Positions 1-64,000 of a stretch of DNA of 64,000 nt are shown one piece after another. The translations under genes were made by a program, and so were the position numbers. The notes below the pieces were generated by a model. The model did no database searches. It was not told the origin of the DNA and saw only the letters and a list, made by a program, of their open reading frames with translations. Within the stretch, counting starts at the first letter, position 1. Each line of letters starts with the position of its first letter. The DNA comes from Halanaerobium congolense (lineage in GTDB: Bacteria > Bacillota > Halanaerobiia > Halanaerobiales > Halanaerobiaceae): contig NZ_SOEF01000005.1 of assembly GCF_004366375.1 (NCBI RefSeq), positions 1-64,000 on the forward strand. Direction: 5' to 3'.

Positions 1-57
1 TTTTTGGATGATTTTTTGATTTATTTTTGCTCATAATATTTTTATCTTTCTACAAAG

Positions 58-66
58 TTATCCACA
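58..66 (+). promoter_or_regulatory. Isolated DnaA-box-like 9-mer
   Basis: The 9-mer TTATCCACA matches the DnaA box consensus exactly. It stands alone, with no cluster of boxes and no dnaA or dnaN nearby, so it is not evidence for an origin. Confidence 0.25.
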
Positions 67-97
67 TTCCTGCAAAAGCATAGTTTCCTATATAAAC

Positions 98-148
98 AAA
101 AAATCAAACCCAAAGAAAAGATAAAATTTAATATCTCTTCTTTGGGTT
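98..148 (-). terminator. Rho-independent terminator of the AraC-GH39 gene
   Basis: An 11-bp perfect inverted repeat (AACCCAAAGAA and its complement, arms 107-117 and 138-148) is followed on the minus strand by a T-rich run. It lies just past the stop codon of the regulator gene, in the right orientation. Confidence 0.75.
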
Positions 149-177
149 CGGGGCTTAAAGTGTAAAATATTATATTT

Positions 178-2667
178 TTATAATTGAATCTGAAATTGTT
201 TTCTCAGTAAATAAAATTCAATTCCATGTCTTTTTACTTCAGCTTCTAAATTATATTCACCTTTTAAATCCAAATAATCTATCATTAAATCAGGAAAAGA
301 TTTGTTTTTCAAGTATTTAATTTCATGATTATTTAAATCTGAAGGAGCTCCCATTTTAATCCACTGATCAAAGGCTGAACCAGAATCTCTATTTAAATGA
401 TAATGACTTAACTTATATTTCCCTTTAAGACCTGAAAATTTAAATTTGAATTTTAAAGAATCCTTATTTTCAAATACATGATATCTATTATACTCATCAA
501 TTATACTGTAATCTCCATTACGATAGCTCTGATTTAAATAAGCATAATTATACAATAAAATCTGAATATCGTCTCCTTTACAGGTTATTATATAATTTTC
601 TCCCTGAGCAATAATTTCATCTCCCAGTTCTGAAAGAATGATATAAGCATAATAACCAGATTTTTTAATCCCTTCTGTATTCATCAAACCTCTGCCACCG
701 AAAAAAGGTAATTCGTTAATTGGCCATTCTGAAATCAAATCTGATAAATTTAAATAGCCAAGTCCATCCAATTCTTCTTGAAGTTTTAAAGCATTATCAA
801 TGATAAAATCAGCCATAAAGGCAGTATCATGTACCAATTCTTTTGCATTCCAGCTTACATTCCACCTGGTTGCTATTAACTCTGCTTTCGGATAATATTT
901 TGCCAGTAGATTATTTATTTTTTGAGATATCTTAATTGAATAATCTTTTTCTTTGAATTTAAATTTAATATTTTCCAGAGTGCTTTCTTTATAAAACTTA
1001 CTTAAATCAGGATCCTCCTCCATAATCGGAACTGAATTGTGATAGAGATTAATATTATAAAAGTCTATTGCAGTATCATTCTGCTCAGCATATTCCAGGA
1101 ATTTTTCAGAAAGAAAATTTTCTTCAAAAAATGTTTCAGAAGCAGGGCCAACCTTTAGTGATTGAGAAATTGCTTTAATCTTTTCGGCAGTTCGAGCATA
1201 AAAATTAAAATACTCTGCTTCGGTTCCCGCCCAGTGAAAGCCACGTACTGGGAATTCAGTCCAGACCTGGAAATACCACTGCTGTACCTCTTCAATTCCA
1301 TACCTATTAATTAAATGAATAATAAAAGCATCAATTAAATCAAGCCAGGCATTAATGTCTTTAGGAGGAGAAAAGTTAGCCTGATAATAAAAAATTGTTT
1401 TATCTCTGTCACTTGCCAGTAATTCCGGCATAAAACTTAAAGTTATAAAAGGTTTAAATTTGTTTTTTAATATAAAATCAAAAATATTATCTACCAGTTT
1501 CCAGTTGTAATGAATATTTTCCAGGCTATCCCCTTTACAAACTTCAAGGTCATCATTAAATATCCCTTCAAAACGCAAATATTCAAAGTTAATTTCCTGT
1601 TGAAGTTCTACAATTTGTTTTCTAAGATTTGAGTCTAAAATACTTTGAGCAGTACCAGCATTAATCAATTTATTCCAGATTGGATTAAGTGATTGATTTT
1701 CACCGCCTGAGTCTAGAATCACTTCTTTTTGTAGCTCATCCTCTATTCTCCTTTTATTTTGCTGGTAAGAATTAATAATTTCTGTAAAATAATCATTAAA
1801 ATATTTAAGATCTCCAAACTCATTAATTAAGTTTTCCTTTTTTAATTCTGGGTAATTATTTTTTAATTCAACCGGGCTCTGCTTAAACTGATCATTAAAG
1901 ACTCGATAAAAACTCTTGATATTTTTGAATCCTGATTCCAATGCAATCTGACTAATATTTTTATTTGTATACAAAAGTTCAGCCAAAATTTTTTCCAGCC
2001 GCAGGCGATCTAAATAACTTTTGAAATTTACACCTGTTAAACTCTTAAATTTCTCTGATAAATAAGAACTGTTATAATGAAATTCCTCTGCTATTTCTTT
2101 TAATGTTAAATTTTCTGCAAATTGTGTTTCCAATTTTTCAATTACCTTAATTACTATATTGTCTTTCTGTTTATTATAGAAATCATCCTGGCGCTGATTA
2201 TGAATACAGTGATTTTTATTAAGAACTGTCAGTAACTTATCTAACTTAGTTTTTATTTTTTTTGCCAGCTGGTAATTTAAGTAAAAATAATCTTTAGCCA
2301 TTAAAGCTGCTAAATATTTAAATTCATTCAAATTAGCATCATTATTTAAGTTATATACTTTCTCTTCAAAATCAAAGGAAAAATTATTTAAATAATTATA
2401 TTTAAAATCAAAAACAAGAAATTTACAACCCCTGGATTTTTTTAGGATCCTAAAAGGAGTATAACTGTTTATTATCTTCATTTCTCCTGCTTCCAGGTTA
2501 ATTTTATTTTTTGATTCTGTTTTTAAATTACTATTTTCATAAGTTATTCTTCCTTCTAAAAGCCAGATCAACTTAAAACTGCGATTAAATTTCTTTTTTT
2601 GATTTAGAGAATTCAACGAAATATTCAGGGACAATCCAAATTTGAAATCTACATTTTCGCAAATCAT
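178..2667 (-). CDS. AraC-family regulator fused to a GH39-like domain
   Basis: 829 residues. Three parts can be seen: an N-terminal cupin-like sensor (about 20-105), an AraC double helix-turn-helix (about 172-275, with LTLKEIAEEFHYNSSYLSEKF), and a long C-terminal region (about 300-760) resembling GH39 beta-xylosidases. Such fusions are known regulators of xylan or other saccharide genes. The usual GH39 acid/base motif NEP reads TEF here (Glu471 kept), and the nucleophile motif TEWN reads TRWN, with Arg601 in place of Glu. The GH39 part is therefore probably a sugar sensor and not a hydrolase (inference). It stands alone between the phn operon and a terminator. Its target genes are not evident in this window. 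Confidence 0.85.
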   Translation of the reverse strand: MICENVDFKFGLSLNISLNSLNQKKKFNRSFKLIWLLEGRITYENSNLKTESKNKINLEAGEMKIINSYTPFRILKKSRGCKFLVFDFKYNYLNNFSFDFEEKVYNLNNDANLNEFKYLAALMAKDYFYLNYQLAKKIKTKLDKLLTVLNKNHCIHNQRQDDFYNKQKDNIVIKVIEKLETQFAENLTLKEIAEEFHYNSSYLSEKFKSLTGVNFKSYLDRLRLEKILAELLYTNKNISQIALESGFKNIKSFYRVFNDQFKQSPVELKNNYPELKKENLINEFGDLKYFNDYFTEIINSYQQNKRRIEDELQKEVILDSGGENQSLNPIWNKLINAGTAQSILDSNLRKQIVELQQEINFEYLRFEGIFNDDLEVCKGDSLENIHYNWKLVDNIFDFILKNKFKPFITLSFMPELLASDRDKTIFYYQANFSPPKDINAWLDLIDAFIIHLINRYGIEEVQQWYFQVWTEFPVRGFHWAGTEAEYFNFYARTAEKIKAISQSLKVGPASETFFEENFLSEKFLEYAEQNDTAIDFYNINLYHNSVPIMEEDPDLSKFYKESTLENIKFKFKEKDYSIKISQKINNLLAKYYPKAELIATRWNVSWNAKELVHDTAFMADFIIDNALKLQEELDGLGYLNLSDLISEWPINELPFFGGRGLMNTEGIKKSGYYAYIILSELGDEIIAQGENYIITCKGDDIQILLYNYAYLNQSYRNGDYSIIDEYNRYHVFENKDSLKFKFKFSGLKGKYKLSHYHLNRDSGSAFDQWIKMGAPSDLNNHEIKYLKNKSFPDLMIDYLDLKGEYNLEAEVKRHGIEFYLLRKQFQIQL

Positions 2668-2755
2668 AGCTATAACTCCTCAAATGTTTTATTAATTGAT
2701 GATAATCTTGATATTATTATACCATCTGAAGAGAAAAATGTATAAAAACAGTGTC

Positions 2756-2798
2756 CCTACCGTTTGCAGAACCAATTTTTGGAAGCATAAACGGTAGG
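2756..2798 (-). terminator. Hairpin after the phn operon
   Basis: Inverted repeat with arms CCTACCGTTT (2756-2765) and AAACGGTAGG (2789-2798), partly extended inward. On the minus strand it lies just past the last phnE gene and is followed by CTGTTTTT, so it can act as a terminator. It also sits in the leader region of the AraC-GH39 gene, so an operator role is possible. Confidence 0.5.
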
Positions 2799-2817
2799 TG
2801 TAGTATATAAAAATGCA

Positions 2818-3618
2818 CTAAATAAGAATTTTTCTAATTTTAGCTGAAAATAATTCCGAAAATAATACTAATGATAAAATCATCATAAATATTATAATTG
2901 CATCAGGCCATTTAAGCCCTAAAATAGCTTCATTTAACTGAAGTCCGATTCCACCAGCTCCTACTAACCCAACAACTGTTGATTCGCGAATATTAATATC
3001 CCATCTATAAACAGCTGTCCCAACAAATGAAGGAAAAACCTGGGGCACAACAGAGTAAATTAAAGCGGAAAATTTGGAGGCTCCAGTAGCTTCAACTGCT
3101 TCTACCTGTTTTCTATCAATTTCTTCTATACTTTCATAAAGGAGTTTGGAGACAAACCCCACTGATCTTAAAGAAATTGCAATTATTCCAGCCAGCACCC
3201 CTGGTCCCAAAATAATTACTAAAATTATTGCCCAAATTAAAGAACTAACTGAGCGAGAAATTACAATTATCAAAAGAGCCAGCTGTCTCAAAAGTGGATG
3301 AGGTGAAGTGTTTTCTGCAGCCAAAAAAGCTACAAATAGGGAAAGTAATATGGCGGCCAATGTTCCTAATGTGGCAATAGTTATTGTATCCCAGATTGGT
3401 CTTAAAAGATCCAAAAAATAAGTCCAGTTTGGAGGGAACATCCTCATTAGTAATTTTGAGCCCTGTTCAGCCCCATCATAAACAAAGGGCCAGATTGTTC
3501 GAGCTGAGATAATATTCCAGCAGTAAATAAAAAGCCAGATACCCGCTGCCCAGAACAAAATTTCTTTTAAAATTCTAAGTGTGCTTTTTAGCTGCCAGTT
3601 ATAATTTTTTTTAGACAT
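2818..3618 (-). CDS. phnE: Phosphonate-type ABC transporter permease (second PhnE)
   Basis: 266 residues, an inner-membrane permease of the PhnE/BPD_transp_1 type with about six hydrophobic segments. The cytoplasmic loop that contacts the ATPase reads EAVEATGASKFSALIYSVVP, the usual EAA motif. I start at the ATG at 3618, which has GGGAG seven bases upstream; a reading frame beginning at 3648 is open but lacks a good site. It is the last gene of the phnD-phnC-phnE-phnE operon. Two PhnE permeases per importer is a common arrangement, probably forming a heterodimer. The substrate could be phosphonate, phosphite or another phosphorus compound; no C-P lyase or phosphonatase gene is present here. 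Confidence 0.88.
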   Translation of the reverse strand: MSKKNYNWQLKSTLRILKEILFWAAGIWLFIYCWNIISARTIWPFVYDGAEQGSKLLMRMFPPNWTYFLDLLRPIWDTITIATLGTLAAILLSLFVAFLAAENTSPHPLLRQLALLIIVISRSVSSLIWAIILVIILGPGVLAGIIAISLRSVGFVSKLLYESIEEIDRKQVEAVEATGASKFSALIYSVVPQVFPSFVGTAVYRWDINIRESTVVGLVGAGGIGLQLNEAILGLKWPDAIIIFMMILSLVLFSELFSAKIRKILI

Positions 3619-3647
3619 TTTAAAACTCCCTTCTATATTAATAACCA

Positions 3648-4460
3648 CTATTTAATCTTTTTTCTAATAAAAGAAGAAAACAATTCTCCTAGAAGTACAA
3701 TCGCAATCATCACAATCAAAATAGCGGAAGCAGAATCAAATTCGTAGCGATCAAAAGCGGCATTTAAAGTTGTACCAATTCCGCCAGCACCAACAACACC
3801 GATTACAGCCGAAGCTCTAAAGTTAATATCAAGTCTGTAAACCGATAGACCAATAAACCGTGGTAAAATTTGAGGCAATATAGCATAAGTCATTAGCTGC
3901 GGCCAGGAAGCTCCGGTGGCTTTAACCGCTTCCACCTGAGTCCAGTCAATATCCTCAATTTCTTCTGCCAGTAATTTTGACAGAAAGCCGATACTGCTGA
4001 AAGTTAAGGTTAAAACTCCTGCCATTGGACCAAAACCAATAACTACCACAAAAAAAATTGCAATAACTACTTCCTGAAAACTCCTTGAGATAACTATCAC
4101 TGCTCGTGATAAGTAATAAATCGGCTTTGGAGATATATTCTCTGCTGCTCCAAAAGCAAAAGGAATTGAAATAATTATACCAAATACAGTTGCCACATAA
4201 GTCATCGTCAGACTTTCTAAAATCCCATCAACAATCGAATTCCAGCGGGAGATAAAATCCGGTCTTAAAAAATCAGCAAAGTATTTTTGGCTTCTGCTCA
4301 GACCAAGTATAATTCGCTGGGAATCAATTTTCAGAGAAATAAAAGTAAATATTATATAAGCCACAGCAAGTAAATAAATTATTGCTCTTTTGTTTTTATT
4401 CTTAATTAGATGTGGACGCTGCCAGCTGTAATTTCCGCTGCTCTCTGTCAGCAAGGTCAT
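3648..4460 (-). CDS. phnE: Phosphonate-type ABC transporter permease (first PhnE)
   Basis: 270 residues and homologous to the next gene. The EAA loop reads [20 protein letters not shown]. The start ATG at 4460 has GAAGGAGGTA directly upstream and lies inside the 3' end of phnC, overlapping it by 59 bases, so translation is probably coupled. The stop codon lies about 30 bases before the start of the second phnE. Together the two permeases should form the membrane channel for the PhnD-captured substrate. Confidence 0.88.
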
Positions 4461-5250
4461 TACCTCCTTCAGATGCCAAATTTTCTTGATCTTTATCCTT
4501 AAAGTTATTCCAGTCTTCTTCTCCGTAAATTGTAGTTAAGGTATCTTTATTTAAATCTGCTGGACTGCCATCAAAAACAATCTTTCCTTTTTTCATTCCA
4601 ATAATTCTACTTACATATTCTCTCGCCAAAAGTACATCATGAATATTTATTAAAGCAGCAAGCTCTCTTTCCCTGGCCATTTCAGTAATTAAACGCATAA
4701 TCTGGCGAGCGGTTTTGGGATCAAGGCTGGCTGTTGGCTCATCAACTAAAAGTAAATCTGGATTCTGCATCAATGCTCTTGCAATTCCAACCCGCTGTCG
4801 CTGTCCACCTGACAGATGGTCTGATCTTTTATAAATATGATCTTTTAGGCCCAGCCTATCCAAAATCTGATAAGCCTGATTAATATCTTTTTGTGGGAAC
4901 TTGCGCAGCCAGGCTCTCCAGAAAGATAAATACCCCAGTCTGCCTGAGAGAACATTTTCCATAACAGTTAATCTTTCAACCAGGGCATATTCCTGAAAAA
5001 TCATACCCATTTTTCTTCTGGCATTTTTTAATTCTTTTTTATTAAGATGATTAATATCCTGATTCTGTAAAATTATTTCTCCCGCTGTTGACTCAACCAG
5101 TCGGTTAATACAGCGAATTAAAGTTGATTTCCCAGCTCCTGATGGACCAATAACAGCTGCGATTTCTCCTTTTTTCAATTCCAGATTAATTCCCTGGAGA
5201 GCCAAATCACCTCCAGAATATTCTTTATGCAAATTATTTATTTTAAGCAA
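4402..5250 (-). CDS. phnC: Phosphonate-type ABC transporter ATPase
   Basis: 282 residues from the chosen TTG start at 5250. Walker A (GPSGAGKST), signature ([15 protein letters not shown]) and Walker B ([12 protein letters not shown]) are intact, so it should hydrolyse ATP and drive import. TTG is preferred because AGAGGTG lies six bases upstream and the protein then begins [11 protein letters not shown], as PhnC proteins usually do. A GTG at 5259 or a longer open frame to 5361 is possible, but the longer frame would translate a palindromic repeat. The C-terminus overlaps the first phnE by 59 bases. Confidence 0.88.
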
Positions 5251-5271
5251 TTTTTTCACCTCTCTATATAG

Positions 5272-5310
5272 GTACCGGGTACCTGGGAAAAATATCCAGG
5301 TACCCGGTAC
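5272..5310. repeat. GTACC-rich palindrome between phnD and phnC
   Basis: A perfect 15-bp inverted repeat (arms 5272-5286 GTACCGGGTACCTGG and 5296-5310) with a 9-base loop. It lies in the phnD-phnC gap. It resembles the palindrome at 6500-6535 in sequence and size, so it may be a copy of a dispersed element or an intra-operon RNA-stability hairpin. Confidence 0.8.
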
Positions 5311-5399
5311 TGTTTTTAAAAGCAAAAGCAGCTCTTTTAACCACCTCTGCCACCCCAGCAATAATACAAAAACTGTGTCAATTTATCTTCAGTTAATTT

Positions 5400-6356
5400 C
5401 TATTTATATTCCACTCCATTGGCTCTATCTATAGTCCTAATAACTTCCCAGTAAGTCTTATAATCAATTGGAATAAACTTATCATCTTCAAATTCTGCTG
5501 CTAAACTTGTTCCTGTCCAGTCAAAGGTAAAGAACGCTTTTTTAATTTTTTGAGCCAGACCAGGATGCAGGTTATTTACATAGGAGTAAGCAGTTGTCGG
5601 GAATGTCTGAGATTTATAAATTGTTTTGATTTCTGACATATCAATTGCTCCACTGGCATCCATTCTGTGCATTACAGAATTGGCAATGGCAGCAACTTCG
5701 TAGTCACCATTATAAACTCCCATAATTGAGTTATCATGACGGCCGCTAAATGTTGTCTGATAATCTTTACCAGCTTCATAACCCATTTCTGATTTTAAAA
5801 TTGCAGATGGTGCTTTGAAACCAGAGTTAGATGTTTGAGATACAAAAGCAATTGTTTTACCTTCTAAATCTTCTAAAGTTTCAAGCTCACTATCTTTTTG
5901 AGTAATAATTTCCATCTCATAACCAAAACTTCCGTCTTCAGCTGCCATCATTGCAAAAGGAACAACTCCGGCAGTATTTACAGCAAAGGGGACACTACCA
6001 GTATTGATACCAGCAATATGAATTCTTCCTGCTCTTAAAGCTTCCAACTGAGCAGCATAGTTTTCAACTGCATAAAACATAACTTCTTTACCAGTCACCT
6101 CAGCTAAATAGTCCAAAAAATCTGACCAGGCATTCTTATAGACTGAAGGCTCTTCTACAGGTGTATACGAAAAAATAATTGTATCGGGATTGATCCATTC
6201 AGATTCTTCAGCAGGTATGTCGGCAACTAAATCTCCATCAAAGTCAACAAATTCTTCTCCTAAATCACCAAAGTCCATCTCGGCTGCCATTACAAATCCA
6301 CTAAAAAGAAAAACCAAAAGAATTAGTACGGTAAAAGCTTGTCCAATTTTTTTCAT
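5400..6356 (-). CDS. phnD: Phosphonate-type ABC transporter substrate-binding protein
   Basis: 318 residues. A Lys-containing N-terminus and hydrophobic stretch ending near AMAA or MAAE form a signal peptide of about 24 residues, so the protein is exported. The body matches the PhnD/phosphate-phosphite-phosphonate periplasmic binding family (IIFSYTPVEEPSVYKNAWSDF, then an AGRIHIAGINTG motif). It is the first gene of the importer operon. Upstream lie four phased TTAACA-like repeats resembling PhoP boxes, so induction by phosphate starvation is likely. The true ligand cannot be told from sequence alone. Confidence 0.87.
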   Translation of the reverse strand: MKKIGQAFTVLILLVFLFSGFVMAAEMDFGDLGEEFVDFDGDLVADIPAEESEWINPDTIIFSYTPVEEPSVYKNAWSDFLDYLAEVTGKEVMFYAVENYAAQLEALRAGRIHIAGINTGSVPFAVNTAGVVPFAMMAAEDGSFGYEMEIITQKDSELETLEDLEGKTIAFVSQTSNSGFKAPSAILKSEMGYEAGKDYQTTFSGRHDNSIMGVYNGDYEVAAIANSVMHRMDASGAIDMSEIKTIYKSQTFPTTAYSYVNNLHPGLAQKIKKAFFTFDWTGTSLAAEFEDDKFIPIDYKTYWEVIRTIDRANGVEYK

Positions 6357-6398
6357 TAATTATTACCTCCAGATTATTTTTGTTTTCCTCTTGCAATT

Positions 6399-6476
6399 AA
6401 TATAATGACACATCAAAGTTACAGGAATATTTCCGAATTGTTAAAAAATTGTAACTAATTGTTAAGATGATGTTAA
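6399..6476 (-). promoter_or_regulatory. phn promoter with Pho-box-like repeats
   Basis: On the plus strand TGTTAA/TTGTAA hexamers begin at 6439, 6449, 6460 and 6471, so on the minus strand TTAACA-type repeats are spaced 10, 11 and 11 bases. This matches the Bacillus-type PhoP box (TTAACA-like repeats every 11 bp). A possible -10 (TATATT, 6399-6404) lies about 35 bp downstream, the right geometry for activation. Confidence 0.65.
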
Positions 6477-6499
6477 GTGCTTTGTGAATTAATTCTTTT

Positions 6500-6535
6500 G
6501 TACCAGGTACAAAACGGCCATTTTGTACCTGGTAC
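6500..6535. repeat. GTACC-rich palindrome upstream of phnD
   Basis: Perfect 15-bp inverted repeat (arms GTACCAGGTACAAAA 6500-6514 and 6521-6535) with a 6-base loop. It shares the GTACC/GGTAC core with the palindrome at 5272-5310. Confidence 0.8.
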
Positions 6536-6547
6536 CTAAATACCAGA

Positions 6548-6611
6548 TAAACAAACAAAACCGCTCTCAAGACTGCAGGCTTTATCTAGCCTTAAATCTT
6601 TAAGAGCGGTT
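6548..6611 (-). terminator. Terminator of the PH-like membrane protein gene
   Basis: Arms AACCGCTCT (6559-6567) and AGAGCGGTT (6603-6611) enclose a second small stem. On the minus strand a TTTTGTTTGTTT run follows. It lies directly after the stop of the gene that ends at 6617. Confidence 0.7.
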
Positions 6612-6616
6612 TTTAT

Positions 6617-7075
6617 TTATTCTTCCAGGTTATCTTTTATTACCTGCTCCCAGGCCTGCATATTATCTAAAAACCAGGCAGCCGAATCTTTTTCCCCTTT
6701 TGAATTTTTAAAATCAACTTTTAATAATTCTCTTTTTTTTCTTTTTCCTAAGAAAGAATCAACTCTTTCTATATTTTCAATATCATCTAGGGGTATTACT
6801 AAACTTTTTTTGGGCATCCATCTTGTAAAATGTAGTTCATCTGGAGTTAAAAGTAAAGAACCATTACCTCTCACTCGAGTTCTACCAGATGATTTTTGTC
6901 CAAAAAAATTAACTTCTTTACTAAAATATATAATTCGATCTTTATGATAGTTTGAAAATAGTTCTTCTGCCCTTTTTCTTTTATAATATTTACTCAGCTT
7001 ATGAACCATATAACAAAGGACTGCTAAGAGAACAGGGATTAACAAAACAAATGTTTTTTGGTTAAAAAACTGCAT
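6617..7075 (-). CDS. Hypothetical membrane-anchored protein, PH/GRAM-like
   Basis: 152 residues. One hydrophobic segment near the N-terminus (about residues 9-25) is followed by a basic stretch (KYYKRKRAEE), then a beta-rich domain with LLLTPDELHFTRW and IPLDDIENIERV, the pattern of bacterial PH or GRAM-like domains. It would be anchored in the membrane with the domain in the cytoplasm. GGGAGG lies just before the ATG. It has its own terminator and no clear operon partner. No specific function is assigned. Confidence 0.6.
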   Translation of the reverse strand: MQFFNQKTFVLLIPVLLAVLCYMVHKLSKYYKRKRAEELFSNYHKDRIIYFSKEVNFFGQKSSGRTRVRGNGSLLLTPDELHFTRWMPKKSLVIPLDDIENIERVDSFLGKRKKRELLKVDFKNSKGEKDSAAWFLDNMQAWEQVIKDNLEE

Positions 7076-7121
7076 AATTTACCTCCCTAAAGAGCTTTTA
7101 AAAAATATAAATATAGAAAGA

Positions 7122-7913
7122 TTAAACCTTCTCTTTACTAACCTCATTCTCTAAACTTCCTATATCTTCAATCTCAATTACTATCTGATCTCCCTCTTTT
7201 AAAAATATCGGATCTTTGCGTGCAAAACCAACACCCTCCGGAGTTCCTGTTAAAATGACTGTACCCGGTAAAAGTGTCATGTTATGTGATAAATAACTAA
7301 CAATCTGTTTAACATTAAAAATCATATCTGAGGTTCTAGATTGCTGCATAATTTCTCCATTTAAAATAGATTTAATTTTTAAATCAGCAGGATCTAAATC
7401 TGTTTCGATCCAGGGACCTAAGGGACAAAAAGTATCAAATGATTTACCTCGGGCCCACTGCTTATCTATTTTTATCTGACAGTCACGGGCACTCACATCA
7501 TTAGCACAACTGTAACCTAAAATATAATCATCAACTTCTACAGTTTCAATATTTTTAGCCTTTTTTGAGATTATAACTGCTAATTCAGCTTCAAAATCAA
7601 CTTCATCTGCGGCTATTTTAGGTAAAATAATATCTGAGTTAGGATCAGTTAAACTATTTGTGGCCTTTAAAAATATCACAGGCCTTTCTGGAATTTCAGC
7701 ACCCGTCTCTACCGCATGCTGCCTGTAATTTAAGCCAATTGCAATAATGTTTGGTGGATTTATAGGTGCTAAAAGTTCAACATCTTTTAAAAGATCAGTC
7801 TTTTCAGCAGGAGAAAATTCAGAAAAAATATCTCCTTGAATATTATATATGTGTTCCCCTTTTAAAATTCCATTTTTTATTTTATTATCCTTTTTATATC
7901 TAACTATTTTCAT
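7122..7913 (-). CDS. Fumarylacetoacetate hydrolase family protein
   Basis: 263 residues from the ATG at 7913, which has AGGTG nine bases upstream; a GTG at 7925 is the alternative. The FAH-fold catalytic region is clear: AIGLNYRQHAVE, then DFEAELAVII with metal-binding acidic residues, CANDVSARDCQ, GKSFDTFCPLGPW, and LTGTPEGVG. Family members hydrolyse or decarboxylate 2-oxo acids such as acylpyruvates or 2-hydroxyhepta-dienedioates, with Mg2+ or Mn2+. The gene begins 25 bases after the stop of the phosphatase-like gene and is probably co-transcribed with it. The substrate is unknown. Confidence 0.8.
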   Translation of the reverse strand: MKIVRYKKDNKIKNGILKGEHIYNIQGDIFSEFSPAEKTDLLKDVELLAPINPPNIIAIGLNYRQHAVETGAEIPERPVIFLKATNSLTDPNSDIILPKIAADEVDFEAELAVIISKKAKNIETVEVDDYILGYSCANDVSARDCQIKIDKQWARGKSFDTFCPLGPWIETDLDPADLKIKSILNGEIMQQSRTSDMIFNVKQIVSYLSHNMTLLPGTVILTGTPEGVGFARKDPIFLKEGDQIVIEIEDIGSLENEVSKEKV

Positions 7914-7937
7914 TTTAATGCTCACCTACTTATATTT

Positions 7938-8720
7938 TTATAAATAAACTTCTTCAATAATCTTTCTTAGTTCAGCTACTAATTCTTTACTCCCAGCAAT
8001 TATCAATGAAGCTCCTTTAATTTCAGTCTCGTAAAACTCTCCTCCAGCTTCTTCAACTAATAATTTTCCTGCAGCATAATCCCATTCTTTTAACTTAAAT
8101 TCCCAAACTGCATCAATTTTAGCACCTGCCACAGAAACTAAATCAAAGGCAGCACTTCCAGAACGTCTAACACCTCTTATTTCTTTAAGTATTTTATTAA
8201 ATGGAGCTAAATTATCAATTTTGGATTCCTTTTTATCATAAGGAAATCCAGTTGCAACTAAAGAATGTCTTAAAGCAGTTTTATATGATATAGTTATTGG
8301 AGTTCCAGATTTATATGCACCTTTATCTTTAATAGCCGAATATATCTCATCAAATTCTGGAACATAAATAACCCCCAATACAATTTCATTTTTATATTTC
8401 AAGGCAATTGATATGCAATAAATAGGATAAGCGCTTGCATAATTATTACTTCCATCTAAAGGATCAATAATCCAAGTATAGTCACTTTGCTTATCTTCAA
8501 ACTCATTTTCTTCTCCCATAATATTATGGTCCGGATATTTCTGACTAATTTTAGCTCTTATCATGTCTTCACTAATTAAATCAACTTCTGTGACTAAATC
8601 GCTTAATGTACTTTTGGTATTAACTTTAAAATTCTTTTTTTTTAACTTTTGTTTCTGCATATCGCCTACATTTATAGCCCATCTTTTTGCTGATACAACA
8701 GCATCTGTTAAATTTATCAA
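7938..8720 (-). CDS. Inositol monophosphatase family protein
   Basis: 260 residues. The Mg2+-dependent phosphatase motifs are present: GEENEFE, WIIDPLDGSNNYASAYP (the DPxDGT-type motif, here with Ser) and EWDYAAGKLLVEEAGG. The family removes phosphate from inositol phosphates, 3'-phosphoadenosine-5'-phosphate or sugar phosphates; which one cannot be told here. The start is a TTG at 8720 with GGAGGG nine bases upstream. It probably forms a two-gene unit with the following FAH-family gene. Confidence 0.83.
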   Translation of the reverse strand: MINLTDAVVSAKRWAINVGDMQKQKLKKKNFKVNTKSTLSDLVTEVDLISEDMIRAKISQKYPDHNIMGEENEFEDKQSDYTWIIDPLDGSNNYASAYPIYCISIALKYKNEIVLGVIYVPEFDEIYSAIKDKGAYKSGTPITISYKTALRHSLVATGFPYDKKESKIDNLAPFNKILKEIRGVRRSGSAAFDLVSVAGAKIDAVWEFKLKEWDYAAGKLLVEEAGGEFYETEIKGASLIIAGSKELVAELRKIIEEVYL

Positions 8721-8780
8721 ATTAAATATCCCTCCAATAATATTTTAATTCAATTTAATTTTATCAAAAAAATCTTTAAA

Positions 8781-9224
8781 TTACAATTTGTAAATCATCT
8801 TATAATGTGGAATATTATCTTCTAAGTATCTATCAGATACAATCTTAAAACCAAGGTTCTGATAAAGACTAAGTACATATTCCTGAGCTGAAATTTTTAT
8901 TATTTTTGAGTTAGAATTTTCTTTAATAAATGAGATAGCTTTTTCCATCATTTTTTTGGCAAGACCTTTTTTTCTATATTCCGGCTTAACCAAAACTCTA
9001 CCAATAGATATTTCTGGATAAGATATCCCTGCTGGTATTATTCTTAAATAAGTAATAATTTCATTATCTTTTTCATAATATAAATGAAAAGAATTCTGAT
9101 CTTTATTATCACACTCTTTATATGGACAGTTTTGTTCTACAACAAAAATATTAACTCTTGCTTCAATTATTTTGTATAATTCTAAATTACTTAGTTCGTT
9201 AAATTTTTTGATTTTTAGCTGCAT
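8781..9224 (-). CDS. ElaA-like GNAT acetyltransferase
   Basis: 147 residues. The N-terminal signature (IIEARVNIFVVEQNCPYKECDNKD) is typical of the ElaA subgroup of GNAT enzymes. The acetyl-CoA site reads RVLVKPEYRKKGLAKKMM, and the C-terminal part has SLYQNLGFK. It should transfer an acetyl group from acetyl-CoA to an unidentified amine. AAGGAG precedes the ATG. It lies between unrelated genes on the same strand. Confidence 0.8.
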   Translation of the reverse strand: MQLKIKKFNELSNLELYKIIEARVNIFVVEQNCPYKECDNKDQNSFHLYYEKDNEIITYLRIIPAGISYPEISIGRVLVKPEYRKKGLAKKMMEKAISFIKENSNSKIIKISAQEYVLSLYQNLGFKIVSDRYLEDNIPHYKMIYKL

Positions 9225-9243
9225 AACTAACTCCTTTTTTTAA

Positions 9244-11379
9244 CTAATTTAAATTATCTTTACCAAAATATTTTTCTACCTCCGATGCATTTTTTGGTTT
9301 AGAAAAATAGTAACCTTGGAAGTAATCACAATTATTTTTAATTAAAAAATCTAACTCACTTTGGTTTTCTACGCCTTCAGCTACAACTTCCAGATCCAAA
9401 TTTTTACCCATAACAATAATTGTCTTAACAATATTTAAGTTCATGTTGCTGTGGACAAATGACTTGTCTATTTTTAATTTATCAATTGCAAACCGATTTA
9501 AGTATTCTAGAGAAGAATATCCAGTTCCAAAATCATCTATAGAAATTAACACACCTAATTTCTTTAATTCATTTAAGATTCTAACAGTATAATCAACATC
9601 TTTGATTACAGTTCTTTCTGTAATTTCTAATTCTAAATATTTTGCTTCAATTTGGTGTTTAGTTAATAAATCCTTTATTTTGGAAACAAATTTATCCTGC
9701 TGAAATTGTTCAGGTGCTATATTAACTGAAACAAATAAATTATCATAACCCTTATTCTGCCAAATTTTTAATTGTTTTAAAGCAGTATCTAAAATCCACT
9801 GACCTAGTTCTAAAATCATGCCTGTTTCTTCCGCAATTGAAATAAACTCTTCTGGTGAAATATTTATTTCTTTGAATTTATTGCAGCGGATTAAAGCTTC
9901 TACACCAACTACCTTATTTGTTTTACATTCTAATTGTGGATGGTAATGAAGTTTAAAATCTCTGTTGGAAATAGCCTTTCTCAATTTGCTTTCCAAATTT
10001 AATTTGCCTGATAATTTTCCTAACATTGATTGATCAAAAAATTTTATATTATTTTTTTGATTCACAAAATGAAGTGCAAGTCTTGATTTTCTAATTAATT
10101 CCGAACAATTACAATGTTCTTCATTAACAGCAATACCTAATTTCAAGTTTAAATAAACCAAGTTATTTTTAATATCATATGGTTTTAATAAAACTTTTAA
10201 AATACTCTCCGAATACTCTTTAATTTCTTCTTTTGTTTTTGTCGATTTAAAATAAAAAATAAATTCATCATTTTTTCGAGCTATTGTAGTATCTTCAGAT
10301 AAACTTTTATTTAATCTTTGAAAAAGTTCCTGTAAGATTTCATTTCCTTTTTGATAACCATAATTACTATTAACCAAAGTTAAATTTTCAGTAATTAAAG
10401 TGAATAGGTAAATATTTTCTGCTTTGATTTCATTTTTCTGTAAAGTTTCAACCAACTGACTTTCTAGAAAATTTAAATTTGGCAGACCTGTCAAAGGATC
10501 ATTATATGTTAATTTTTTTATTCTACCTATCATCTGATTAAATCCAGCAGCTAAGCTTCCAAATTCATCCTGACTTTTAATATCAAGTCGATAATTAAGC
10601 TGCCCTTTTTCTACTCTTTTAAATGAAGAAAGCAGCCTTTTAAAATTTAAATTTATATATCTTGAGATATCATAAATTATTAAAAATATAACCACCATTA
10701 TAACAATAAAAGAAATTAATAAAAGATAGATAGTTTTATTCCTAATCTCATATATTTCAGTTAACAGCTGATCAACAATGTTATAATAACTACTTTGATA
10801 ACCACCAGCACCTACAAACATTTCTGTTCCTTCTATTTTTTTCACATACCCATATTTAGTCTCGACCTCATTTGTTATAGGATTCATATAGGGGTAGCTG
10901 ATTCTACCACCCCCATTCTTTTTTATAACTGTAATCATTTCTTTTAATAATTTTCTTCCTTCTACCTCTAAATTTTTTCTGTTTGTTCCTTCTAATTCTG
11001 GTGTAGGTGGTAAGGAGATGGTTTCCCCTTCTAAATCATAAATGAAATAATACATGTCAGATACAGTTTGGCTTTGATTAAGTTCAGATATTGTATTTCT
11101 TATTTCTGACTCGGTCACACTTTTATCTTCTGCTGCTTTTTCTTCTAAGTAAAGGTGGTAGCTTTTAGATAATATCTCAGCCCTTTTTTCAACCAATGTT
11201 TGATATTTATCGTATTTTCTTTCTAATAATTCTTTTTCAATCAAACTTTGATTTTCAGCTGATAAGTCATTAAATTGGTAAATAACTATTCCAAGCAGGA
11301 AAAACATAGATAAGATAAAAGTTAATCCGATTCCTAACATTATTTTATTTTTTATTGAAAGATTTTTAAATAATTTCAT
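9244..11379 (-). CDS. Membrane GGDEF-EAL protein, probably a c-di-GMP phosphodiesterase
   Basis: 711 residues. A transmembrane helix (about 13-35), an extracytoplasmic Cache-like sensor (about 40-210), a second helix (about 215-237) and a HAMP linker lead into GGDEF (about 295-445) and EAL (about 460-705) domains. The GGDEF signature reads KNDEF, so cyclase activity is unlikely. The EAL domain keeps its key motifs: VEALIR, VSVNIAPEQF, LEITER, DDFGTGYSSL, IDKSFV, AEGVEN and FQGYYFSKP. It therefore probably degrades c-di-GMP in response to an external signal. It is a single gene. Confidence 0.85.
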   Translation of the reverse strand: MKLFKNLSIKNKIMLGIGLTFILSMFFLLGIVIYQFNDLSAENQSLIEKELLERKYDKYQTLVEKRAEILSKSYHLYLEEKAAEDKSVTESEIRNTISELNQSQTVSDMYYFIYDLEGETISLPPTPELEGTNRKNLEVEGRKLLKEMITVIKKNGGGRISYPYMNPITNEVETKYGYVKKIEGTEMFVGAGGYQSSYYNIVDQLLTEIYEIRNKTIYLLLISFIVIMVVIFLIIYDISRYINLNFKRLLSSFKRVEKGQLNYRLDIKSQDEFGSLAAGFNQMIGRIKKLTYNDPLTGLPNLNFLESQLVETLQKNEIKAENIYLFTLITENLTLVNSNYGYQKGNEILQELFQRLNKSLSEDTTIARKNDEFIFYFKSTKTKEEIKEYSESILKVLLKPYDIKNNLVYLNLKLGIAVNEEHCNCSELIRKSRLALHFVNQKNNIKFFDQSMLGKLSGKLNLESKLRKAISNRDFKLHYHPQLECKTNKVVGVEALIRCNKFKEINISPEEFISIAEETGMILELGQWILDTALKQLKIWQNKGYDNLFVSVNIAPEQFQQDKFVSKIKDLLTKHQIEAKYLELEITERTVIKDVDYTVRILNELKKLGVLISIDDFGTGYSSLEYLNRFAIDKLKIDKSFVHSNMNLNIVKTIIVMGKNLDLEVVAEGVENQSELDFLIKNNCDYFQGYYFSKPKNASEVEKYFGKDNLN

Positions 11380-11444
11380 ATTTTCTCCTAGGAATACATA
11401 ATTATAAATCTATTATATCAGAAAAACTTTATATATAAAATTTT

Positions 11445-11489
11445 ATAGCAAAAAAGAAAGCTCTTTCTTAATCTGGAATAGAAAGAGCT
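11445..11489 (-). terminator. Terminator of the small membrane gene pair
   Basis: Arms AGCTCTTTCT (11459-11468) and AGAAAGAGCT (11480-11489). On the minus strand they are followed by TTCTTTTTTGC. It lies shortly after the stop codon at 11531. Confidence 0.7.
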
Positions 11490-11530
11490 TCCTTTGAAAA
11501 CATATAATTATTTAGTTAATCTTTATTTGT

Positions 11531-11839
11531 TTAGATTTTAAACATCTTCAAGATTAATTGGCCATATTCTTCTAGATAATTCATTATAATCTCTTTATTT
11601 AATGGCTCACCCTGATAAGTTTCATTTATAACTCTTTCTTCTTCAATCAGAGAATAAGTTTTAGAAAAACCTATAGTTGGATCTGAGTTATCTTCCATAT
11701 AATCATAAGGTATTAGATATTGATAAACATCTGAAGTAGCCATAATACTCAAAGTATTGGCAGCAATCATTGACAAAGAGAATGTAAAAATTAAAACTAA
11801 AGTTAAAAATACTATTAAATATTGTGATTCTTTATTCAT
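11531..11839 (-). CDS. Small hypothetical membrane or secreted protein
   Basis: 102 residues. One strongly hydrophobic segment near the N-terminus (about 8-30) ends near MIAANT, so it is either a signal peptide or a membrane anchor. The rest is acidic and has no motif I recognise. The start codon overlaps the stop of the upstream gene (ATGAATAA), which points to translational coupling; it has no strong ribosome binding site of its own. Function unknown. Confidence 0.55.
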   Translation of the reverse strand: MNKESQYLIVFLTLVLIFTFSLSMIAANTLSIMATSDVYQYLIPYDYMEDNSDPTIGFSKTYSLIEEERVINETYQGEPLNKEIIMNYLEEYGQLILKMFKI

Positions 11840-12158
11840 TTTTATGCTTAGAATTTTGTTTGTTTTTTTCTTTTATAGCCTTAGACATAGTTTTCTTCAA
11901 TGTTTTCATAATATCTTCTTCGCTGTCAACACCCATAACGATAATATCCGGGCTTCCACCAAAGAAATGATTGAAAATTTCAAAGACTAGAAAACCTATT
12001 AATAAAGAGACTGCTGCTGACTCAAGGCCAAATTTACTATAAACAACAGCAAAACTCAAAGCAGAAATAAAACCTATTATATATGATAAATGGTTTCTAT
12101 GCTGGGTAATAAACAGCGAGAGAAGGTCTTTTAAAACAGCTAGTTTTTTATTAATAAT
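11832..12158 (-). CDS. Hypothetical two-helix membrane protein, probable ATT start
   Basis: An open frame of 108 codons with two membrane segments (SYIIGFISALSFAVVYSKF and AAVSLLIGFLVFEIF) and a charged lysine-rich C-terminal tail. The first in-frame ATG, GTG or TTG is TTG at 12059, which would cut through the first membrane segment and lacks a ribosome binding site. In contrast AAGGAG lies seven bases before two in-frame ATT codons at 12158 and 12155. I therefore prefer a rare ATT start (inference). It is coupled to the downstream gene by an 8-base overlap. Function unknown. Confidence 0.5.
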   Translation of the reverse strand: MINKKLAVLKDLLSLFITQHRNHLSYIIGFISALSFAVVYSKFGLESAAVSLLIGFLVFEIFNHFFGGSPDIIVMGVDSEEDIMKTLKKTMSKAIKEKNKQNSKHKNE

Positions 12159-12240
12159 ATCACTTCTCCTTTTTCTTTTTGATTAAGTAAATAATATCAG
12201 TGTTTAATTTAAATGTCAAAAAGCCCTAATCAGCAAAATT

Positions 12241-12284
12241 GATAAAAAATAAGCCCAGCTTATAAAACAAACTGAGCCTTTGAT
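12241..12284 (-). terminator. Possible terminator after the 217-residue gene
   Basis: A stem with one G-U pair (AGGCTCAG and CTGGGCTT on the minus strand) is followed by ATTTTTTAT. It lies just past the stop codon at 12301. Confidence 0.5.
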
Positions 12285-12300
12285 CGAACTCAAATTAAAT

Positions 12301-12954
12301 TTAATCTTCAATAAAAAAGATATCATTATAATATTCATCTGCAATTTCTCTTTTGTGTGTGATAGAGTTATTTAAATTTTTAGTAAAGACTGACAGCCAT
12401 TTTGCATATAATTGATGCATTAATTCTAATTCAACATCTGTCTGCTTCCAAAATTCTTGATGAAGCTGACTTTTATGTTTCCAAATGATTTTAGTTTCTT
12501 CTTTTATAGCGCCTGATAAGCGATCACAGGGCATTCTTTCTACAAAATGCTCATTAATTATATCAAAAGCATCTTCTAAATTGAATTCCTCCATATCATC
12601 ACGCTTTTTTGCTTTTTCTGCTAACTGCTCTGCCTGTGTAGAATAGATATCAAAAAGCAGTTCCTGATCATCATATTTATCCATTAAAGAAGCTATAACA
12701 GCTGCTTCTCGACTTTGAGCACTGTTTATTGCAGATTCCAACCAAGGATGAATATCATTTCCTGTAATCAATTCCGCCAGCGGTTTATCTTTTTTCAATT
12801 GACCATACTGATAACGGTAAGGAAAGATTATGTTTTCCACCTCAGTTTCCGAATATTTTTCGCTAAATTTTTTAACTATTTCTGCTTCTCTTTTTTCAAC
12901 TATTTGAATCTGATTATATAACCACATGTGGATTGGACCTAAAAATGCACTCAT
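12301..12954 (-). CDS. Conserved hypothetical protein with an internal duplication
   Basis: 217 residues from the ATG at 12954, which has AAGGAG eight bases upstream; the open frame starting at TTG 12960 is too close to that site. An internal duplication is visible: GPIHMWLYNQIQIVEKREAE near residue 6 and DIHPWLESAINSAQSREAA near residue 80 share IHxWL, I and REA. Repeated His and Glu residues could bind a metal or haem, but this is speculation. Soluble, with no signal peptide. I do not recognise a function. Confidence 0.6.
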   Translation of the reverse strand: MSAFLGPIHMWLYNQIQIVEKREAEIVKKFSEKYSETEVENIIFPYRYQYGQLKKDKPLAELITGNDIHPWLESAINSAQSREAAVIASLMDKYDDQELLFDIYSTQAEQLAEKAKKRDDMEEFNLEDAFDIINEHFVERMPCDRLSGAIKEETKIIWKHKSQLHQEFWKQTDVELELMHQLYAKWLSVFTKNLNNSITHKREIADEYYNDIFFIED

Positions 12955-13078
12955 TATCAAATCTCCTTTTTAATTTATATACTTGATTATTCTTCTCAAG
13001 TAATTATAGCATCTTCAGAAAGGAGTTTATATGATATGCATCACAAAAGAAAAGCAATGTTAAAATTAAGACTTAGCT

Positions 13079-13951
13079 TTAGTCAATTTTAATTACATAG
13101 GTTGATTCAAAATTATTTCCAGCTTCTAAAGACATAATTCCTTCTTTTTCTTCAAGCTTGCCACTGCTGTCGACTGAATCAGCAATACCATGCCAGGGCT
13201 CAATACAGATAAAAGGTGCAGCAGCTGATTGGGACCAGATTCCTAGATAAGGAAATCCCTCAAATTCCATTTCAACTTTTGCTTCAGACTTTCTACTTTT
13301 CAAAATAATTTTTTCTGACTTTATATCTTTAAATACTAAAGCATCATCTTTAAAAGTATCTGCTTTAAGCTCTAATTTTTTTGATTTCTCAATTAATTTC
13401 TCTTTTTGGTTGTTCAAGAGTCCTGATTCTAGAAGATATCTACTGGCTGTTTCTGTTTTATTAAATTCTAAATAATAATCTTCTTTATTCTCGTTTTTAT
13501 TTAAAGGCCAGTAAAAAGCAGGGTGAGCTCCGATGGAAAAAAACATTTTCTTTTGATCACAATTTCTTACCTTATAGCTGACCGCCAGCGAATTTCCTTT
13601 AATTTTATATTTTATTTCCAGTCTAAATTTAAAAGGATATTTTTTTAAGCTTGCTTTGTCTTCAGTTAAGCTAAATGTTAAATGATTTTCACCCTGATCA
13701 ATAAGTTCAAATTCTTTATCTCTAGCAAAACCATGCTGTGTCATTTTATATTCCTGATTATTGTAGACATACTTATCAGCTTTAAGACGACCAACAAAAG
13801 GAAATAAAACAGGTGCAGATCTTCCCCAATATTTCGAATCACCGTGCCAGAGATAATCTTTGTTATTCTTTTTTAAAACTAATTTCTTTAGTTCGGCTCC
13901 TAAACTATCAGCTTTAATTAGAATTTTATCATTTTCCAGCTTAGAAATCAT
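13079..13951 (-). CDS. Aldose 1-epimerase family protein
   Basis: 290 residues of the LacX-like aldose epimerase/mutarotase family. Visible features are the sugar-binding RSAPVLFPFVGRL, a conserved His in TQHGFARDKEF, the catalytic-region SIGAHPAFYWP, and CIEPWHGIADS near the C-terminus. It should interconvert anomers of a sugar. It begins 24 bases after the stop of uxaA and is the last gene of the hexuronate cluster, so a hexuronate or derived sugar is a likely substrate (inference from position). Confidence 0.8.
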   Translation of the reverse strand: MISKLENDKILIKADSLGAELKKLVLKKNNKDYLWHGDSKYWGRSAPVLFPFVGRLKADKYVYNNQEYKMTQHGFARDKEFELIDQGENHLTFSLTEDKASLKKYPFKFRLEIKYKIKGNSLAVSYKVRNCDQKKMFFSIGAHPAFYWPLNKNENKEDYYLEFNKTETASRYLLESGLLNNQKEKLIEKSKKLELKADTFKDDALVFKDIKSEKIILKSRKSEAKVEMEFEGFPYLGIWSQSAAAPFICIEPWHGIADSVDSSGKLEEKEGIMSLEAGNNFESTYVIKID

Positions 13952-13975
13952 TTTTAACCCTCCAAAATAATGTTG

Positions 13976-15481
13976 TTATAAGGTTACTCCATCTTTAAAA
14001 ATAGCTATTTCTCGATAATCATTAATTTCGTTTTTGGTTTTAGCCTTTTTAGAGGCAAGTCCCAGCAAATATTCAAAAAATTCTTCGCTTAAAAACTCCA
14101 TATCTCTACCTTCCAGCAGTTCCCCTGCATTAAAGTCAATCCAATTTCTTTTTTTATTATATAATCGAGTGTTGGTAGAAACTTTAACTGTAGGAACTGG
14201 CCCACCAAATGGTGTACCCCGTCCGGTAGTAAATAAAACCATATGAGCTCCAGCAATTGCAAGTGCAGTTGTTGCTACTAAATCATTACCAGGGCTTTCC
14301 AGCAAATTAAGTCCTTTTCCCGTTACCTGTTCCCCATAGAAAAAAACATCATTTACTATCCCTGTTCCACCTTTTTGAGTACAGCCTAATGATTTTTCTT
14401 CTAGAGTTGTAATTCCACCTTCTTTATTTCCTGGAGATGGGTTTTCATAAATTTCCTGATCATGTGAAAGAAAATAATCTTTAAAACCATTTATTAATTT
14501 AACAACCTTTTTAAATGTTTTTTCATCTTTAGCTCTGTTCATCAAAATAGTTTCAGCACCAAACATCTCTGGAACTTCAGTTAAAATACTAATCCCGCCA
14601 TAACTACCAAGTTTATCAGAAATTCTACCTAATAATGGATTAGCAGTTACTCCTGAAAATCCATCTGAGCCACCACATTTTAAACCAATTTTCAACTCAG
14701 ATACCGGAATTTCTTGCTGTTTGAATTTCTCAGCATAATCAACCAGATTATCTAAAATATTATCTGCTGCTTTTTGATCATCTTCCACATCCTGTAGATT
14801 AATAAATTTAACGCGATCAGAATTATAATCTCCTATATATTTTTTAAAATCTTCAATTAAATTATTTTCACAACCAAGTCCTGCAATCATTACCGCAGCT
14901 GCATTAGGATGATTAACCAGACCCGCTAAGGCTTTTTGTGTCATCTCAAGGTCATCTCCAAGCTGGGAACAGCCATAAGGATGTGGAAAAGCGTGGATGC
15001 TGTCGATAACTTCATTTTCAATCAACTCTGAGTACTTCATCTCAGCTTTTAAAGCAATTTTTTCAACTACTTTATTGATACAACCGCCTGTATTAATAAT
15101 CCAGATATCATTTCTGATACCTACTTTTCCATTTTCACGTTTATAGCCCATAAATGTTGGTATTTCTGCAGACTTTTCTACTTCTGATAGTTTCGGTTGA
15201 TAATTGTAATTTAATTTCCCTGAAAGAGCTGTTTTTAAATTATGCGTATGAACCCATTCTCCCTGTTTTATCTCTTCAGCAGCTACACCAATTGGAAAAC
15301 CATATCTAACTACCTTTTCTCCCTCATTAAAATCCTTTAAGGCAATTTTATGTCCAACAGGAATATCACTAATAACTTTGATTTTCTTATTTTTAACCTC
15401 AATTAGCTCACCTGCATTTATTTCTTCAACTGCAATCACTATATTGTCATTTTTATTAATTAATAAAACTTGGACTCCCAT
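13976..15481 (-). CDS. uxaA: Altronate dehydratase (UxaA)
   Basis: 501 residues, full length for the fused form: an N-terminal SAF-like domain (about 1-95) and the UxaA catalytic domain. Motifs such as FMGYKRENGKVGIRN, HPYGCSQLGDD, GLKCGGSDGFSG and GRGTPFGGPVPT are typical of altronate/galactarate dehydratases. It removes water from D-altronate to give 2-keto-3-deoxygluconate. The start has GGGAGG just upstream. A hairpin lies in the gap to uxaC, so expression may be lower than that of uxaC. KDG kinase and aldolase genes are not in the window. Confidence 0.92.
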   Translation of the reverse strand: MGVQVLLINKNDNIVIAVEEINAGELIEVKNKKIKVISDIPVGHKIALKDFNEGEKVVRYGFPIGVAAEEIKQGEWVHTHNLKTALSGKLNYNYQPKLSEVEKSAEIPTFMGYKRENGKVGIRNDIWIINTGGCINKVVEKIALKAEMKYSELIENEVIDSIHAFPHPYGCSQLGDDLEMTQKALAGLVNHPNAAAVMIAGLGCENNLIEDFKKYIGDYNSDRVKFINLQDVEDDQKAADNILDNLVDYAEKFKQQEIPVSELKIGLKCGGSDGFSGVTANPLLGRISDKLGSYGGISILTEVPEMFGAETILMNRAKDEKTFKKVVKLINGFKDYFLSHDQEIYENPSPGNKEGGITTLEEKSLGCTQKGGTGIVNDVFFYGEQVTGKGLNLLESPGNDLVATTALAIAGAHMVLFTTGRGTPFGGPVPTVKVSTNTRLYNKKRNWIDFNAGELLEGRDMEFLSEEFFEYLLGLASKKAKTKNEINDYREIAIFKDGVTL

Positions 15482-15503
15482 GAGAACCTCCCTTTTTATT
15501 CAA

Positions 15504-15534
15504 AATAGCCTGGAATAAAAAGTCCCAGGCTATT
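15504..15534 (-). terminator. Hairpin between uxaC and uxaA
   Basis: A 10-bp perfect inverted repeat (AATAGCCTGG, 15504-15513, and 15525-15534). On the minus strand only a short T run follows, so it may be a partial terminator or a mRNA processing hairpin within the operon. Confidence 0.55.
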
Positions 15535-15562
15535 TAAATTTATATTTGGTTATTTATAACTA

Positions 15563-16933
15563 TTATATATTTTTAAAGAATAATTCTTTTGGTCCATAAT
15601 AACTTACATGTTTAACTAAATCTGCTGCAGTACTATATGGCATTCTACCGCGATCAACCTGGCGTCCAACTACATTAGCTAGGGTTCTTCTAAACATTTC
15701 AGAACGCGAAGAATAGGACATTAGTTTACGAGAATCAGTTACCATGCCGGCTAAATTGTAGAATAAATCAACATTAGTTACCTGCTGCAGCTGCTTTTCC
15801 ATTCCATGGGGGTTATCTGTCAACCACCAAGCAGCACCTAAAGAAACATTTGGAAAAGCTCTTGAAATTGTGGATACTGTAAACCAATGAGTTGGTTCCA
15901 TTGTATATAATACAATATCCAGCTCAGAATCAAATTTATTAACAAAATACTTCAAATTCTCTGCAATCTCAATGTCACTATTAGAAATATCTCCACCTGT
16001 ATCAGGACCTAACTCTTGATAAAGGCTATCTCTATAGTTTCTTACTGCTCCTATATGCAGCTGAGTTACCCAACCACTCTCTTCATTTAATTTTCCAAAT
16101 TCAATTAAAGTAAAAGCCTTGAAATCTCTGATTTCTTGAGTGGTTAATTCATTCCCGGCAGCTGCTTTATCATAGATTTCAGCAGCAGCTGATTTTTCTA
16201 CTCCATAAGAAATTGGCTCTACTATTCCATGATCACTGGCAACACAGCCCATTTCTTCAAAATAATCATGAGATTTTTTAAGCGCTTTTAATAGTCCATC
16301 TAAATTACTAGTATCTTGTTCATAAGCTTCACCAAGTTTATCAACATATTCAGTCCAATTTTTGTGTTCGATATTCATTATTTTATCAGGTCGCCAGGTT
16401 GGAAGAATTTTTACACCTTCAACCTCTTCTTTTGCCCTTTTATGATCTTCCAGTAAAGAATATGGCTCATCAGTTGTACACATAATCTCTACATTCATTT
16501 CTTTTAATAAATTCTGAGGCTTCATTTCGTCTTTAGCCAACATATTTTTAGTTTTCTCCCAAATCATTTCAGCAGTATGCTTAGAAATTGGAGCTTCTAT
16601 TCCAAACCGCCGCTTCAAATCTAAATGAATCCACTCATAAGTTGGATTACCCGCAATTTCTGGGAAAATCTCCGCTAAAGCTAACCATTTTTTTTTATTA
16701 GAAGCATCACCTGTAATTTTTTCTTCAGATACTCCTCTTTTACGCATCAATTCCCAAACATAATGGTCAGTAGCAGCTTCTACTTCCCAAATATCATTCC
16801 AGCCCTTATTAGCTAAAATTTCAGATACATCTCCATGATTATGAGCATCTAAAATTGGTAAATATTCAATTTCCTTATATAATTTTTTTGCAGTCTCACC
16901 TTCAAGTAAATAGTTTTCATCTAAAAAAGACAT
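15563..16933 (-). CDS. uxaC: Glucuronate/uronate isomerase
   Basis: 456 residues, near the usual length. The amidohydrolase-like fold has DAHNHGD near the N-terminus, CTTDEP, ILPTWRPDK, HIGAVRNYR and the WWLTDNPHGME segment. It converts D-glucuronate to D-fructuronate and D-galacturonate to D-tagaturonate, the entry step for both hexuronates. AGGAGG precedes the ATG. It lies 21 bases after uxaE, in the order uxaB-uxaE-uxaC-uxaA. Confidence 0.93.
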   Translation of the reverse strand: MSFLDENYLLEGETAKKLYKEIEYLPILDAHNHGDVSEILANKGWNDIWEVEAATDHYVWELMRKRGVSEEKITGDASNKKKWLALAEIFPEIAGNPTYEWIHLDLKRRFGIEAPISKHTAEMIWEKTKNMLAKDEMKPQNLLKEMNVEIMCTTDEPYSLLEDHKRAKEEVEGVKILPTWRPDKIMNIEHKNWTEYVDKLGEAYEQDTSNLDGLLKALKKSHDYFEEMGCVASDHGIVEPISYGVEKSAAAEIYDKAAAGNELTTQEIRDFKAFTLIEFGKLNEESGWVTQLHIGAVRNYRDSLYQELGPDTGGDISNSDIEIAENLKYFVNKFDSELDIVLYTMEPTHWFTVSTISRAFPNVSLGAAWWLTDNPHGMEKQLQQVTNVDLFYNLAGMVTDSRKLMSYSSRSEMFRRTLANVVGRQVDRGRMPYSTAADLVKHVSYYGPKELFFKNI

Positions 16934-16954
16934 TTTATTCCTCCTAAAATTTTA

Positions 16955-18478
16955 TTAATTTTTATAAAAACCAAGTTTATTTAAATGTCTGCCAATATGT
17001 CTTTCTAAAGCCCTACGGTATTCCTTATCATACTCATCCCAAAATTTGTATAACTTATCTCTGAAAATATATCTTCCATCTTTTTTATCTTGAAGTATAA
17101 ATCCATAGGTTATATGCAGCAGCTGTCTAACTTCATTGATTTCTAATAATTCTCCCAGCTCCTGATCGCTCATTCTGGCAAGCTCAGGCACTTTATCTAA
17201 ATCAGTCGTCACATGATAATATTCTTTAGCCGCTTCAAATTTCTTTAAAGCATAAGCATGAATATCCCTGTATAAAGATGGATTATTTTCAGCAACTACT
17301 CTGATTGCTTCCAGCCAGTTAGTTCCTGCAGTTTTTACATGAACTCGACCTTGAGTGTGGCGGCCTATGATTGGAAAGACACTAAATTTATCACTACCTG
17401 AGTGAATGCTCAATTTATAACCAAAACGATCCGCAATATCAGCATGAACCTTAAATTCTTTTTCAAACTGTTCTAAATCACCAATATAGTCAATACCCTT
17501 TTGAAACTCTCCTACAAAACGAGGTGCCAGAGAATTAACTTCAATATTATTTCTTTTTAATTCATTTGCCACAAAAAAGTGAGCTTCTGGTGTTGTTGGA
17601 GTGGATGTCTCATCAATTGAAATTTCAAAATCTACATTTCGGGCTGAAGTTTTTATTAAATGTTGAATTTCTTTGGCAAAATCTAGCATCTTATAATAAA
17701 TTAAAACTATTTCTTTGAAATTATCCTGATTATATTCTAATTGATAACCGGAGTTTAAAACAAAAGTTTTATTTAAATACTGATTTTCCAGACCATCTCT
17801 TAAATAGTCCGGCACTTCTGCATAAGCATTTTCAATCTCAGACTCAGACATCTGATCGAGATCATCATTAATGTAATCTGTACAGTCTAAAGTAAGCATA
17901 GTATAACCTAAATCTAAAGCTTCTTTTATATCAGGCTTTTCTTTCAAATGATCAGCATCTGCTGCAAAGCCAGCTTGATAACCTTCTTGAAAAACTGCCC
18001 AACTAACATCATCTAAAACAGATTTAAATGTTCTGCCGGTTAAATTCAATTCCCTAACCGATTGCTGTGCAAATACAGGCATGGCAGCACTTTCTTTAAC
18101 AGCTTCTATATGTCCTGGAGTAGCAATTCCTAAACGATCTCCAAGTCCAATACTTGGCTTCTTATTTCCAAGAGCAGATGGTGCTGTAAAAGGAAAAACC
18201 TCTCTCAATATTTCAGCATTATAATGACTTAAAGGCCCAATTTTAGCCTTAAAACCAGCTAACTCTTCTATTCTACCCTGGAAGAGTTCAAAATTTTTGC
18301 TTTTATTTAAAATCACTAATTTTTTCTTCTGATCAATCTTTGCCAAAAAGTAAAATGATTTGTCTTTTTTAATAATCGAACGAGGATAAATTCTATAATC
18401 TTCAGCGTATTCAGCAACCTTCATAACAGCCTCTTTAGAAGTTCCAACTAATTCTTCTGCAAAATCTTTCCAGGACAT
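16955..18478 (-). CDS. uxaE: Tagaturonate epimerase family protein (UxaE)
   Basis: 507 residues. It matches the UxaE family described from Thermotoga, which interconverts D-tagaturonate and D-fructuronate. Features include GLGDRLGIATPGHIEAV, FAADADHLKE, DCTDYINDD, the EISIDET(S/T) segment and KLSIHSGSDKFSVFPIIGRHTQGRVHVKTAGTNW-like stretches that suggest a metal-bound TIM-barrel. With UxaB and UxaA next to it, it would let glucuronate-derived fructuronate enter the altronate branch. AAGGAGG precedes the start, and a LacI-type operator-like site lies about 20 bases further up. Confidence 0.87.
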   Translation of the reverse strand: MSWKDFAEELVGTSKEAVMKVAEYAEDYRIYPRSIIKKDKSFYFLAKIDQKKKLVILNKSKNFELFQGRIEELAGFKAKIGPLSHYNAEILREVFPFTAPSALGNKKPSIGLGDRLGIATPGHIEAVKESAAMPVFAQQSVRELNLTGRTFKSVLDDVSWAVFQEGYQAGFAADADHLKEKPDIKEALDLGYTMLTLDCTDYINDDLDQMSESEIENAYAEVPDYLRDGLENQYLNKTFVLNSGYQLEYNQDNFKEIVLIYYKMLDFAKEIQHLIKTSARNVDFEISIDETSTPTTPEAHFFVANELKRNNIEVNSLAPRFVGEFQKGIDYIGDLEQFEKEFKVHADIADRFGYKLSIHSGSDKFSVFPIIGRHTQGRVHVKTAGTNWLEAIRVVAENNPSLYRDIHAYALKKFEAAKEYYHVTTDLDKVPELARMSDQELGELLEINEVRQLLHITYGFILQDKKDGRYIFRDKLYKFWDEYDKEYRRALERHIGRHLNKLGFYKN

Positions 18479-18498
18479 ATTATTACCTCCTTAAGGAT

Positions 18499-18513
18499 TA
18501 AAAAAACGTTTAT
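18499..18513. promoter_or_regulatory. LacI-type operator-like site before uxaE
   Basis: The stretch AAAAAACGTTTAT has the central AACGTT of LacI-family operators and lies in the 79-base gap between uxaB and uxaE. It is a weaker match than the sites at 28290 and 29569. Confidence 0.35.
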
Positions 18514-18557
18514 ACTGTGCAAAATCTTAAAATTAAGCTATTTAATTAAATTTCAAT

Positions 18558-20096
18558 CTATTTAATTAATTTCTTCAAACCCTGCTTCATTCCTTCTTTT
18601 TCGATTATTTTCAGATTAGATATTAAAGAATTTCTTAAACCTTTCTGTTGATTTAAGTTTCTATCCCAGAAATCCTGATTAGCTAAAACATTCTCTGCTA
18701 ACTCTGGCATCCCAATCTCTTCAGCTTCATAGCGGCTCCAGAGATCTGCAAAATATTCAAGAGCATCCTTATCATCACGAATTAAGTATTTTTTTCCTTC
18801 CCTTTCAGCTTTGAGTTTACCTGCTTCTAATTCTGTTCCGTGGTAAAAATGTATTAATGCTGCTAGAGCAAAGCTTAAACGCTCAGGAACTTTATTATAT
18901 TCTTCAATATGCTGAACTAATGAAGGCAGCACTCTGGTTTTAAATTTAGAAGTTGAGTTTAAAGAAATATCAAGCCATTTGTGATCGATATATGGATTTT
19001 TAAACCTTTCAAATATTTTAGAAGCAAAATCTTCTAATTCTTCTTTATCTGTATCTAAGGTTGGAATTATATCTTCAAATACTGCCTGCTTAATAAACTC
19101 ACCCACCAGCTCATCATTAACTGCATCTCTTACCAGGTCAATACCCGCTAAATAAGAAATGGGAACAGTTGAAGTATGGGCTCCATTTAAAATTCTAACT
19201 TTAGTTGTCCTATAAGGCGTTAAATCATCTACCCATTTAACATTAAGGCCTGCTTTATGAAATGGTAGTTTTTCCTTTAAGCTCTCATCACCCTCAATAA
19301 CCCAGAGGTGAAAAATCTCGCCTGTATCAAGATTTTGATCATGGTAACCAAGCTCTGCTTCCAGTTCCTCTATCTCATTAAAGGGATAACCAGTAACAAT
19401 CCGATCAACAAGTGTATTCAAGAAATGATTTGATTTCTTAATCCACTCAGAAAATCCAGCTTCCAGATTCCAGTCTTCTGCTAACTGCAGGATAATTCTT
19501 TTTAAATTATCACCATTGCGGTCAATTAGCTCTACCGGAAGGATAACCATTCCCTTATCATGAGCTCCATTAAAAGTCTGATAGCGGTGGTAAAGATAAG
19601 CTGTTAATTTACCCGGATATGACTCCGGAGGAGTATCACTTAATTGGTCCTTTTCATTGTAGGCAATACCTGCTTCGGTAGTATTTGAGACTACAAATTC
19701 TATTTCAGGGTTTTCAGCCAGCTTTAAGAATTCTTTCCACTGAGCATATGATTCAATACCCCTGGATATAGCGGTCATAATTTCTTTTTTATTTACTTCT
19801 TCACCATTTTCAATACCTCTTAAGTAAAGAGTATATAAGCCATCCTGATCATTTAAATTAGAAATCCTCCCTTCTCTTATTGGCTGAACAACAACAGTTC
19901 TCCCTTTGAAGATTCCTTTTTTATTCATTGTGTGAAACATCCAGTCAACAAAGGCTCTTAAGAAGTTTCCTTCACCAATTTGCAATACTTTTTCTGGATA
20001 ATCAAGAATTTCAGCTGGAAAATCAGCTAGTTCAGTTCCTAAGAGTTCAGATTCTAGATAATTACGATTTAAGCTCGGTAAATTATTTCCAGACAT
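18558..20096 (-). CDS. uxaB: Tagaturonate reductase (altronate oxidoreductase)
   Basis: 512 residues from the ATG at 20096, which has GGAGG six bases upstream. It belongs to the mannitol dehydrogenase/UxaB family: the nucleotide-binding VLQIGEGNFLRAFVDWM, WVIEGDE, and the family signature KVRILNGAHTS. It reduces D-tagaturonate to D-altronate with NADH. First gene of the uxa cluster, behind a good promoter at 20159-20187. No uxuA or uxuB for the mannonate branch is seen in the window. Confidence 0.92.
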   Translation of the reverse strand: MSGNNLPSLNRNYLESELLGTELADFPAEILDYPEKVLQIGEGNFLRAFVDWMFHTMNKKGIFKGRTVVVQPIREGRISNLNDQDGLYTLYLRGIENGEEVNKKEIMTAISRGIESYAQWKEFLKLAENPEIEFVVSNTTEAGIAYNEKDQLSDTPPESYPGKLTAYLYHRYQTFNGAHDKGMVILPVELIDRNGDNLKRIILQLAEDWNLEAGFSEWIKKSNHFLNTLVDRIVTGYPFNEIEELEAELGYHDQNLDTGEIFHLWVIEGDESLKEKLPFHKAGLNVKWVDDLTPYRTTKVRILNGAHTSTVPISYLAGIDLVRDAVNDELVGEFIKQAVFEDIIPTLDTDKEELEDFASKIFERFKNPYIDHKWLDISLNSTSKFKTRVLPSLVQHIEEYNKVPERLSFALAALIHFYHGTELEAGKLKAEREGKKYLIRDDKDALEYFADLWSRYEAEEIGMPELAENVLANQDFWDRNLNQQKGLRNSLISNLKIIEKEGMKQGLKKLIK

Positions 20097-20158
20097 TATT
20101 TGCCTCCTCATATATAAAATTAAATTATATAAAATTTATTTTTTACTCTTCTTATAAA

Positions 20159-20187
20159 ATTATATAAGAAATATACTCTTGATACAA
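20159..20187 (-). promoter_or_regulatory. Promoter of the uxa operon
   Basis: On the minus strand TTGTAT and TATAAT are separated by exactly 17 bases. The -10 ends about 60 bases before the uxaB start. Confidence 0.6.
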
Positions 20188-20261
20188 TAAAATTACTTGT
20201 TATCTTATGAAAAAAATAGCTGTTTTAATTTTAACTTTAGAAATAATTACAATAATAGACA

Positions 20262-20305
20262 TGAAAAAACAGCACAGTTTATCAATAAACAATAAAAGTG
20301 CTGTT
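20262..20305 (-). terminator. Terminator after tctA
   Basis: Arms AACAGCAC (20268-20275) and GTGCTGTT (20298-20305), followed on the minus strand by TTTTTTC. It separates the transporter genes from the uxa promoter. Confidence 0.7.
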
Positions 20306-20375
20306 ATCTAATTAGTATGCATATATGTAATTAGATTTAAATAAATTTTAGTATTAACTAAAGTTTGATCAACTT

Positions 20376-21881
20376 TTAAATAATATCAGTTGATTTATCT
20401 CCTTTAATTAAATTCCAGATAAAAGGTCCAAATAATAAAATTAAAGTTAAAATTAAGAAGAATAAACTAATTGGACGAGTTACAAATGTTGACCACTGTC
20501 CATCAGCTAAAATTAGTGCTCTTCTTAAGTTGCTTTCAAATATAGGACCTAAAATCAAACCTAAAACTATAGGTGCTGGAGAAAATCCAACTTTTCTTAA
20601 GAAAAATCCAATTAAACCACTGATTAATAATATCCAAATATCAAATGTTGAATTATTAATTGCATAAGAACCAACTAAACAAAAAATCATGATTGAAGGT
20701 ATTAAATATTGTTTTTTAACTGTAATTAATCTAGCAAAATATTTAGCACCAAATAGTCCAAATACAAGCATAAAAATGACTGAAAGTAATAAACTCAAAA
20801 ATATTGAAGAAACAAAAGGCATCTGCTGCTTGAAAAGAAGAGGGCCTGGTCTTAAACCCTGCATAATTAATCCACCCATTAAGACAGCAGTCATAGGATC
20901 TCCTGGTATACCCAAAGTTAACATTGGCATTAAAGCTCCACCAGTACTAGCATTATTGGCAGCTTCCGGAGCTGCTATACCATCAATAATACCTGTTCCT
21001 AATAATTCTGGATGTTTAGAAAATCTTTTTTCCTGGCCGTAGGCTACTAAAGCTGCAATTGAACCACCAGCTGCTGGAATCGCACCAATAATCACTCCAA
21101 TTATTGATGATCTGGTTATTGTAGGCAGCAGTCTTTTAATGTCAGAAAAAGAAGGAATAATATCTTTTACAGCCTGATCAATTACAACTCCATGTTCTTC
21201 TTCAGAAATTTGCATTAACATTTCAGAAATTCCATAAAGACCAATCATTACAGGTATCGAACTAACACCTTCTATTAATTCTGGTTGACCAAATAAAAAT
21301 CTAGGAAAATTGGTGATAGGATCCATACCAATAACACCAATAACCAATCCAAGTAGACCCCCAATCAATCCTTTTAACATTGATCCGGTTGAAATGATTG
21401 CAATAATACTCAAGCCAATTAGAGTAATACCTACATACTCTTGAGCACTAAACTTCAGTGCCACACTTGCTACCATAGGCGCTGCTATTGCTAAAACAAA
21501 AACACTTAAAATACCACCAATTGCAGAAGATACAGTTGCTATACCAATCGCTTGACCAGCTTTACCCTTTTGACAGAGAGGATAACCATCTAAACCAGTT
21601 GCTATAGCATTTGGTGTCCCCGGTATATTTATCAATATAGCAGCTACCGAACCTCCATAAACAGCTCCTGTATATAAACCTAATAAAAAGGCAAATGAAA
21701 GGGTAGCATCAATACCAAAAGTAAAAGAAATAAAAACTGCTATAGTCATTGTTGCTGTTAAACCAGGTAAAGATCCAAAAATTATTCCTATCAAAACTCC
21801 AAATCCGGAAAATAAAAACATCATTGGATTTGAAAAGTATTTAAGCCCTTCTAAATATATATCCATTGAAAATAATTCCAC
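20376..21881 (-). CDS. tctA: TTT-family transporter large membrane subunit TctA
   Basis: 501 residues with about ten to twelve membrane segments, the large subunit of tripartite tricarboxylate (TTT) transporters. Conserved stretches are SLPGLTATMTIAVF, GSVAAILINIPGTPNAIATGLDGYP, IGAIPAAGGSIAALVAYGQEKRFSK and ATGGALMPMLTLGIPGD-like sequence. GTG start with GAGGTG seven bases upstream. It acts with TctB and the binding protein TctC to import a carboxylate. It lies between the uxa genes and a redox cluster, so a hexuronate or a related acid is a candidate substrate (inference). Confidence 0.92.
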   Translation of the reverse strand: MELFSMDIYLEGLKYFSNPMMFLFSGFGVLIGIIFGSLPGLTATMTIAVFISFTFGIDATLSFAFLLGLYTGAVYGGSVAAILINIPGTPNAIATGLDGYPLCQKGKAGQAIGIATVSSAIGGILSVFVLAIAAPMVASVALKFSAQEYVGITLIGLSIIAIISTGSMLKGLIGGLLGLVIGVIGMDPITNFPRFLFGQPELIEGVSSIPVMIGLYGISEMLMQISEEEHGVVIDQAVKDIIPSFSDIKRLLPTITRSSIIGVIIGAIPAAGGSIAALVAYGQEKRFSKHPELLGTGIIDGIAAPEAANNASTGGALMPMLTLGIPGDPMTAVLMGGLIMQGLRPGPLLFKQQMPFVSSIFLSLLLSVIFMLVFGLFGAKYFARLITVKKQYLIPSIMIFCLVGSYAINNSTFDIWILLISGLIGFFLRKVGFSPAPIVLGLILGPIFESNLRRALILADGQWSTFVTRPISLFFLILTLILLFGPFIWNLIKGDKSTDII

Positions 21882-21900
21882 TTAACTTCACCTCACATAT

Positions 21901-22377
21901 TTAAATTAGTAATCCTCCTGTTGGAAATGGAATATTAATAAATTCATTAAAAACTAAATAAATCACAATTGTAATAATTAAAGAGATAAATCCAAGTTTT
22001 TTAATATTTCTTTCTTCTTTTGAAAAAAGACTATATATCATAATTGATATAAAGATAAATGTGGCTGTTGCAAAACCTAAGTAAGTTAACAGATATGGAT
22101 AAATAATTAGCATTACTAATGTAACTAAAAATAATTTTAGTGATGAAGTGTTTTTCCAAATTTCTACATCACCCTTATCCTTATAATCTTTAATAAAAGC
22201 AGCAATTATTAAAGCTACTGCAAGCACAGCCAATATTATTGCCAGCAGTTGAGGATAAAAGCCTGCATTTAAAACTCTTGGTCTTCCTTCTCTAACCGGA
22301 AAAGTTCCAGAATAAAAATATAATATTCCCGCAAAAATCAAAAGAAGAGTGCCAAGTATTTTATCATATTTCTTCAT
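21901..22377 (-). CDS. tctB: TTT-family transporter small membrane subunit TctB
   Basis: 158 residues with four predicted membrane helices. The first helix (IFAGILYFYSGTFP) and the GFYPQLLAIILAVLA segment are typical of the TctB family. It lies 19 bases before tctA, so the two are co-translated as the membrane part of the importer. Confidence 0.85.
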   Translation of the reverse strand: MKKYDKILGTLLLIFAGILYFYSGTFPVREGRPRVLNAGFYPQLLAIILAVLAVALIIAAFIKDYKDKGDVEIWKNTSSLKLFLVTLVMLIIYPYLLTYLGFATATFIFISIMIYSLFSKEERNIKKLGFISLIITIVIYLVFNEFINIPFPTGGLLI

Positions 22378-22420
22378 TATTTTACCACCCCGTCTAATAT
22401 TTAAAATTATCTCATTAAAT

Positions 22421-22873
22421 TTATTTTACAACCAAAACTGAAGTTTTAGCATGACGAACGATCTTTTCTGTTGTACTACCTAATAATTTATCTTTTAGTT
22501 TTTTGCTGCCTTTATCAGCTATGACTAATAAATCAAAATTGTTTTTATCCGCATATTCAACAATATCTTCAGCTGGATAATTTCCCTCTTTAACAACTCT
22601 TTTAGTTTTTAAACCTTGTTCACCAAGCACAAGTTCACACTGTCCATAAACCATACTGCAGATTTCTAAAGCATTTTCAGTTTCAGCCTTTTTCATTTCT
22701 AATTTTTTGTTTTCTGCTTCTAATTTTTCTTTTGATGTTACTAATTTGAAGTCAGGACTAACTATAGTTAAAAAAGTCACATTTCCTTTACAGAGCAGAG
22801 CCAGCTCCTGGGCTTTTTGAGCAACTTTAGAACAGCTTTCTGAGCCTTCAATTGCAACTAATATTTTAAGCAT
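22421..22873 (-). CDS. Universal stress protein (UspA family)
   Basis: 150 residues of the Usp fold: KILVAIEGSESCSKVA at the N-terminus and the ATP-binding-type motif DLLVIADKGSKKLKDKLLGSTTEKIVRHAKTSVLVVK at the C-terminus (G-2x-G-9x-G-like). It probably binds ATP or AMP. The gene lies 43 bases before tctB and is probably co-transcribed with the transporter. Usp genes next to secondary transporters often act as modulators, which is only inference here. Confidence 0.85.
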   Translation of the reverse strand: MLKILVAIEGSESCSKVAQKAQELALLCKGNVTFLTIVSPDFKLVTSKEKLEAENKKLEMKKAETENALEICSMVYGQCELVLGEQGLKTKRVVKEGNYPAEDIVEYADKNNFDLLVIADKGSKKLKDKLLGSTTEKIVRHAKTSVLVVK

Positions 22874-22921
22874 TTATATCACACCTCTTTATATCAATAA
22901 TTAAACATTATAACCCAAAAA

Positions 22922-22988
22922 ATAAAGAAAGAGTTTTTCTATTATCTTATCCCAGTTATATATTCTTTAATTTATTAATAGAAAAACC
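22922..22988 (-). terminator. Terminator between tctC and the Usp gene
   Basis: Long arms (GGTTTTTCTATTA and its near-complement; 22932-22944 and 22976-22988), followed on the minus strand by TCTTTATTTTTT. It would limit read-through from the highly expressed binding protein gene into the membrane subunit genes. Confidence 0.65.
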
Positions 22989-23025
22989 CTTGTTTAAGAT
23001 TAATATTTTAAACTGAAACTAATTT

Positions 23026-24003
23026 TTAATCATCAATAAGTTCTACACCAAGTTCATTTACTAAATAATCTAAACGAGCTTCTGCTTCGTCTACAGTTAC
23101 CTGAAATTCTTTCGCATTTTTATAAATTGGCTGGAATCCAGCTTTAACTAAGAAGTTTCTAATTTCTGGATCTTCCATTGCCTTTTTAATTCCATTCTCT
23201 AATATTTCAATTCTTTCTTTTGGTGTTCCTTTTGGTGCTACAAAACCACTGTAGTTACCAATTGAAAGGTTAATACCTTTTTCTTTTAGAGTTGGTACAT
23301 TTGGAAAATCTGGATGTCTTTCATCAGCCGCGATAGCCAACATTCTTAAATTACCTGCTTCAACTTGTGGCGCAACATCTGGTAAAGGAATATTTGTTGA
23401 ATCAACATGACCTCCAACTAATGCTGTAATAGCTTCTGCATAACCAGGATAAGGAACATGATTTAATTCAATACCTGCTTCGTTCTCGAATGCTGCTGCA
23501 TAAATATGTGCACTCGCTCCTGTACCGGAGTTAGAATTTTTAATTTCTTCAGGATTATTTTTAGCATATTCAATATATTCTTCAATTGTCTGCCATGGAC
23601 TATCTGCATTAACTGTAACAGTTGCAGGAATTGTAATAACCTGAGCAATTAATTCTACGTTTTCCATTTCTGGATACATTGGTGAAACATATTTAGCTGA
23701 AACTGTAGACATCGAAGTAGTTCCTATTGTATAACCATCATTTTTCGCATTTTCAATAAGCATGGAACCAACTACTCCACCACCACCTGGTTTATTTTCT
23801 ACAACAAAAGCTTCACCATAATAATCTTCTAACCAGTTAGTAATGGGTCTTGTCAATACATCAGTCATCCCACCAACAGACCAGGGAATAATAACTCTTA
23901 CATCTCGGTCAGGATATTCAGCAAAAGAAACTCCAGAAACACTAAGTACTAAAACTACCATAAGAGCTGCTACTAATAAGGATTTGCTTAAATTTCTTCT
24001 CAT
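23026..24003 (-). CDS. tctC: TTT-family transporter substrate-binding protein TctC
   Basis: 325 residues. A signal peptide of about 28 residues (ending near VSFAE) is followed by the Bug/TctC fold: YPDRDVRVIIPWSVGGMTDVLTRP, ENKPGGGGVVGS, and GFVAPKGTPKERI. It captures the substrate outside the membrane for TctAB. GGAGGAG precedes the ATG. A strong hairpin downstream separates it from the other transporter genes, a usual way to make excess binding protein. Confidence 0.9.
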   Translation of the reverse strand: MRRNLSKSLLVAALMVVLVLSVSGVSFAEYPDRDVRVIIPWSVGGMTDVLTRPITNWLEDYYGEAFVVENKPGGGGVVGSMLIENAKNDGYTIGTTSMSTVSAKYVSPMYPEMENVELIAQVITIPATVTVNADSPWQTIEEYIEYAKNNPEEIKNSNSGTGASAHIYAAAFENEAGIELNHVPYPGYAEAITALVGGHVDSTNIPLPDVAPQVEAGNLRMLAIAADERHPDFPNVPTLKEKGINLSIGNYSGFVAPKGTPKERIEILENGIKKAMEDPEIRNFLVKAGFQPIYKNAKEFQVTVDEAEARLDYLVNELGVELIDD

Positions 24004-24075
24004 TTGATCTCCTCCATTTTTTTGTTTAAAAAATTATGAAACTATAAACCCCTGCTTGTTTAATTATCACCTCCT

Positions 24076-26070
24076 TTATTTGATAATCTTTCCTTTCATA
24101 TATTTATTCCAAACATTTTCAAACCAATTATCATCCTGAGGAATTTCTTTTACTTGATCCCAATTGAATTCACAACTATTGCCTTCATAAAAAACTCTCT
24201 GTATTTTATTATTTAGTTGATCATTTCCTGCTTTAAATCTAAACTTTTCATCTAAGTCATCTATCGGCAGTTCACCATCACTATCATAAATTAGATATGA
24301 CCCTCTACTTATTCCACCTTTTTCTATATAATCCTTTATTGCAGAAAGATAAACATATTGAGTGATCAACATATCATAATTTTGGAATGCTAAAGACAGT
24401 TCTCTAAGTGATGATAATTCACTATTCTTAAATAAATTATCTAAGTCATTTTTACTGTCTCTTATTCCTCTTTCAGCAGATTTTAAAGAACGAATATGAG
24501 CTCCAATTTTGCTCATTCTTTGACCAATTTTAGTTTTGATTTCTAAAACATTTGAAGAATCACTTAGATTATTAGCAAGTTTTTCTCCCAAATTTACTTT
24601 CTTTACTATTTCGGCTTTTGCCGAATCTAAAAACTCTTCTAATTCTAATGGATCTCCCTGGTAGTTAGCAGTTATATACTGTGCTGCTCTAGTGCTTCCT
24701 ACCTGACCAGAATTCAAAGCACTTCCTCCAGGTCTATATACACCATGGCTGCCGTTAACTTCTCCAACCGGAAAAAAGTTTTTTAGGTTACTTTCCCACC
24801 AGAGATTGGCATGTAAACCACCATTATTATGCTGAGCACAAACTGCAATTTCTAGGTACTCTTTAGTGATATCAATTCCGTTATCTTGATATAGATCAAT
24901 TGCTGGCTGGTTCATTTTAGCAAGCCTTTCAATTGGCATACCAAAAAGAGAATTTGAATTGTCTAAATATTCATAAGTTTCTTGACCTAAAATTGAAAAA
25001 TCTAAATTACCTTCTTCATCAGAACTCCAGCTTGGATTTTTCATAAAATCTAACCAAACTCTTCGCCCTTTGATAACTGTTTCATTATATACCAAAATAT
25101 CAATAATTGAAGAGGCATAATCATGAACTTTCTTGGGATCAAAAGGCCACTGATAACCTTTTAGAAAAATAGCATCCAGCATTTTCCCTGGATCTTCAAA
25201 ATATTTTTCTAAAAATTCTCTCTCATCATTTCCAGATTGATCTGTAGAAACATATCTCGGCAGTACCTGCTGATAGGTTCCGGATAAATTCCATCTAAAT
25301 TTAATCGAAGCAATACCATACTGTGATTCAGTAAGATTTTTTCCCATTGCCCCTGCTTCCAGAGCAATACCTGTTGCCCCTGTTTGACTGTCCGGATAAA
25401 CAGAAGTTGCGTACATACCAGCTGGACCACCAGTTGCATAAATTACATTTTTACAGTTAAAAAGTGTATATCTTTTATTTTTGTCTTCTAAGTTATTTAA
25501 GTTTAAGGCTAAAATTCCAATAACTTTTTCTTTATTTTCGTCAGTCAAAACTGATATTACCTGGTAGCCATCAAAAATTTTAATATTTTTTTCTTTAACT
25601 ACTTCTTCTAAGTTTTCTGTCATCAATTTTGAGGTTAATGGTCCGGCAGATGTTGCTCTCTGTCTGGGATCATGATCAGTTTTATAACCAACATATTCTC
25701 CAAATCTATTATGAGGGAATGGAACTCCAATATCTACTAGATGATAAAAACTTTGTGCTGAAAGAGCTGCTTCTGTTAAAGCAATGTCTCCGTCCATACT
25801 TCCTCCTGCAAAAAAAGTTTTGGCCATTTCTAAAACTGAATCATTTTCTTCTCCAGCAAGAGTTAATTTATAATATGTTTGTTTGTCAGAACCGGTATTT
25901 CTAGATGTTCCTTGGTTAATACCTTCTGTTACAATGGCTATATCTTTTTGCCCATAATTATATAAGCGATCTGCAGCATTAAAACCAGCAGCTCCTGAAC
26001 CCACAACTATTGTATTGAGATTATAAACTTCTACATTTAAGTCTTTAATCTTAGTAATGAAGAACTGCAA
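24076..26070 (-). CDS. FAD-dependent oxidoreductase, fumarate reductase/succinate dehydrogenase flavoprotein type
   Basis: 664 residues. The FAD site GSGAAGFNAADRL lies near residue 23, with TSRNTGSDKQTYYKL after it, NVIYATGGPAGMYA in the middle, and HNNGGLHANLWWE and FPVGEVNGSHGVYRPGGSALN late, all typical of the FAD_binding_2 family. There is no signal peptide, haem motif or Fe-S motif, so it is a soluble flavoprotein of unknown substrate. TTG start with AGGAGG seven bases upstream, right after the SDR gene. It is the third gene of the OYE-SDR-flavoprotein operon. Fumarate reductase itself is not implied. Confidence 0.78.
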   Translation of the reverse strand: MQFFITKIKDLNVEVYNLNTIVVGSGAAGFNAADRLYNYGQKDIAIVTEGINQGTSRNTGSDKQTYYKLTLAGEENDSVLEMAKTFFAGGSMDGDIALTEAALSAQSFYHLVDIGVPFPHNRFGEYVGYKTDHDPRQRATSAGPLTSKLMTENLEEVVKEKNIKIFDGYQVISVLTDENKEKVIGILALNLNNLEDKNKRYTLFNCKNVIYATGGPAGMYATSVYPDSQTGATGIALEAGAMGKNLTESQYGIASIKFRWNLSGTYQQVLPRYVSTDQSGNDEREFLEKYFEDPGKMLDAIFLKGYQWPFDPKKVHDYASSIIDILVYNETVIKGRRVWLDFMKNPSWSSDEEGNLDFSILGQETYEYLDNSNSLFGMPIERLAKMNQPAIDLYQDNGIDITKEYLEIAVCAQHNNGGLHANLWWESNLKNFFPVGEVNGSHGVYRPGGSALNSGQVGSTRAAQYITANYQGDPLELEEFLDSAKAEIVKKVNLGEKLANNLSDSSNVLEIKTKIGQRMSKIGAHIRSLKSAERGIRDSKNDLDNLFKNSELSSLRELSLAFQNYDMLITQYVYLSAIKDYIEKGGISRGSYLIYDSDGELPIDDLDEKFRFKAGNDQLNNKIQRVFYEGNSCEFNWDQVKEIPQDDNWFENVWNKYMKGKIIK

Positions 26071-26071
26071 T

Positions 26072-26851
26072 TTATAACCTCCTCAAATGGAAACCGCCAT
26101 CAACATTAATAACCTCAGCTGTTGAAAAATCAAGCATTCCTGAGCAAAAAACTGATACAGCTTTTGCAATGTCTTCTGGATAACCCCAGCGCTTAATTGG
26201 AGTAATACCTTCATCTATTAATCTATCATATTTATCTTTGACCACATTTGTCATGTCTGTATAAATTATACCAGGTCTTACCTCATAAACATTGATCCCG
26301 TATTCTGCCAGTCTATCAGCAAATAATTTAGTAATCATACTAATACCTGCTTTTGAGATACAATACTCTCCTCTACCCGGAGATGAAGTATATGAGGATG
26401 AAGAAGCAATATTTACAATTTTAGGTTCTATTTCAATTTCATTATCTTCTTTTTCTGCTACCATAATATTTGCAATTTTTTGAGTAAAGAAAAAGGTTCC
26501 TTTTAAATTGATATCCATTACAAAATCATAGCTTTCTTCAGTAGTTTCAAGAATATCTTTTCTCACTTTTGGTGCTACCCCGGCATTATTTACTAAAAAA
26601 TCTATACGTCCATATTCTTCCAGAACTTCTTTAACAAAATTGTTTCTATCTTCTTTATTTGTTAAATCACCCTGAAAATATAATACTGGTATGTTCTTTT
26701 CCTTTATCTGAACTATGTTTTCTTTGACATCACTAAATTTGAGAATATCAAAAATAGCTACTGCATAACCATCATCAGCTAATTTTTTTGCAATTCCATG
26801 CCCAATACCTCGAGCAGCACCTGTAACTATTGCTACTTTTTTTTCAATCAT
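26072..26851 (-). CDS. Short-chain dehydrogenase/reductase
   Basis: 259 residues of the classical SDR family. NAD(P) site TGAARGIGHGIA, then VNNAGVAPK, the catalytic Ser (ASSSSYTSSPG), and YCISK with catalytic Tyr and Lys; C-terminal DGGFHLRRL. The ATG at 26851 has AAAGGAGG nine bases upstream. It should oxidise an alcohol or reduce a ketone. Co-transcribed with the OYE homologue and the flavoprotein; the common substrate is unknown. Confidence 0.87.
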   Translation of the reverse strand: MIEKKVAIVTGAARGIGHGIAKKLADDGYAVAIFDILKFSDVKENIVQIKEKNIPVLYFQGDLTNKEDRNNFVKEVLEEYGRIDFLVNNAGVAPKVRKDILETTEESYDFVMDINLKGTFFFTQKIANIMVAEKEDNEIEIEPKIVNIASSSSYTSSPGRGEYCISKAGISMITKLFADRLAEYGINVYEVRPGIIYTDMTNVVKDKYDRLIDEGITPIKRWGYPEDIAKAVSVFCSGMLDFSTAEVINVDGGFHLRRL

Positions 26852-26875
26852 TTTCAAATTCCTCCTTTGAAAAAA

Positions 26876-28192
26876 TTATTTTTTAATTATTTCTCTTAAA
26901 AAAGGCACATAAACCTCAGCATCTCTAACTACACAGCCGCTTGCTTTATTATGTGCTTTTAAATAAGCACATTTACTGCAGCTTACACATACTTTGCTTT
27001 TATCTAGGCTATTATTTTTAATAATTGACTTGGCAAAATCAGGATAAGCTAAAGCTAATCTCCCAAAACCGATCATATCAGCCCATGATTTTTCGACAAC
27101 TCCCGCTGCAGTATAAGGGGCATATTCTCTCAGCCAGCTAAAACCGGTTCCAATTACAAGACATTTATCAACTGTTTCTGAAACGAATTTAGTTAATTTA
27201 ATTAACCGCTCAACTCCCTCAATTGGAGTTTCGTCAGGTTCCATACCCAAACCACTTGAATTATCATAAGGACGATTTATGTATGGTTTTAAATATGGAG
27301 TACTTGCAGTAATATTAATAATTTTAACGCCCAAATCTTCTAGCTCTTCAATTAAGCGCTTTGGTTCACTCAAATCCATATTTCCAAATTCATCAGTTCC
27401 CCAGCCATATGGATAAGCAATATCATCATAGACATTTAATCTGACAACTATATCTATATCAACATTTTCTTTTACTTTTCTAATAGTATTTTTTAAAAGT
27501 CTGGTTCGATTTTCATAACTGCCTCCATATTTTCCTTCTCTGGTGTGAGCTGCCAAAGCTTCTGAAAATAAATATCTATGACAGGCTTTAATATCTACTG
27601 CATCAAAACCTGCTTTTTTAACTAATTTGGAAGCTCTTAAAAAATTATCTTCTACCTGCTCTAATTCTGCATCGGTCATAACTTCCTGATCAGGAGAAAT
27701 CCCTGCTGATTTATCACTTAATTCGTGGTGAAATAAGATATTATTATTAACTCCATATCTCCCCGAATGATTTAACTGTACTGCTAAATATGGATTAAAG
27801 TCATCACCATATATATTTTTTGCTTCATCTCGCATTACAACAGCTAAATTCTTAAAAGAATCAAGATTGTTTTCTTTAATTAATAACTGTTTATTATTTG
27901 CTCTTCCATCTTCATCAGCCGCTACAGCTTCCAGCCAGATTAACCCTGCTCCACCTGCAGCAAATCTCTTATATCTTCTTATAGTTAATTTGCCGGGACT
28001 TCCATCCTGATTGGCATCTGTTCCTTCCAGGGGATGAACTGCTAATCTGTTAGGGATGACCCTATTCCCAAGCTTAATTTTTTCTTTTAAAATATCTAAA
28101 TTCTTACTAATTGGAATATCCAAACTAAGTTTATCGATCTTCTTTTCCAATTCTTTCAAGGATTTAAATTTAAACTTATCCTTTTCTTTCAT
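26876..28192 (-). CDS. NADH:flavin oxidoreductase (old yellow enzyme type) with Fe-S motif
   Basis: 438 residues from the ATG at 28192, which has GGGGG seven bases upstream. The FMN-binding TIM-barrel shows NRLAVHPLEGTDANQDGSPG, AAGGAGLIWLEAVAADEDGR, VQLNHSGRYG and AHTREGKYGGSYENRTRL. The C-terminus has cysteines spaced CxxCxxCx11C, a 4Fe-4S site as in 2,4-dienoyl-CoA reductase-like enzymes, but the extra NAD domain of those is missing. It probably reduces a C=C bond or oxidises a ring; substrate unknown. First gene of the redox operon, with a strong promoter and operator-like sites upstream. Confidence 0.82.
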   Translation of the reverse strand: MKEKDKFKFKSLKELEKKIDKLSLDIPISKNLDILKEKIKLGNRVIPNRLAVHPLEGTDANQDGSPGKLTIRRYKRFAAGGAGLIWLEAVAADEDGRANNKQLLIKENNLDSFKNLAVVMRDEAKNIYGDDFNPYLAVQLNHSGRYGVNNNILFHHELSDKSAGISPDQEVMTDAELEQVEDNFLRASKLVKKAGFDAVDIKACHRYLFSEALAAHTREGKYGGSYENRTRLLKNTIRKVKENVDIDIVVRLNVYDDIAYPYGWGTDEFGNMDLSEPKRLIEELEDLGVKIINITASTPYLKPYINRPYDNSSGLGMEPDETPIEGVERLIKLTKFVSETVDKCLVIGTGFSWLREYAPYTAAGVVEKSWADMIGFGRLALAYPDFAKSIIKNNSLDKSKVCVSCSKCAYLKAHNKASGCVVRDAEVYVPFLREIIKK

Positions 28193-28236
28193 AATCATAC
28201 CCCCAATCCAATAAAATATAACAATTTTAATTAATA

Positions 28237-28249
28237 GAAAACAATTTCC
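28237..28249. promoter_or_regulatory. LacI-type operator-like site, redox operon leader
   Basis: The sequence GAAAACAATTTCC lies between the promoter and the OYE start. It shares the GAAAAC and TTTCC half-sites with the palindrome at 28290-28307. Confidence 0.4.
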
Positions 28250-28289
28250 ATAAACATAAAAAAATCTACTTTTAGTAGTTTTTATAGTT

Positions 28290-28307
28290 AAGGAAAACAG
28301 TTTCCTT
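28290..28307. promoter_or_regulatory. LacI-type operator palindrome, redox operon
   Basis: AAGGAAAACAGTTTCCTT is nearly a perfect 18-bp palindrome, the length and form of LacI/GalR operators. It lies about 27-44 bases downstream of the -10, where a bound repressor would block transcription. The LacI-family gene begins about 1.2 kb upstream. Confidence 0.6.
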
Positions 28308-28333
28308 TTATACAAAAAATTTATGTTAGTTCA

Positions 28334-28362
28334 ATTATAAACAATATCTTGTTAGTTGTCAA
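28334..28362 (-). promoter_or_regulatory. Promoter of the redox operon
   Basis: On the minus strand a perfect TTGACA is followed after 17 bases by a perfect TATAAT. It is one of the strongest promoter matches in the window. Confidence 0.8.
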
Positions 28363-28459
28363 ACAATTTAGCCAATTTCTTATTTTAAAATTTTTTAAAT
28401 AAAATTCAATCAATTATAAGGTTTGTTATTTAAAGAACTATCATTTTCAAAAAAATTAA

Positions 28460-29491
28460 TTATTTCAATCTTTTTAATGAATTTCTCATAATTAATTTTA
28501 TCTTAATATCTTTAAATTGATAATTGCAGTTTTCATTCAATCTATTTAATAGATATTCTCCAATATTTGTTCCAAGCTGATAGATAGGAATTTCAATAGT
28601 AGTTAGTGGTGGATAAGAATATTTAGCTTCTGGTAAATTATCAATCCCAACAACAGAAATTTGATCAGGAACCTTTATCGCTTGATGATTAAGTTCCCAC
28701 ATTGCTCCGAGTGCAGTTGAATCATTGGCTGCAACTACTGCAGTTATCGAATTAATTTTTTTTATAATTTCTAAAGCGGCTTTTCTGCCTCCATTAAAAC
28801 TAAAATCGCCTTTAAAAATTAAATTATCATCTACAGCAATATCGTTTTTTTCTAAAGATTTTTTGAAACCTTTTTTTCTTAAATAGCTTGTATAAAGTTT
28901 TTCAGGACCATCAATATAAGCAATTTTACGATGTCCATATTCGATCACTTTATCTGTTATAACTTCTAATGCACGATCATTACCTAAAATGATATTCTTG
29001 ATATCAAAAGGGTGAGGGGTGATTCCCAATACCAGCGTATTTTGATTCTGCAGCTGATTAATCATAGAATGCATTTTCTGCTCGTATTTTTTATCCATTA
29101 AAGCTCCACCAGCTAAAATAATTGCATCAGCTCTATTTGCCTTAAGCAGATTAAATGCATGCAGTTCTTTTTCGACACTTCGACTTGTATTATAAATATT
29201 TACTATGTATTCATGCCCTGAAATAAATTCTTCAATTCCCTTAACCATCTGAGCAAAATAAGAATCACAGATATCGTGAACAATTACACCGATTATATTA
29301 GAACGATCACTTTTAAGACCCTGCGCAATTCTATTGGGCGAAAAATTCAATTTTTTTATTGCTGCTTCTACTTTTTCAGCAGTTTCTTTACTAACCGGGT
29401 GGTCACTATTATTAATAACTCTAGAAACAGTTGTTGGCGAACACTCTGCGAGTTTTGCTACATCCTTGATTGTAATTTCTTTATTAGCCAT
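28460..29491 (-). CDS. LacI-family transcriptional regulator
   Basis: 343 residues from the ATG at 29491 with AAGGAG upstream; the longer frame to 29542 would add residues unlike the family. The HTH reads ITIKDVAKLAECSPTTVSRVINNS, followed by the hinge helix region (KLNFSPNRIAQGLKS) and a periplasmic-binding-protein-like sensor (GVIVHDICDSYFAQMVKGIEE to VVGIDNLPEAKYSYPPLTTI). It probably represses the neighbouring redox, transporter and uxa genes, since operator-like sites lie in front of several of them and of itself. The inducer is unknown. Confidence 0.88.
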   Translation of the reverse strand: MANKEITIKDVAKLAECSPTTVSRVINNSDHPVSKETAEKVEAAIKKLNFSPNRIAQGLKSDRSNIIGVIVHDICDSYFAQMVKGIEEFISGHEYIVNIYNTSRSVEKELHAFNLLKANRADAIILAGGALMDKKYEQKMHSMINQLQNQNTLVLGITPHPFDIKNIILGNDRALEVITDKVIEYGHRKIAYIDGPEKLYTSYLRKKGFKKSLEKNDIAVDDNLIFKGDFSFNGGRKAALEIIKKINSITAVVAANDSTALGAMWELNHQAIKVPDQISVVGIDNLPEAKYSYPPLTTIEIPIYQLGTNIGEYLLNRLNENCNYQFKDIKIKLIMRNSLKRLK

Positions 29492-29532
29492 AATGAGCTC
29501 CTTCCAGTACCTTACAATTAAACTATAAAATA

Positions 29533-29561
29533 ATTCTAACACATATTTAGAAGGCTTTCAA
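29533..29561 (-). promoter_or_regulatory. Promoter of the LacI-family gene
   Basis: Minus-strand TTGAAA and TAGAAT are spaced by 17 bases, about 40 bases before the regulator's start codon. Confidence 0.55.
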
Positions 29562-29568
29562 TTATTAT

Positions 29569-29582
29569 GGAAAACGTTTTTT
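29569..29582. promoter_or_regulatory. LacI-type operator-like site upstream of the regulator
   Basis: GGAAAACGTTTTTT carries the central AACGTT typical of LacI/GalR operators. It lies just upstream of the regulator's -35 and between it and the divergent XapX promoter, which suggests autoregulation. Confidence 0.55.
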
Positions 29583-29615
29583 TAAATAGTTATAATTAAA
29601 ATTCTGAAAATTTTT

Positions 29616-29674
29616 TTGACAAAAGCTGATAAATATAATAAAATAATAGTGTTGGTTGTCTGACGTCTAACCAA
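29616..29674 (+). promoter_or_regulatory. XapX-gene promoter and palindromic leader site
   Basis: TTGACA (29616-29621) and TAAAAT (29639-29644) are spaced by 17 bases. Just downstream, TTGGTT (29652-29657) and AACCAA (29669-29674) form an inverted pair around an 11-base centre with the form GTCT-GAC-GTCT. This could be a repressor site (GntR-like), but no regulator is proposed with confidence. Confidence 0.5.
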
Positions 29675-29705
29675 ATAATATTTATCAGTTAAAGGAGAAT
29701 CAATT

Positions 29706-29861
29706 ATGACTCAAGCACTATTAGCAGCAGTTTCAGGTTTAATTGTTGGAGGTCTATTTTCTTTCTTAAATCTACCGATACCTGCTCCACCAACTTTATC
29801 AGGAGTAATGGGAATTGTAGGAATTTATTTAGGTTTCATTATAATTAACTCTATTTTTTAA
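29706..29861 (+). CDS. XapX-domain small membrane protein
   Basis: 51 residues, beginning MTQALLAAVSGLIVGGLF and containing the hallmark PIPAPPTLSGVMGIVGIYLG. Two short hydrophobic helices flank the proline-rich turn, as in the XapX (DUF1427) family, whose function is unknown. AAAGGAG lies seven bases before the ATG. It is the only plus-strand gene in this part and is divergent from the LacI gene. XapX proteins often sit near carboxylate or xanthosine transport genes, so a role with the nearby transporter is possible. Confidence 0.85.
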   Translation: MTQALLAAVSGLIVGGLFSFLNLPIPAPPTLSGVMGIVGIYLGFIIINSIF

Positions 29862-29940
29862 AATAGAGCTACAGTTTAAAATTTTACTAAAAAATTTTAT
29901 TTATTTGAAATATAAAATTTTGCAACTTTTATAAATGATT

Positions 29941-29975
29941 AAACCCCACTCAAAAATTTGAATGGGGTTTTAACT
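29941..29975. terminator. Bidirectional terminator between the XapX gene and the GNAT gene
   Basis: AAACCCCA and TGGGGTTT form a stem with short A/T runs on both sides (29941-29970). It can serve both the XapX gene and the convergent minus-strand acetyltransferase gene. Confidence 0.65.
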
Positions 29976-30015
29976 TCTCCATTCTTAAATAATTGGCTTT
30001 TATTTAAAATGAAGA

Positions 30016-30036
30016 TTGTCGAGGGAATTTCGACAA
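30016..30036. terminator. Small hairpin after the GNAT gene
   Basis: TTGTCGA (30016-30022) and TCGACAA (30030-30036) form a 7-bp stem three bases past the acetyltransferase stop codon. There is only a weak T run. Confidence 0.4.
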
Positions 30037-30038
30037 GT

Positions 30039-30548
30039 TTATTTAATTGTTTTTATCCAAAGGCCACGCTCATAACCCTTTTTATTGTCAGTTTCGAGAC
30101 AGTTAAAACCGAGTCCCTGATAAAAACAAATTAATTTTTCGTTTTCTAAAGAAGAATAAAGTTGAAGATAAAGAGCGTCAATTTTTCTCAATTTTTCTAC
30201 TGCTTCCTGAAAAAGCATGGTTCCCAAACCCTGGTTTTGATAAGATGGAGAAACTGCAAATCTTTTCAATAAATATCTTTTATTACTAATCTCTTCTAAC
30301 CTTAATGAAGCAATGATTTTATCTGAATCAGTTAAAACTAAAACGATATTAGCTTCTAAATCTTTTTTAACTTCTGATAGCTGCTCTCTTAAAGCTGAAT
30401 TAATAACCTCTTTCTTATTCTTATTTTCATTTTTTCTTTTTGCATAATCTGCAAAAGCCAGCTGCATTAAATTATGTATTTCAGCTGCATCTGATAAAAT
30501 AGCCTGCCTACAATCATATTTAAGATCTTTACTTAATGCTGTCATCAT
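30039..30548 (-). CDS. GNAT acetyltransferase next to argF
   Basis: 169 residues. The acetyl-CoA site reads RFAVSPSYQNQGLGTMLFQEAVEKLR and the C-terminal part has CFYQGLGFNCLE. It begins 11 bases after the stop of the ornithine carbamoyltransferase gene and shares its T-box-controlled transcript, so a role tied to arginine or amino acid metabolism is possible. It is not the known arginine pathway enzyme ArgA or ArgJ. Two adjacent ATG codons could serve as start. Confidence 0.78.
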   Translation of the reverse strand: MMTALSKDLKYDCRQAILSDAAEIHNLMQLAFADYAKRKNENKNKKEVINSALREQLSEVKKDLEANIVLVLTDSDKIIASLRLEEISNKRYLLKRFAVSPSYQNQGLGTMLFQEAVEKLRKIDALYLQLYSSLENEKLICFYQGLGFNCLETDNKKGYERGLWIKTIK

Positions 30549-30558
30549 TTAATCACCC

Positions 30559-31548
30559 CTATATTGTAGCTGTCATAACAGCTTTAATTGTGTGCATTCT
30601 ATTTTCAGCCTGATCAAAAACTTTAGAATATTTGCTTTCAAAGACTTCTTCTGTAACTTCCATTTCTTTTAAGCTGTACTGCTCATATATTTTTTTTCCA
30701 TTTTCAGTTTCTGTATTATGATAAGCTGGTAAACAGTGCAAGAATATCAGATTAGGATTTTCTGCATATTTAATCATTTCCATATTCACCTGATAAGGTT
30801 TCAATAATTCAATTCGGTTTTCAAATTTATCCTCTTCTCCCATTGAAACCCAGACATCTGTGTAAATTGCATCAGCGTTCTTCACCCCGGACTCAATCTC
30901 TGCCGTTACATTAATTTCAGCCCCTGATTTTTCTGCAAGCTCTTTACACTCTTGCAGCAATCCCTGTTCCGGCCATAATTCCTTAGGAGCTACAACTGTG
31001 AAATTAACTCCCATAATTGCTGAACCAATCATCAAAGAATTAGCCATATTATTGCGTCCATCACCTGCATAAACTAATTTAAGTCCTTTTAATTTATCAA
31101 AATTCTCCTTTAAAGTTAAAAAATCTGCTAATATTTGAGTTGGATGATAAAGATCAGTTAAACCATTCCAGACAGGAACTCCGGCGTACTCTCCTAAAAT
31201 TTCAACAGTTTGGTGCTCAAACCCTCTAAATTCTATTCCATCGAAAAATCTACCTAAGACTCGAGCTGTATCAGCAACTGATTCCTTTTTTCCAAGTTGA
31301 ATATCATTTTTACCTAAATACTCAGGCTTTCCGCCTTCATCTCTAGCTGCAACTACAAAAGCACATCTAGTTCTAGTAGAAGGTTTTTCAAAAATTAGAG
31401 CAATATTTTTACCTTCTAAATTATTTCCTTTAATCCCTGCTCTTTTTTTAGATTTTAAATCTTCAGCGAGAGTTAATAAATACTCAATTTCTTCTTTTGA
31501 AAAATCTTTTAAAGTTAGAAAGTTTCTCCCTTTTAAATTATATGCCAT
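30559..31548 (-). CDS. argF: Ornithine carbamoyltransferase
   Basis: 329 residues. The carbamoyl phosphate site STRTRC, the HPTQILAD motif, the SLMIG loop and the ornithine-site HCLP are intact. It makes citrulline from ornithine and carbamoyl phosphate. The family also includes catabolic ArcB; here a T-box with an arginine specifier lies upstream, so synthesis of arginine is favoured. AAGGAGGAG precedes the ATG. Probably cytoplasmic trimers, as known for the family. Confidence 0.92.
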
Positions 31549-31620
31549 AATTATCTCCTCCTTGAATACTCACTGACTTAAAAACATTAAAACTACTGGC
31601 TGCTAAAATCACTCATAAAC

Positions 31621-31850
31621 TACAAAATCCCCGCACTCTTATCCAATAAGAGACGAGGAATTACCCGTGTTACCACTCTAGTTGTCAATCAATAGACCGA
31701 CCACTCTATAACTTAACGCGTCTAACGTCTCAACCTACTAAATTCAGCTGAGAACCTCCTGAGTGCGTTTCAAAATAATCCACCTGCTGGACTTACAGCT
31801 GTTCCAGCTTGCTAAAAGGCAACTTATTTCTACTCTCTCAATCTAAGGAT
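31621..31850 (-). promoter_or_regulatory. T-box riboswitch with an arginine specifier
   Basis: The minus-strand leader of argF carries the T-box core AGAGTGGTAACACGGG and a terminator stem (31629-31658) followed by TTTTG. Stem I has the AGTA bulge opposite a specifier loop reading GAAA-CGC-A, laid out as in Bacillus glyQS. The specifier codon is CGC, arginine (31765-31767). The TGGT in the antiterminator bulge fits a tRNA ending ACCA, as tRNA-Arg at 48669 does. Uncharged tRNA-Arg should allow read-through into argF. Confidence 0.88.
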
Positions 31851-31883
31851 ATCATTTATTAAATTAAAAAGTTATTTTTTATT

Positions 31884-31912
31884 ATTATATAGCTCCTTTG
31901 AAGATATTGCAA
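31884..31912 (-). promoter_or_regulatory. Promoter of the T-box-argF transcript
   Basis: Minus-strand TTGCAA and TATAAT are separated by 17 bases, about 35 bases upstream of the first T-box stem. Confidence 0.6.
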
Positions 31913-31946
31913 GTTTTTTAAAAAAGTAAAAATATTCTGATAAATT

Positions 31947-33308
31947 CTAAACTTCTATTAATTTCCAATTTCCTTTTTTAAATCTATAAAACACATAACT
32001 ACCACGAACGATCCAATCTATTACCATCGCAGTCCAAGCACCAACTAGACCGAATCCCAACGAATGGACTAAAATATAACCTAAAAATAATCTAAAAATC
32101 CAGGTTGAAAGAGCGGTAGAATAAAATACTGCCTTAGTATCACCGGCACCACGCAATGCACCTGCAAAAATAAATTGAGTCCCCATTGGTATTTGTGACA
32201 GAGCAATAATTCTTAAATTTAATGCGGCGCGCGCAATAATTTCTGAATCAGATGTATATAAACTAATTAACTGTTCCGGAAGTATTAAAAAGACAAGTGC
32301 CATAAAGCCCATTATTAAAGAACCAATTTTCCAGGCTTCAAAAGTTCCTTTTTCTGCACCTCGAGGATTTTTGGCGCCTAAATTCTGACCAACTATTGTT
32401 GTAGCGGCAACTGCTATTCCAAAACCAGGCATATAAGAAATTGACTCTGCATTTAAAGAAATTTGATGAGCAGCAAAAGCTGTAGTTCCTAAAGAAGCAA
32501 TCACTCTGACAAATAACAGCTGTGCCAGTCTTCTTACAGACTCTTCTAAAGCAGTTGGAATTCCTACTTTTAAAACTCTTTTTGTAAGGTCCAGATCAAT
32601 TTTAAAAAATCCTTTAAACTTCATTTTCAAAGCACTGTAATCAGAAAAAGTTACAGCTAATAAAATTATTCCACCAATAGATCTTGAAATAGTGGTTGCT
32701 AATGCAGCTCCGTTAACTCCAAGACGCGGGAAGCCAAAATTACCAAATATGAGCAGATAATTGCCTAAAACATTTAAAATATTAACTAAAATATTAACCT
32801 TCATCGGTGTTTTTGTTTCTCCAGCCCCTCTTAAAGCTGCAGTAACTATAAAAGCTAAAACCATAAAAATAAATCCCGGGGTCATTACTCTTAAATAACC
32901 TGTTCCTAGTTTAACTACTTCGGCTTCCCCTCCCATAAAATTTAATAAACTTGGAGCAAAAAAATAAAAAATAGAGGCAAAAACTATTGAGAATATAATT
33001 GACATCAATACAGATTGCTGTAAAACAGAGGCAGCTTTTTTATTTTGATCTGATCCGGTAAATCTTGAAACTAAGGCTGTTGTACCTACACCAAGGGCAG
33101 AAGCTAAAGCCATTGAAAAAAATACAGGCTGCATTGTTAAACCAAGTGCAGCCACAGCAGAAGCACCTAAGCGCCCAACCATCATCATGTCAACAATATG
33201 AGTAATTGTTGCCAATGACTGCTCTGCTATTACAGGCCAGGCAAGCTTAAATATCACATTTTTAGTTGAACTATCTTCATTTATAATTGCTTTATTATCG
33301 GCTGCCAC
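31947..33308 (-). CDS. MATE-family efflux transporter
   Basis: 453 residues with twelve predicted membrane helices in two similar halves. Family motifs include LAWPVIAEQSLATITHIVDMMMVGRLG and, in the second half, GTTAFAAHQISLNAES. It exports drugs or metabolites using Na+ or H+. GTG start with GAAGGTG upstream. It follows the RseC-like gene by about 50 bases on the same strand. Substrate unknown. Confidence 0.88.
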   Translation of the reverse strand: MAADNKAIINEDSSTKNVIFKLAWPVIAEQSLATITHIVDMMMVGRLGASAVAALGLTMQPVFFSMALASALGVGTTALVSRFTGSDQNKKAASVLQQSVLMSIIFSIVFASIFYFFAPSLLNFMGGEAEVVKLGTGYLRVMTPGFIFMVLAFIVTAALRGAGETKTPMKVNILVNILNVLGNYLLIFGNFGFPRLGVNGAALATTISRSIGGIILLAVTFSDYSALKMKFKGFFKIDLDLTKRVLKVGIPTALEESVRRLAQLLFVRVIASLGTTAFAAHQISLNAESISYMPGFGIAVAATTIVGQNLGAKNPRGAEKGTFEAWKIGSLIMGFMALVFLILPEQLISLYTSDSEIIARAALNLRIIALSQIPMGTQFIFAGALRGAGDTKAVFYSTALSTWIFRLFLGYILVHSLGFGLVGAWTAMVIDWIVRGSYVFYRFKKGNWKLIEV

Positions 33309-33362
33309 CTAATCACCTTCATTATTTATTAAAATCATTTAAAATTAACTATCATAATAAAA

Positions 33363-33800
33363 TCAATTATGAGTTACTACCCTAGTAATCTGGGGGTGAA
33401 AATAACTTTTTGCACCTGCTTTTTTGTCGAAAAATCTCAAAAGAAAAAATGATAAAAAGAATGAAACTACTGAACCAACAATTCCAGCTACTTCGCTATT
33501 TTCAATAAAAATTGATAACCAACTGCTGCCAGCAAAATATCCAGCAATAACAGCAGCTAACGGCAGCAAATAAACTACAAAAGCGGAAAATAGAACTGGC
33601 TTTGTTCCCATTTCTAATTCAACCATACTCCCAACCTCAGCTCCAATTGGATCATTAACCAGAACTTCCATTTCCTCCATTTCATGTGAATCTTCAGCCA
33701 GCATACATTTTTCATCACAATGACTACAGGCAGAAGTTCGAATTATCTGTACCAGACTCTGCCCATCTTCATTTTTTATAACACGGGCCTTTTCTTTCAT
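33363..33800 (-). CDS. RseC/SoxR-reducing-system family protein
   Basis: 145 residues. An N-terminal cysteine cluster (CSHCDEKCML, about 20-29) is followed by two hydrophobic helices in the C-terminal half (PVLFSAFVVYLLPLAAVIAG and VGSVVSFFLSFFLLRFF). This is the layout of RseC/MucC proteins, thought to act in redox control at the membrane. It lies downstream of feoAB and the zinc-ribbon gene, so a link to redox or Fe-S state is plausible. Confidence 0.8.
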   Translation of the reverse strand: MKEKARVIKNEDGQSLVQIIRTSACSHCDEKCMLAEDSHEMEEMEVLVNDPIGAEVGSMVELEMGTKPVLFSAFVVYLLPLAAVIAGYFAGSSWLSIFIENSEVAGIVGSVVSFFLSFFLLRFFDKKAGAKSYFHPQITRVVTHN

Positions 33801-33875
33801 TTATAACCACTCTTTCCTTATATAAAATTTTATAATTGATGATTATTACTCTTTTTATTTTAACAAATACTCCTA

Positions 33876-34037
33876 CTAAAATAAAGAGCATTTATTGCAC
33901 TCAGAACATTTTGTAAATAAATAACTATTACAGCGAGGACACTTAATTGATTTAAATTCCTTCATTTCATAGCCACAGGTAGGACAGACGATTTTCTTTT
34001 TTTCTTCTTTTTCAGCATTTAGATCACAGTTATCCAT
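33876..34037 (-). CDS. Small zinc-ribbon protein in the feo operon
   Basis: 53 residues. It holds eight cysteines, six of them in three CxxC pairs: CPTC, CPRC and CSEC, with further cysteines in NCDL and KCSLF, so it should bind zinc or iron. AGAGGGG lies six bases before the ATG. It begins about 50 bases after the feoB stop codon and precedes the RseC gene on the same strand. It is distinct from FeoC winged-helix proteins. A metal sensor or partner of FeoB is possible but not shown. Confidence 0.7.
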   Translation of the reverse strand: MDNCDLNAEKEEKKKIVCPTCGYEMKEFKSIKCPRCNSYLFTKCSECNKCSLF

Positions 34038-34087
34038 CCTAATCCCCTCTTTCTTAATTAAAAACTAAAATATTTTTCGGAGCTGCT

Positions 34088-35950
34088 TTAAAAAATAAAT
34101 AAATTAACAATGCCACCGGTAACAAATGCTGTAATCCAGCTTCCGAACCAGATATAAACAGCTTCTTTAAAATTTCTTTCCTTAACCATAATCATCATCG
34201 CCGCAATACAAGGCACAAATAAAGTTAGCGTAATTAGAGAAATTGTCACTTCAGCTGGAGTTAAGGCAATAGCAGTTAAACCAGCAGCTCCGAAGTCACG
34301 TCTTATAATTCCCATGACAAAAGCTGTTGCTGTTGCTGCTGGAAGACCAAGCCAGTTAACAGTTATTGGTTCTGCAAATCTGGTAATTAAAGCAAGTAAG
34401 CCGGTTTTCTGCATCACAGTAATTAAAGCTGCACCGAGCACAAATATTGGACCTGCTTCTTTAACAAAAGCTATGGTTTGCTGATAAGTTTTATTAAATA
34501 CATTTTTAAGATCTGGCAGTCTTATTGGAGGCAAATCAATCAATAGATCACTTGATTCACCCGGTAAAACTTTATTTAAAAAAGTACCTGCCAGAACATA
34601 AACAGCAAAAATAGTAAGTACATAAACCAATATATAAAAAACATCAAGCTGTGAGATTAAACCTGCTATTACTCCAAGCTGAGCAGAACAAGGAATCGCT
34701 AAACCTAGAAGAAAAATAGCAATAATTCTTTCTCTTTTTGTTCCCAATAATCTGGTAGTTATGGTAGCCATAGTTACACAGCCAAAACCTAAAAGCATAG
34801 GGATAATAGCCCTACCATTAAGTCCAATTTTTTGCAGCAGTCTATCCATTAACACAGCGATTCTTGGCAGATAACCTGAATCCTCTAAAATAGAAAGCAG
34901 CAGATAAAAACCAGCAACTAAAGGCAGCAATAAACCAAAAATGTAGGTTACCGCCATTGTTAAAATACCATATTCTCCTGCTAAAAGCTGACCAAAAAAA
35001 TTTTCAAACCCAATAGAATTGGCAATTAAATTCCTCATAAAAGGCTCATATAGTCCTGCAAAAAGATAGCCTTCTGTAAATTCAACTACTGTTTGAGCAA
35101 CAAAAACTCCGATAAATTGATACATTAAATATAAAAGTACTAATAACATTGGAATAGCTGTTACAGGTTTTAGCATATAAGAACCAATTTTCCTTGCAAC
35201 TTGGCTTGAATTCTGATCATAAGTTAATACTTTAGCTGTAATTTCATCTACACGTCGTCTGCGAGCTGTGTATATTTCTTCCCGCAAATCAGGAATATCT
35301 TTAAGTTCAGAATATCTACAGCGAATATTTTCATCTTCTTCTAAAAGCATTAATGCTTCAGCTTCATTTTTGCTTTTTGATTTAATTTTTTCAAATTCGG
35401 TCTTTAATTCAGAGTTAAATTCAAAAATATCATTACCACAAACTGCTTTTTCAATAGAATTTTTAACCTGATCAAGCCCCCTATTTTTAGCAGCAGTTGT
35501 AGGGATTACCAGAACTCCAAGTTCTTTTTCTAAAGCTTCTAAATCAATAGTAATATTATTTTTTTTAACTTCATCCATCATATTTAGAGCAACAATCATC
35601 TTTTTATTAAGATCAATTAACTGCTGAGTTAAAAATAAATCGCGCTCTAAATGACTTGCATCAACAACATTTATTATAATATCTGCAGACATAATAAAAT
35701 CCCTGGCTACTCTCTCTTCATCATTTATGGATCCGACTCCATAAACACCTGGTGTATCAAAGACAGCTGCATCACCCATTTTGCCGCTGCTGATATCAAG
35801 GGTAGTCCCGGGATAATTAGAAACACTGACATAAATTCCTGTAAGATAATTGAAAAATATCGATTTACCTACATTTGGATTACCAGCCAGCACAATTTTT
35901 TTATCAGCCTGCAGTTCTTGATCTAAATCAATTTGACTGCAGTCGTTCAA
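34088..35950 (-). CDS. feoB: Ferrous iron transporter FeoB
   Basis: 620 residues, somewhat short for the family. N-terminal G domain with G1 GNPNVGKS, the DTPG motif and NMMDE (an NxxD-type G4), followed by a helical region and a C-terminal membrane part with Gate motifs (LLGFGCVTMATITTRLLGTKRER and RDFGAAGL). It imports Fe2+ using GTP-linked gating. TTG start directly after the feoA stop, so the two are translated together. Confidence 0.92.
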   Translation of the reverse strand: MNDCSQIDLDQELQADKKIVLAGNPNVGKSIFFNYLTGIYVSVSNYPGTTLDISSGKMGDAAVFDTPGVYGVGSINDEERVARDFIMSADIIINVVDASHLERDLFLTQQLIDLNKKMIVALNMMDEVKKNNITIDLEALEKELGVLVIPTTAAKNRGLDQVKNSIEKAVCGNDIFEFNSELKTEFEKIKSKSKNEAEALMLLEEDENIRCRYSELKDIPDLREEIYTARRRRVDEITAKVLTYDQNSSQVARKIGSYMLKPVTAIPMLLVLLYLMYQFIGVFVAQTVVEFTEGYLFAGLYEPFMRNLIANSIGFENFFGQLLAGEYGILTMAVTYIFGLLLPLVAGFYLLLSILEDSGYLPRIAVLMDRLLQKIGLNGRAIIPMLLGFGCVTMATITTRLLGTKRERIIAIFLLGLAIPCSAQLGVIAGLISQLDVFYILVYVLTIFAVYVLAGTFLNKVLPGESSDLLIDLPPIRLPDLKNVFNKTYQQTIAFVKEAGPIFVLGAALITVMQKTGLLALITRFAEPITVNWLGLPAATATAFVMGIIRRDFGAAGLTAIALTPAEVTISLITLTLFVPCIAAMMIMVKERNFKEAVYIWFGSWITAFVTGGIVNLFIF

Positions 35951-36178
35951 TTATATCATTCCTTTTTTCTTAACACTTATTTTTTCGGCAGTTCTGCGAC
36001 CAACAGCAATTTCCTGTAAATTTTTCTTCAAAATAACTGGTCCTCCTGGCATTGAACCTGCACATTCAATCTCAGAACCTTCGCTTATTCCAAATCTTAA
36101 AGCCTGTAAACGAGTGCTTTTATCCTCAATTTTATCTATAATAAATTTATTCCCATGTTTCATATCGGCTAGAGTCAT
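35951..36178 (-). CDS. feoA: Ferrous iron transport protein FeoA
   Basis: 75 residues with an SH3-like fold: MTLADMKHGNKFIID, the LRFGISEGSEIEC turn and GPVILKKNLQEIAVGRRTAEKI. It assists FeoB at the cytoplasmic side of the membrane. GCAGGAGGT lies before the ATG. First gene of the operon, with a Fur-box-bearing promoter. Confidence 0.9.
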   Translation of the reverse strand: MTLADMKHGNKFIIDKIEDKSTRLQALRFGISEGSEIECAGSMPGGPVILKKNLQEIAVGRRTAEKISVKKKGMI

Positions 36179-36234
36179 TAATTTTTACCTCCTGCTGCAG
36201 TAATTAATTTTTGATATATTATCCTTATATAATT

Positions 36235-36263
36235 ATTATACTGAAAACGATTTTCAAAGTCAA
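36235..36263 (-). promoter_or_regulatory. feo promoter with an embedded Fur box
   Basis: Minus-strand TTGACT and TATAAT are spaced by 17 bases. The spacer holds TGAAAACGATTTTCA (36242-36256), a 7-1-7 palindrome close to the Fur consensus TGATAATNATTATCA. A repressor bound there would cover the polymerase site, so iron-replete repression is likely. Confidence 0.75.
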
Positions 36264-36319
36264 CAACTTTCCTTAAATATCAGTAAAATTATCAAGTTTA
36301 TAAGGAATTATTATTATTA

Positions 36320-36360
36320 ATAAGAAAACTCCTGACAAATTAATAATAAAATGCCAGGAG
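36320..36360 (-). terminator. Terminator of the leuS operon
   Basis: Arms CTCCTG (36329-36334) and CAGGAG (36355-36360), extended by further pairs, followed on the minus strand by TTTTCTTATT. Confidence 0.65.
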
Positions 36361-36407
36361 CTGTAATAAATAATTATAATTTAAGCTGTTAATTTAAGCT
36401 AGGTTAT

Positions 36408-38903
36408 TTATTGAATTACCAGGTTGACTAATTTTTTTGGAATATAAATAGTCTTGACTAAGTTACCATCTTCAAGATAAGATTTAATCTTTTCTTCTGC
36501 CATAACCTGTTCTTTAACTTCTTCTTCGGAGGCGTCTGCAGCAATATTAATTTTATCTCTTACCTTACCATTAACCTGGATTACAATTGTGATTTCATCT
36601 TTTTTAAGTGCTTCTTCTAAATATTTCGGCCATTCAGCTGCATGTACATTTTTTTGATGGCCCAAATATTCCCAGAGTTCTTCGGTAATAAAAGGAGCAA
36701 ATGGGGCTAATAATAATACAATATTTTCGGCCACTTCTCTAATTAGAGGGGCATTAGTATCTTCAACATTGCGATCATTTAAGTAAGAATAAACTTCGTT
36801 TGTTAATTCCATAATTGCACTGATTGCTGTGTTGAAGTTTAATCTGTCTTCCACATCTTCTGTTACCTTTTTAATAGCTGCATGCATTGTTCGGTATAGT
36901 GATTTTTCAGCTTCAGTAAAGTTTTCTGAGTCTAAGTCAGAATCAGCATCTTTAATTAACACAAGATTTTCAGTTACAAAGCGCCAGACACGATTTAAAA
37001 AACGGTCTGCACCTTCAACCCCTTTGTCACTCCACTCTAAGTCTTTTTCCGGTGGTGAAGCAAAGAGAATAAATAAACGGGCTGTATCTGCACCATATTC
37101 AGCTAATATATCTTTAGGATCAACAACATTTCCCTTAGATTTTGACATCTTGGCACCATCTTTGAGCACCATTCCCTGGGCCAGCCAGTTTGTAAATGGT
37201 TCGACATAGTCAGTCAGACCCATATCGTGTACAACTTTGGTAAAGAAGCGGGCATATAATAAATGAAGAATAGCATGCTCAATTCCACCAATATACTGAT
37301 CAACCGGGAACCATTCATCAACATTTTCCTTGGCAAAAGGAAGCTCATCATTTTTAGGATCTGCATAGCGCATAAAATACCAAGAAGAATCAACAAAGGT
37401 ATCCATAGTATCTGTTTCTCGTTTACCAGGTCCACCACATTCAGGGCAGGTAGTATTAACAAAAGCATCTACCTTTTTCAGTGGTGACTCTCCAGTTGGA
37501 GAAAATTTTACATCATGGGGTAGTTCAACCGGTAAATCTTCTTCTGGAACTGCTACAGCTCCACAGTCATCACAATAAACAATTGGAATAGGTGCTCCCC
37601 AGTAGCGCTGACGGGAAATTAACCAATCACGCAGTCTATAATTAGTTTCAACCTTTAAAAATCCTTTAGCTGAGAAGTCTTCTGCCATTTTATCAAAGGC
37701 TTCTTCAACATTTAAACCATTATATTTACCGGAGTTGATTAAGTGACCATCCCCAGCATAAGCTGTTTCCATTTCTGACCCGACAAGTTCTTCTTTCTGG
37801 TCATCAGGCTGAATTACAGCTCTAATTTCTATGTCATACTTGCGGGCAAAATCGAAGTCACGCTGGTCATGAGCAGGAACGGCCATAATTGCACCAGTAC
37901 CATATCCCATCAACACATAATTTGCTATATAAACAGGAATTTCTTCGCCATTAACAGGATTTTCTGCATAAGCACCGGTAAAAATACCTAATTTCTCTGT
38001 TTCGGCTGAAGTTCTTTCCTGTTCCTTTTGTTTTTTAACTTTTTTGACAAATTCTTTAACGTCTTTTTCTTTTTCAGTTCCAGCGGTTAATTCAGAAACA
38101 TATGGATGCTCAGGAGCCAAAACCATATACGTTGCACCAAATAATGTATCTGGACGGGTTGTAAAGACTTCTAATTCTTTATCAAGTTTTGATATTTCAA
38201 AAGTAACTCTTGTACCTTCACTACGGCCAATCCAGTTTTTCTGCATAGTTTTTACTTTTTCAGGCCAGCCTTCTAAAAGCTCATGGTCATCTAAGAGTCT
38301 CTCTGCATAATCAGTTATTTTTAAGAACCACTGTTCTAAATCACGTTTATCAACTTCAGTGCCACAGCGTTCACAAGCTTCATTAACTACCTGCTCATTA
38401 GCAAGTACTGTCTCACAGCTTGGACACCAGTTAACTGTAGATTCTTTTCTGTAGGCTAAATCATCATTAAACATCTGGGTAAAAAACCATTGAGTCCACT
38501 TATAATAGTCTTCAGCTGCTGTTGTTACTTCGCGGTCCCAATCATAACTCAAACCCATTGCCTTCATCTGTTCTTTCATATGGGCAATATTATCCCAGGT
38601 CCATTCCTTAGGATGAATATTACCATGTTTGATCGCTGCATTTTCTGCAGGCAAACCAAAAGCATCCCATCCCATTGGATGAAGAACATTATAGCCCTTC
38701 ATTCTTTTATAACGAGCTATAACATCACCAATAGAATAAACTCTCACATGCCCCATATGCAAATTACCTGAAGGATATGGAAACATTTCTAAAACATAAT
38801 AATTTTCTTTATCGGGATCATCTCCGGTTTTATGTAAATTTAAGTCTTCCCAATTTTTAAGCCACTTTTTCTCTACTTCTTGAAACGGATAATAATCTTG
38901 CAA
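36408..38903 (-). CDS. leuS: Leucyl-tRNA synthetase
   Basis: 831 residues, full length. Class I motifs are intact: [15 protein letters not shown] (HIGH type) and [12 protein letters not shown] (KMSKS). The editing domain segment with [19 protein letters not shown] is present, so mischarged tRNA-Leu can be hydrolysed. TTG start with GGAG upstream and a start ([14 protein letters not shown]) like that of homologues. No T-box is seen upstream, as only 71 bases separate it from rsfS. Last gene of the nadD-yqeK-lcp-rsfS-leuS run. Confidence 0.96.
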
Positions 38904-38974
38904 AGATCTTCACTCTCCTCATTTGATTAAAATTTATATATTATTTATTTCTAAATTCTGCTCTATTACTTATA

Positions 38975-39340
38975 TTACTCTTCTTTTTCATCTGTTCGTA
39001 GAATTTTTTCAGCATCTGACCATAATCTTTCCAGATCATAATATTCTCTTTCTCTTTTCTGGAAAACATGAACAATTACATCAGCATAGTCAATTAAAAT
39101 CCATTTGGCATCATTCATACCCGCCATCTTTTTAGGTTCAATTTCTTTTTCGGATAATTTTTCATCAACAGCTCTGGCTATAGCTCTAACCTGCTGATCA
39201 GAATTACCACTGCAGAGCACAAAATAATCTGCAATCACCGTTAAACCCTGAACATTTAAAATTTCTATATCTTCTGCTTTTTTATCATCAGCTGCGTCAG
39301 CTGCCATTAATGCAATATCTTTAATACTTAAATCTGACAT
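38975..39340 (-). CDS. rsfS: Ribosome silencing factor RsfS
   Basis: 121 residues. The family core is clear: DIEILNVQGLTVIADYFVLCSGNSDQQVRAIA and WILIDYADVIVHVFQKREREYYDLERLW. RsfS binds ribosomal protein uL14 and keeps the subunits apart when nutrients fall. AAGGAGG precedes the start. The neighbours yqeK and nadD are its usual companions. Confidence 0.93.
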   Translation of the reverse strand: MSDLSIKDIALMAADAADDKKAEDIEILNVQGLTVIADYFVLCSGNSDQQVRAIARAVDEKLSEKEIEPKKMAGMNDAKWILIDYADVIVHVFQKREREYYDLERLWSDAEKILRTDEKEE

Positions 39341-39354
39341 TTATTTATTCCTCC

Positions 39355-40518
39355 TTATACAGACTTTTTGTAGCCTGAACCAACTATAACTTTAATATTT
39401 TTATTTATATGTTCTCCAGAATCTTCAACATATTCAATCTCCCCACTTAATAACTCAGCAATTTGAGAAGCTGTTTCTTCATCATCTTTACTATAGTATT
39501 CTATAATCGAATATTCGTAATTATAATTATCTGCATTACCAATTTCATCAATTTTAAAACCATACTTTTCTAATAACTTGGCTGTATTTGAAGCAGCTCC
39601 CGAATCTCCTACCCCATTTAGTACAGTTAACTGATAATCTTTGTTTTTAATATATGATTTATTTCTCACCAAATTTTCTACCATTATATTGGCTTCTTTT
39701 AAATCTGGAACCCAATAACTAATTCCATTAATATATTTTGGTTCCCCTGGAAGCATCTTAGTTTCTATTTGACTTAAATCAATTTCTTTTGCCATATTAA
39801 TAAATGGAGTAATATCCTGGATTGGAATATTAGTATTAATAGTATCGTTAACCTCTTTAATGATACCAGGTATTTTAGTCAAAATAGCAGGTGAAAGAAC
39901 TTTAGCAAAAACAGCATCTACAAATTTTTGTTGACGCTCAATTCTTCCAATATCTCCTCTTTCATCACGGTATCTAACATACTGAAGAGCTTTTTTTCCA
40001 TTTAAATTTTGCTGACCTGCAGGGATATTAATATACAGACCACCAGCTTTATCAACATAGTTTAAATGACGAGAGACATTAACATTCACTCCACCTAATC
40101 GATCAATTATTTTTTCAAAACCTTTAAAATCTGTTTCTAAATAATAATCTATATCAATTTTCAGCATTTCTTCTATTGTTTTTTGTGTTAATTCTATTCC
40201 ACCATATACATGAGCTGAATTTAATTTAGTAAAATTTCTTTTGCTTGAGTTAATATAAGTATCTCTTGGCAGAAAAATCAACCCCGCCTCTTTGCTGTCG
40301 ACATCTAAACTTATCAAAATAATTGTATCTGCTCTGGAGGCGCCATTGATATTTGAATCATACCCAACTGCAAGTATATTTACTTTATTTTCTGCAAATG
40401 GTCCTTCTGAAGAAATTTTTGTTAGTTCATCATTCCATAAAAATGCCATGATAACACCAATAATGACCAAAAATATAATTAAAGCAATATATTTCCAGTC
40501 AGTTAGTTTTTCTAACAT
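39355..40518 (-). CDS. LCP-family (LytR-CpsA-Psr) protein
   Basis: 387 residues. One N-terminal membrane helix (about 9-28) and an extracellular LCP domain with GYDSN, RADTIILISLD, IFLPRDTYI-like sequence and RGDIGRIERQQKF; the arginines and aspartates of the phosphotransferase site are present. A C-terminal LytR_C-type domain (about 290-380) follows. LCP enzymes attach glycopolymers to peptidoglycan or a lipid carrier. Its place between rsfS and yqeK is common in Firmicutes. Confidence 0.88.
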   Translation of the reverse strand: MLEKLTDWKYIALIIFLVIIGVIMAFLWNDELTKISSEGPFAENKVNILAVGYDSNINGASRADTIILISLDVDSKEAGLIFLPRDTYINSSKRNFTKLNSAHVYGGIELTQKTIEEMLKIDIDYYLETDFKGFEKIIDRLGGVNVNVSRHLNYVDKAGGLYINIPAGQQNLNGKKALQYVRYRDERGDIGRIERQQKFVDAVFAKVLSPAILTKIPGIIKEVNDTINTNIPIQDITPFINMAKEIDLSQIETKMLPGEPKYINGISYWVPDLKEANIMVENLVRNKSYIKNKDYQLTVLNGVGDSGAASNTAKLLEKYGFKIDEIGNADNYNYEYSIIEYYSKDDEETASQIAELLSGEIEYVEDSGEHINKNIKVIVGSGYKKSV

Positions 40519-40521
40519 TTA

Positions 40522-41109
40522 TTAATCACTTCTCTTTAATAGTTTATTTCGTAAATCATTTGAATAAGGATGAATAAAATTATCCTGTTCAAGCTGATAT
40601 TTAATAATATTATTGGTTATTAAATATAATCCTAATTCAAAATCTCTTTCAATTTCTTTTCTAATCGTGTTTAAAATAGGAAACTGCCTATCTTCTGAAA
40701 TAAAGTCGGCAGCATAAATGACCTGAGCTATTTTTCCCATTTTAGGGTGGCCCAGAGTATGAAAACGTATTGCTTCTAATATTTCTTGATCTTCTATCCC
40801 AAACTCATTTTTGGCAATTACAGCCCCAGCTGGAGCATGAAGTATTGGAGTTATAGCAGCTTCTAATTCATCAACATTCCACTGAGAATCCTTTAAGAGC
40901 AGCTTTAACTCTTTATCAGTTTTAGATTTTGCAATATCATGCAATAAGGCAGCGATTTTAACCTTATCCTGATTAAGATTTAATTTTTCAGCTAATTTAA
41001 CTGCTGATTTTAAAACATATCTGGTATGTTGATACCTTTCTTTTCCTAAAATATTTTTAATTTTTTTTAAATCAAGTTTTTCTAATAAATCTTTATTAAC
41101 TAATGACAT
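40522..41109 (-). CDS. yqeK: HD-domain hydrolase YqeK
   Basis: 195 residues. The HD motif is in LLHDIAKSKTD, with upstream His in RYQHTRYVLKSA and later ILHAPAGAVIAKNEFG and RFHTLGHPKMG. Such YqeK proteins cleave Ap4A symmetrically into ADP. The gene begins 4 bases after the nadD stop, which is the usual pairing. Confidence 0.9.
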   Translation of the reverse strand: MSLVNKDLLEKLDLKKIKNILGKERYQHTRYVLKSAVKLAEKLNLNQDKVKIAALLHDIAKSKTDKELKLLLKDSQWNVDELEAAITPILHAPAGAVIAKNEFGIEDQEILEAIRFHTLGHPKMGKIAQVIYAADFISEDRQFPILNTIRKEIERDFELGLYLITNNIIKYQLEQDNFIHPYSNDLRNKLLKRSD

Positions 41110-41113
41110 TTAA

Positions 41114-41716
41114 TCACCTGTAAAGATTATTTTTTTCAATGTACTCTCTAATTTTATCTAATGTTAAATAACGAATAGATTTTCCTTTTTTAATTTCATC
41201 TCTAATAAAAGAAGAAGAAATTTCTATATTTAAACTCTGATATGTAAATATATTTTCTAAATAATCTTCATACTTCTGGTCATTTATAATCTCATTTAAA
41301 TTATAACCAGGTCGACTAAATACTATAAATTTAGCTTTAGTTAATAAGTATTCCGAATCTTTCCAGCCAAAAATTTCTGCTAAAGAATCTGCACCTATAA
41401 TAAAAAAGACCTGATCAGCATTAATTTGAGGTACAAACTCTGCTAAAGTTTTTGCAGTATAAGAATATCCATCATTTTTCATTTCCCAGTCTGATAAAGA
41501 AAATCCTTGATTATTATCTACAGCAAATTTCAGCATTGTTAATCTATCTTTATTTGGTGAAATATCCCTATCTTTTTTATGTGGTGGCTTACCAGCAGGC
41601 ATAAATATGATCTTAGATAACCCAAAATAATTTTTAATCTGCTCAGCTAAAATAAAATGTCCTTGATGGGGAGGATCAAAAGTCCCTCCAAAAATAGCCA
41701 TTCTTTTTTTTGACAT
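41114..41716 (-). CDS. nadD: Nicotinate-nucleotide adenylyltransferase
   Basis: 200 residues from the ATG at 41716, which has AGAGGTG six bases upstream; an in-frame start at 41737 is less likely. Motifs GGTFDPPHQGHFILAEQ, MPAGKPPHK and the C-terminal SSSFIRDEIKKGKSIRYL are typical. It makes nicotinate adenine dinucleotide for NAD synthesis. First gene of the run ending in leuS. Confidence 0.93.
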   Translation of the reverse strand: MSKKRMAIFGGTFDPPHQGHFILAEQIKNYFGLSKIIFMPAGKPPHKKDRDISPNKDRLTMLKFAVDNNQGFSLSDWEMKNDGYSYTAKTLAEFVPQINADQVFFIIGADSLAEIFGWKDSEYLLTKAKFIVFSRPGYNLNEIINDQKYEDYLENIFTYQSLNIEISSSFIRDEIKKGKSIRYLTLDKIREYIEKNNLYR

Positions 41717-41857
41717 ATTTTTCACCTCTAATTTCATACACCTTTAATTATAAATTATTTTATCAGTGCTTGCAAGTTAAATAACTATTAAAAAAAGGAG
41801 TTTTAATCTTTAAATAGAACTTGTATAGTAATAAATAAAAAATATGGAGGTTTTAAA

Positions 41858-42376
41858 ATGTTATATAAATTTAAAAAGAAAAGTCCTAAAATTGCAGAAA
41901 ACACTTTTATTGCTCCAGGTAGTCACATAATTGGAGATGTAGAAATAGCTGAACACAGCAGTATTTGGTATAATACTGTTCTTAGAGGAGATATTAAAAA
42001 AATTAAAATTGGAAAGTATTCTAATATCCAGGAAAACTCTACTGTTCATGTTGAAAACAATTTAGGTGTTGAGATTGGAGATTATGTAACAATTGGCCAT
42101 AATGCAGTGATCCATGCCTGCAAAATTGGAAATAATTCACTCATTGGAATGAATGCTACTATTTTAAGTGGAGCTGAAATTGGAAAAGGATCAATTGTAG
42201 GAGCAGGTGCTGTAGTTCCGGAAAACACAGTCATCCCGCCCGCAAGTCTGGTTTTGGGCATACCGGCTAAGGTGGTACGCAGCATTACTAAAGAGAAAAT
42301 AATTGAATTAAAACAGCATGCTCTACAGTATGTTGACCTTGCTGCAGAACAAGAAACCATTGAAAAAATCAAATAA
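41858..42376 (+). CDS. Gamma-class carbonic anhydrase family protein
   Basis: 172 residues with a left-handed beta-helix built from hexapeptide repeats (IGDVEIAEHSSIW and onward). The three zinc-binding histidines are recognisable in STVHVE and TIGHNAVIHACKIG. It may hydrate CO2 or act as a metal-bound acyltransferase; many homologues are uncharacterised. TGGAGG lies before the ATG. Plus strand, with its own terminator, divergent from nadD. Confidence 0.87.
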   Translation: MLYKFKKKSPKIAENTFIAPGSHIIGDVEIAEHSSIWYNTVLRGDIKKIKIGKYSNIQENSTVHVENNLGVEIGDYVTIGHNAVIHACKIGNNSLIGMNATILSGAEIGKGSIVGAGAVVPENTVIPPASLVLGIPAKVVRSITKEKIIELKQHALQYVDLAAEQETIEKIK

Positions 42377-42384
42377 ATATAAGC

Positions 42385-42430
42385 AGCAGGCTGAGATTTT
42401 TTATAATTCTACAGCCTGCTTTTTCTTTTT
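42385..42430 (+). terminator. Terminator of the gamma carbonic anhydrase gene
   Basis: Arms AGCAGGCTG (42385-42393) and CAGCCTGCT (42412-42420) are followed by TTTTCTTTTT. Confidence 0.85.
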
Positions 42431-42479
42431 GATTTATTTAAAAATTACATTTTAGATGAGTTTCCATTTTTTAAATTTA

Positions 42480-44876
42480 TTATTCAAAAATCTGTTTGGC
42501 AATTTCTGCTGCCTCTTTTGCATCTCTGGCATAAAAATCAGCTTCGATCATATCTGCATAATCTGCTGTCAATACTGCCCCACCTACCATAATTTTCGTC
42601 TCTGGACATATTTCACGTACTTTTTTAATTGTTTTTTCCATATTTTTTACTGTTGTTGTCATTAGAGCACTTAAACCTAAAAGTTTTATTTTATTTACCT
42701 TTACTGTACTAACTATTTCTTTAATATTAACATTTTTACCTAAATCGATTATCTGATATCCATAATTTTCTAAAACAGTTTTGACAATGTTTTTACCAAT
42801 ATCATGGACATCACCTTTTACTGTTGCCATTATAATTTTTCCTTTAGAAATATCTCTACCACCTGTCCGGGCCATCTCTGCTTTTAAAACGGCAAAAGCT
42901 TCTTTTACAGTTTCTGCAGATTGAACCAACTGTGGTAAAAATATTTCTCCTTTTTCATAGCGTTCTCCAACGATATCAAGAGCAGGAATTAAATACTCAT
43001 TTACTACTTCTATAGCTTTCTTTTCTTTTAATACTGCCTCAGTTAATCGAGCAGCTTCACTCTTTAGTCCCTTAATAATTACCGACTGCAGATCTTTTTC
43101 TTCACTCTCGTTTTTTATTTCTTTAGCAGAGTTAGCAGAGCCACTTTTATTTTCTGTTTCAGCCATATACTCAATATAGTCAGCGGCCCCCTGATCAATA
43201 TTATTTAAAACTGCAGCTGCTTTAACATCCGCCATCATTTCATTATCATTTGGATCAATAATTGGCAAATTTAAGCCCTGGTAAAGGGCCATTGATAAAA
43301 AAGTCCTATTCAAAACAGGTCGAGCCGGTAAGCCAAACGAAACATTAGAGACTCCGAGAGTTGTTTTAACACCAAGTTTTTCTTTGACCATATTTAAAGC
43401 TTTGAGAGTTTCCTTAACACCTTCCTGCTGGGCGGATGCTGTTAAAGTCAGACAGTCAATAATAATCTTATCTCTGCTAATTCCAAATTCAGCTGCTTTA
43501 TTAACAATTCTTTCAGCAACTGCAAAACGACCTGCAGCAGTATCCGGTATCCCATTATCATCCATGGTCAGACCAATAACAGCTGCTCCATATTTTTTGA
43601 CCGCCGGCAGAGTTTTCTCCAGCACTTCAGCCTCTCCGTTAACTGAATTGACAATTGCTGTCCCGTTATAATATCTTAAGGCCGCTTCTATTACCTCCGG
43701 GTCACTGGAATCAATCTGTAAAGGAACATCTAAGATACCCTGCAGCTCTTTAATTAATCTAACCATTATTTCCTTTTCATCGATATCAGGTAAACCAATG
43801 TTAACATCTAAAATATTTGCCCCTGCATCTACTTCTTCTACAGCAACCTTAAGAATATAGTCTAAATCACCATTTCTTAAGGCATCTTTAAAGGCAGCTT
43901 TACCGGTTGGATTAATTCTTTCTCCAACCACATTAACTCCAGCCAGATCGACAGACTGAGAGGGAGAACAGACAAGACTTTCTTTTATAACTTCTCGCTC
44001 TTTGACTTTTTTGTTTTTTAAATTCTCTGCTATTAAAGATATAAATTCTTCATTAGTACCACAGCAACCTCCAATAACCGCCAGTCCTTTTTCGTAAAGT
44101 CGGGCTAACGGTTTAAAATATTCCGCTGGAGAGATCTTAAATACTGTTTCTCCATTCTCCATTACTGGCAAACCAGCATTTGCCTGCATAATAACCGGAA
44201 GTTTAGAATATTGAAGCACCTCTTCAACCAGAGGTTCCAATTTTTCCGGTCCCAGAGAGCAGTTGAGTCCAATTCCATCTACTCCCAGTCCTTCCAGTAC
44301 AGAAATCATGGAGCGGATACTGCCACCGGTAAAAGTTCTACCGTCTTCTTCAAAAGTCAGGGTACAAAATACGGGCAGATTTGAATTTTCTTTAGCTGCC
44401 AGGACAGCCGCCCGGGCTTCATAAAGATCAGCTATTGTTTCTATATGTATTAGATCAGCTCCGGCTTCAACTCCGACCAGTACCTGCTGCTGATAAAGAT
44501 TGTAAGCCTCATCAAAGGTCAGACTGCCCATTGGTTCTAATAGTTCTCCTAAAGGACCCATATCTAAGGCTACAGCTGCCTCGATTCCTGATTCTACAAC
44601 AGCTCTGCGGGCATTTTCTACTGCAGCTGAAATAACTTCTTCCACAGAATAATCTATTTCTTCCATTTTTAAGGCATTGGCCCCAAAGGTATTGGTAGTT
44701 AAAATTTCAGCTCCAGCCTTCAAATAGCTTTTATGGATCTCAACAATTTCCTTACTTTTTTCTATATTTAATTTTTCTGGCACATCTCCAGCTTTTAAAC
44801 CCCGCTGCTGCAGTACTGTTCCCATGGCTCCATCAAATAAAATAACTTCTTTTCCCAGTCTATCCTTTAGCTCCAC
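42480..44876 (-). CDS. metH: Cobalamin-dependent methionine synthase without activation domain
   Basis: 798 residues. An N-terminal homocysteine-binding domain with zinc-ligand GGCCGTN, a pterin-binding domain (VVGERINPTGK onward), a cobalamin cap and a B12-binding domain with GDVHDIGKNI (about 670 on). The SAM-dependent reactivation domain of long MetH is missing and is supplied by the preceding gene. GTG start with GGGG seven bases upstream; it overlaps that gene by 17 bases. It transfers the methyl group of methyltetrahydrofolate to homocysteine. Under S-box control with metF. Confidence 0.93.
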   Translation of the reverse strand: MELKDRLGKEVILFDGAMGTVLQQRGLKAGDVPEKLNIEKSKEIVEIHKSYLKAGAEILTTNTFGANALKMEEIDYSVEEVISAAVENARRAVVESGIEAAVALDMGPLGELLEPMGSLTFDEAYNLYQQQVLVGVEAGADLIHIETIADLYEARAAVLAAKENSNLPVFCTLTFEEDGRTFTGGSIRSMISVLEGLGVDGIGLNCSLGPEKLEPLVEEVLQYSKLPVIMQANAGLPVMENGETVFKISPAEYFKPLARLYEKGLAVIGGCCGTNEEFISLIAENLKNKKVKEREVIKESLVCSPSQSVDLAGVNVVGERINPTGKAAFKDALRNGDLDYILKVAVEEVDAGANILDVNIGLPDIDEKEIMVRLIKELQGILDVPLQIDSSDPEVIEAALRYYNGTAIVNSVNGEAEVLEKTLPAVKKYGAAVIGLTMDDNGIPDTAAGRFAVAERIVNKAAEFGISRDKIIIDCLTLTASAQQEGVKETLKALNMVKEKLGVKTTLGVSNVSFGLPARPVLNRTFLSMALYQGLNLPIIDPNDNEMMADVKAAAVLNNIDQGAADYIEYMAETENKSGSANSAKEIKNESEEKDLQSVIIKGLKSEAARLTEAVLKEKKAIEVVNEYLIPALDIVGERYEKGEIFLPQLVQSAETVKEAFAVLKAEMARTGGRDISKGKIIMATVKGDVHDIGKNIVKTVLENYGYQIIDLGKNVNIKEIVSTVKVNKIKLLGLSALMTTTVKNMEKTIKKVREICPETKIMVGGAVLTADYADMIEADFYARDAKEAAEIAKQIFE

Positions 44877-45615
44877 AGTAAATCCCCTTTCTTCTCAGCT
44901 CACAGTCTTCGTATAGAAGACAGTTTTGACAGTGTCTTGACTCAAATTCAAGATCTCTCTCTTCTAAATTATCATCTTTTCTAACTGAATTTAAATTTTC
45001 TTGACTCTGCTGCTCTTCTTCTCCCTTTTCTGCAATAACTCCGATTATTGCTGTTACTGATTTAGTCGGATGTAACATATTATATTTGGAAGCAGTTAAA
45101 CCAATTTTTTTTGGTGCATTTAAAATTCTTAAAATTTCTTTTTGAATATCAATTCCAAGGTCTCCATAACCCGGACTGTAGCGAAAAGTTATAGCTTCAT
45201 TTCCTGCTGCCAGTACTTTTTCTTTGATCTCTTTTTCAACCTGATCACAGCCCGCTTCAATGGCCGTGGTGGCACAGGCATCAAAGATCATCGATTTTGT
45301 AACTGAAACTTTTTCATAATAGGAAATTTTTTTATCGACTTGTGCTCCCAGGGTAGCAGCCATTATATATATTTCTTTGGAATTACTCAGATGTTTTTTA
45401 ATACTTTTCCCTTTCAAAGTCAGAGTTGTACCCCTGACCTTTACTCCATCCTCATTTAGTTTAATCGGGAACTTACGGTAAAGATAACGAAAATTAATCA
45501 AATCCTTAATTTCAGCTGTCGCTTCTTTAATTAAACGATTAATATTATCATCTTTTAAATCTTTTGAAGTCTGTAAATACCTTAAAACTTCGGTTCTTTC
45601 AATTTCTAATTCCAT
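44860..45615 (-). CDS. Methionine synthase activation-domain protein
   Basis: 251 residues from the ATG at 45615. The fold resembles the MetH activation domain: IYIMAATLGAQVDKKI, SVTKSMIFDACATTAIEAGCDQVE, and RYSPGYGDLGIDIQKEIL (the RxxPGYG SAM-binding motif). The C-terminus has four cysteines (CQNCLLYEDCELRRKGIYCG), likely a metal site. It reactivates oxidised cob(II)alamin of MetH. The stop of metF lies one base upstream and the start of metH overlaps its end. Confidence 0.87.
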   Translation of the reverse strand: MELEIERTEVLRYLQTSKDLKDDNINRLIKEATAEIKDLINFRYLYRKFPIKLNEDGVKVRGTTLTLKGKSIKKHLSNSKEIYIMAATLGAQVDKKISYYEKVSVTKSMIFDACATTAIEAGCDQVEKEIKEKVLAAGNEAITFRYSPGYGDLGIDIQKEILRILNAPKKIGLTASKYNMLHPTKSVTAIIGVIAEKGEEEQQSQENLNSVRKDDNLEERDLEFESRHCQNCLLYEDCELRRKGIYCGAKG

Positions 45616-45616
45616 T

Positions 45617-46504
45617 TTAATCAGCCTTTTTTCCATTTATATGAGTAATCAAAGATCCAACTGCCTCTTTAATTCTACGGGCAACATAGGGGTTGTTCAT
45701 TGTATAAAGGTGGATTCCATCTACCTCACTAGAAATTAAATCAACTATCTGCTCGACTGCATAGGCAATCCCGGCATCTCGAAGCGCTTCAGGATTATCC
45801 TCGTATTTATCTAATATTTTTTGAAATTTCTTTGGAAAATATGCATCAGATAATTCAATAATTCTTCCTACCTGTTTTTTATTAATAACCGGCATAATTC
45901 CTGCTTCAATTGGGACATTAATACCTTTTTTTTCTGCTTTATTGCGAAATTTATAAAAAAGTGAGTTATCAAAGAACATCTGTGAAATTAAATAATCAAC
46001 TCCAAAATCTACCTTTTGTTTTAAATATTCAAGATCCTGTTCTAAACTATCTGTTTCTAAATGTCCTTCCGGATAACAGGCAGCAGCTACTCCAAAATCA
46101 TTATTTTTATTTATATGTTCAACCAGCTGATAGGCATAATTATAATCACCAATAGCCTCACCATCTACCTGTTTATCTCCTCTTAAAGCCAGAATGTTTT
46201 CTATGTTTTTACTCTCCAGACGGGCCAGAATTTTATTTAATGTCTCCTGATCAGAATTGATACAGGTTAAATGGGCTAGAGCTTCTACATCATATTTTTC
46301 TTTGATGATTGAAGAAAGCTCACAGGTTCTATTTTTTCTAAGCCCTCCACCAGCTCCATAGGTGACACTGATATAATCCGGGTCAATATCCTTTAATTCT
46401 TCTAGGGTTTGGTAAATATTTTCGATTGGTACATCAGGTCTGGGCGGGAAAACTTCCAGCGAAAATACTACTTCTTTTTCCTCAAAAATATTTTTAATCT
46501 TCAT
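45617..46504 (-). CDS. metF: Methylenetetrahydrofolate reductase
   Basis: 295 residues, a TIM-barrel flavoprotein: SLEVFPPRPD, SVTYGAGGG, AHLTCINSD, NILALRGD and the PIEAGIMPVINKKQVGRI segment. It reduces methylene- to methyl-tetrahydrofolate, the methyl donor for MetH. First gene of the metF-activation-metH operon behind an S-box. Confidence 0.93.
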   Translation of the reverse strand: MKIKNIFEEKEVVFSLEVFPPRPDVPIENIYQTLEELKDIDPDYISVTYGAGGGLRKNRTCELSSIIKEKYDVEALAHLTCINSDQETLNKILARLESKNIENILALRGDKQVDGEAIGDYNYAYQLVEHINKNNDFGVAAACYPEGHLETDSLEQDLEYLKQKVDFGVDYLISQMFFDNSLFYKFRNKAEKKGINVPIEAGIMPVINKKQVGRIIELSDAYFPKKFQKILDKYEDNPEALRDAGIAYAVEQIVDLISSEVDGIHLYTMNNPYVARRIKEAVGSLITHINGKKAD

Positions 46505-46611
46505 TTTTATCCTCCTCGAGCTGCTCTACTGCTATTTAAATTATTTAGTTATAGCTCCTGCTAATAATTGCTTTCTTTACTCACTACTTGTTGTTGAAAA
46601 ATATCATAAAA

Positions 46612-46753
46612 ACAAAAATCCACTTCCTGAGTAGAAGTGGAGTACACAACTACTTATCTTTCAGGCTCAACCTGCTGGATTTAGCACCGGGCAGTATATA
46701 ACTGCTGGTTGCCGGGTTTCGCAGGGCCAGATCCCTCCACCACTCTTGATAAG
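46612..46753 (-). promoter_or_regulatory. SAM-I riboswitch (S-box) and terminator
   Basis: The minus-strand leader has the S-box landmarks: CTTATCAAGAG, GGTGGAGGGAT, GGCCCTGCGAAACCCGGCAA, a GGTGCTAAATCC segment, and closing AAAGATAAG (aptamer 46653-46753). A terminator stem (CCACTTC and GAAGTGG, 46620-46640) with TTTTTG follows. High SAM should stop transcription before metF. Confidence 0.93.
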
Positions 46754-46773
46754 ACAATATTCTATTTTTAATC

Positions 46774-46802
46774 ACTTTACCATATTAAAAGATTTGTGTC
46801 AA
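46774..46802 (-). promoter_or_regulatory. Promoter of the S-box-metF transcript
   Basis: TTGACA and TAAAGT on the minus strand are spaced by 17 bases, just upstream of the aptamer and only a few bases past the neighbouring gene's stop codon. Confidence 0.55.
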
Positions 46803-46807
46803 GAAAT

Positions 46808-47560
46808 TTAATCCCTGGCCAGCTCAGAATAACCTGCTTCTTTTAAATCATTTAGTATTTCAATTAGATCAATTAAATGAGCTGCTGCTGATTGTTTACC
46901 AGCATTTTGATAATATTCTCGGTGTGTTTTTAAAAATTCACTCTTTTCATACTGCCTGATGGAACTTCCGAGATCTTTAAGGGAGGTATGGAGATCAATT
47001 AACTGAGAAACAAGCTCTGGAGCCAAATATTCAGAATATTTCATGTTTATGACTTCCCAGATATCTTCAGCTTTTTCATCAAAATAATCATAATTATCTT
47101 CAGTAAAAAATACTTCTATATTTAAACGGCTTAACACTTCTTCTTCTGATAAATTTTCCAGCTCATTTAAAAACTCTGCTCTTTTTGTACTTAAAATTTT
47201 CGCATTCTGATCATGATCCTGGCTGCTAAAATCAACATCTGCTTCAAAGCTAAAGGCTCTGGTAGCAATTCCATCCCGCAGACGATTAATATTGCGGCTA
47301 ATTAAATAGTCAATATCGACATGAACAATCTCCCATAATTTATTTTTTGATCTAACCAGGAGGGTATCGATGATAAAGAGAGTAAAGGCTACCCCGACTA
47401 ATTCCGAAAAAAGATTTAAAGAAAGATCCGGGCTGTATTTCCGCATTCTCCAGACAAAAAATAGACTAAAAACAACTGTTAAAAAAACAATTACCGGAAT
47501 ATCTGATTTTTCCAGCAGCTTTGAATTGAGTTTTTCTCTGAGAGTCTTTTTCTTCTGCAC
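46808..47560 (-). CDS. Hypothetical protein with two N-terminal membrane helices
   Basis: 250 residues. Two hydrophobic helices (about 20-37 and 47-66) are followed by a soluble acidic, mostly helical part (about 75-250). The first helix is followed by WRMRKYSPDLSL. No catalytic motif is seen. GTG start with AGGAGG upstream. It stands alone between the S-box promoter and the CDF gene. Function unknown. Confidence 0.6.
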   Translation of the reverse strand: MQKKKTLREKLNSKLLEKSDIPVIVFLTVVFSLFFVWRMRKYSPDLSLNLFSELVGVAFTLFIIDTLLVRSKNKLWEIVHVDIDYLISRNINRLRDGIATRAFSFEADVDFSSQDHDQNAKILSTKRAEFLNELENLSEEEVLSRLNIEVFFTEDNYDYFDEKAEDIWEVINMKYSEYLAPELVSQLIDLHTSLKDLGSSIRQYEKSEFLKTHREYYQNAGKQSAAAHLIDLIEILNDLKEAGYSELARD

Positions 47561-47592
47561 TGTATTAACCTCCTACTAAAATTTTGACCTAT

Positions 47593-48480
47593 CTAGGCCT
47601 TACAATTTTCATTTTCACATTCCTCATTTTGATATTCTATTTCTACTGTTACATGATCTATTTTTTCTGCGGCCAGTAATTCTTTAATTTTCGATTTAAG
47701 CTCCATTATTTCTTCTTTTGAAAATTGATCTGGAATAATTACATGGGTACTGAGAAAATTCTTTTCTCCATCTAAGGTCCAGATATGGGTATGATGAGCT
47801 GCAAGCGCCTGGGTCTCTGCTGCTATTTTCTGCTGCAGTGCTCCGATCTCAATTCCAGGTGGAACTCTCTGTAAAAAAACATTTAAGATTTTTTTCAACT
47901 TAGAAATTACATTATATAAAATGTAGATGTTAATTGCTAATGAAAGCAGTGGATCTAAGATTGGAAGATCTTTGTAAATTAAAACAATACTTACTATTAG
48001 TACTGCAACCCAGCCTAAAACATCTTCTAAAAGATGCCAGCTGACAACATCTTTATTTAAAGAGCCCCCACCTCTTAATTTAAAAACAGCAATCCCATTA
48101 ACTATTATCCCTAAAATGGCCAGGTACAACATCCCTTCTGGACGTAAAGCCTGAGGAGCAAAGATTCTGGGAATAACCTTTGTTAAGATAAAGATAGATC
48201 CTAAGATTAAAACTATACTATTGATTAAGGCTCCTAAGAGCGAAAAACGAGCATAGCCATAACTGAATTCTTTATCTGCTCCTTTTTGAGAATAATTTTC
48301 TAAATACCAGGACATTGCTAAAGAAAGTGAATCTCCTAAATCATGCAGGGCATCAGATAAAATAGCCATACTGTTAGTTAAAAAGCCACCAATAATCTCA
48401 ATAATGGTAAAGGATAGATTTAAGAAAAAAGCCGTTTTAATATTTGAGACATCTGAATGGTCATGATGATGTTCAGCCAT
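47593..48480 (-). CDS. Cation diffusion facilitator (zinc exporter type)
   Basis: 295 residues. A His-rich N-terminus (AEHHHDH), six membrane helices, and metal sites SDALHDLGDS and HLLEDVLGW, followed by a cytoplasmic domain with HHTHIWTLDGE, which fits CzcD-like Zn2+ or Co2+ exporters. Its start overlaps a nine-residue leader ORF that carries the better ribosome binding site. Confidence 0.88.
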   Translation of the reverse strand: MAEHHHDHSDVSNIKTAFFLNLSFTIIEIIGGFLTNSMAILSDALHDLGDSLSLAMSWYLENYSQKGADKEFSYGYARFSLLGALINSIVLILGSIFILTKVIPRIFAPQALRPEGMLYLAILGIIVNGIAVFKLRGGGSLNKDVVSWHLLEDVLGWVAVLIVSIVLIYKDLPILDPLLSLAINIYILYNVISKLKKILNVFLQRVPPGIEIGALQQKIAAETQALAAHHTHIWTLDGEKNFLSTHVIIPDQFSKEEIMELKSKIKELLAAEKIDHVTVEIEYQNEECENENCKA

Positions 48481-48502
48481 TATTTATCACAATTATTATC
48501 AT
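48473..48502 (-). CDS. Nine-codon leader ORF upstream of the CDF gene
   Basis: GGAG lies eight bases before an ATG that opens MIIIVINNG and then a stop. That stop (TGA) lies just beyond the CDF start codon, so ribosomes finishing the leader could reinitiate on the CDF gene. It may be chance. Confidence 0.3.
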   Translation of the reverse strand: MIIIVINNG

Positions 48503-48545
48503 AATTTAATCTCCTTCTGGATTTTTTATCTTCCAGAGATAATTA

Positions 48546-48640
48546 TATCATAAAAAAAATAAGCTGCTGTTAAATTATTAATATTATTCTTTTATTTTAA
48601 ATTAAAATTTTTAAACAGCTCAGCTTATTGACATTAAAGT
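48546..48640 (-). terminator. Terminator upstream of the CDF gene
   Basis: Arms AATAAGCTG and CAGCTTATT with further inner pairing (about 48549-48632), followed on the minus strand by TTTTTTTTAT. It would stop transcripts coming from the integrated element before they reach the CDF gene. Confidence 0.55.
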
Positions 48641-48668
48641 CTCATTCTGTTAAAATAATTTAGGTAAT

Positions 48669-48743
48669 GCCCCCGTAGCTCAGTGGATAGAGCAAAGGCC
48701 TCCGAAGCCTTGAGCGTAGGTTCGACTCCTACCGGGGGCACCA
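48669..48743 (+). tRNA. tRNA-Arg (anticodon CCG)
   Basis: 75 bases with encoded CCA. Acceptor arms GCCCCCG and CGGGGGC, discriminator A, anticodon arm AAGGC-CTCCGAA-GCCTT (anticodon CCG, reads CGG), T arm GTAGG-TTCGACT-CCTAC. Its 3' end faces the integrase gene 108 bases away, so it is the likely attachment site for the element that follows. Confidence 0.97.
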
Positions 48744-48753
48744 TATATCATTC

Positions 48754-48788
48754 CTGCTATAACAGCGATTATAGCAGTTTTTCTTTTT
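48754..48788 (+). terminator. Terminator after tRNA-Arg
   Basis: CTGCTATAA (48754-48762) and TTATAGCAG (48769-48777) form a 9-bp stem followed by TTTTTCTTTTT. Confidence 0.85.
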
Positions 48789-48851
48789 CAGTATCTATTC
48801 TCATTAAGCTTCCCACCGTGATTTCACCGCAGTACTTTCTATCCACCTCAA

Positions 48852-50015
48852 TCAAGCATCCAGAAATTTAGAAGCTTTTTCAGCAGCTTCAGCCTGTAAA
48901 GTCGGAATTAAATGAGAATAAGTATCCATTGTCTGAGTGATTGAGGCATGACCCAATCTCTCCTGAACAATCTTAGGATGTTCATTTAGCTGCAGCAGAA
49001 TCGAAGCATGTGTATGGCGAAGTGTATGGAGTGTTTTTTCTTTATCTAATCCAGCTTTATCTCTTAATTCAGCATATCTAACATTATATCTGTCTGGATA
49101 ATATTTTTCACCATCTTCTTTACAGAACACCAGATTATACTCATCGTGATAATTATCTCCCAGGAATTCTTTGAACTCCTTTTGTTTCTCTTTTCTTTTC
49201 TTCAGTACTTCTACTATTTCGTCAGTAATATCGATATTCCTGTTACTATTTGCCGTTTTAGTACTTTCTCTTAGAACAGAGCCATTACCCTTTTCACCTA
49301 CCAGAGCCTGTCTCACCCGAATCTTCTTATTCTCAAAGTCAACATTATCCCATTCCAGGCCTAAAAGCTCACTTTTTCTCATCCCTGTATGGACTGCAAG
49401 ATAGATAAAATCATGTAATAGCGGATCATCCTCTTTAGCAACATCTAACAGTTTACTTATTTCTTCTTTTGTTAAAGCAACAATGGTATTATTCCTTCTC
49501 CGATCAATTTTTGGTGCTTCAACAGGATCAGCCGGGTTAGCTGCAATATATCTGTTTCTGACTGCAAAGCTCAAAGCCTGCTTCAGCTTCTTATAGTGCT
49601 TTAATAGAGTTGCTTCTGATAACCCGCCTTCTTTACCGTCTTTTCTCCCGTCTTTCCGCTTCTTCTGCAAATATACTCGAATGTGAGCCGGACTCAGTTC
49701 TTTTAACTTAATATGTCCGAGGGCAGGAATCAGGTGAGTTTTAAGTATGATCTCATATCTATCATGAGTAGTCTTTTCTGTCTGAACAACCGCGTACTCC
49801 TCAAACCACTTCAGTAACAAATCCTTTACTGTCATGTCCGTCTGTACTACAACTCCCTGATCAGCCTGCAATTCCATTTTTCTAGCCCATTTTTTTGCAT
49901 CTCTCTTACGGGTAAATGTCTTATACTCTCTCATTGTCTTTCCTGTCTCTGGGTCCTTCCCAATATAAACTTGTGCTTGCCAGTTTCCTGACTTTAACTT
50001 TTTAAAGCTTCCCAT
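48852..50015 (-). CDS. int: Tyrosine-family integrase of the tRNA-Arg element
   Basis: 387 residues. An N-terminal arm-type domain (SGNWQAQVYIGKDPETGK), a SAM-like core-binding domain (about 60-170) and a catalytic domain with Arg in TGMRKSELL, HTLRHTHAS, GHAS, and Tyr in TMDTYSH. It should catalyse insertion into and excision from the tRNA-Arg gene, with the excisionase-like protein at 50957 directing excision. Standard phage/ICE int layout: int next to att, then repressor, then xis. Confidence 0.93.
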   Translation of the reverse strand: MGSFKKLKSGNWQAQVYIGKDPETGKTMREYKTFTRKRDAKKWARKMELQADQGVVVQTDMTVKDLLLKWFEEYAVVQTEKTTHDRYEIILKTHLIPALGHIKLKELSPAHIRVYLQKKRKDGRKDGKEGGLSEATLLKHYKKLKQALSFAVRNRYIAANPADPVEAPKIDRRRNNTIVALTKEEISKLLDVAKEDDPLLHDFIYLAVHTGMRKSELLGLEWDNVDFENKKIRVRQALVGEKGNGSVLRESTKTANSNRNIDITDEIVEVLKKRKEKQKEFKEFLGDNYHDEYNLVFCKEDGEKYYPDRYNVRYAELRDKAGLDKEKTLHTLRHTHASILLQLNEHPKIVQERLGHASITQTMDTYSHLIPTLQAEAAEKASKFLDA

Positions 50016-50029
50016 ATTAATTCCTCCTA

Positions 50030-50770
50030 TTATTTTATATATTGTCTTCCTACAAAAACTACTAATCCTTTAACTTCAATTTCTGTCTTATCAATTTCAC
50101 CATAGTTCTCAAAATCTGGTTCTAGCCTCACCTTATCTTTATTAATAATGTAGTATCTTTTTATTGTTCTGTTGCAATCACCACCTTTTCTGATAATCAC
50201 TAATATTGTAGAGCCATTCTCAGGCTCATCATTCATGGGTCTAATTAGAATGTAATCACCTCTGACAATTCCCCAATCCTTAAATTTATTATCTGTCATC
50301 TTTAAAGCATAAGAGGAATCTGTAACATACCCTTCTGGAAAAGTGAAATAGTCTTCTTTAACACATTCTTGCTTCTCATCCCAAAAAGCTTCATTATTAT
50401 AATTGTAACTTGTAACCATTTCTCTAGGGTTCTTCTTTTCTACCTGCTCAAGATAAGTTGAAAGTAACCCTTTTGCTCCTTGAGTGTCTTTTTTTTCCTC
50501 ATATTGCCCCTCGTCATCCTTATCCATAACTAAAAGATACTTCTCATCCAGATAACCTGCGGCTACCATTAATTCAATATAACGAACTTTATCATTATTC
50601 TCGGCTATTTTTTCTAAAATATCTGGCTTAGGATCAAACTCAAGCGACCCGTTTTTGAGTTTAGATAAATAAGATCTGTGTATGTCTGCTTCTTTAGCAA
50701 ACTTCGTGACTGATTTATCACCAATTGCTCTACTTACTAAATTCATTAATTTCACTTTATCTTTTTTCAC
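50030..50770 (-). CDS. CI-like repressor with an S24-type domain
   Basis: 246 residues. An N-terminal XRE-type HTH (SVTKFAKEADIHRSYLSKLKNGS, about 20-45), a linker, and a C-terminal LexA/CI-like domain (about 140-246) with YALKMTDNKFKDWGIVRGDYILI and TIKRYYI. Where S24 peptidases have GDSM, this reads TDNKF, so the nucleophilic Ser appears to be lost; the Lys is kept. It should repress the element's rightward promoter but may not self-cleave. Divergent from the excisionase-like gene. Confidence 0.82.
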   Translation of the reverse strand: MKKDKVKLMNLVSRAIGDKSVTKFAKEADIHRSYLSKLKNGSLEFDPKPDILEKIAENNDKVRYIELMVAAGYLDEKYLLVMDKDDEGQYEEKKDTQGAKGLLSTYLEQVEKKNPREMVTSYNYNNEAFWDEKQECVKEDYFTFPEGYVTDSSYALKMTDNKFKDWGIVRGDYILIRPMNDEPENGSTILVIIRKGGDCNRTIKRYYIINKDKVRLEPDFENYGEIDKTEIEVKGLVVFVGRQYIK

Positions 50771-50790
50771 TTTCTCTCACCTCTAAATAG

Positions 50791-50877
50791 ATTGTAACAC
50801 ATTTTCGGGATTATTACAAACACTTTTTTAATTATTTTAGGATTATACTTTACAAAAAGAAGGCTTCATGCTATAAT
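50791..50877. promoter_or_regulatory. Divergent repressor/excisionase promoter region
   Basis: Leftward promoter: TTGTAA and TACAAT on the minus strand, spacer 17 (50791-50819). Rightward promoter: TTTACA (50849-50854) and TATAAT (50872-50877), spacer 17. GGATTAT occurs at 50808-50814 and 50840-50846, 32 bp apart, as candidate repressor sites. Confidence 0.65.
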
Positions 50878-50956
50878 ATTATTGTAATAAAGCAAATAAG
50901 CAGCAATTGATTGTTGTTCAATATTTGCACACACTAATATTTTAGGAGGATTTAAG

Positions 50957-51232
50957 ATGAAAGATACTAAAACAGATCTGATAATTTATTTTAAGAATGC
51001 AGTAAAAGAACAGATCAACTTTGACTTTGAGCAGATACCTTTTTCTTTAGGTGTGAGCGACTTAAAAGAGCTTTTACCCCTATCTGATTCTAAAATTTAT
51101 ATGATGCTGGAAGCAGGAGAAATTCCTGCAAGAAAGATGGGAGGTAAATGGACAGTCTCAAGGGCAGAGTTCCTTGCCTGGTTTTACGGATCTGAAGAAA
51201 ATCTAGATTTGGAAGAACAGGTAATCGTTTAA
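50957..51232 (+). CDS. xis: Excisionase-like HTH DNA-binding protein
   Basis: 91 residues. The central part (LGVSDLKELLPLSDSKIYMMLEAGEIPARKMGGKWTVSRAEFLAWF) is the winged-helix HTH_17 fold of Xis/MerR-like excisionases. AGGAGG precedes the ATG. Directly behind the rightward promoter, it probably acts as recombination directionality factor or activator of rep. A second candidate role is as transcription factor. Confidence 0.8.
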   Translation: MKDTKTDLIIYFKNAVKEQINFDFEQIPFSLGVSDLKELLPLSDSKIYMMLEAGEIPARKMGGKWTVSRAEFLAWFYGSEENLDLEEQVIV

Positions 51233-51322
51233 TTATAATAGTAGGGGGAGAAAGAAGAGTCTCCTCTCCCCCGAAATTATCACACTCAGAATAGTGAAGT
51301 AATAATCTGAAAATCCTCCAAC

Positions 51323-51360
51323 AGATCCAGGTCTTAACGGGCCTGGGTCTTTTTTTATTT
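51323..51360 (+). terminator. Terminator after the excisionase-like gene
   Basis: Arms AGATCCAGGTC and GGCCTGGGTCT (51323-51350) followed by seven T. It separates xis from the rep transcript. Confidence 0.85.
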
Positions 51361-51505
51361 ACTAATATTTTAACTTTCATTCTAAATGAACATATGCTCT
51401 TTTAGTGAGCTTGAGTAATTTTATTATCAAAATTTGAATTTCACTGTCAAAAACGGCCTTTTAATCGGTATTATATATATAGAAGCACTTTTTAAAATGG
51501 GGGGA

Positions 51506-51543
51506 TGAAGGTAGAGGATCCCAAGCAAGGTTCTCTGCCTTCA
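51506..51543. repeat. Long hairpin upstream of rep
   Basis: Arms TGAAGGTAGAGGA and TTCTCTGCCTTCA form about 13 pairs (two G-T wobbles), then a one-base bulge and two more pairs, around a CAAGCAA loop. No T run follows on either strand, so it is not a terminator. Position upstream of an HUH initiator suggests a replication or control role. Confidence 0.6.
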
Positions 51544-51635
51544 GCCATAAAAAAAGACCTGCTGTTAAGTTCTTTTAAATAACTACTTAAGTACTTACGA
51601 AATCCTGTGATCGGATTAAGGAGGCTTCTAAAACA

Positions 51636-51809
51636 GTGAAAGTAGACGAAATCTTAAAGTTAAAGAAATCTAAACTCAGTAACATTCAAATACTTAGTTT
51701 GCTTAAAGAAGATATATTCCAGAGCAGAAAGAAACAGGAAAACAATAACGGAGGTAATAACAATGACAGTGACAGCTCAAAATCTCAGAACTACCATGAA
51801 AAAGAATGA
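51636..51809 (+). CDS. Small ORF overlapping the start of rep
   Basis: 57 residues, GTG start with AAGGAGG 11 bases upstream, ending inside rep in another frame (51763-51809 overlap). The N-terminal half is basic and helical (VDEILKLKKSKLSNIQILSLLKED); the C-terminal half is Asn/Ser-rich and partly reads through the rep ribosome binding site. It may be a copy-control or coupling peptide. Not recognised. Confidence 0.45.
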   Translation: MKVDEILKLKKSKLSNIQILSLLKEDIFQSRKKQENNNGGNNNDSDSSKSQNYHEKE

Positions 51810-53187
51810 GGATAAGGCGGAAGGCAGAAATGTAGCAACATTAAACTCTATCGAAAGGGATATTAAAGGAGTATGGTACTCGAGAAAGCTAGATCTATAC
51901 GGTAATATTCTCGATGAAATAAGTTATGAAGATGAAATATACAGGGGCGGAGAAAAGGAAAATAAATGGAAGTCTAAGACAAATGATAACAAACCATCAA
52001 GAAGTAAAAGTACCTATACTCCAACTCCAGAAGAAAGAATAGCTTCTAATATCAATCAACTGAAAAAGAAGACCTGGAAATTGACCATTGCTAATATTGA
52101 AGACATGAATACTTTTACCACAGTAACTATGGGAGATGTAGACTTCTACAACCTCTTTTCTTCAAAAAGAAGCGATAAAGATAAAAATGAACTCTACCTT
52201 GCTGATCAGTTGAGTGAAAGTGAATTGCAGCTTCTTAAAGGTAAGACCAACCTGAAGTATAAAAAGGAGAAAGATAGAAGATACTTAAATAACAGTGAGG
52301 AAGAAAATTATCTACGTAAAAAAATTATAAACATCTTAATCAAGCAGGCTTCATCTATGATTTCCAAAATAGAAGAATCTTTTGTAAAGGATGAAAAAAC
52401 ATTCAAAAGTGTCAGTGCTCGTAATCAAGCTATTAAAAGAGAACTTGCTTCAAGAATCAACTCTCTTCTGTCTGGTAAGTCTCCGTATAATATTGAAAAT
52501 GCCTACTCTGCTTTCAGTAAATTCATTGAGAATCTGAAGAATTTATCAGAAGCCTATGAAGGTGACTTCAAATACATAGCAGTGTTAGAATTCCAGGAAA
52601 ATGGTAGACCACACTTTCACATGCTGTCTAATCTAAAGTACCTGGAGCAATCTAAACTTCAGGATAAGTGGGGTCACGGAATAGCTCATATTAGCTCTCT
52701 TAATTCGATTAGTAGACCTGGCCTACACATCAGTAAAAAAGATAATTTAAAGGCAAAAGCGACTAAGTTGTCAAATTATCTCTGCGAAGAAATTAGTGAA
52801 ACTAGAAAAGATTCTAGAACTAAAAATAGAAAAATACTTTTGAGAAGTAATAACTTACTAAAACAGCCACTGGAGGTAATTACTCCTGAATTACAACGAC
52901 AGGTGGACCAATATGTGTTTAGTAATTCTGTTGGGGTAGACTGGGAAAGTGGGTTAATCGAAGGTAAGGGAGAGTATTCAAAAAGCTCCAACATAAAAAG
53001 AAGAGTTATGGAAGATTCTAATCTCTACTCAATGATAGAACAAAGAGCAGGCCAGTTACTGGATAAGATTCTAGAAATAGCAGAGAAACTTAATAGTGAC
53101 ATTATAACCAAAGATATATACTATCAGGCCAAGCATGAACTTTTCTACAATGATCAGGAATATATGCCGGCTACTGTTGCAGCATAG
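51763..53187 (+). CDS. rep: HUH-family replication initiator (Rep)
   Basis: 474 residues. The HUH motif is HFH at residues 284-286 within AVLEFQENGRPHFHMLSNL; a candidate catalytic Tyr is at 339 in KLSNYLCEEI; motif I may be KKTWKLTIANI. Such proteins nick one strand and start rolling-circle replication. GGAGG lies eight bases before the ATG. The long N-terminal part is charged and not recognised. It suggests an element that replicates after excision, such as an IME or a phage-plasmid type. Confidence 0.78.
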   Translation: MTVTAQNLRTTMKKNEDKAEGRNVATLNSIERDIKGVWYSRKLDLYGNILDEISYEDEIYRGGEKENKWKSKTNDNKPSRSKSTYTPTPEERIASNINQLKKKTWKLTIANIEDMNTFTTVTMGDVDFYNLFSSKRSDKDKNELYLADQLSESELQLLKGKTNLKYKKEKDRRYLNNSEEENYLRKKIINILIKQASSMISKIEESFVKDEKTFKSVSARNQAIKRELASRINSLLSGKSPYNIENAYSAFSKFIENLKNLSEAYEGDFKYIAVLEFQENGRPHFHMLSNLKYLEQSKLQDKWGHGIAHISSLNSISRPGLHISKKDNLKAKATKLSNYLCEEISETRKDSRTKNRKILLRSNNLLKQPLEVITPELQRQVDQYVFSNSVGVDWESGLIEGKGEYSKSSNIKRRVMEDSNLYSMIEQRAGQLLDKILEIAEKLNSDIITKDIYYQAKHELFYNDQEYMPATVAA

Positions 53188-53376
53188 GGTCTCTCCTGCT
53201 TGAACATTGACAACTAAATATTTTACTCTTACTCCCTATTAGATAACACCTGGATGCGCGCCGCAGGACTTTAAATGCCAGGTCATAATCACAGGGAGAT
53301 CTATGTCTAAAACTTATATAAAAGTGGTCCAGCCGCCCAGAGAAAGAAAAGGTCCATTTCTTGCTATACTTAACTT
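53188..53376. other. Intergenic region after rep
   Basis: An inverted pair ACCTGG and CCAGGT (about 53249-53285) frames a GC-rich GCGCGCC stretch, unusual for this AT-rich element. Possibly a nick site or origin. A 51-codon plus-strand frame from 53303 is not convincing. Confidence 0.25.
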
Positions 53377-53679
53377 TTATTCAAATACATCAAATACCAC
53401 TGATTCAGGTATCCACATGCATTCTACACCCTCATCATTTAAAGGAAACTCAAAATAGTACCAATTACCTTCCAGATCAGTCTTGTATTGATCAGTTCCC
53501 TCTAAGCCTTCCAGCCACTGTTCTTCAGCAATGACTAGTTCTTCTTCATCATTAACTGGCTTTTCAGGAAATCCTTCCTGGATAATTTTAAGGTGATACT
53601 CTCCTTTAGGAAAGTTATAGCCACTGTCTCTATAATTCTTTGCCTGGTAACTTGCGCCGACTTCAAATTGCTTTGTCAC
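53377..53679 (-). CDS. Small acidic hypothetical protein
   Basis: 100 residues, acidic, without membrane segments or motif I know. It reads like a compact soluble beta-rich protein (YQAKNYRDSGYNFPKGEYHLKI, WYYFEFPL). GTG start with AGGAG upstream. Convergent with rep. Small acidic proteins of elements can be anti-restriction or control proteins, but nothing specific supports that here. Confidence 0.5.
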   Translation of the reverse strand: MTKQFEVGASYQAKNYRDSGYNFPKGEYHLKIIQEGFPEKPVNDEEELVIAEEQWLEGLEGTDQYKTDLEGNWYYFEFPLNDEGVECMWIPESVVFDVFE

Positions 53680-53832
53680 GGTTATCAGCTCCTAATTTTA
53701 ATATTTTGTCTCAAATATAATTTATAAATCTTATCATCATGCTGATTCATCTTATTATCTTTATAGGAATCGATAATATTGTAATCGATATGCTACCCAA
53801 ACTTATACCATAAGATGATGTATCTTAAAAAA

Positions 53833-54039
53833 TTAATCTCTTACTTCAACACGATCATAATATTCATAAAATGCTTCTCTATAAATGTATGATTTACTTT
53901 GACCAGATCTCTCACTTAGTTCATTAGCTTTATCATCTTGATCCTGAGTTACATAAATACTAACTTGTTTCATTTCACTAATTTTTTTCTTCTTTTTTAA
54001 GATGAAACGACAATCAGATTTCTTTTCCTTCTTCCCCAC
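53833..54039 (-). CDS. Ribbon-helix-helix protein
   Basis: 68 residues from a GTG at 54039 with AAGGAGGT upstream. After a lysine-rich N-terminus it has the RHH pattern MKQVSIYVTQDQDDKANELSERSGQSKSYIYREAF, as in CopG or antitoxin proteins. No toxin gene is adjacent. Likely a DNA-binding regulator of the element. Confidence 0.7.
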   Translation of the reverse strand: MGKKEKKSDCRFILKKKKKISEMKQVSIYVTQDQDDKANELSERSGQSKSYIYREAFYEYYDRVEVRD

Positions 54040-54090
54040 TATAATCACCTCCTTCAAGAAATTTGCCAGTAATGAAGGAATTAATGAGTT

Positions 54091-54345
54091 TTAGGCATTC
54101 TCAACATCAGAAGCTAATTCTTCTGGATCCATGTTTATCATTTCTACACCATATCTGTGCAACTCTAACAGAAATGCGGCTCGATCCATCCCAACCATTT
54201 CTGCAGCCATACCCGAAGATATTCGTTTAAGTTCAAATAGTTTGACCGCCATTGCCAATTTAGCTTCTCGTTCAAATTCTTCAGGACTTTCTTGAAGTAA
54301 ATCAGGCAAAGTGTCAGGATATTCTATCTCCATTTTTCTAGGCAT
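54091..54345 (-). CDS. UPF0175 family protein
   Basis: 84 residues. The family pattern is clear: EREAKLAMAVKLFELKRISSGMAAEMVGMDRAAFLLELHRYGV. UPF0175 proteins are often antitoxin-like partners of PIN-type toxins, but none is encoded next to it. AGGAGG precedes the ATG. The next gene downstream encodes an RHH protein 50 bases away. Confidence 0.8.
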   Translation of the reverse strand: MPRKMEIEYPDTLPDLLQESPEEFEREAKLAMAVKLFELKRISSGMAAEMVGMDRAAFLLELHRYGVEMINMDPEELASDVENA

Positions 54346-54593
54346 GTCATTATCCTCCTACTGGACTTATTATACTCAGATGCGTATTACTAACTCTATT
54401 ATAGCACATATCTGCAGTAGAAAAAAAGCTTAACAACCAATATACTACTGGGAGCACACAAAGGCTATTTAAAGCTGTTTCTAACCGTTCTACATAAAGA
54501 ATACCCAGCATAAACACAAGGCTCCAAACTGCTATTCTCAACCCTCCTCAGCCCTTTCTACATAAGAGCTTAGAGCACTATCGCTTTTCTAAC
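54346..54593. other. Intergenic region
   Basis: 248 bases between the UPF0175 and recombinase genes. A 63-codon minus-strand frame is open but has no good ribosome binding site and no recognisable product. I see no other structure. Confidence 0.3.
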
Positions 54594-55139
54594 TTACAGT
54601 TCGAAGTCTTTCATTGATTCATCCATCAAATCCTGATTTACCCCTATATAATCTAGAGTAATACTCGGAGCAGAATGGTTAAAAAGTTTCTGCAGCATTG
54701 CTACATCTTTGTACTGCTGATAATGGTGGTAACCGAAGGTTTTACGGGTAGAATGGCAGCCAATGGATTCCAGACCAACTTCTTTACCTACAGAACTTAG
54801 CACTCTATATGCCTGACTTCTAGTTATCGGTTTGTTGGTCCCGTTCCTACTCTGAAAGAGGTACTCATGATCAGCCATGTTTTTAATGTATTGATCTAAA
54901 GCATCTCGCAAAACACCATTAATAAAGAACTTCTTTGACTTTTGAGTCTTCTGTTCTTTGATCTGGATATGTGTCTTATTCCTTACATCAGAAACTTTTA
55001 GTTGCAGCATGTCTCCAATTCTAAGGCCAGTATTAATTCCGAGCACAAAAAGTAGATAATTCCTGTAATTATCCATCAACAATAAGCGTTTAATCTCCTC
55101 AATCAATTCCTTGTCTCTGATCGGCTCAACTTTTTTCAT
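54594..55139 (-). CDS. Minimal tyrosine recombinase (catalytic domain only)
   Basis: 181 residues, much shorter than the integrase, with no arm-binding domain. The catalytic set is complete: Arg40 (TGLRIGD), His129-x2-Arg132 (CHSTRKTFGYH), His155 (NHSAPS), Tyr164 (TLDYIGV). The ATG overlaps the stop (TAATG) of a 49-residue ORF, so they are coupled. Proteins of this size occur in phages and restriction loci, where some invert hsdS genes. Here it lies beside repeats around the Abi_C-like gene. Confidence 0.83.
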   Translation of the reverse strand: MKKVEPIRDKELIEEIKRLLLMDNYRNYLLFVLGINTGLRIGDMLQLKVSDVRNKTHIQIKEQKTQKSKKFFINGVLRDALDQYIKNMADHEYLFQSRNGTNKPITRSQAYRVLSSVGKEVGLESIGCHSTRKTFGYHHYQQYKDVAMLQKLFNHSAPSITLDYIGVNQDLMDESMKDFEL

Positions 55140-55288
55140 TAGTTTAATCCCCTTTCTAATTTGTTTAAGATACATAAAAGCTCATTTAACACAGAATAGA
55201 CATCTATTGAAGTGAGTTCATAAGCAAAATATTGGGCCTTCACCGCCGCTAAGGTTGCTATAACAGCAATAAAGACCACAAATGTCAA
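55139..55288 (-). CDS. 49-residue membrane ORF coupled to the recombinase
   Basis: TTG start with AAGGTGAG just upstream (spacing short). A hydrophobic N-terminus (TFVVFIAVIATLAAV) is followed by YELTSIDVYSVLNELLCILNKLERGLN. Its stop overlaps the recombinase start as TAATG. One of the intergenic repeats lies directly upstream. Not recognised. Confidence 0.5.
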   Translation of the reverse strand: MTFVVFIAVIATLAAVKAQYFAYELTSIDVYSVLNELLCILNKLERGLN

Positions 55289-55294
55289 CTCACC

Positions 55295-55317
55295 TTATTA
55301 ACTATTGTGGTGAATTA
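55295..55317. repeat. Intergenic 23-bp repeat, copy 1
   Basis: Begins TTATTAACTATTGTGGTG on the plus strand. It is identical over 23 bases to 56332-56354. It sits between the Abi_C-like gene and the small membrane ORF. Confidence 0.85.
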
Positions 55318-55347
55318 AAGATTATTAGAAATTGTATCAGCTATTTA

Positions 55348-56313
55348 TCAAAAAGGTACGTCAAAATCTTCTTCATTAAATTCCTCATCAAAATCTTCAT
55401 CCCAATCATCTGAAGTTTCATCTTCAAAGTTATCTTCTTTATGTTCTTCTAAAGAATATTTCTGTAATAAAAAAAGAATGATGCTACTAGATAGATTTAG
55501 AGCTAATTCTGCATATTCAACTGAAACAGATATTCTATCATTTCCTTGACCATGTCCCCCTAACTTATTTCTTAAAAAAGGAACAGCCATTAAAACTTGA
55601 CTAGTAAATCCACCTCTATATTCCTCTGCTAAGTCTTCAATAAATCTTGAGTCTTTTAGTTTGCTCAACAGATAACTAGCATTACCTTCATCAATATCTA
55701 AAATTGTTTTTAATATACTCTCCATACTTTTACAAGAATTCAAAATAGAACTCTTATAATTATGTTCCTTAAAATCTTTTTTTGCTTGGGTATATTCATC
55801 ACAAGCCCCCTCAAATCCATTCTCTTTTAATATACTATATGTTTTTTCAGTAACATCTCTAATAAAAAAATCATAATCTATCTGATAAAATTTCCCCTCA
55901 CTTAATCTCCACGAAATTCGTTCATCTTCAAATGCTTTATTAACAGTTTTAGTCACTTCCGCTTTTTTACAGAACAAATCTATATCTGCTTGATTCATTA
56001 CATAATAATATATTTCTACTACATCTAATACCTTTGAAGGATAAGTGGTTTCTATAAATTGTTGAAGTTCTGTTTTGTTTTTTTCAACATTGGTGACCAA
56101 ACTATCTTTACCATAAACTTCTTTAATCAACTCTACCGTTTTGCTTAAAGTATTCTCATAATAATTTGCACCAGTGTCTGTATATTCTACCCATTCAGAA
56201 TCAAGTCTTTCTAAAATCATCCATATTCTTTTGTTAAGGCGTTTAGGGAAAGAAACTTTAAGTTTTTTATTATAGATTACCTCTTGATGCCTTATTGAAA
56301 AGGGGCTTATCAT
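55348..56313 (-). CDS. Abi_C-like abortive-infection-type protein
   Basis: 321 residues from the ATG at 56313 with GAGGAGG six bases upstream. An N-terminal part of STM4504/CBY_0614 type (about 1-180) is followed by an Abi_C-like domain (about 185-285) with NYKSSILNSCKSMESILKTI and FLRNKLGGHGQG (246-257). The tail (286-321) is highly acidic. Related domains occur in phage-resistance genes. Exact 23-bp repeats flank the gene on both sides. Confidence 0.65.
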   Translation of the reverse strand: MISPFSIRHQEVIYNKKLKVSFPKRLNKRIWMILERLDSEWVEYTDTGANYYENTLSKTVELIKEVYGKDSLVTNVEKNKTELQQFIETTYPSKVLDVVEIYYYVMNQADIDLFCKKAEVTKTVNKAFEDERISWRLSEGKFYQIDYDFFIRDVTEKTYSILKENGFEGACDEYTQAKKDFKEHNYKSSILNSCKSMESILKTILDIDEGNASYLLSKLKDSRFIEDLAEEYRGGFTSQVLMAVPFLRNKLGGHGQGNDRISVSVEYAELALNLSSSIILFLLQKYSLEEHKEDNFEDETSDDWDEDFDEEFNEEDFDVPF

Positions 56314-56331
56314 TATTAACCTCCTCAAGAT

Positions 56332-56354
56332 TTATTAACTATTGTGGTGAATTA
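56332..56354. repeat. Intergenic 23-bp repeat, copy 2
   Basis: Identical to 55295-55317. It lies between the small membrane protein gene and the Abi_C-like gene, just before the latter's ribosome binding site. Confidence 0.85.
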
Positions 56355-56359
56355 ATCAT

Positions 56360-56839
56360 CTAATTGTTTTTTAGTTTTAATTCTACTTCATCATTAATCT
56401 TTTTAATATTTTCTCCATTTGCCCTCCACTGCAAGAGGTAATCACCTGGCTTTGCCTCCAATTTTATTGACACAATTCGTTTTGTTTCTGGTTTGAGATT
56501 TTTAAAAGAATAATTAAAAGAATTATTATCAAAAGCTACACTTGGAGCACCGAATATATCCGATGCGTCTTGGACGGGATTAACTTTAATAAGACCAATA
56601 CCCTCTGTTTCCACAACTACTATTCCATTCTTAGCAATCAAGCTTTCTTCTCCATTACAAAAAGCAAAACTGATATCCCACCTATCTTCATCATCCAAAG
56701 AGGTAATTTCTTCAACTTTAACCCTTAAATCCTTAACTTTTCTAGGCCTGGATTTGAATGAATAATAAGCAGCAATAATTGCAGCAATTGTTCCTATTAT
56801 AGAAGAAATAGTTCCTACAACTGGTACCAAATCTTTCAT
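56360..56839 (-). CDS. Hypothetical membrane-anchored protein of the defence cargo
   Basis: 159 residues. One N-terminal membrane helix (about 4-27, VPVVGTISSIIGTIAAIIAAYYSF), a basic stretch (SRPRKVKD), then a beta-rich domain (about 35-155). No catalytic motif seen. GAGGAGG precedes the ATG. Position between a nuclease gene and an Abi_C-like gene suggests a membrane-linked part of a defence module, which is only inference. Confidence 0.6.
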   Translation of the reverse strand: MKDLVPVVGTISSIIGTIAAIIAAYYSFKSRPRKVKDLRVKVEEITSLDDEDRWDISFAFCNGEESLIAKNGIVVVETEGIGLIKVNPVQDASDIFGAPSVAFDNNSFNYSFKNLKPETKRIVSIKLEAKPGDYLLQWRANGENIKKINDEVELKLKNN

Positions 56840-56854
56840 AAAAACCTCCTCAAA

Positions 56855-56872
56855 TTATGAACTACTGCGGTT
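56855..56872. repeat. Diverged third copy of the intergenic repeat
   Basis: TTATGAACTACTGCGGT matches 14 of the first 17 positions of the repeat at 55295 and 56332. It overlaps the stop codon of the nuclease gene. Confidence 0.5.
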
Positions 56873-57860
56873 ATCCCTTTACTTTCAGTGCTTTTATTAC
56901 CTTTCTCCCCAGTGATCTAGTATTTCTTTTATTCCCTGAGTCAAAATATAGACTGACATCTAAATCTTTATCCCTTATTATCTTTCTCAATAATGGTTTT
57001 GCTACCTCATATTCCTGTTCATTTAGATTGTAGACTTTAATTGAGCTGCTCTCGTACTTTTCAATTCTATATTTTCCATCTCTTAGCTCTACAGTTACAG
57101 ACTCTTTAATATCACCCAAATCATCAGCTACTCGCTCTGGAGAAGTGAATTTAATATTCGTCTCAATAATATGTCTAATAAAGGCCTTAAGGGTGTTTCT
57201 AACATAATCTGAAATAGGATCAATCTCAAAGTTGGCTTCACTCTTAAGTAATGACTTTAATAATCCTGCAAGTGTACCTGAATCATCCGCCGCATCCCAC
57301 TTTAACCAAACCTTATCATCATTTGATTCCTGATCAATTATTAAATTATCAAACTCTTTTTTAAGTGAGTTAAAATCACCAGAAGGGGTTAGAAAAACCA
57401 TTAAAACTTTTGTTTCCTTATCTTCAGTTCTATTAATTTCTGATCTAATAGCCTTATACTCCTGTTTAAACTGATCATTTTGAGCAGAAGAAGGCTTTAT
57501 CTTGTTTTCAACAGCTATTTTTAGAATTTCTTTAGTTTCATATTCAGCTGTCACTGGATCAAACATATCATCATAAATCTGAATCTCAATATCTAAATAT
57601 CGTTTTTGTCCTTTGTAATTATATGGAGACTCAAGAGTAACTTCTACTTCAAGGCTATTTTTATTTTTCAGCAGGTCACTGTTATTTTCAAATAGTTCTT
57701 TTGCAGTAAGTTCATCTAAAAGCTTAAGGAATTCTTTTAAAAAAGTGTCTTTTAATCCATGTTCCTGATAGGGGTTAATGAGAAACGAAAGCATAGCACT
57801 CATGTTATTCTCATTTAAGCTTCCTTTACCCTGACTTAAAGCAGTAAAAATATTCATCAA
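56871..57860 (-). CDS. PD-(D/E)XK nuclease family protein
   Basis: 329 residues. The fold of PD-(D/E)XK nucleases (PF14281 type): Asp90 in RYLDIEI, Glu118-x-Lys120 in AVENKI, then SSAQNDQFKQEY. The N-terminal NIFTALSQGKGSLNENNMSAML segment is typical of defence-island members. The C-terminal part (about 215-329) is not recognised. Start TTG at 57860 or ATG at 57857. It should cut DNA; target unknown. Confidence 0.72.
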   Translation of the reverse strand: MMNIFTALSQGKGSLNENNMSAMLSFLINPYQEHGLKDTFLKEFLKLLDELTAKELFENNSDLLKNKNSLEVEVTLESPYNYKGQKRYLDIEIQIYDDMFDPVTAEYETKEILKIAVENKIKPSSAQNDQFKQEYKAIRSEINRTEDKETKVLMVFLTPSGDFNSLKKEFDNLIIDQESNDDKVWLKWDAADDSGTLAGLLKSLLKSEANFEIDPISDYVRNTLKAFIRHIIETNIKFTSPERVADDLGDIKESVTVELRDGKYRIEKYESSSIKVYNLNEQEYEVAKPLLRKIIRDKDLDVSLYFDSGNKRNTRSLGRKVIKALKVKG

Positions 57861-57879
57861 GTATCATCCACCCTTTAAA

Positions 57880-58839
57880 TTATTTGCTGATAGTAAAATA
57901 TTCATATTGTGGTTTTGCTTCACTCCAGGGAAATACATCAGCAGAAACAACAGTCTGTAAAGTCCAACGATAATCATTTCCAGCCTCCAAAATAGTATCT
58001 TTAATCTTATATTCCTGAGCATTATTAATAGTAATCCAGTCTAATCTTTCCCACTCATCATTATCTAACTTCTTTTCAATTCTAAGATAAGCTTTGTCTG
58101 TTTCTGGGATATAATCAAATTCAAAAGTAGGAGCTACTGTATCGATAACCTGATTAGCAACAGGGTAATTTAAATTCGGAAAGTCTATCTGAAAGTCTGA
58201 AAGTTTAATCTCAGCCTTAAATTCTTCTTGAGTTCCATCAGCAAATTCAACTATATAGGTATAGTATCCTGCTAAAGGTTCAGTTAGATTCCAGTATTGA
58301 TGCCATTGAGAACCAAAGTGAGGCTCCAGAGTATATTCTTTCCCATCTGGATCAATTACTTTACCAGACTTAATTTCTTTCCCAGATAAAGGATTAGCAT
58401 AAAATGCTATTTGCCAAACTCCTTTATTATGAAACTCAGAGTAATATTTAAGCACACTTGCTATTGTGTTTACAGGTATATCAACTATATTTTCTCCTGC
58501 ATCTATATTAATAGTATTCTCCCATAAAACTATTTGATCTTCATTTGATTGTGAAACAACTTTCGAACTAACATTTGAAGCTCCTTTTAGTACTCTTACT
58601 GTTGCTTTTCCACTATCTAAATCCTCAATCTTATAACTTCCATTCTCACTTGTCACTTCCTGCTTATTATCTATTTCTATAACAACATTACTTAAATTGC
58701 TGCTAACTCCATCCTTTAACACAGTTACATTTCCAGTAACAAAAGAATCTTCAGTATTAGTTAGGCCATTTCCACTATTACAAGCAGTAAGTGTTACAGC
58801 AAGTACCATAATTAAAATAATTAGTAAGTATTTCTTCAC
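57880..58839 (-). CDS. Lipoprotein with a carboxypeptidase-regulatory-like domain
   Basis: 319 residues from a GTG at 58839 with GGGGGG seven bases upstream. A lipobox VTLTAC (Cys20) means export and lipid anchoring. A CarboxypepD_reg/Cna-B-like domain (about 30-95, NVVIEIDNKQEVTSENGSYKIEDL) is followed by beta domains to the end. Unusual among nuclease and restriction genes; possibly a surface receptor blocker or passenger gene. No enzymatic motif. Confidence 0.7.
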   Translation of the reverse strand: MKKYLLIILIMVLAVTLTACNSGNGLTNTEDSFVTGNVTVLKDGVSSNLSNVVIEIDNKQEVTSENGSYKIEDLDSGKATVRVLKGASNVSSKVVSQSNEDQIVLWENTINIDAGENIVDIPVNTIASVLKYYSEFHNKGVWQIAFYANPLSGKEIKSGKVIDPDGKEYTLEPHFGSQWHQYWNLTEPLAGYYTYIVEFADGTQEEFKAEIKLSDFQIDFPNLNYPVANQVIDTVAPTFEFDYIPETDKAYLRIEKKLDNDEWERLDWITINNAQEYKIKDTILEAGNDYRWTLQTVVSADVFPWSEAKPQYEYFTISK

Positions 58840-58880
58840 AAAGCTTCCCCCCTTTATAGGTTTATCACTAACTTGTCTTT

Positions 58881-59879
58881 TTATTTTGGATAGCAGCAAG
58901 CTCTAACTCTTATTTCTGCATCTCCATAAGGCTTCTCTTTTTTCATTCTTCTTTTTATTGCCCTTCTCCGTTGACGTGATAATTTATATATTGGGCTGTC
59001 AACCATGCTGTAACCATTTTCACTTAAATTGTTGATTAAATCTTCCTTATTTATTTCATTTTTGTCACAATATATAGATACTGCTTCTTTGCTAACTATT
59101 TTTGAGTTCTTTACATTTTCAGCAATCTCACTCACATCATCTTCGGGAGGTATAAGTTTATTAAAATCATCATGACAGAATAACCTGTTAATCATTTTAT
59201 TGTATTTTGGTTTTTGCTTGAATAATACTTTATTAGACATATTAGAAAAATCTTCATTGTGATCTAGTTTTATCCCAAAGGCACATTGAACACCAGGCCG
59301 TTTAAACGGCTGTAATCCAATTAGCTTCATATTATTTAGATCATTAGCTATAAGTTCTTGGTCCATATAACTTCTAATGCAACCTACTCCTTCAGTCCTT
59401 GGAGTAAATCTACTTTCCTCACTGTTATAAACATGTGTTGCAAAAAATGCTGCAACAGCAATATCAGAGCTTAGATCCAACAAATCGGTCTTAAGTTCAT
59501 AATGTTGAGCTAATGCATCATAATGAATATCCATACCGTCATTCTCTGCAAATATAACTTTGGGATGAGTCTTTAATATTAAGGAGAAGTCAATAATTTT
59601 GAGCCGATTTATCATTACATCTTTTCTAGTAGGATTACCTCTGAAAATACTGGGTTTACAGGGATATCTTGAATCATAATTATCATTCTCTCCCCTATAA
59701 AAAGTAAAAAACATGTTTTTAGGTAAAGCAGACATTTTACCGTTTGGCATTTGCATGAGATTAAAAGACAGCTTTCTTCTAATATAACCAAGACGTTTTG
59801 ATTTCAAATTTAGTAAAGGACTATTTGATTCAAAATGACGTATAGCTTCAAATATATCACTATATATTTTGGGACTCAT
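58881..59879 (-). CDS. FRG-domain protein
   Basis: 332 residues. The FRG domain is clear: FYRGE (60-64), KPSIFRGN, and ALAQHYELKTDLLDLSSDIAVAAFF (122-147). FRG proteins are frequent in phage-defence islands; some resemble NAD-using ART-like effectors. The C-terminus is basic (LSRQRRRAIKRRMKKEK). GAGGAG precedes the ATG. It lies 20 bases from the metallopeptidase gene. Confidence 0.83.
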   Translation of the reverse strand: MSPKIYSDIFEAIRHFESNSPLLNLKSKRLGYIRRKLSFNLMQMPNGKMSALPKNMFFTFYRGENDNYDSRYPCKPSIFRGNPTRKDVMINRLKIIDFSLILKTHPKVIFAENDGMDIHYDALAQHYELKTDLLDLSSDIAVAAFFATHVYNSEESRFTPRTEGVGCIRSYMDQELIANDLNNMKLIGLQPFKRPGVQCAFGIKLDHNEDFSNMSNKVLFKQKPKYNKMINRLFCHDDFNKLIPPEDDVSEIAENVKNSKIVSKEAVSIYCDKNEINKEDLINNLSENGYSMVDSPIYKLSRQRRRAIKRRMKKEKPYGDAEIRVRACCYPK

Positions 59880-59898
59880 AAATTATCTCCTCAATCTT

Positions 59899-60627
59899 TT
59901 AAAAGTCTAATCGCTTACCATTCACTTTAAGCCACTCTTTTTTCTCTTTAATGTTAGGTATAACAGAAGCTACTGTTGCCCAGAAATCTCTAGAATGATT
60001 GTCATGTATTAGGTGGGTAAGCTCATGTACCACCAAATAATCCACAATAGACATTGGTGCCATGATGATCTTCCAGTTAAAGTTAAGGTTGTTTTTACTG
60101 CTGCAGCTGCCCCAGCGCTTCTTCTGTTTTTTCACAACCACATTGTTTGGTTCAACATCAAGCTTAACCTTATACTTATCCACTCGCTCATTAATCTTTT
60201 CTTTAGCATGTTCACGATACCATTCAATTAAACGGGTCCGAATCTCTTCTCGTCGCTTTTCTTTCTTATCTGCAAGCTCCACTGGATAGTCAATAATGAA
60301 TTTCCCCTGGTAGAGCTTTACTTCCACTTTTGAAATTTCTGCCGGATTAACCTCCAACCTATATCTTCGATCTAAATAAGGAAGTTTCTCTCCAGTCATG
60401 AATTCTTTTTCTTTTGGTGCAGGCTTAATCTTATCCATTTCCCTTAATTTGGAAAGAATCCAGTTAGTTTTTTTCTTTAGTACATCTTCTATTTTAGTTT
60501 CTGCTGTATTTTTTGGAGATCTAACTATTAAATTCCTCTCATGATCAACAATGATCCCCATAGTTTTACGTCTAGTGCGTATTATTTCATAATTTATTAG
60601 TTTATTTCCCAGTTTGATCTGCTGCAT
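59899..60627 (-). CDS. YgjP-type M48-like metallopeptidase
   Basis: 242 residues, DUF45/YgjP family. KRWGSC (170-175) and the zinc site HELTHLIHDNH (His201, His205, His211) are intact. The gene starts 13 bases after hsdR and shares its transcript. YgjP-like genes are common companions of type I restriction loci. Substrate unknown. Confidence 0.87.
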   Translation of the reverse strand: MQQIKLGNKLINYEIIRTRRKTMGIIVDHERNLIVRSPKNTAETKIEDVLKKKTNWILSKLREMDKIKPAPKEKEFMTGEKLPYLDRRYRLEVNPAEISKVEVKLYQGKFIIDYPVELADKKEKRREEIRTRLIEWYREHAKEKINERVDKYKVKLDVEPNNVVVKKQKKRWGSCSSKNNLNFNWKIIMAPMSIVDYLVVHELTHLIHDNHSRDFWATVASVIPNIKEKKEWLKVNGKRLDF

Positions 60628-60639
60628 TCTTACCTCCGA

Positions 60640-63600
60640 TTAAAACATAAATATATTCTGAGAGAGCTTAATTATCTTGTTAGTTAAACTCTCATATTTC
60701 TGCTTGAACTCGTCATATTTGATCAGATGAACCTTGGTTGTTTTTCGCATCTTCTGAAGAACTTCAGTCTTCTGACGCCAGAGATCAATTTTAGTGTACT
60801 CACTTAAGTCATTAAAGATATTCTGAGTAACTTCCTTCACTGTCTTATTTACATAAGGCTCATCACTACCTTCTCCTGCAGTATATTCACCAGGCTCTTC
60901 TGCAACTTTGCCCTTTTCTTCTTTATCTCTCTCATTTAAAAGAAGTTCATAAAGGGCAAACTCTTTCTTGTTTAACCCCAGTTTTTCTGCTTTCGACTGG
61001 ACTGTTCTCATATCATTAATAATATCCTTCATCTCACCAATCTGTTCTAAAAGACTCATCTGATTATTTTTTCTCTTTTCGATGATCTCTTCCAGTCGCT
61101 CACTTAGTTTTTTATAATAGACAGGGTTTTCTTCCATCTGTACATTAATTTCTTTCTTTATCGCATGCTCCATCTCACTGGCTTTAGCTTTATCAGATTT
61201 TAAGTCATCTAGAGTTTCTTCAAACTTTTTCTCATCAAGTATAGATACTGGCTCATGCAAGACTCTGACACTGCTTGCTCTGATATGATCATCTATCAGT
61301 TTTTTAACCTTTTCTCCCATACCCTTAATATCAATACTATCATCACGATATCTATTTCTCACTGCTGTATAAATTTTACTCAACTTGTATAAATCCTTAC
61401 GGTAAGGATCAGCTATCGGGTGAGGCATGATGATATCCATACTCTTAGCAAAGTCCTTAAAGTCATTTTTGAAGTCATTTCTCTTCTCTTCGTCTTCAAA
61501 GATCTCAATACAGGCTTCCAGGTCATCCATATCTGTATTTCTAAAATATTTCATTACCTCTCTGTGATTGGCTTCCAGTCTTGGCTTCTCATCTTCAATT
61601 GGAGTTACAGCATTTTCCACATCAGAAGGATTAAAGATAGCCAGTGCCTTTTTAAGGTTATCAAAGACTCCATAATAATCTACTACCAGACCATAATTCT
61701 TCTCAGGATAAACTCTGTTAACTCGGGCAATAGCCTGCAGCAAGTTATGTTCTTTCAGAGACTTATCCAAATACATAACCTGCTCAACTGGAGCATCAAA
61801 ACCAGTCAAGAGCATATCACAAACGATGATTATTTTAAGTGAAGAGTGAGGATTCTTAAACCTCTCAACTATTCTAGATTTCTGATCATTATCAACACTG
61901 TATTTTTTAAGCAAGCCCTCATCATTGTGCCCGCCAGAGATTAATACAGCTGTTTCTGGACCGTCTAACTCATCAATCGCCTCTTTATACCTAACTGCTG
62001 CCTGTCTGCTTACGGCCACTATTTGAGCCTTAAAAGGGGCAATCTTTTCCGTATAATGTTTAATAATATCCAGGGCAATAGTTTTAATCCTGGAACTTGC
62101 TTCAGCTATATCATTTTCAGTAGCATATTTTTCTTTTATCTTCTGTTTTTCTTCATCTGAATATCTGTGGAAGGTTTGATCAAAGACTTCATCTAAAGTT
62201 CTATCCTCCACATGTAACTCAGCCAGTCTGCTCTCATATTTAATTGGCAGGGTAGCATTATCGGCAACTGATTCTTCTATCGTGTAAGTATCAATATAGT
62301 CACCGAAGGTTCTTAAGGTGCTTCTTGATTCTTTATCAATTGGTGTTCCTGTAAAACCTATGTAAGCTGCATTTGGTAGAGCTCTCCTCATATTAGAGGC
62401 TAAATCTTTAAACTGAGTTCTGTGAGCCTCATCAGCCATTACAAATACATTCTCTCTTTCGGTTAAAACAGGATATTTTTCATCTTCATATTCCTGAAAC
62501 TTATGGATAGTAGTCATAATAGTTCTGCCTGCTTCTGAGGACAAAAGCTCTTTTAAGTCTTTTACACTACCTGCTCTTTCTGGATTAGGAAAACCACATT
62601 TTTTGAAAGTACCACTGATCTGTTCATCAAGGTCAACTCTATCTGTTACAATTAGCATTGTAGGATTGCCAATATCCTTCATCCTTCTCAGTTTAAGGGC
62701 TAAAAAGAGCATGGTTAAAGATTTGCCTGAGCCCTGAGTATGCCAGACAGTTCCGTTTCTGTCTTCTAAACTCTTAGCATTCTTTATTCTTTCTACTGCT
62801 TTCTGCACAGCTCTGTACTGCTGATAGCGGCAGGCCATTTTAACTTTAGCATTACCCTTATCTTCAAAAACAGTAAAGTTCCTGATAATATCTAAAAATC
62901 TGTTCTTTTTAAAAAGTGAGAAAAGAAGTATATCCTGTCCTGTAGGCACTTTTCCCAGTAGTTCTGCCAAAGAGTCTTTAGTATAAGGATAAGGATCTTT
63001 CCAGCCTTTAAATGCCTGTGCTGGAGCACCTACTGTAGCAGAGGTAGCTGAGTCACCCCAGGCTGCAACAAGCAGTTGATTGGGGTAAAATAATTCTTCT
63101 GCTCCTTCTTCAGTATCATCACTTCTTATGTTTTGATATCTTCTCAGCTGATTTATTGCCTCTTCTTCTGGTTCATTACAGGTAGTATTATTTTTGCATT
63201 CTATTACAGCCAGAGGTAAACCATTAACAAACAGAGTTATGTCAGGTTTAATTGGATCTTTTCCTTTGACTCGAAATTGGTTGATTGCTATAAAAGAATT
63301 ATTATCAAGATTCTCATAATCTATGTACTTTACAGTCTGGTTTTTCTTGCCATGACCTATATCCTGCTGTAAACTTATGTGATTAATCAGTTTATCATAG
63401 ATCATCTCATTGGCTGCCATCAAGGAATTAGCTTTTAGACGGGCTGGTCTGATCTCATTAACTGCCTTATTCAAGTTGTTCTCATTGATCCAGGGATTGA
63501 TTCTTTTAAGAGCACTCTTAAGCTCCTCAATTAAAATCACCTGGTGTTCTGATTCTCTTGCCGGCAGCTCTACAAAATCCTTATCCAGCTGATCATAGAC

Positions 63601-63675
63601 TTTATAGCCCAAAGTTTTAAATAAATCTAAAGCAGGTTTTTCTGATTGCTGATATTCATCCCAATTTCCAGTCAT
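60640..63675 (-). CDS. hsdR: Type I restriction enzyme R subunit
   Basis: 1011 residues, full length. N-terminal nuclease with AVIECKN (156-162), then SF2 helicase motifs: Walker A TQGSGKS (313-319), DEAHR (415-419), GFTGTP (440-445), and a C-terminal helical part. It translocates and cuts unmodified DNA together with HsdM and HsdS. Its ribosome binding site (GGAGG) lies inside the 3' end of hsdS, so the two are coupled. hsdM must lie outside the window. Confidence 0.95.
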   Translation of the reverse strand: MTGNWDEYQQSEKPALDLFKTLGYKVYDQLDKDFVELPARESEHQVILIEELKSALKRINPWINENNLNKAVNEIRPARLKANSLMAANEMIYDKLINHISLQQDIGHGKKNQTVKYIDYENLDNNSFIAINQFRVKGKDPIKPDITLFVNGLPLAVIECKNNTTCNEPEEEAINQLRRYQNIRSDDTEEGAEELFYPNQLLVAAWGDSATSATVGAPAQAFKGWKDPYPYTKDSLAELLGKVPTGQDILLFSLFKKNRFLDIIRNFTVFEDKGNAKVKMACRYQQYRAVQKAVERIKNAKSLEDRNGTVWHTQGSGKSLTMLFLALKLRRMKDIGNPTMLIVTDRVDLDEQISGTFKKCGFPNPERAGSVKDLKELLSSEAGRTIMTTIHKFQEYEDEKYPVLTERENVFVMADEAHRTQFKDLASNMRRALPNAAYIGFTGTPIDKESRSTLRTFGDYIDTYTIEESVADNATLPIKYESRLAELHVEDRTLDEVFDQTFHRYSDEEKQKIKEKYATENDIAEASSRIKTIALDIIKHYTEKIAPFKAQIVAVSRQAAVRYKEAIDELDGPETAVLISGGHNDEGLLKKYSVDNDQKSRIVERFKNPHSSLKIIIVCDMLLTGFDAPVEQVMYLDKSLKEHNLLQAIARVNRVYPEKNYGLVVDYYGVFDNLKKALAIFNPSDVENAVTPIEDEKPRLEANHREVMKYFRNTDMDDLEACIEIFEDEEKRNDFKNDFKDFAKSMDIIMPHPIADPYRKDLYKLSKIYTAVRNRYRDDSIDIKGMGEKVKKLIDDHIRASSVRVLHEPVSILDEKKFEETLDDLKSDKAKASEMEHAIKKEINVQMEENPVYYKKLSERLEEIIEKRKNNQMSLLEQIGEMKDIINDMRTVQSKAEKLGLNKKEFALYELLLNERDKEEKGKVAEEPGEYTAGEGSDEPYVNKTVKEVTQNIFNDLSEYTKIDLWRQKTEVLQKMRKTTKVHLIKYDEFKQKYESLTNKIIKLSQNIFMF

Positions 63676-63678
63676 TTT

Positions 63679-64000
63679 CTAAACCTCCATCTCTGTATTT
63701 ACTCTAATCTCTCCTGTTAATAGTTTCTGCATTAAACCTTTTTTAAGTTGCTCGAGTTTTACTTTATATTCTTCTTCCTTCTGTATCTTAGCATCTACCG
63801 ATGATAGGATTGATGCTATTTTCTTTTGTTCTTGTATTGGTGGGGTTGGAACATCAACAGACTTTAAGTTTTTAGCATTTATATTTGCTTGACTTGCACC
63901 CCTTGTTGCAATCGAATCAAGTATGCTACCTGCATTATAAGAATTCAAATAATAATTAAGATAATAACTATCACATTTATCATTAGTTCTAAGTCTTATT
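63679..64000 (-). CDS. hsdS: Type I restriction specificity subunit (partial)
   Basis: C-terminal part only. The frame continues without stop from 63679 to the window edge, so the true start is beyond 64000. It reads LRTNDKCDSYYLNYYLNS near the edge, then the conserved VPTPPIQEQKKIASILSSVD and KKGLMQKLLTGEIRV of HsdS. It recognises the target DNA sequence for the HsdRMS complex. Confidence 0.9.
   Translation of the reverse strand, partial: IRLRTNDKCDSYYLNYYLNSYNAGSILDSIATRGASQANINAKNLKSVDVPTPPIQEQKKIASILSSVDAKIQKEEEYKVKLEQLKKGLMQKLLTGEIRVNTEMEV

Follow-up and report, generated by a model that had tools for sequence, protein, structure and literature searches.

How do defence genes enter and leave a defence island? 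This traffic is mostly unexplained, and the best-known examples of site-specific capture are integrons and Xer modules. The question is raised here by a 64,000-nucleotide stretch of Halanaerobium congolense DNA (hereafter the window), whose minus strand carries, in order, a PD-(D/E)XK gene, a 159-aa gene, a repeat (copy B), an Abi_C-like gene, the same repeat again (copy A), a 155-bp leader and a tyrosine recombinase gene (Table 1). A sequence-only reading of this stretch had offered two explanations: cassette exchange of defence genes, or a conserved leader at each gene. From comparison with related genomes, we consider it probable that the recombinase's own 32-bp crossover site acts as a docking point for circular DNA that carries mostly defence genes.

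Table 1. Features of the locus, with positions in the window
Feature	Position	Strand	Remarks
Ribbon-helix-helix gene	53833..54057	-	constant right flank
UPF0175 antitoxin-like gene	54091..54345	-	constant right flank
Catalytic-domain-only tyrosine recombinase, 181 aa, start MKKVEP	54594..55139	-	Phage_integrase domain
Conserved leader, site to recombinase	55140..55285	-	low variation, 22/134 columns
Intact 32-bp site beside recombinase	55286..55317	-	0/22 columns (offsets -5..16) variable, 7 genomes
Repeat copy A, 24 bp	55295..55318	-	covers left arm and centre of the 32-bp site
Inserted cassette, 1037 bp	55319..56355	-	one repeat copy, RBS and gene; missing in G017
Cassette gene, AbiJ-NTD4/HEPN (Abi_C-like), 321 aa	55348..56313	-	profile matches; 29% GC
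Repeat copy B, 24 bp	56332..56355	-	left arm and centre, then cassette sequence ATCTTGAGG in place of the right arm
Older cargo: 159-aa protein, one N-terminal hydrophobic segment	56360..56839	-	left neighbour of site in G011, G017
'Diverged copy' of the sequence-only reading	56855..56871	-	unsupported as site
Older cargo: PD-(D/E)XK nuclease family gene	56871..57857	-	PDDEXK_4; PADLOC PDC-S26
Older cargo: lipoprotein-like gene	57880..58899	-	weak carboxypeptidase-regulatory-like matches only
Older cargo: FRG-domain gene	58881..59879	-	PADLOC PDC-S15
ygjP-like metallopeptidase gene (presumed)	59899..60627	-	left edge of variable cargo in four genomes; half-site cuts ygjP in G022
hsdR, type I restriction subunit gene	60640..63675	-	hsd block missing in G018

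A 24-bp repeat within a 32-bp site

The repeat, TTAATTCACCACAATAGTTAATAA, is 24 bp long; its two copies are identical, both lie on the minus strand with a spacing of 1037 bp, and they flank the Abi_C-like gene. The sequence-only reading had the flanking arrangement and the identity right, but gave the length as 23 bp. Copies A and B are the sole matches with up to three mismatches in the window (0 expected, from 100 shuffles), and the repeat is present exactly these two times in the whole 2.83-Mb genome (G000). It is real, but covers mainly two parts, the left arm and the centre, of a longer site (32 bp) that goes with the recombinase. In the window this site consists of left arm TAATTCACC, 14-bp centre ACAATAGTTAATAA and right arm GGTGAGTTG; the left arm is CAATTCACC, with C at -6, in five of the seven genomes that possess it, such that the site there reads CAATTCACC-ACAATAGTTAATAA-GGTGAGTTG. 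The 9-bp arms are complementary at 8 of 9 positions when C is at -6, and at 7 of 9 in the window; the best inverted-repeat score is only modestly rare, being reached in 2% of shuffles. In size the site is close to the known core sites of tyrosine recombinases (28 bp for dif, 34 bp for loxP). A second inverted repeat, ACCACAATAGTTAA...TTGACATTTGTGGT, is nested with the 32-bp site and overlaps it, and the two compete as the core at which crossover would occur. Copy B has the left arm and centre, but its right arm is degenerate, which would fit an origin of that half in the cassette.

A diverged third copy had also been claimed, at the previous junction of the array. This claim did not hold up: 7 of 22 positions differ, the same junction lacks the element in two relatives (G011 and G017), and equally loose matches are abundant genome-wide (48, vs 36 in a reversed control). 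The sequence may be a relic site, of which its position at a junction is mildly suggestive (chance ~0.001, by our own estimate).

The leader contains a 49-codon reading frame (55139-55288) that we considered as a real gene; a stop codon breaks it in G017, and it is thus not a conserved protein. An extra inverted half-site, ATTTGTGGT, lies in the leader at 55275-55283, and some distant relatives have further half-sites between site and gene; these are possibly accessory binding sites. In a promoter and terminator scan, promoters were not in excess.

A catalytic-only recombinase and its neighbouring cassette

The sequence-only reading had placed a minimal, catalytic-only tyrosine recombinase beside the repeats, and this is borne out: Phage_integrase (PF00589) matches with 87.5 bits (cut-off 27.1) and spans residues 14-168 of 181. 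Arg40, Lys64, His129, Arg132, His155 and Tyr164 are invariant in 12 relatives of the protein. An N-terminal core-binding domain is usual in simple recombinases (PMC8138268); here it is lacking, the catalytic domain beginning at residue 14 of 181, and the enzyme could require a partner protein. Its match to the integron integrase profile TIGR02249 is 35.3 bits against a cut-off of 265, and it does not class as an IntI.

The cassette protein comprises AbiJ_NTD4, DUF7014 and Abi_C-like domains. PF18863 (43.1 bits) and PF22809 (35.7 bits) both exceed their cut-offs; PF14355 (Abi_C) scores 21.1 bits, just under its cut-off of 24, and NCBIfam STM4504/CBY_0614 scores 88.7 bits, below its cut-off of 150. 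An RNKLGGH motif of the HEPN Rx(4-6)H type is retained. With an AbiJ N-terminal domain and an Abi_C/HEPN C-terminal domain, the protein is predicted to be a member of the AbiJ / Abi_C abortive infection group. No homologue of the gene was found in the 37 other Halanaerobiales genomes, and a plasmid search returned distant homologues only, the best-covering match having 30% identity. The GC content of the gene is 29.2%, vs 37.4% for the recombinase, and it looks foreign. Since the order offers no homologue and the GC content lies below that of the recombinase, gain of the cassette in the window seems more likely than its loss in the relative that lacks it (G017; see below).

Seven loci with a constant module and changing cargo

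Our comparison set comprised 38 genomes of the order Halanaerobiales, G000 included; the close relatives are Halanaerobium (H. kushneri, H. saccharolyticum, H. salsuginis and others). Site and recombinase are both present in 7 of the 38, and the other 31 have neither the site nor this clade of recombinase (chance ~8e-8). Among the seven, the recombinase is 97-100% identical. Each of the six relatives has a single full site, followed in every case by the same leader and, at a distance of 171 bp, by the same recombinase of 181 aa. The exact 22-bp site had no match in viral contigs.

When the seven loci are aligned on the site, all 33 columns from -40 to -8 are variable, as against 0 of 22 in the site and 22 of 134 in the leader. 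The left junction is constant to within a base or two, and yet there are six different left neighbours: the AbiJ-NTD4/HEPN gene in the window, the 159-aa gene in G011 and G017, a short reading frame beyond HepT/MNT in G016, an HSDR_N-N6_Mtase protein in G018 (from which the whole hsd-ygjP block is absent), AbiTii in G022, and a gene without assignment in G019. The right flank (recombinase, UPF0175, ribbon-helix-helix and Rep genes) is common to six loci over 4.4-4.9 kb, and aligns over 2.8 kb in G019, where the contig is short; G016 is 99.96% identical to the window over the 2.3 kb right of the site and has no cargo in common with it. Blocks further left are also common among loci. Given this constant right flank and the shared blocks further left, the cargo turns over and the module stays. 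Most of the cargo consists of defence-type genes.

The repeat abuts different genes in related genomes and gene order is not fixed, so that the pattern which would have refuted cassette exchange is not seen. The idea of a conserved leader at each gene is rejected, because the element is missing from all other junctions of the array and from every genome without this recombinase.

To the left of the older cargo, the junctions in the array contain no sites. The locus has a single hsdS-type gene, of 426 aa; the gene next to hsdR at 59899..60627 is presumed to encode a ygjP-like metallopeptidase. On the other side of the module, 48669-53187 contains a tRNA-Arg followed by a 387-aa integrase (48852-50015), a LexA-like repressor gene, a likely excisionase and a G2P-like Rep gene: this is an integrative element. 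No copy of the tRNA-Arg 3' end that would mark its far end was found on the contig between 48 and 87 kb.

An empty site and a half-site

G017 has 7.5 kb of the window's left side in common, through the 159-aa gene and the site, and the Abi_C-like gene is missing. Once the 1037-bp cassette is removed from the window, the two sequences align over 1017 bp with no gaps and 94.3% identity; the single site in G017 is a clean empty site. Cassette exchange, as the sequence-only reading had proposed, is supported by this precise empty site and by the different genes that the repeat abuts across genomes.

Further support comes from G022, where other genes lie between a partial copy of the site and the full one. 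The partial copy, TCAATTCACCACAAT, is a left half-site of 15 bases that runs directly into the middle of ygjP at a distance of 4.1 kb to the left of the full site; ygjP has lost its 5' part and is preceded not by hsdR but, further out, by a kinase-like gene. The break is at the edge of the site's centre, which would put the exchange at or just after ACAA|T, and recombination with a secondary target would produce a junction of this kind. The interval contains the ygjP remnant, a 205-aa gene, a DUF4145 gene, a Schlafen/AlbA gene and AbiTii. A third near-match, on contig 8 of G022, lies within a TRAP transporter gene and is put down to chance.

An alternative is homologous recombination in the conserved flanks, which would swap cargo with the recombinase as a passenger and the site as simply the place where the module begins. 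Both flanks are long and conserved, favouring exchange, and a single full duplication of the site was seen. Homologous recombination, however, moves existing junctions: six unrelated neighbours that end at one place are left unexplained, and so is a one-gene insertion with 24-bp direct repeats and a matching empty site. As an account of the locus we regard it as unlikely; homologous exchange may well spread junctions once formed.

Sites of the same shape in more distant relatives

G000 encodes two more recombinases of this kind, and relatives encode others. The further catalytic-only recombinases of G000 are at C37:3559-4101 (L071), ending a type I RM-like operon with dGTPase-type and DnaG-like genes, and at C49:10161-10703 (L077), whose relatives are in a mostly fixed context near two-component genes. 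Clade 2 comprises five loci (78-80% identity) with five unrelated upstream gene sets, which include type I RM genes (in G000 and in G011) and one gene resembling TmtA; at -178/-180 each of these loci has a site like CAATACAAC-N14-GTCGCATTG, whose left edge is of the kind already described. A paralogue at 74% identity, further removed, comes immediately after Wadjet-like genes. On the chromosomes of distant Firmicutes relatives, a site near AAATGTAAC-ACAATANATATTNA-GTTACATTT lies 123-432 bp upstream of the gene, and two plasmids and one phage likewise have similar 9-14-9 sites ahead of it. In a consensus-free pairwise comparison of upstream regions, the best four pairs (27/32) all fall at the site, and controls with downstream or shuffled sequence reached at most 25. 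About half of the distant relatives examined have no such site. The recombinase family occurs in 851 plasmid records at E<=1e-20, and also in phages and satellites; on plasmids and phages its commoner role is probably multimer resolution.

Several other arrangements were seen among these relatives. A perfect palindrome with 9-bp arms, CAATACAAC-N14-GTTGTATTG (L139:1213-1244), lies 4.76 kb upstream of a related recombinase; three genes are between them, one DNA methyltransferase-like, and the contig has no second copy. In G013, a truncated recombinase (residues 63-181; L073:9555-9911) is found ~2.6 kb upstream of a complete copy, in what looks like a stack of modules. Clade 4/5 recombinases (L084-L088, L090) of several Halanaerobiales genomes are near surface-polysaccharide-biosynthesis-like genes, which are also hypervariable. 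A 4.3-kb 'insertion' in clade 3 was considered as a cassette and set aside: its breakpoints are inside a response-regulator gene and repeats are absent, for which reason it looks like a deletion in that gene. A 1.7-kb insertion at -244 in clade 4 has no repeats at its breaks.

These pairings bear on whether a different recombinase uses the site, namely the host Xer proteins or the 387-aa integrase of the element. There is a precedent in Acinetobacter, where Xer sites bound mobile dif modules (PMC6449649), and the element does encode that second integrase; but the site occurs only with the catalytic-only recombinase, a pairing that persists on plasmids and a phage, and we give such an arrangement little credence. 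Least likely is that the palindrome is an operator and the recombinase-like protein mainly a repressor, with the second copy regulating the Abi_C-like gene: the AbiJ-NTD4/HEPN gene and the recombinase leader do each have a copy upstream, and MrpR of phage SPbeta is a repressor with a recombinase fold that binds a repeated element, but MrpR has lost key catalytic residues (PMC10516654), whereas all are kept here and invariant in 12 relatives, and an operator leaves the exact cargo boundary in seven genomes unexplained. Autoregulation could operate alongside recombination.

A proposed route for gene capture

We propose the following route for capture at the 32-bp site. The 24-bp repeat would be most of a site for the recombinase encoded 171 bp downstream, and would serve as a docking point within the Halanaerobium integrative element. 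A circle or plasmid that has a compatible site would recombine there, such that new cargo lands between the old cargo and the recombinase. The docking site would be rebuilt after each insertion, because the chromosomal right half stays with the recombinase. The excised form of the present cassette would be a 1037-bp circle with the junction ...TTAATTCACCACAATAGTTAATAAATCTTGAGG....

A full second copy of the site was found in just one of the seven loci (the window), and duplicated sites were found in none of the other recombinase clades; integron-like arrays are thus not built. That most loci have one full site would mean either that left copies from earlier insertions decay or are deleted, or that homologous exchange of formed loci spreads the cargo. 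We infer, from these patterns in sequence, that this recombinase does the exchange, that its substrate is circular, and that leftover copies decay or are deleted. A site for multimer resolution on plasmids or phages may here have been turned into a site for gene acquisition.

Relation to known systems

In the way it would work, the locus resembles the attI site of integrons, dif modules and the tvr locus of pneumococci, a likeness of function rather than demonstrated membership. As in integrons, a tyrosine recombinase has an adjacent docking site, the newest gene is next to the recombinase, the cargo is of defence type, and the genes are compact, with the stop codon near the site. On the other hand, arrays of attC-type hairpins are absent and the site is a dif-like palindrome, the genes read towards the recombinase and not away from it, and each locus has one or two sites, with none at other junctions.

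The likeness to dif/pdif modules (XerC/XerD, Acinetobacter plasmids) is that a short palindromic core site bounds exchangeable accessory genes, with Xer-like chemistry. The differences are that the site here has its own small recombinase beside it, a distinct sequence and a 9-14-9 layout, and that it is in direct orientation and usually single. A dif/pdif module would have XerC/XerD-type sites on both sides; in the window two copies flank one gene, one of them with a poor right arm. The tvr locus of Streptococcus pneumoniae (TvrR, SpnIV type I RM) has direct repeats and circular intermediates (PMC6265443). In common with our locus it has, besides the direct repeats, a tyrosine recombinase that is encoded within type I restriction genes and next to genes of toxin-antitoxin type; tvr, however, shuffles pieces of hsdS, whereas here whole unrelated genes vary between strains, there is a single hsdS-type gene in place of several shuffled segments, and the repeats flank the HEPN gene.

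Plasmids pRC12/pRC18 encode a 195-aa INT_C_like_3 integrase beside a toxin-antitoxin operon (PMC7117683). Such small integrases of Firmicutes plasmids and phages are of the same size class as our recombinase, which has homologues on many plasmids and phages and resembles the pRC12 protein in size and in its toxin-antitoxin surroundings. Their role is presumed to be plasmid multimer resolution, whereas here a variable defence region is bounded. An arrangement like the present one was not described in the papers that we searched, a partial open-access collection.

More broadly, and tentatively, we raise the possibility of a form of gene capture for phage-defence genes that is separate from integrons: a catalytic-only, plasmid-type recombinase would use its upstream resolution site in the manner of attI, and the same pair, distributed across chromosomes, plasmids and phages of Firmicutes, would be a latent platform for capture. 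If the recombinase does perform capture, then both the enzyme and its 32-bp site are defined, and the site occurs naturally in an empty and an occupied form, so that the question of how defence genes come and go is directly testable. The pairing of site and recombinase also suggests a function for the very common and little-studied small integrases of Firmicutes plasmids and phages.
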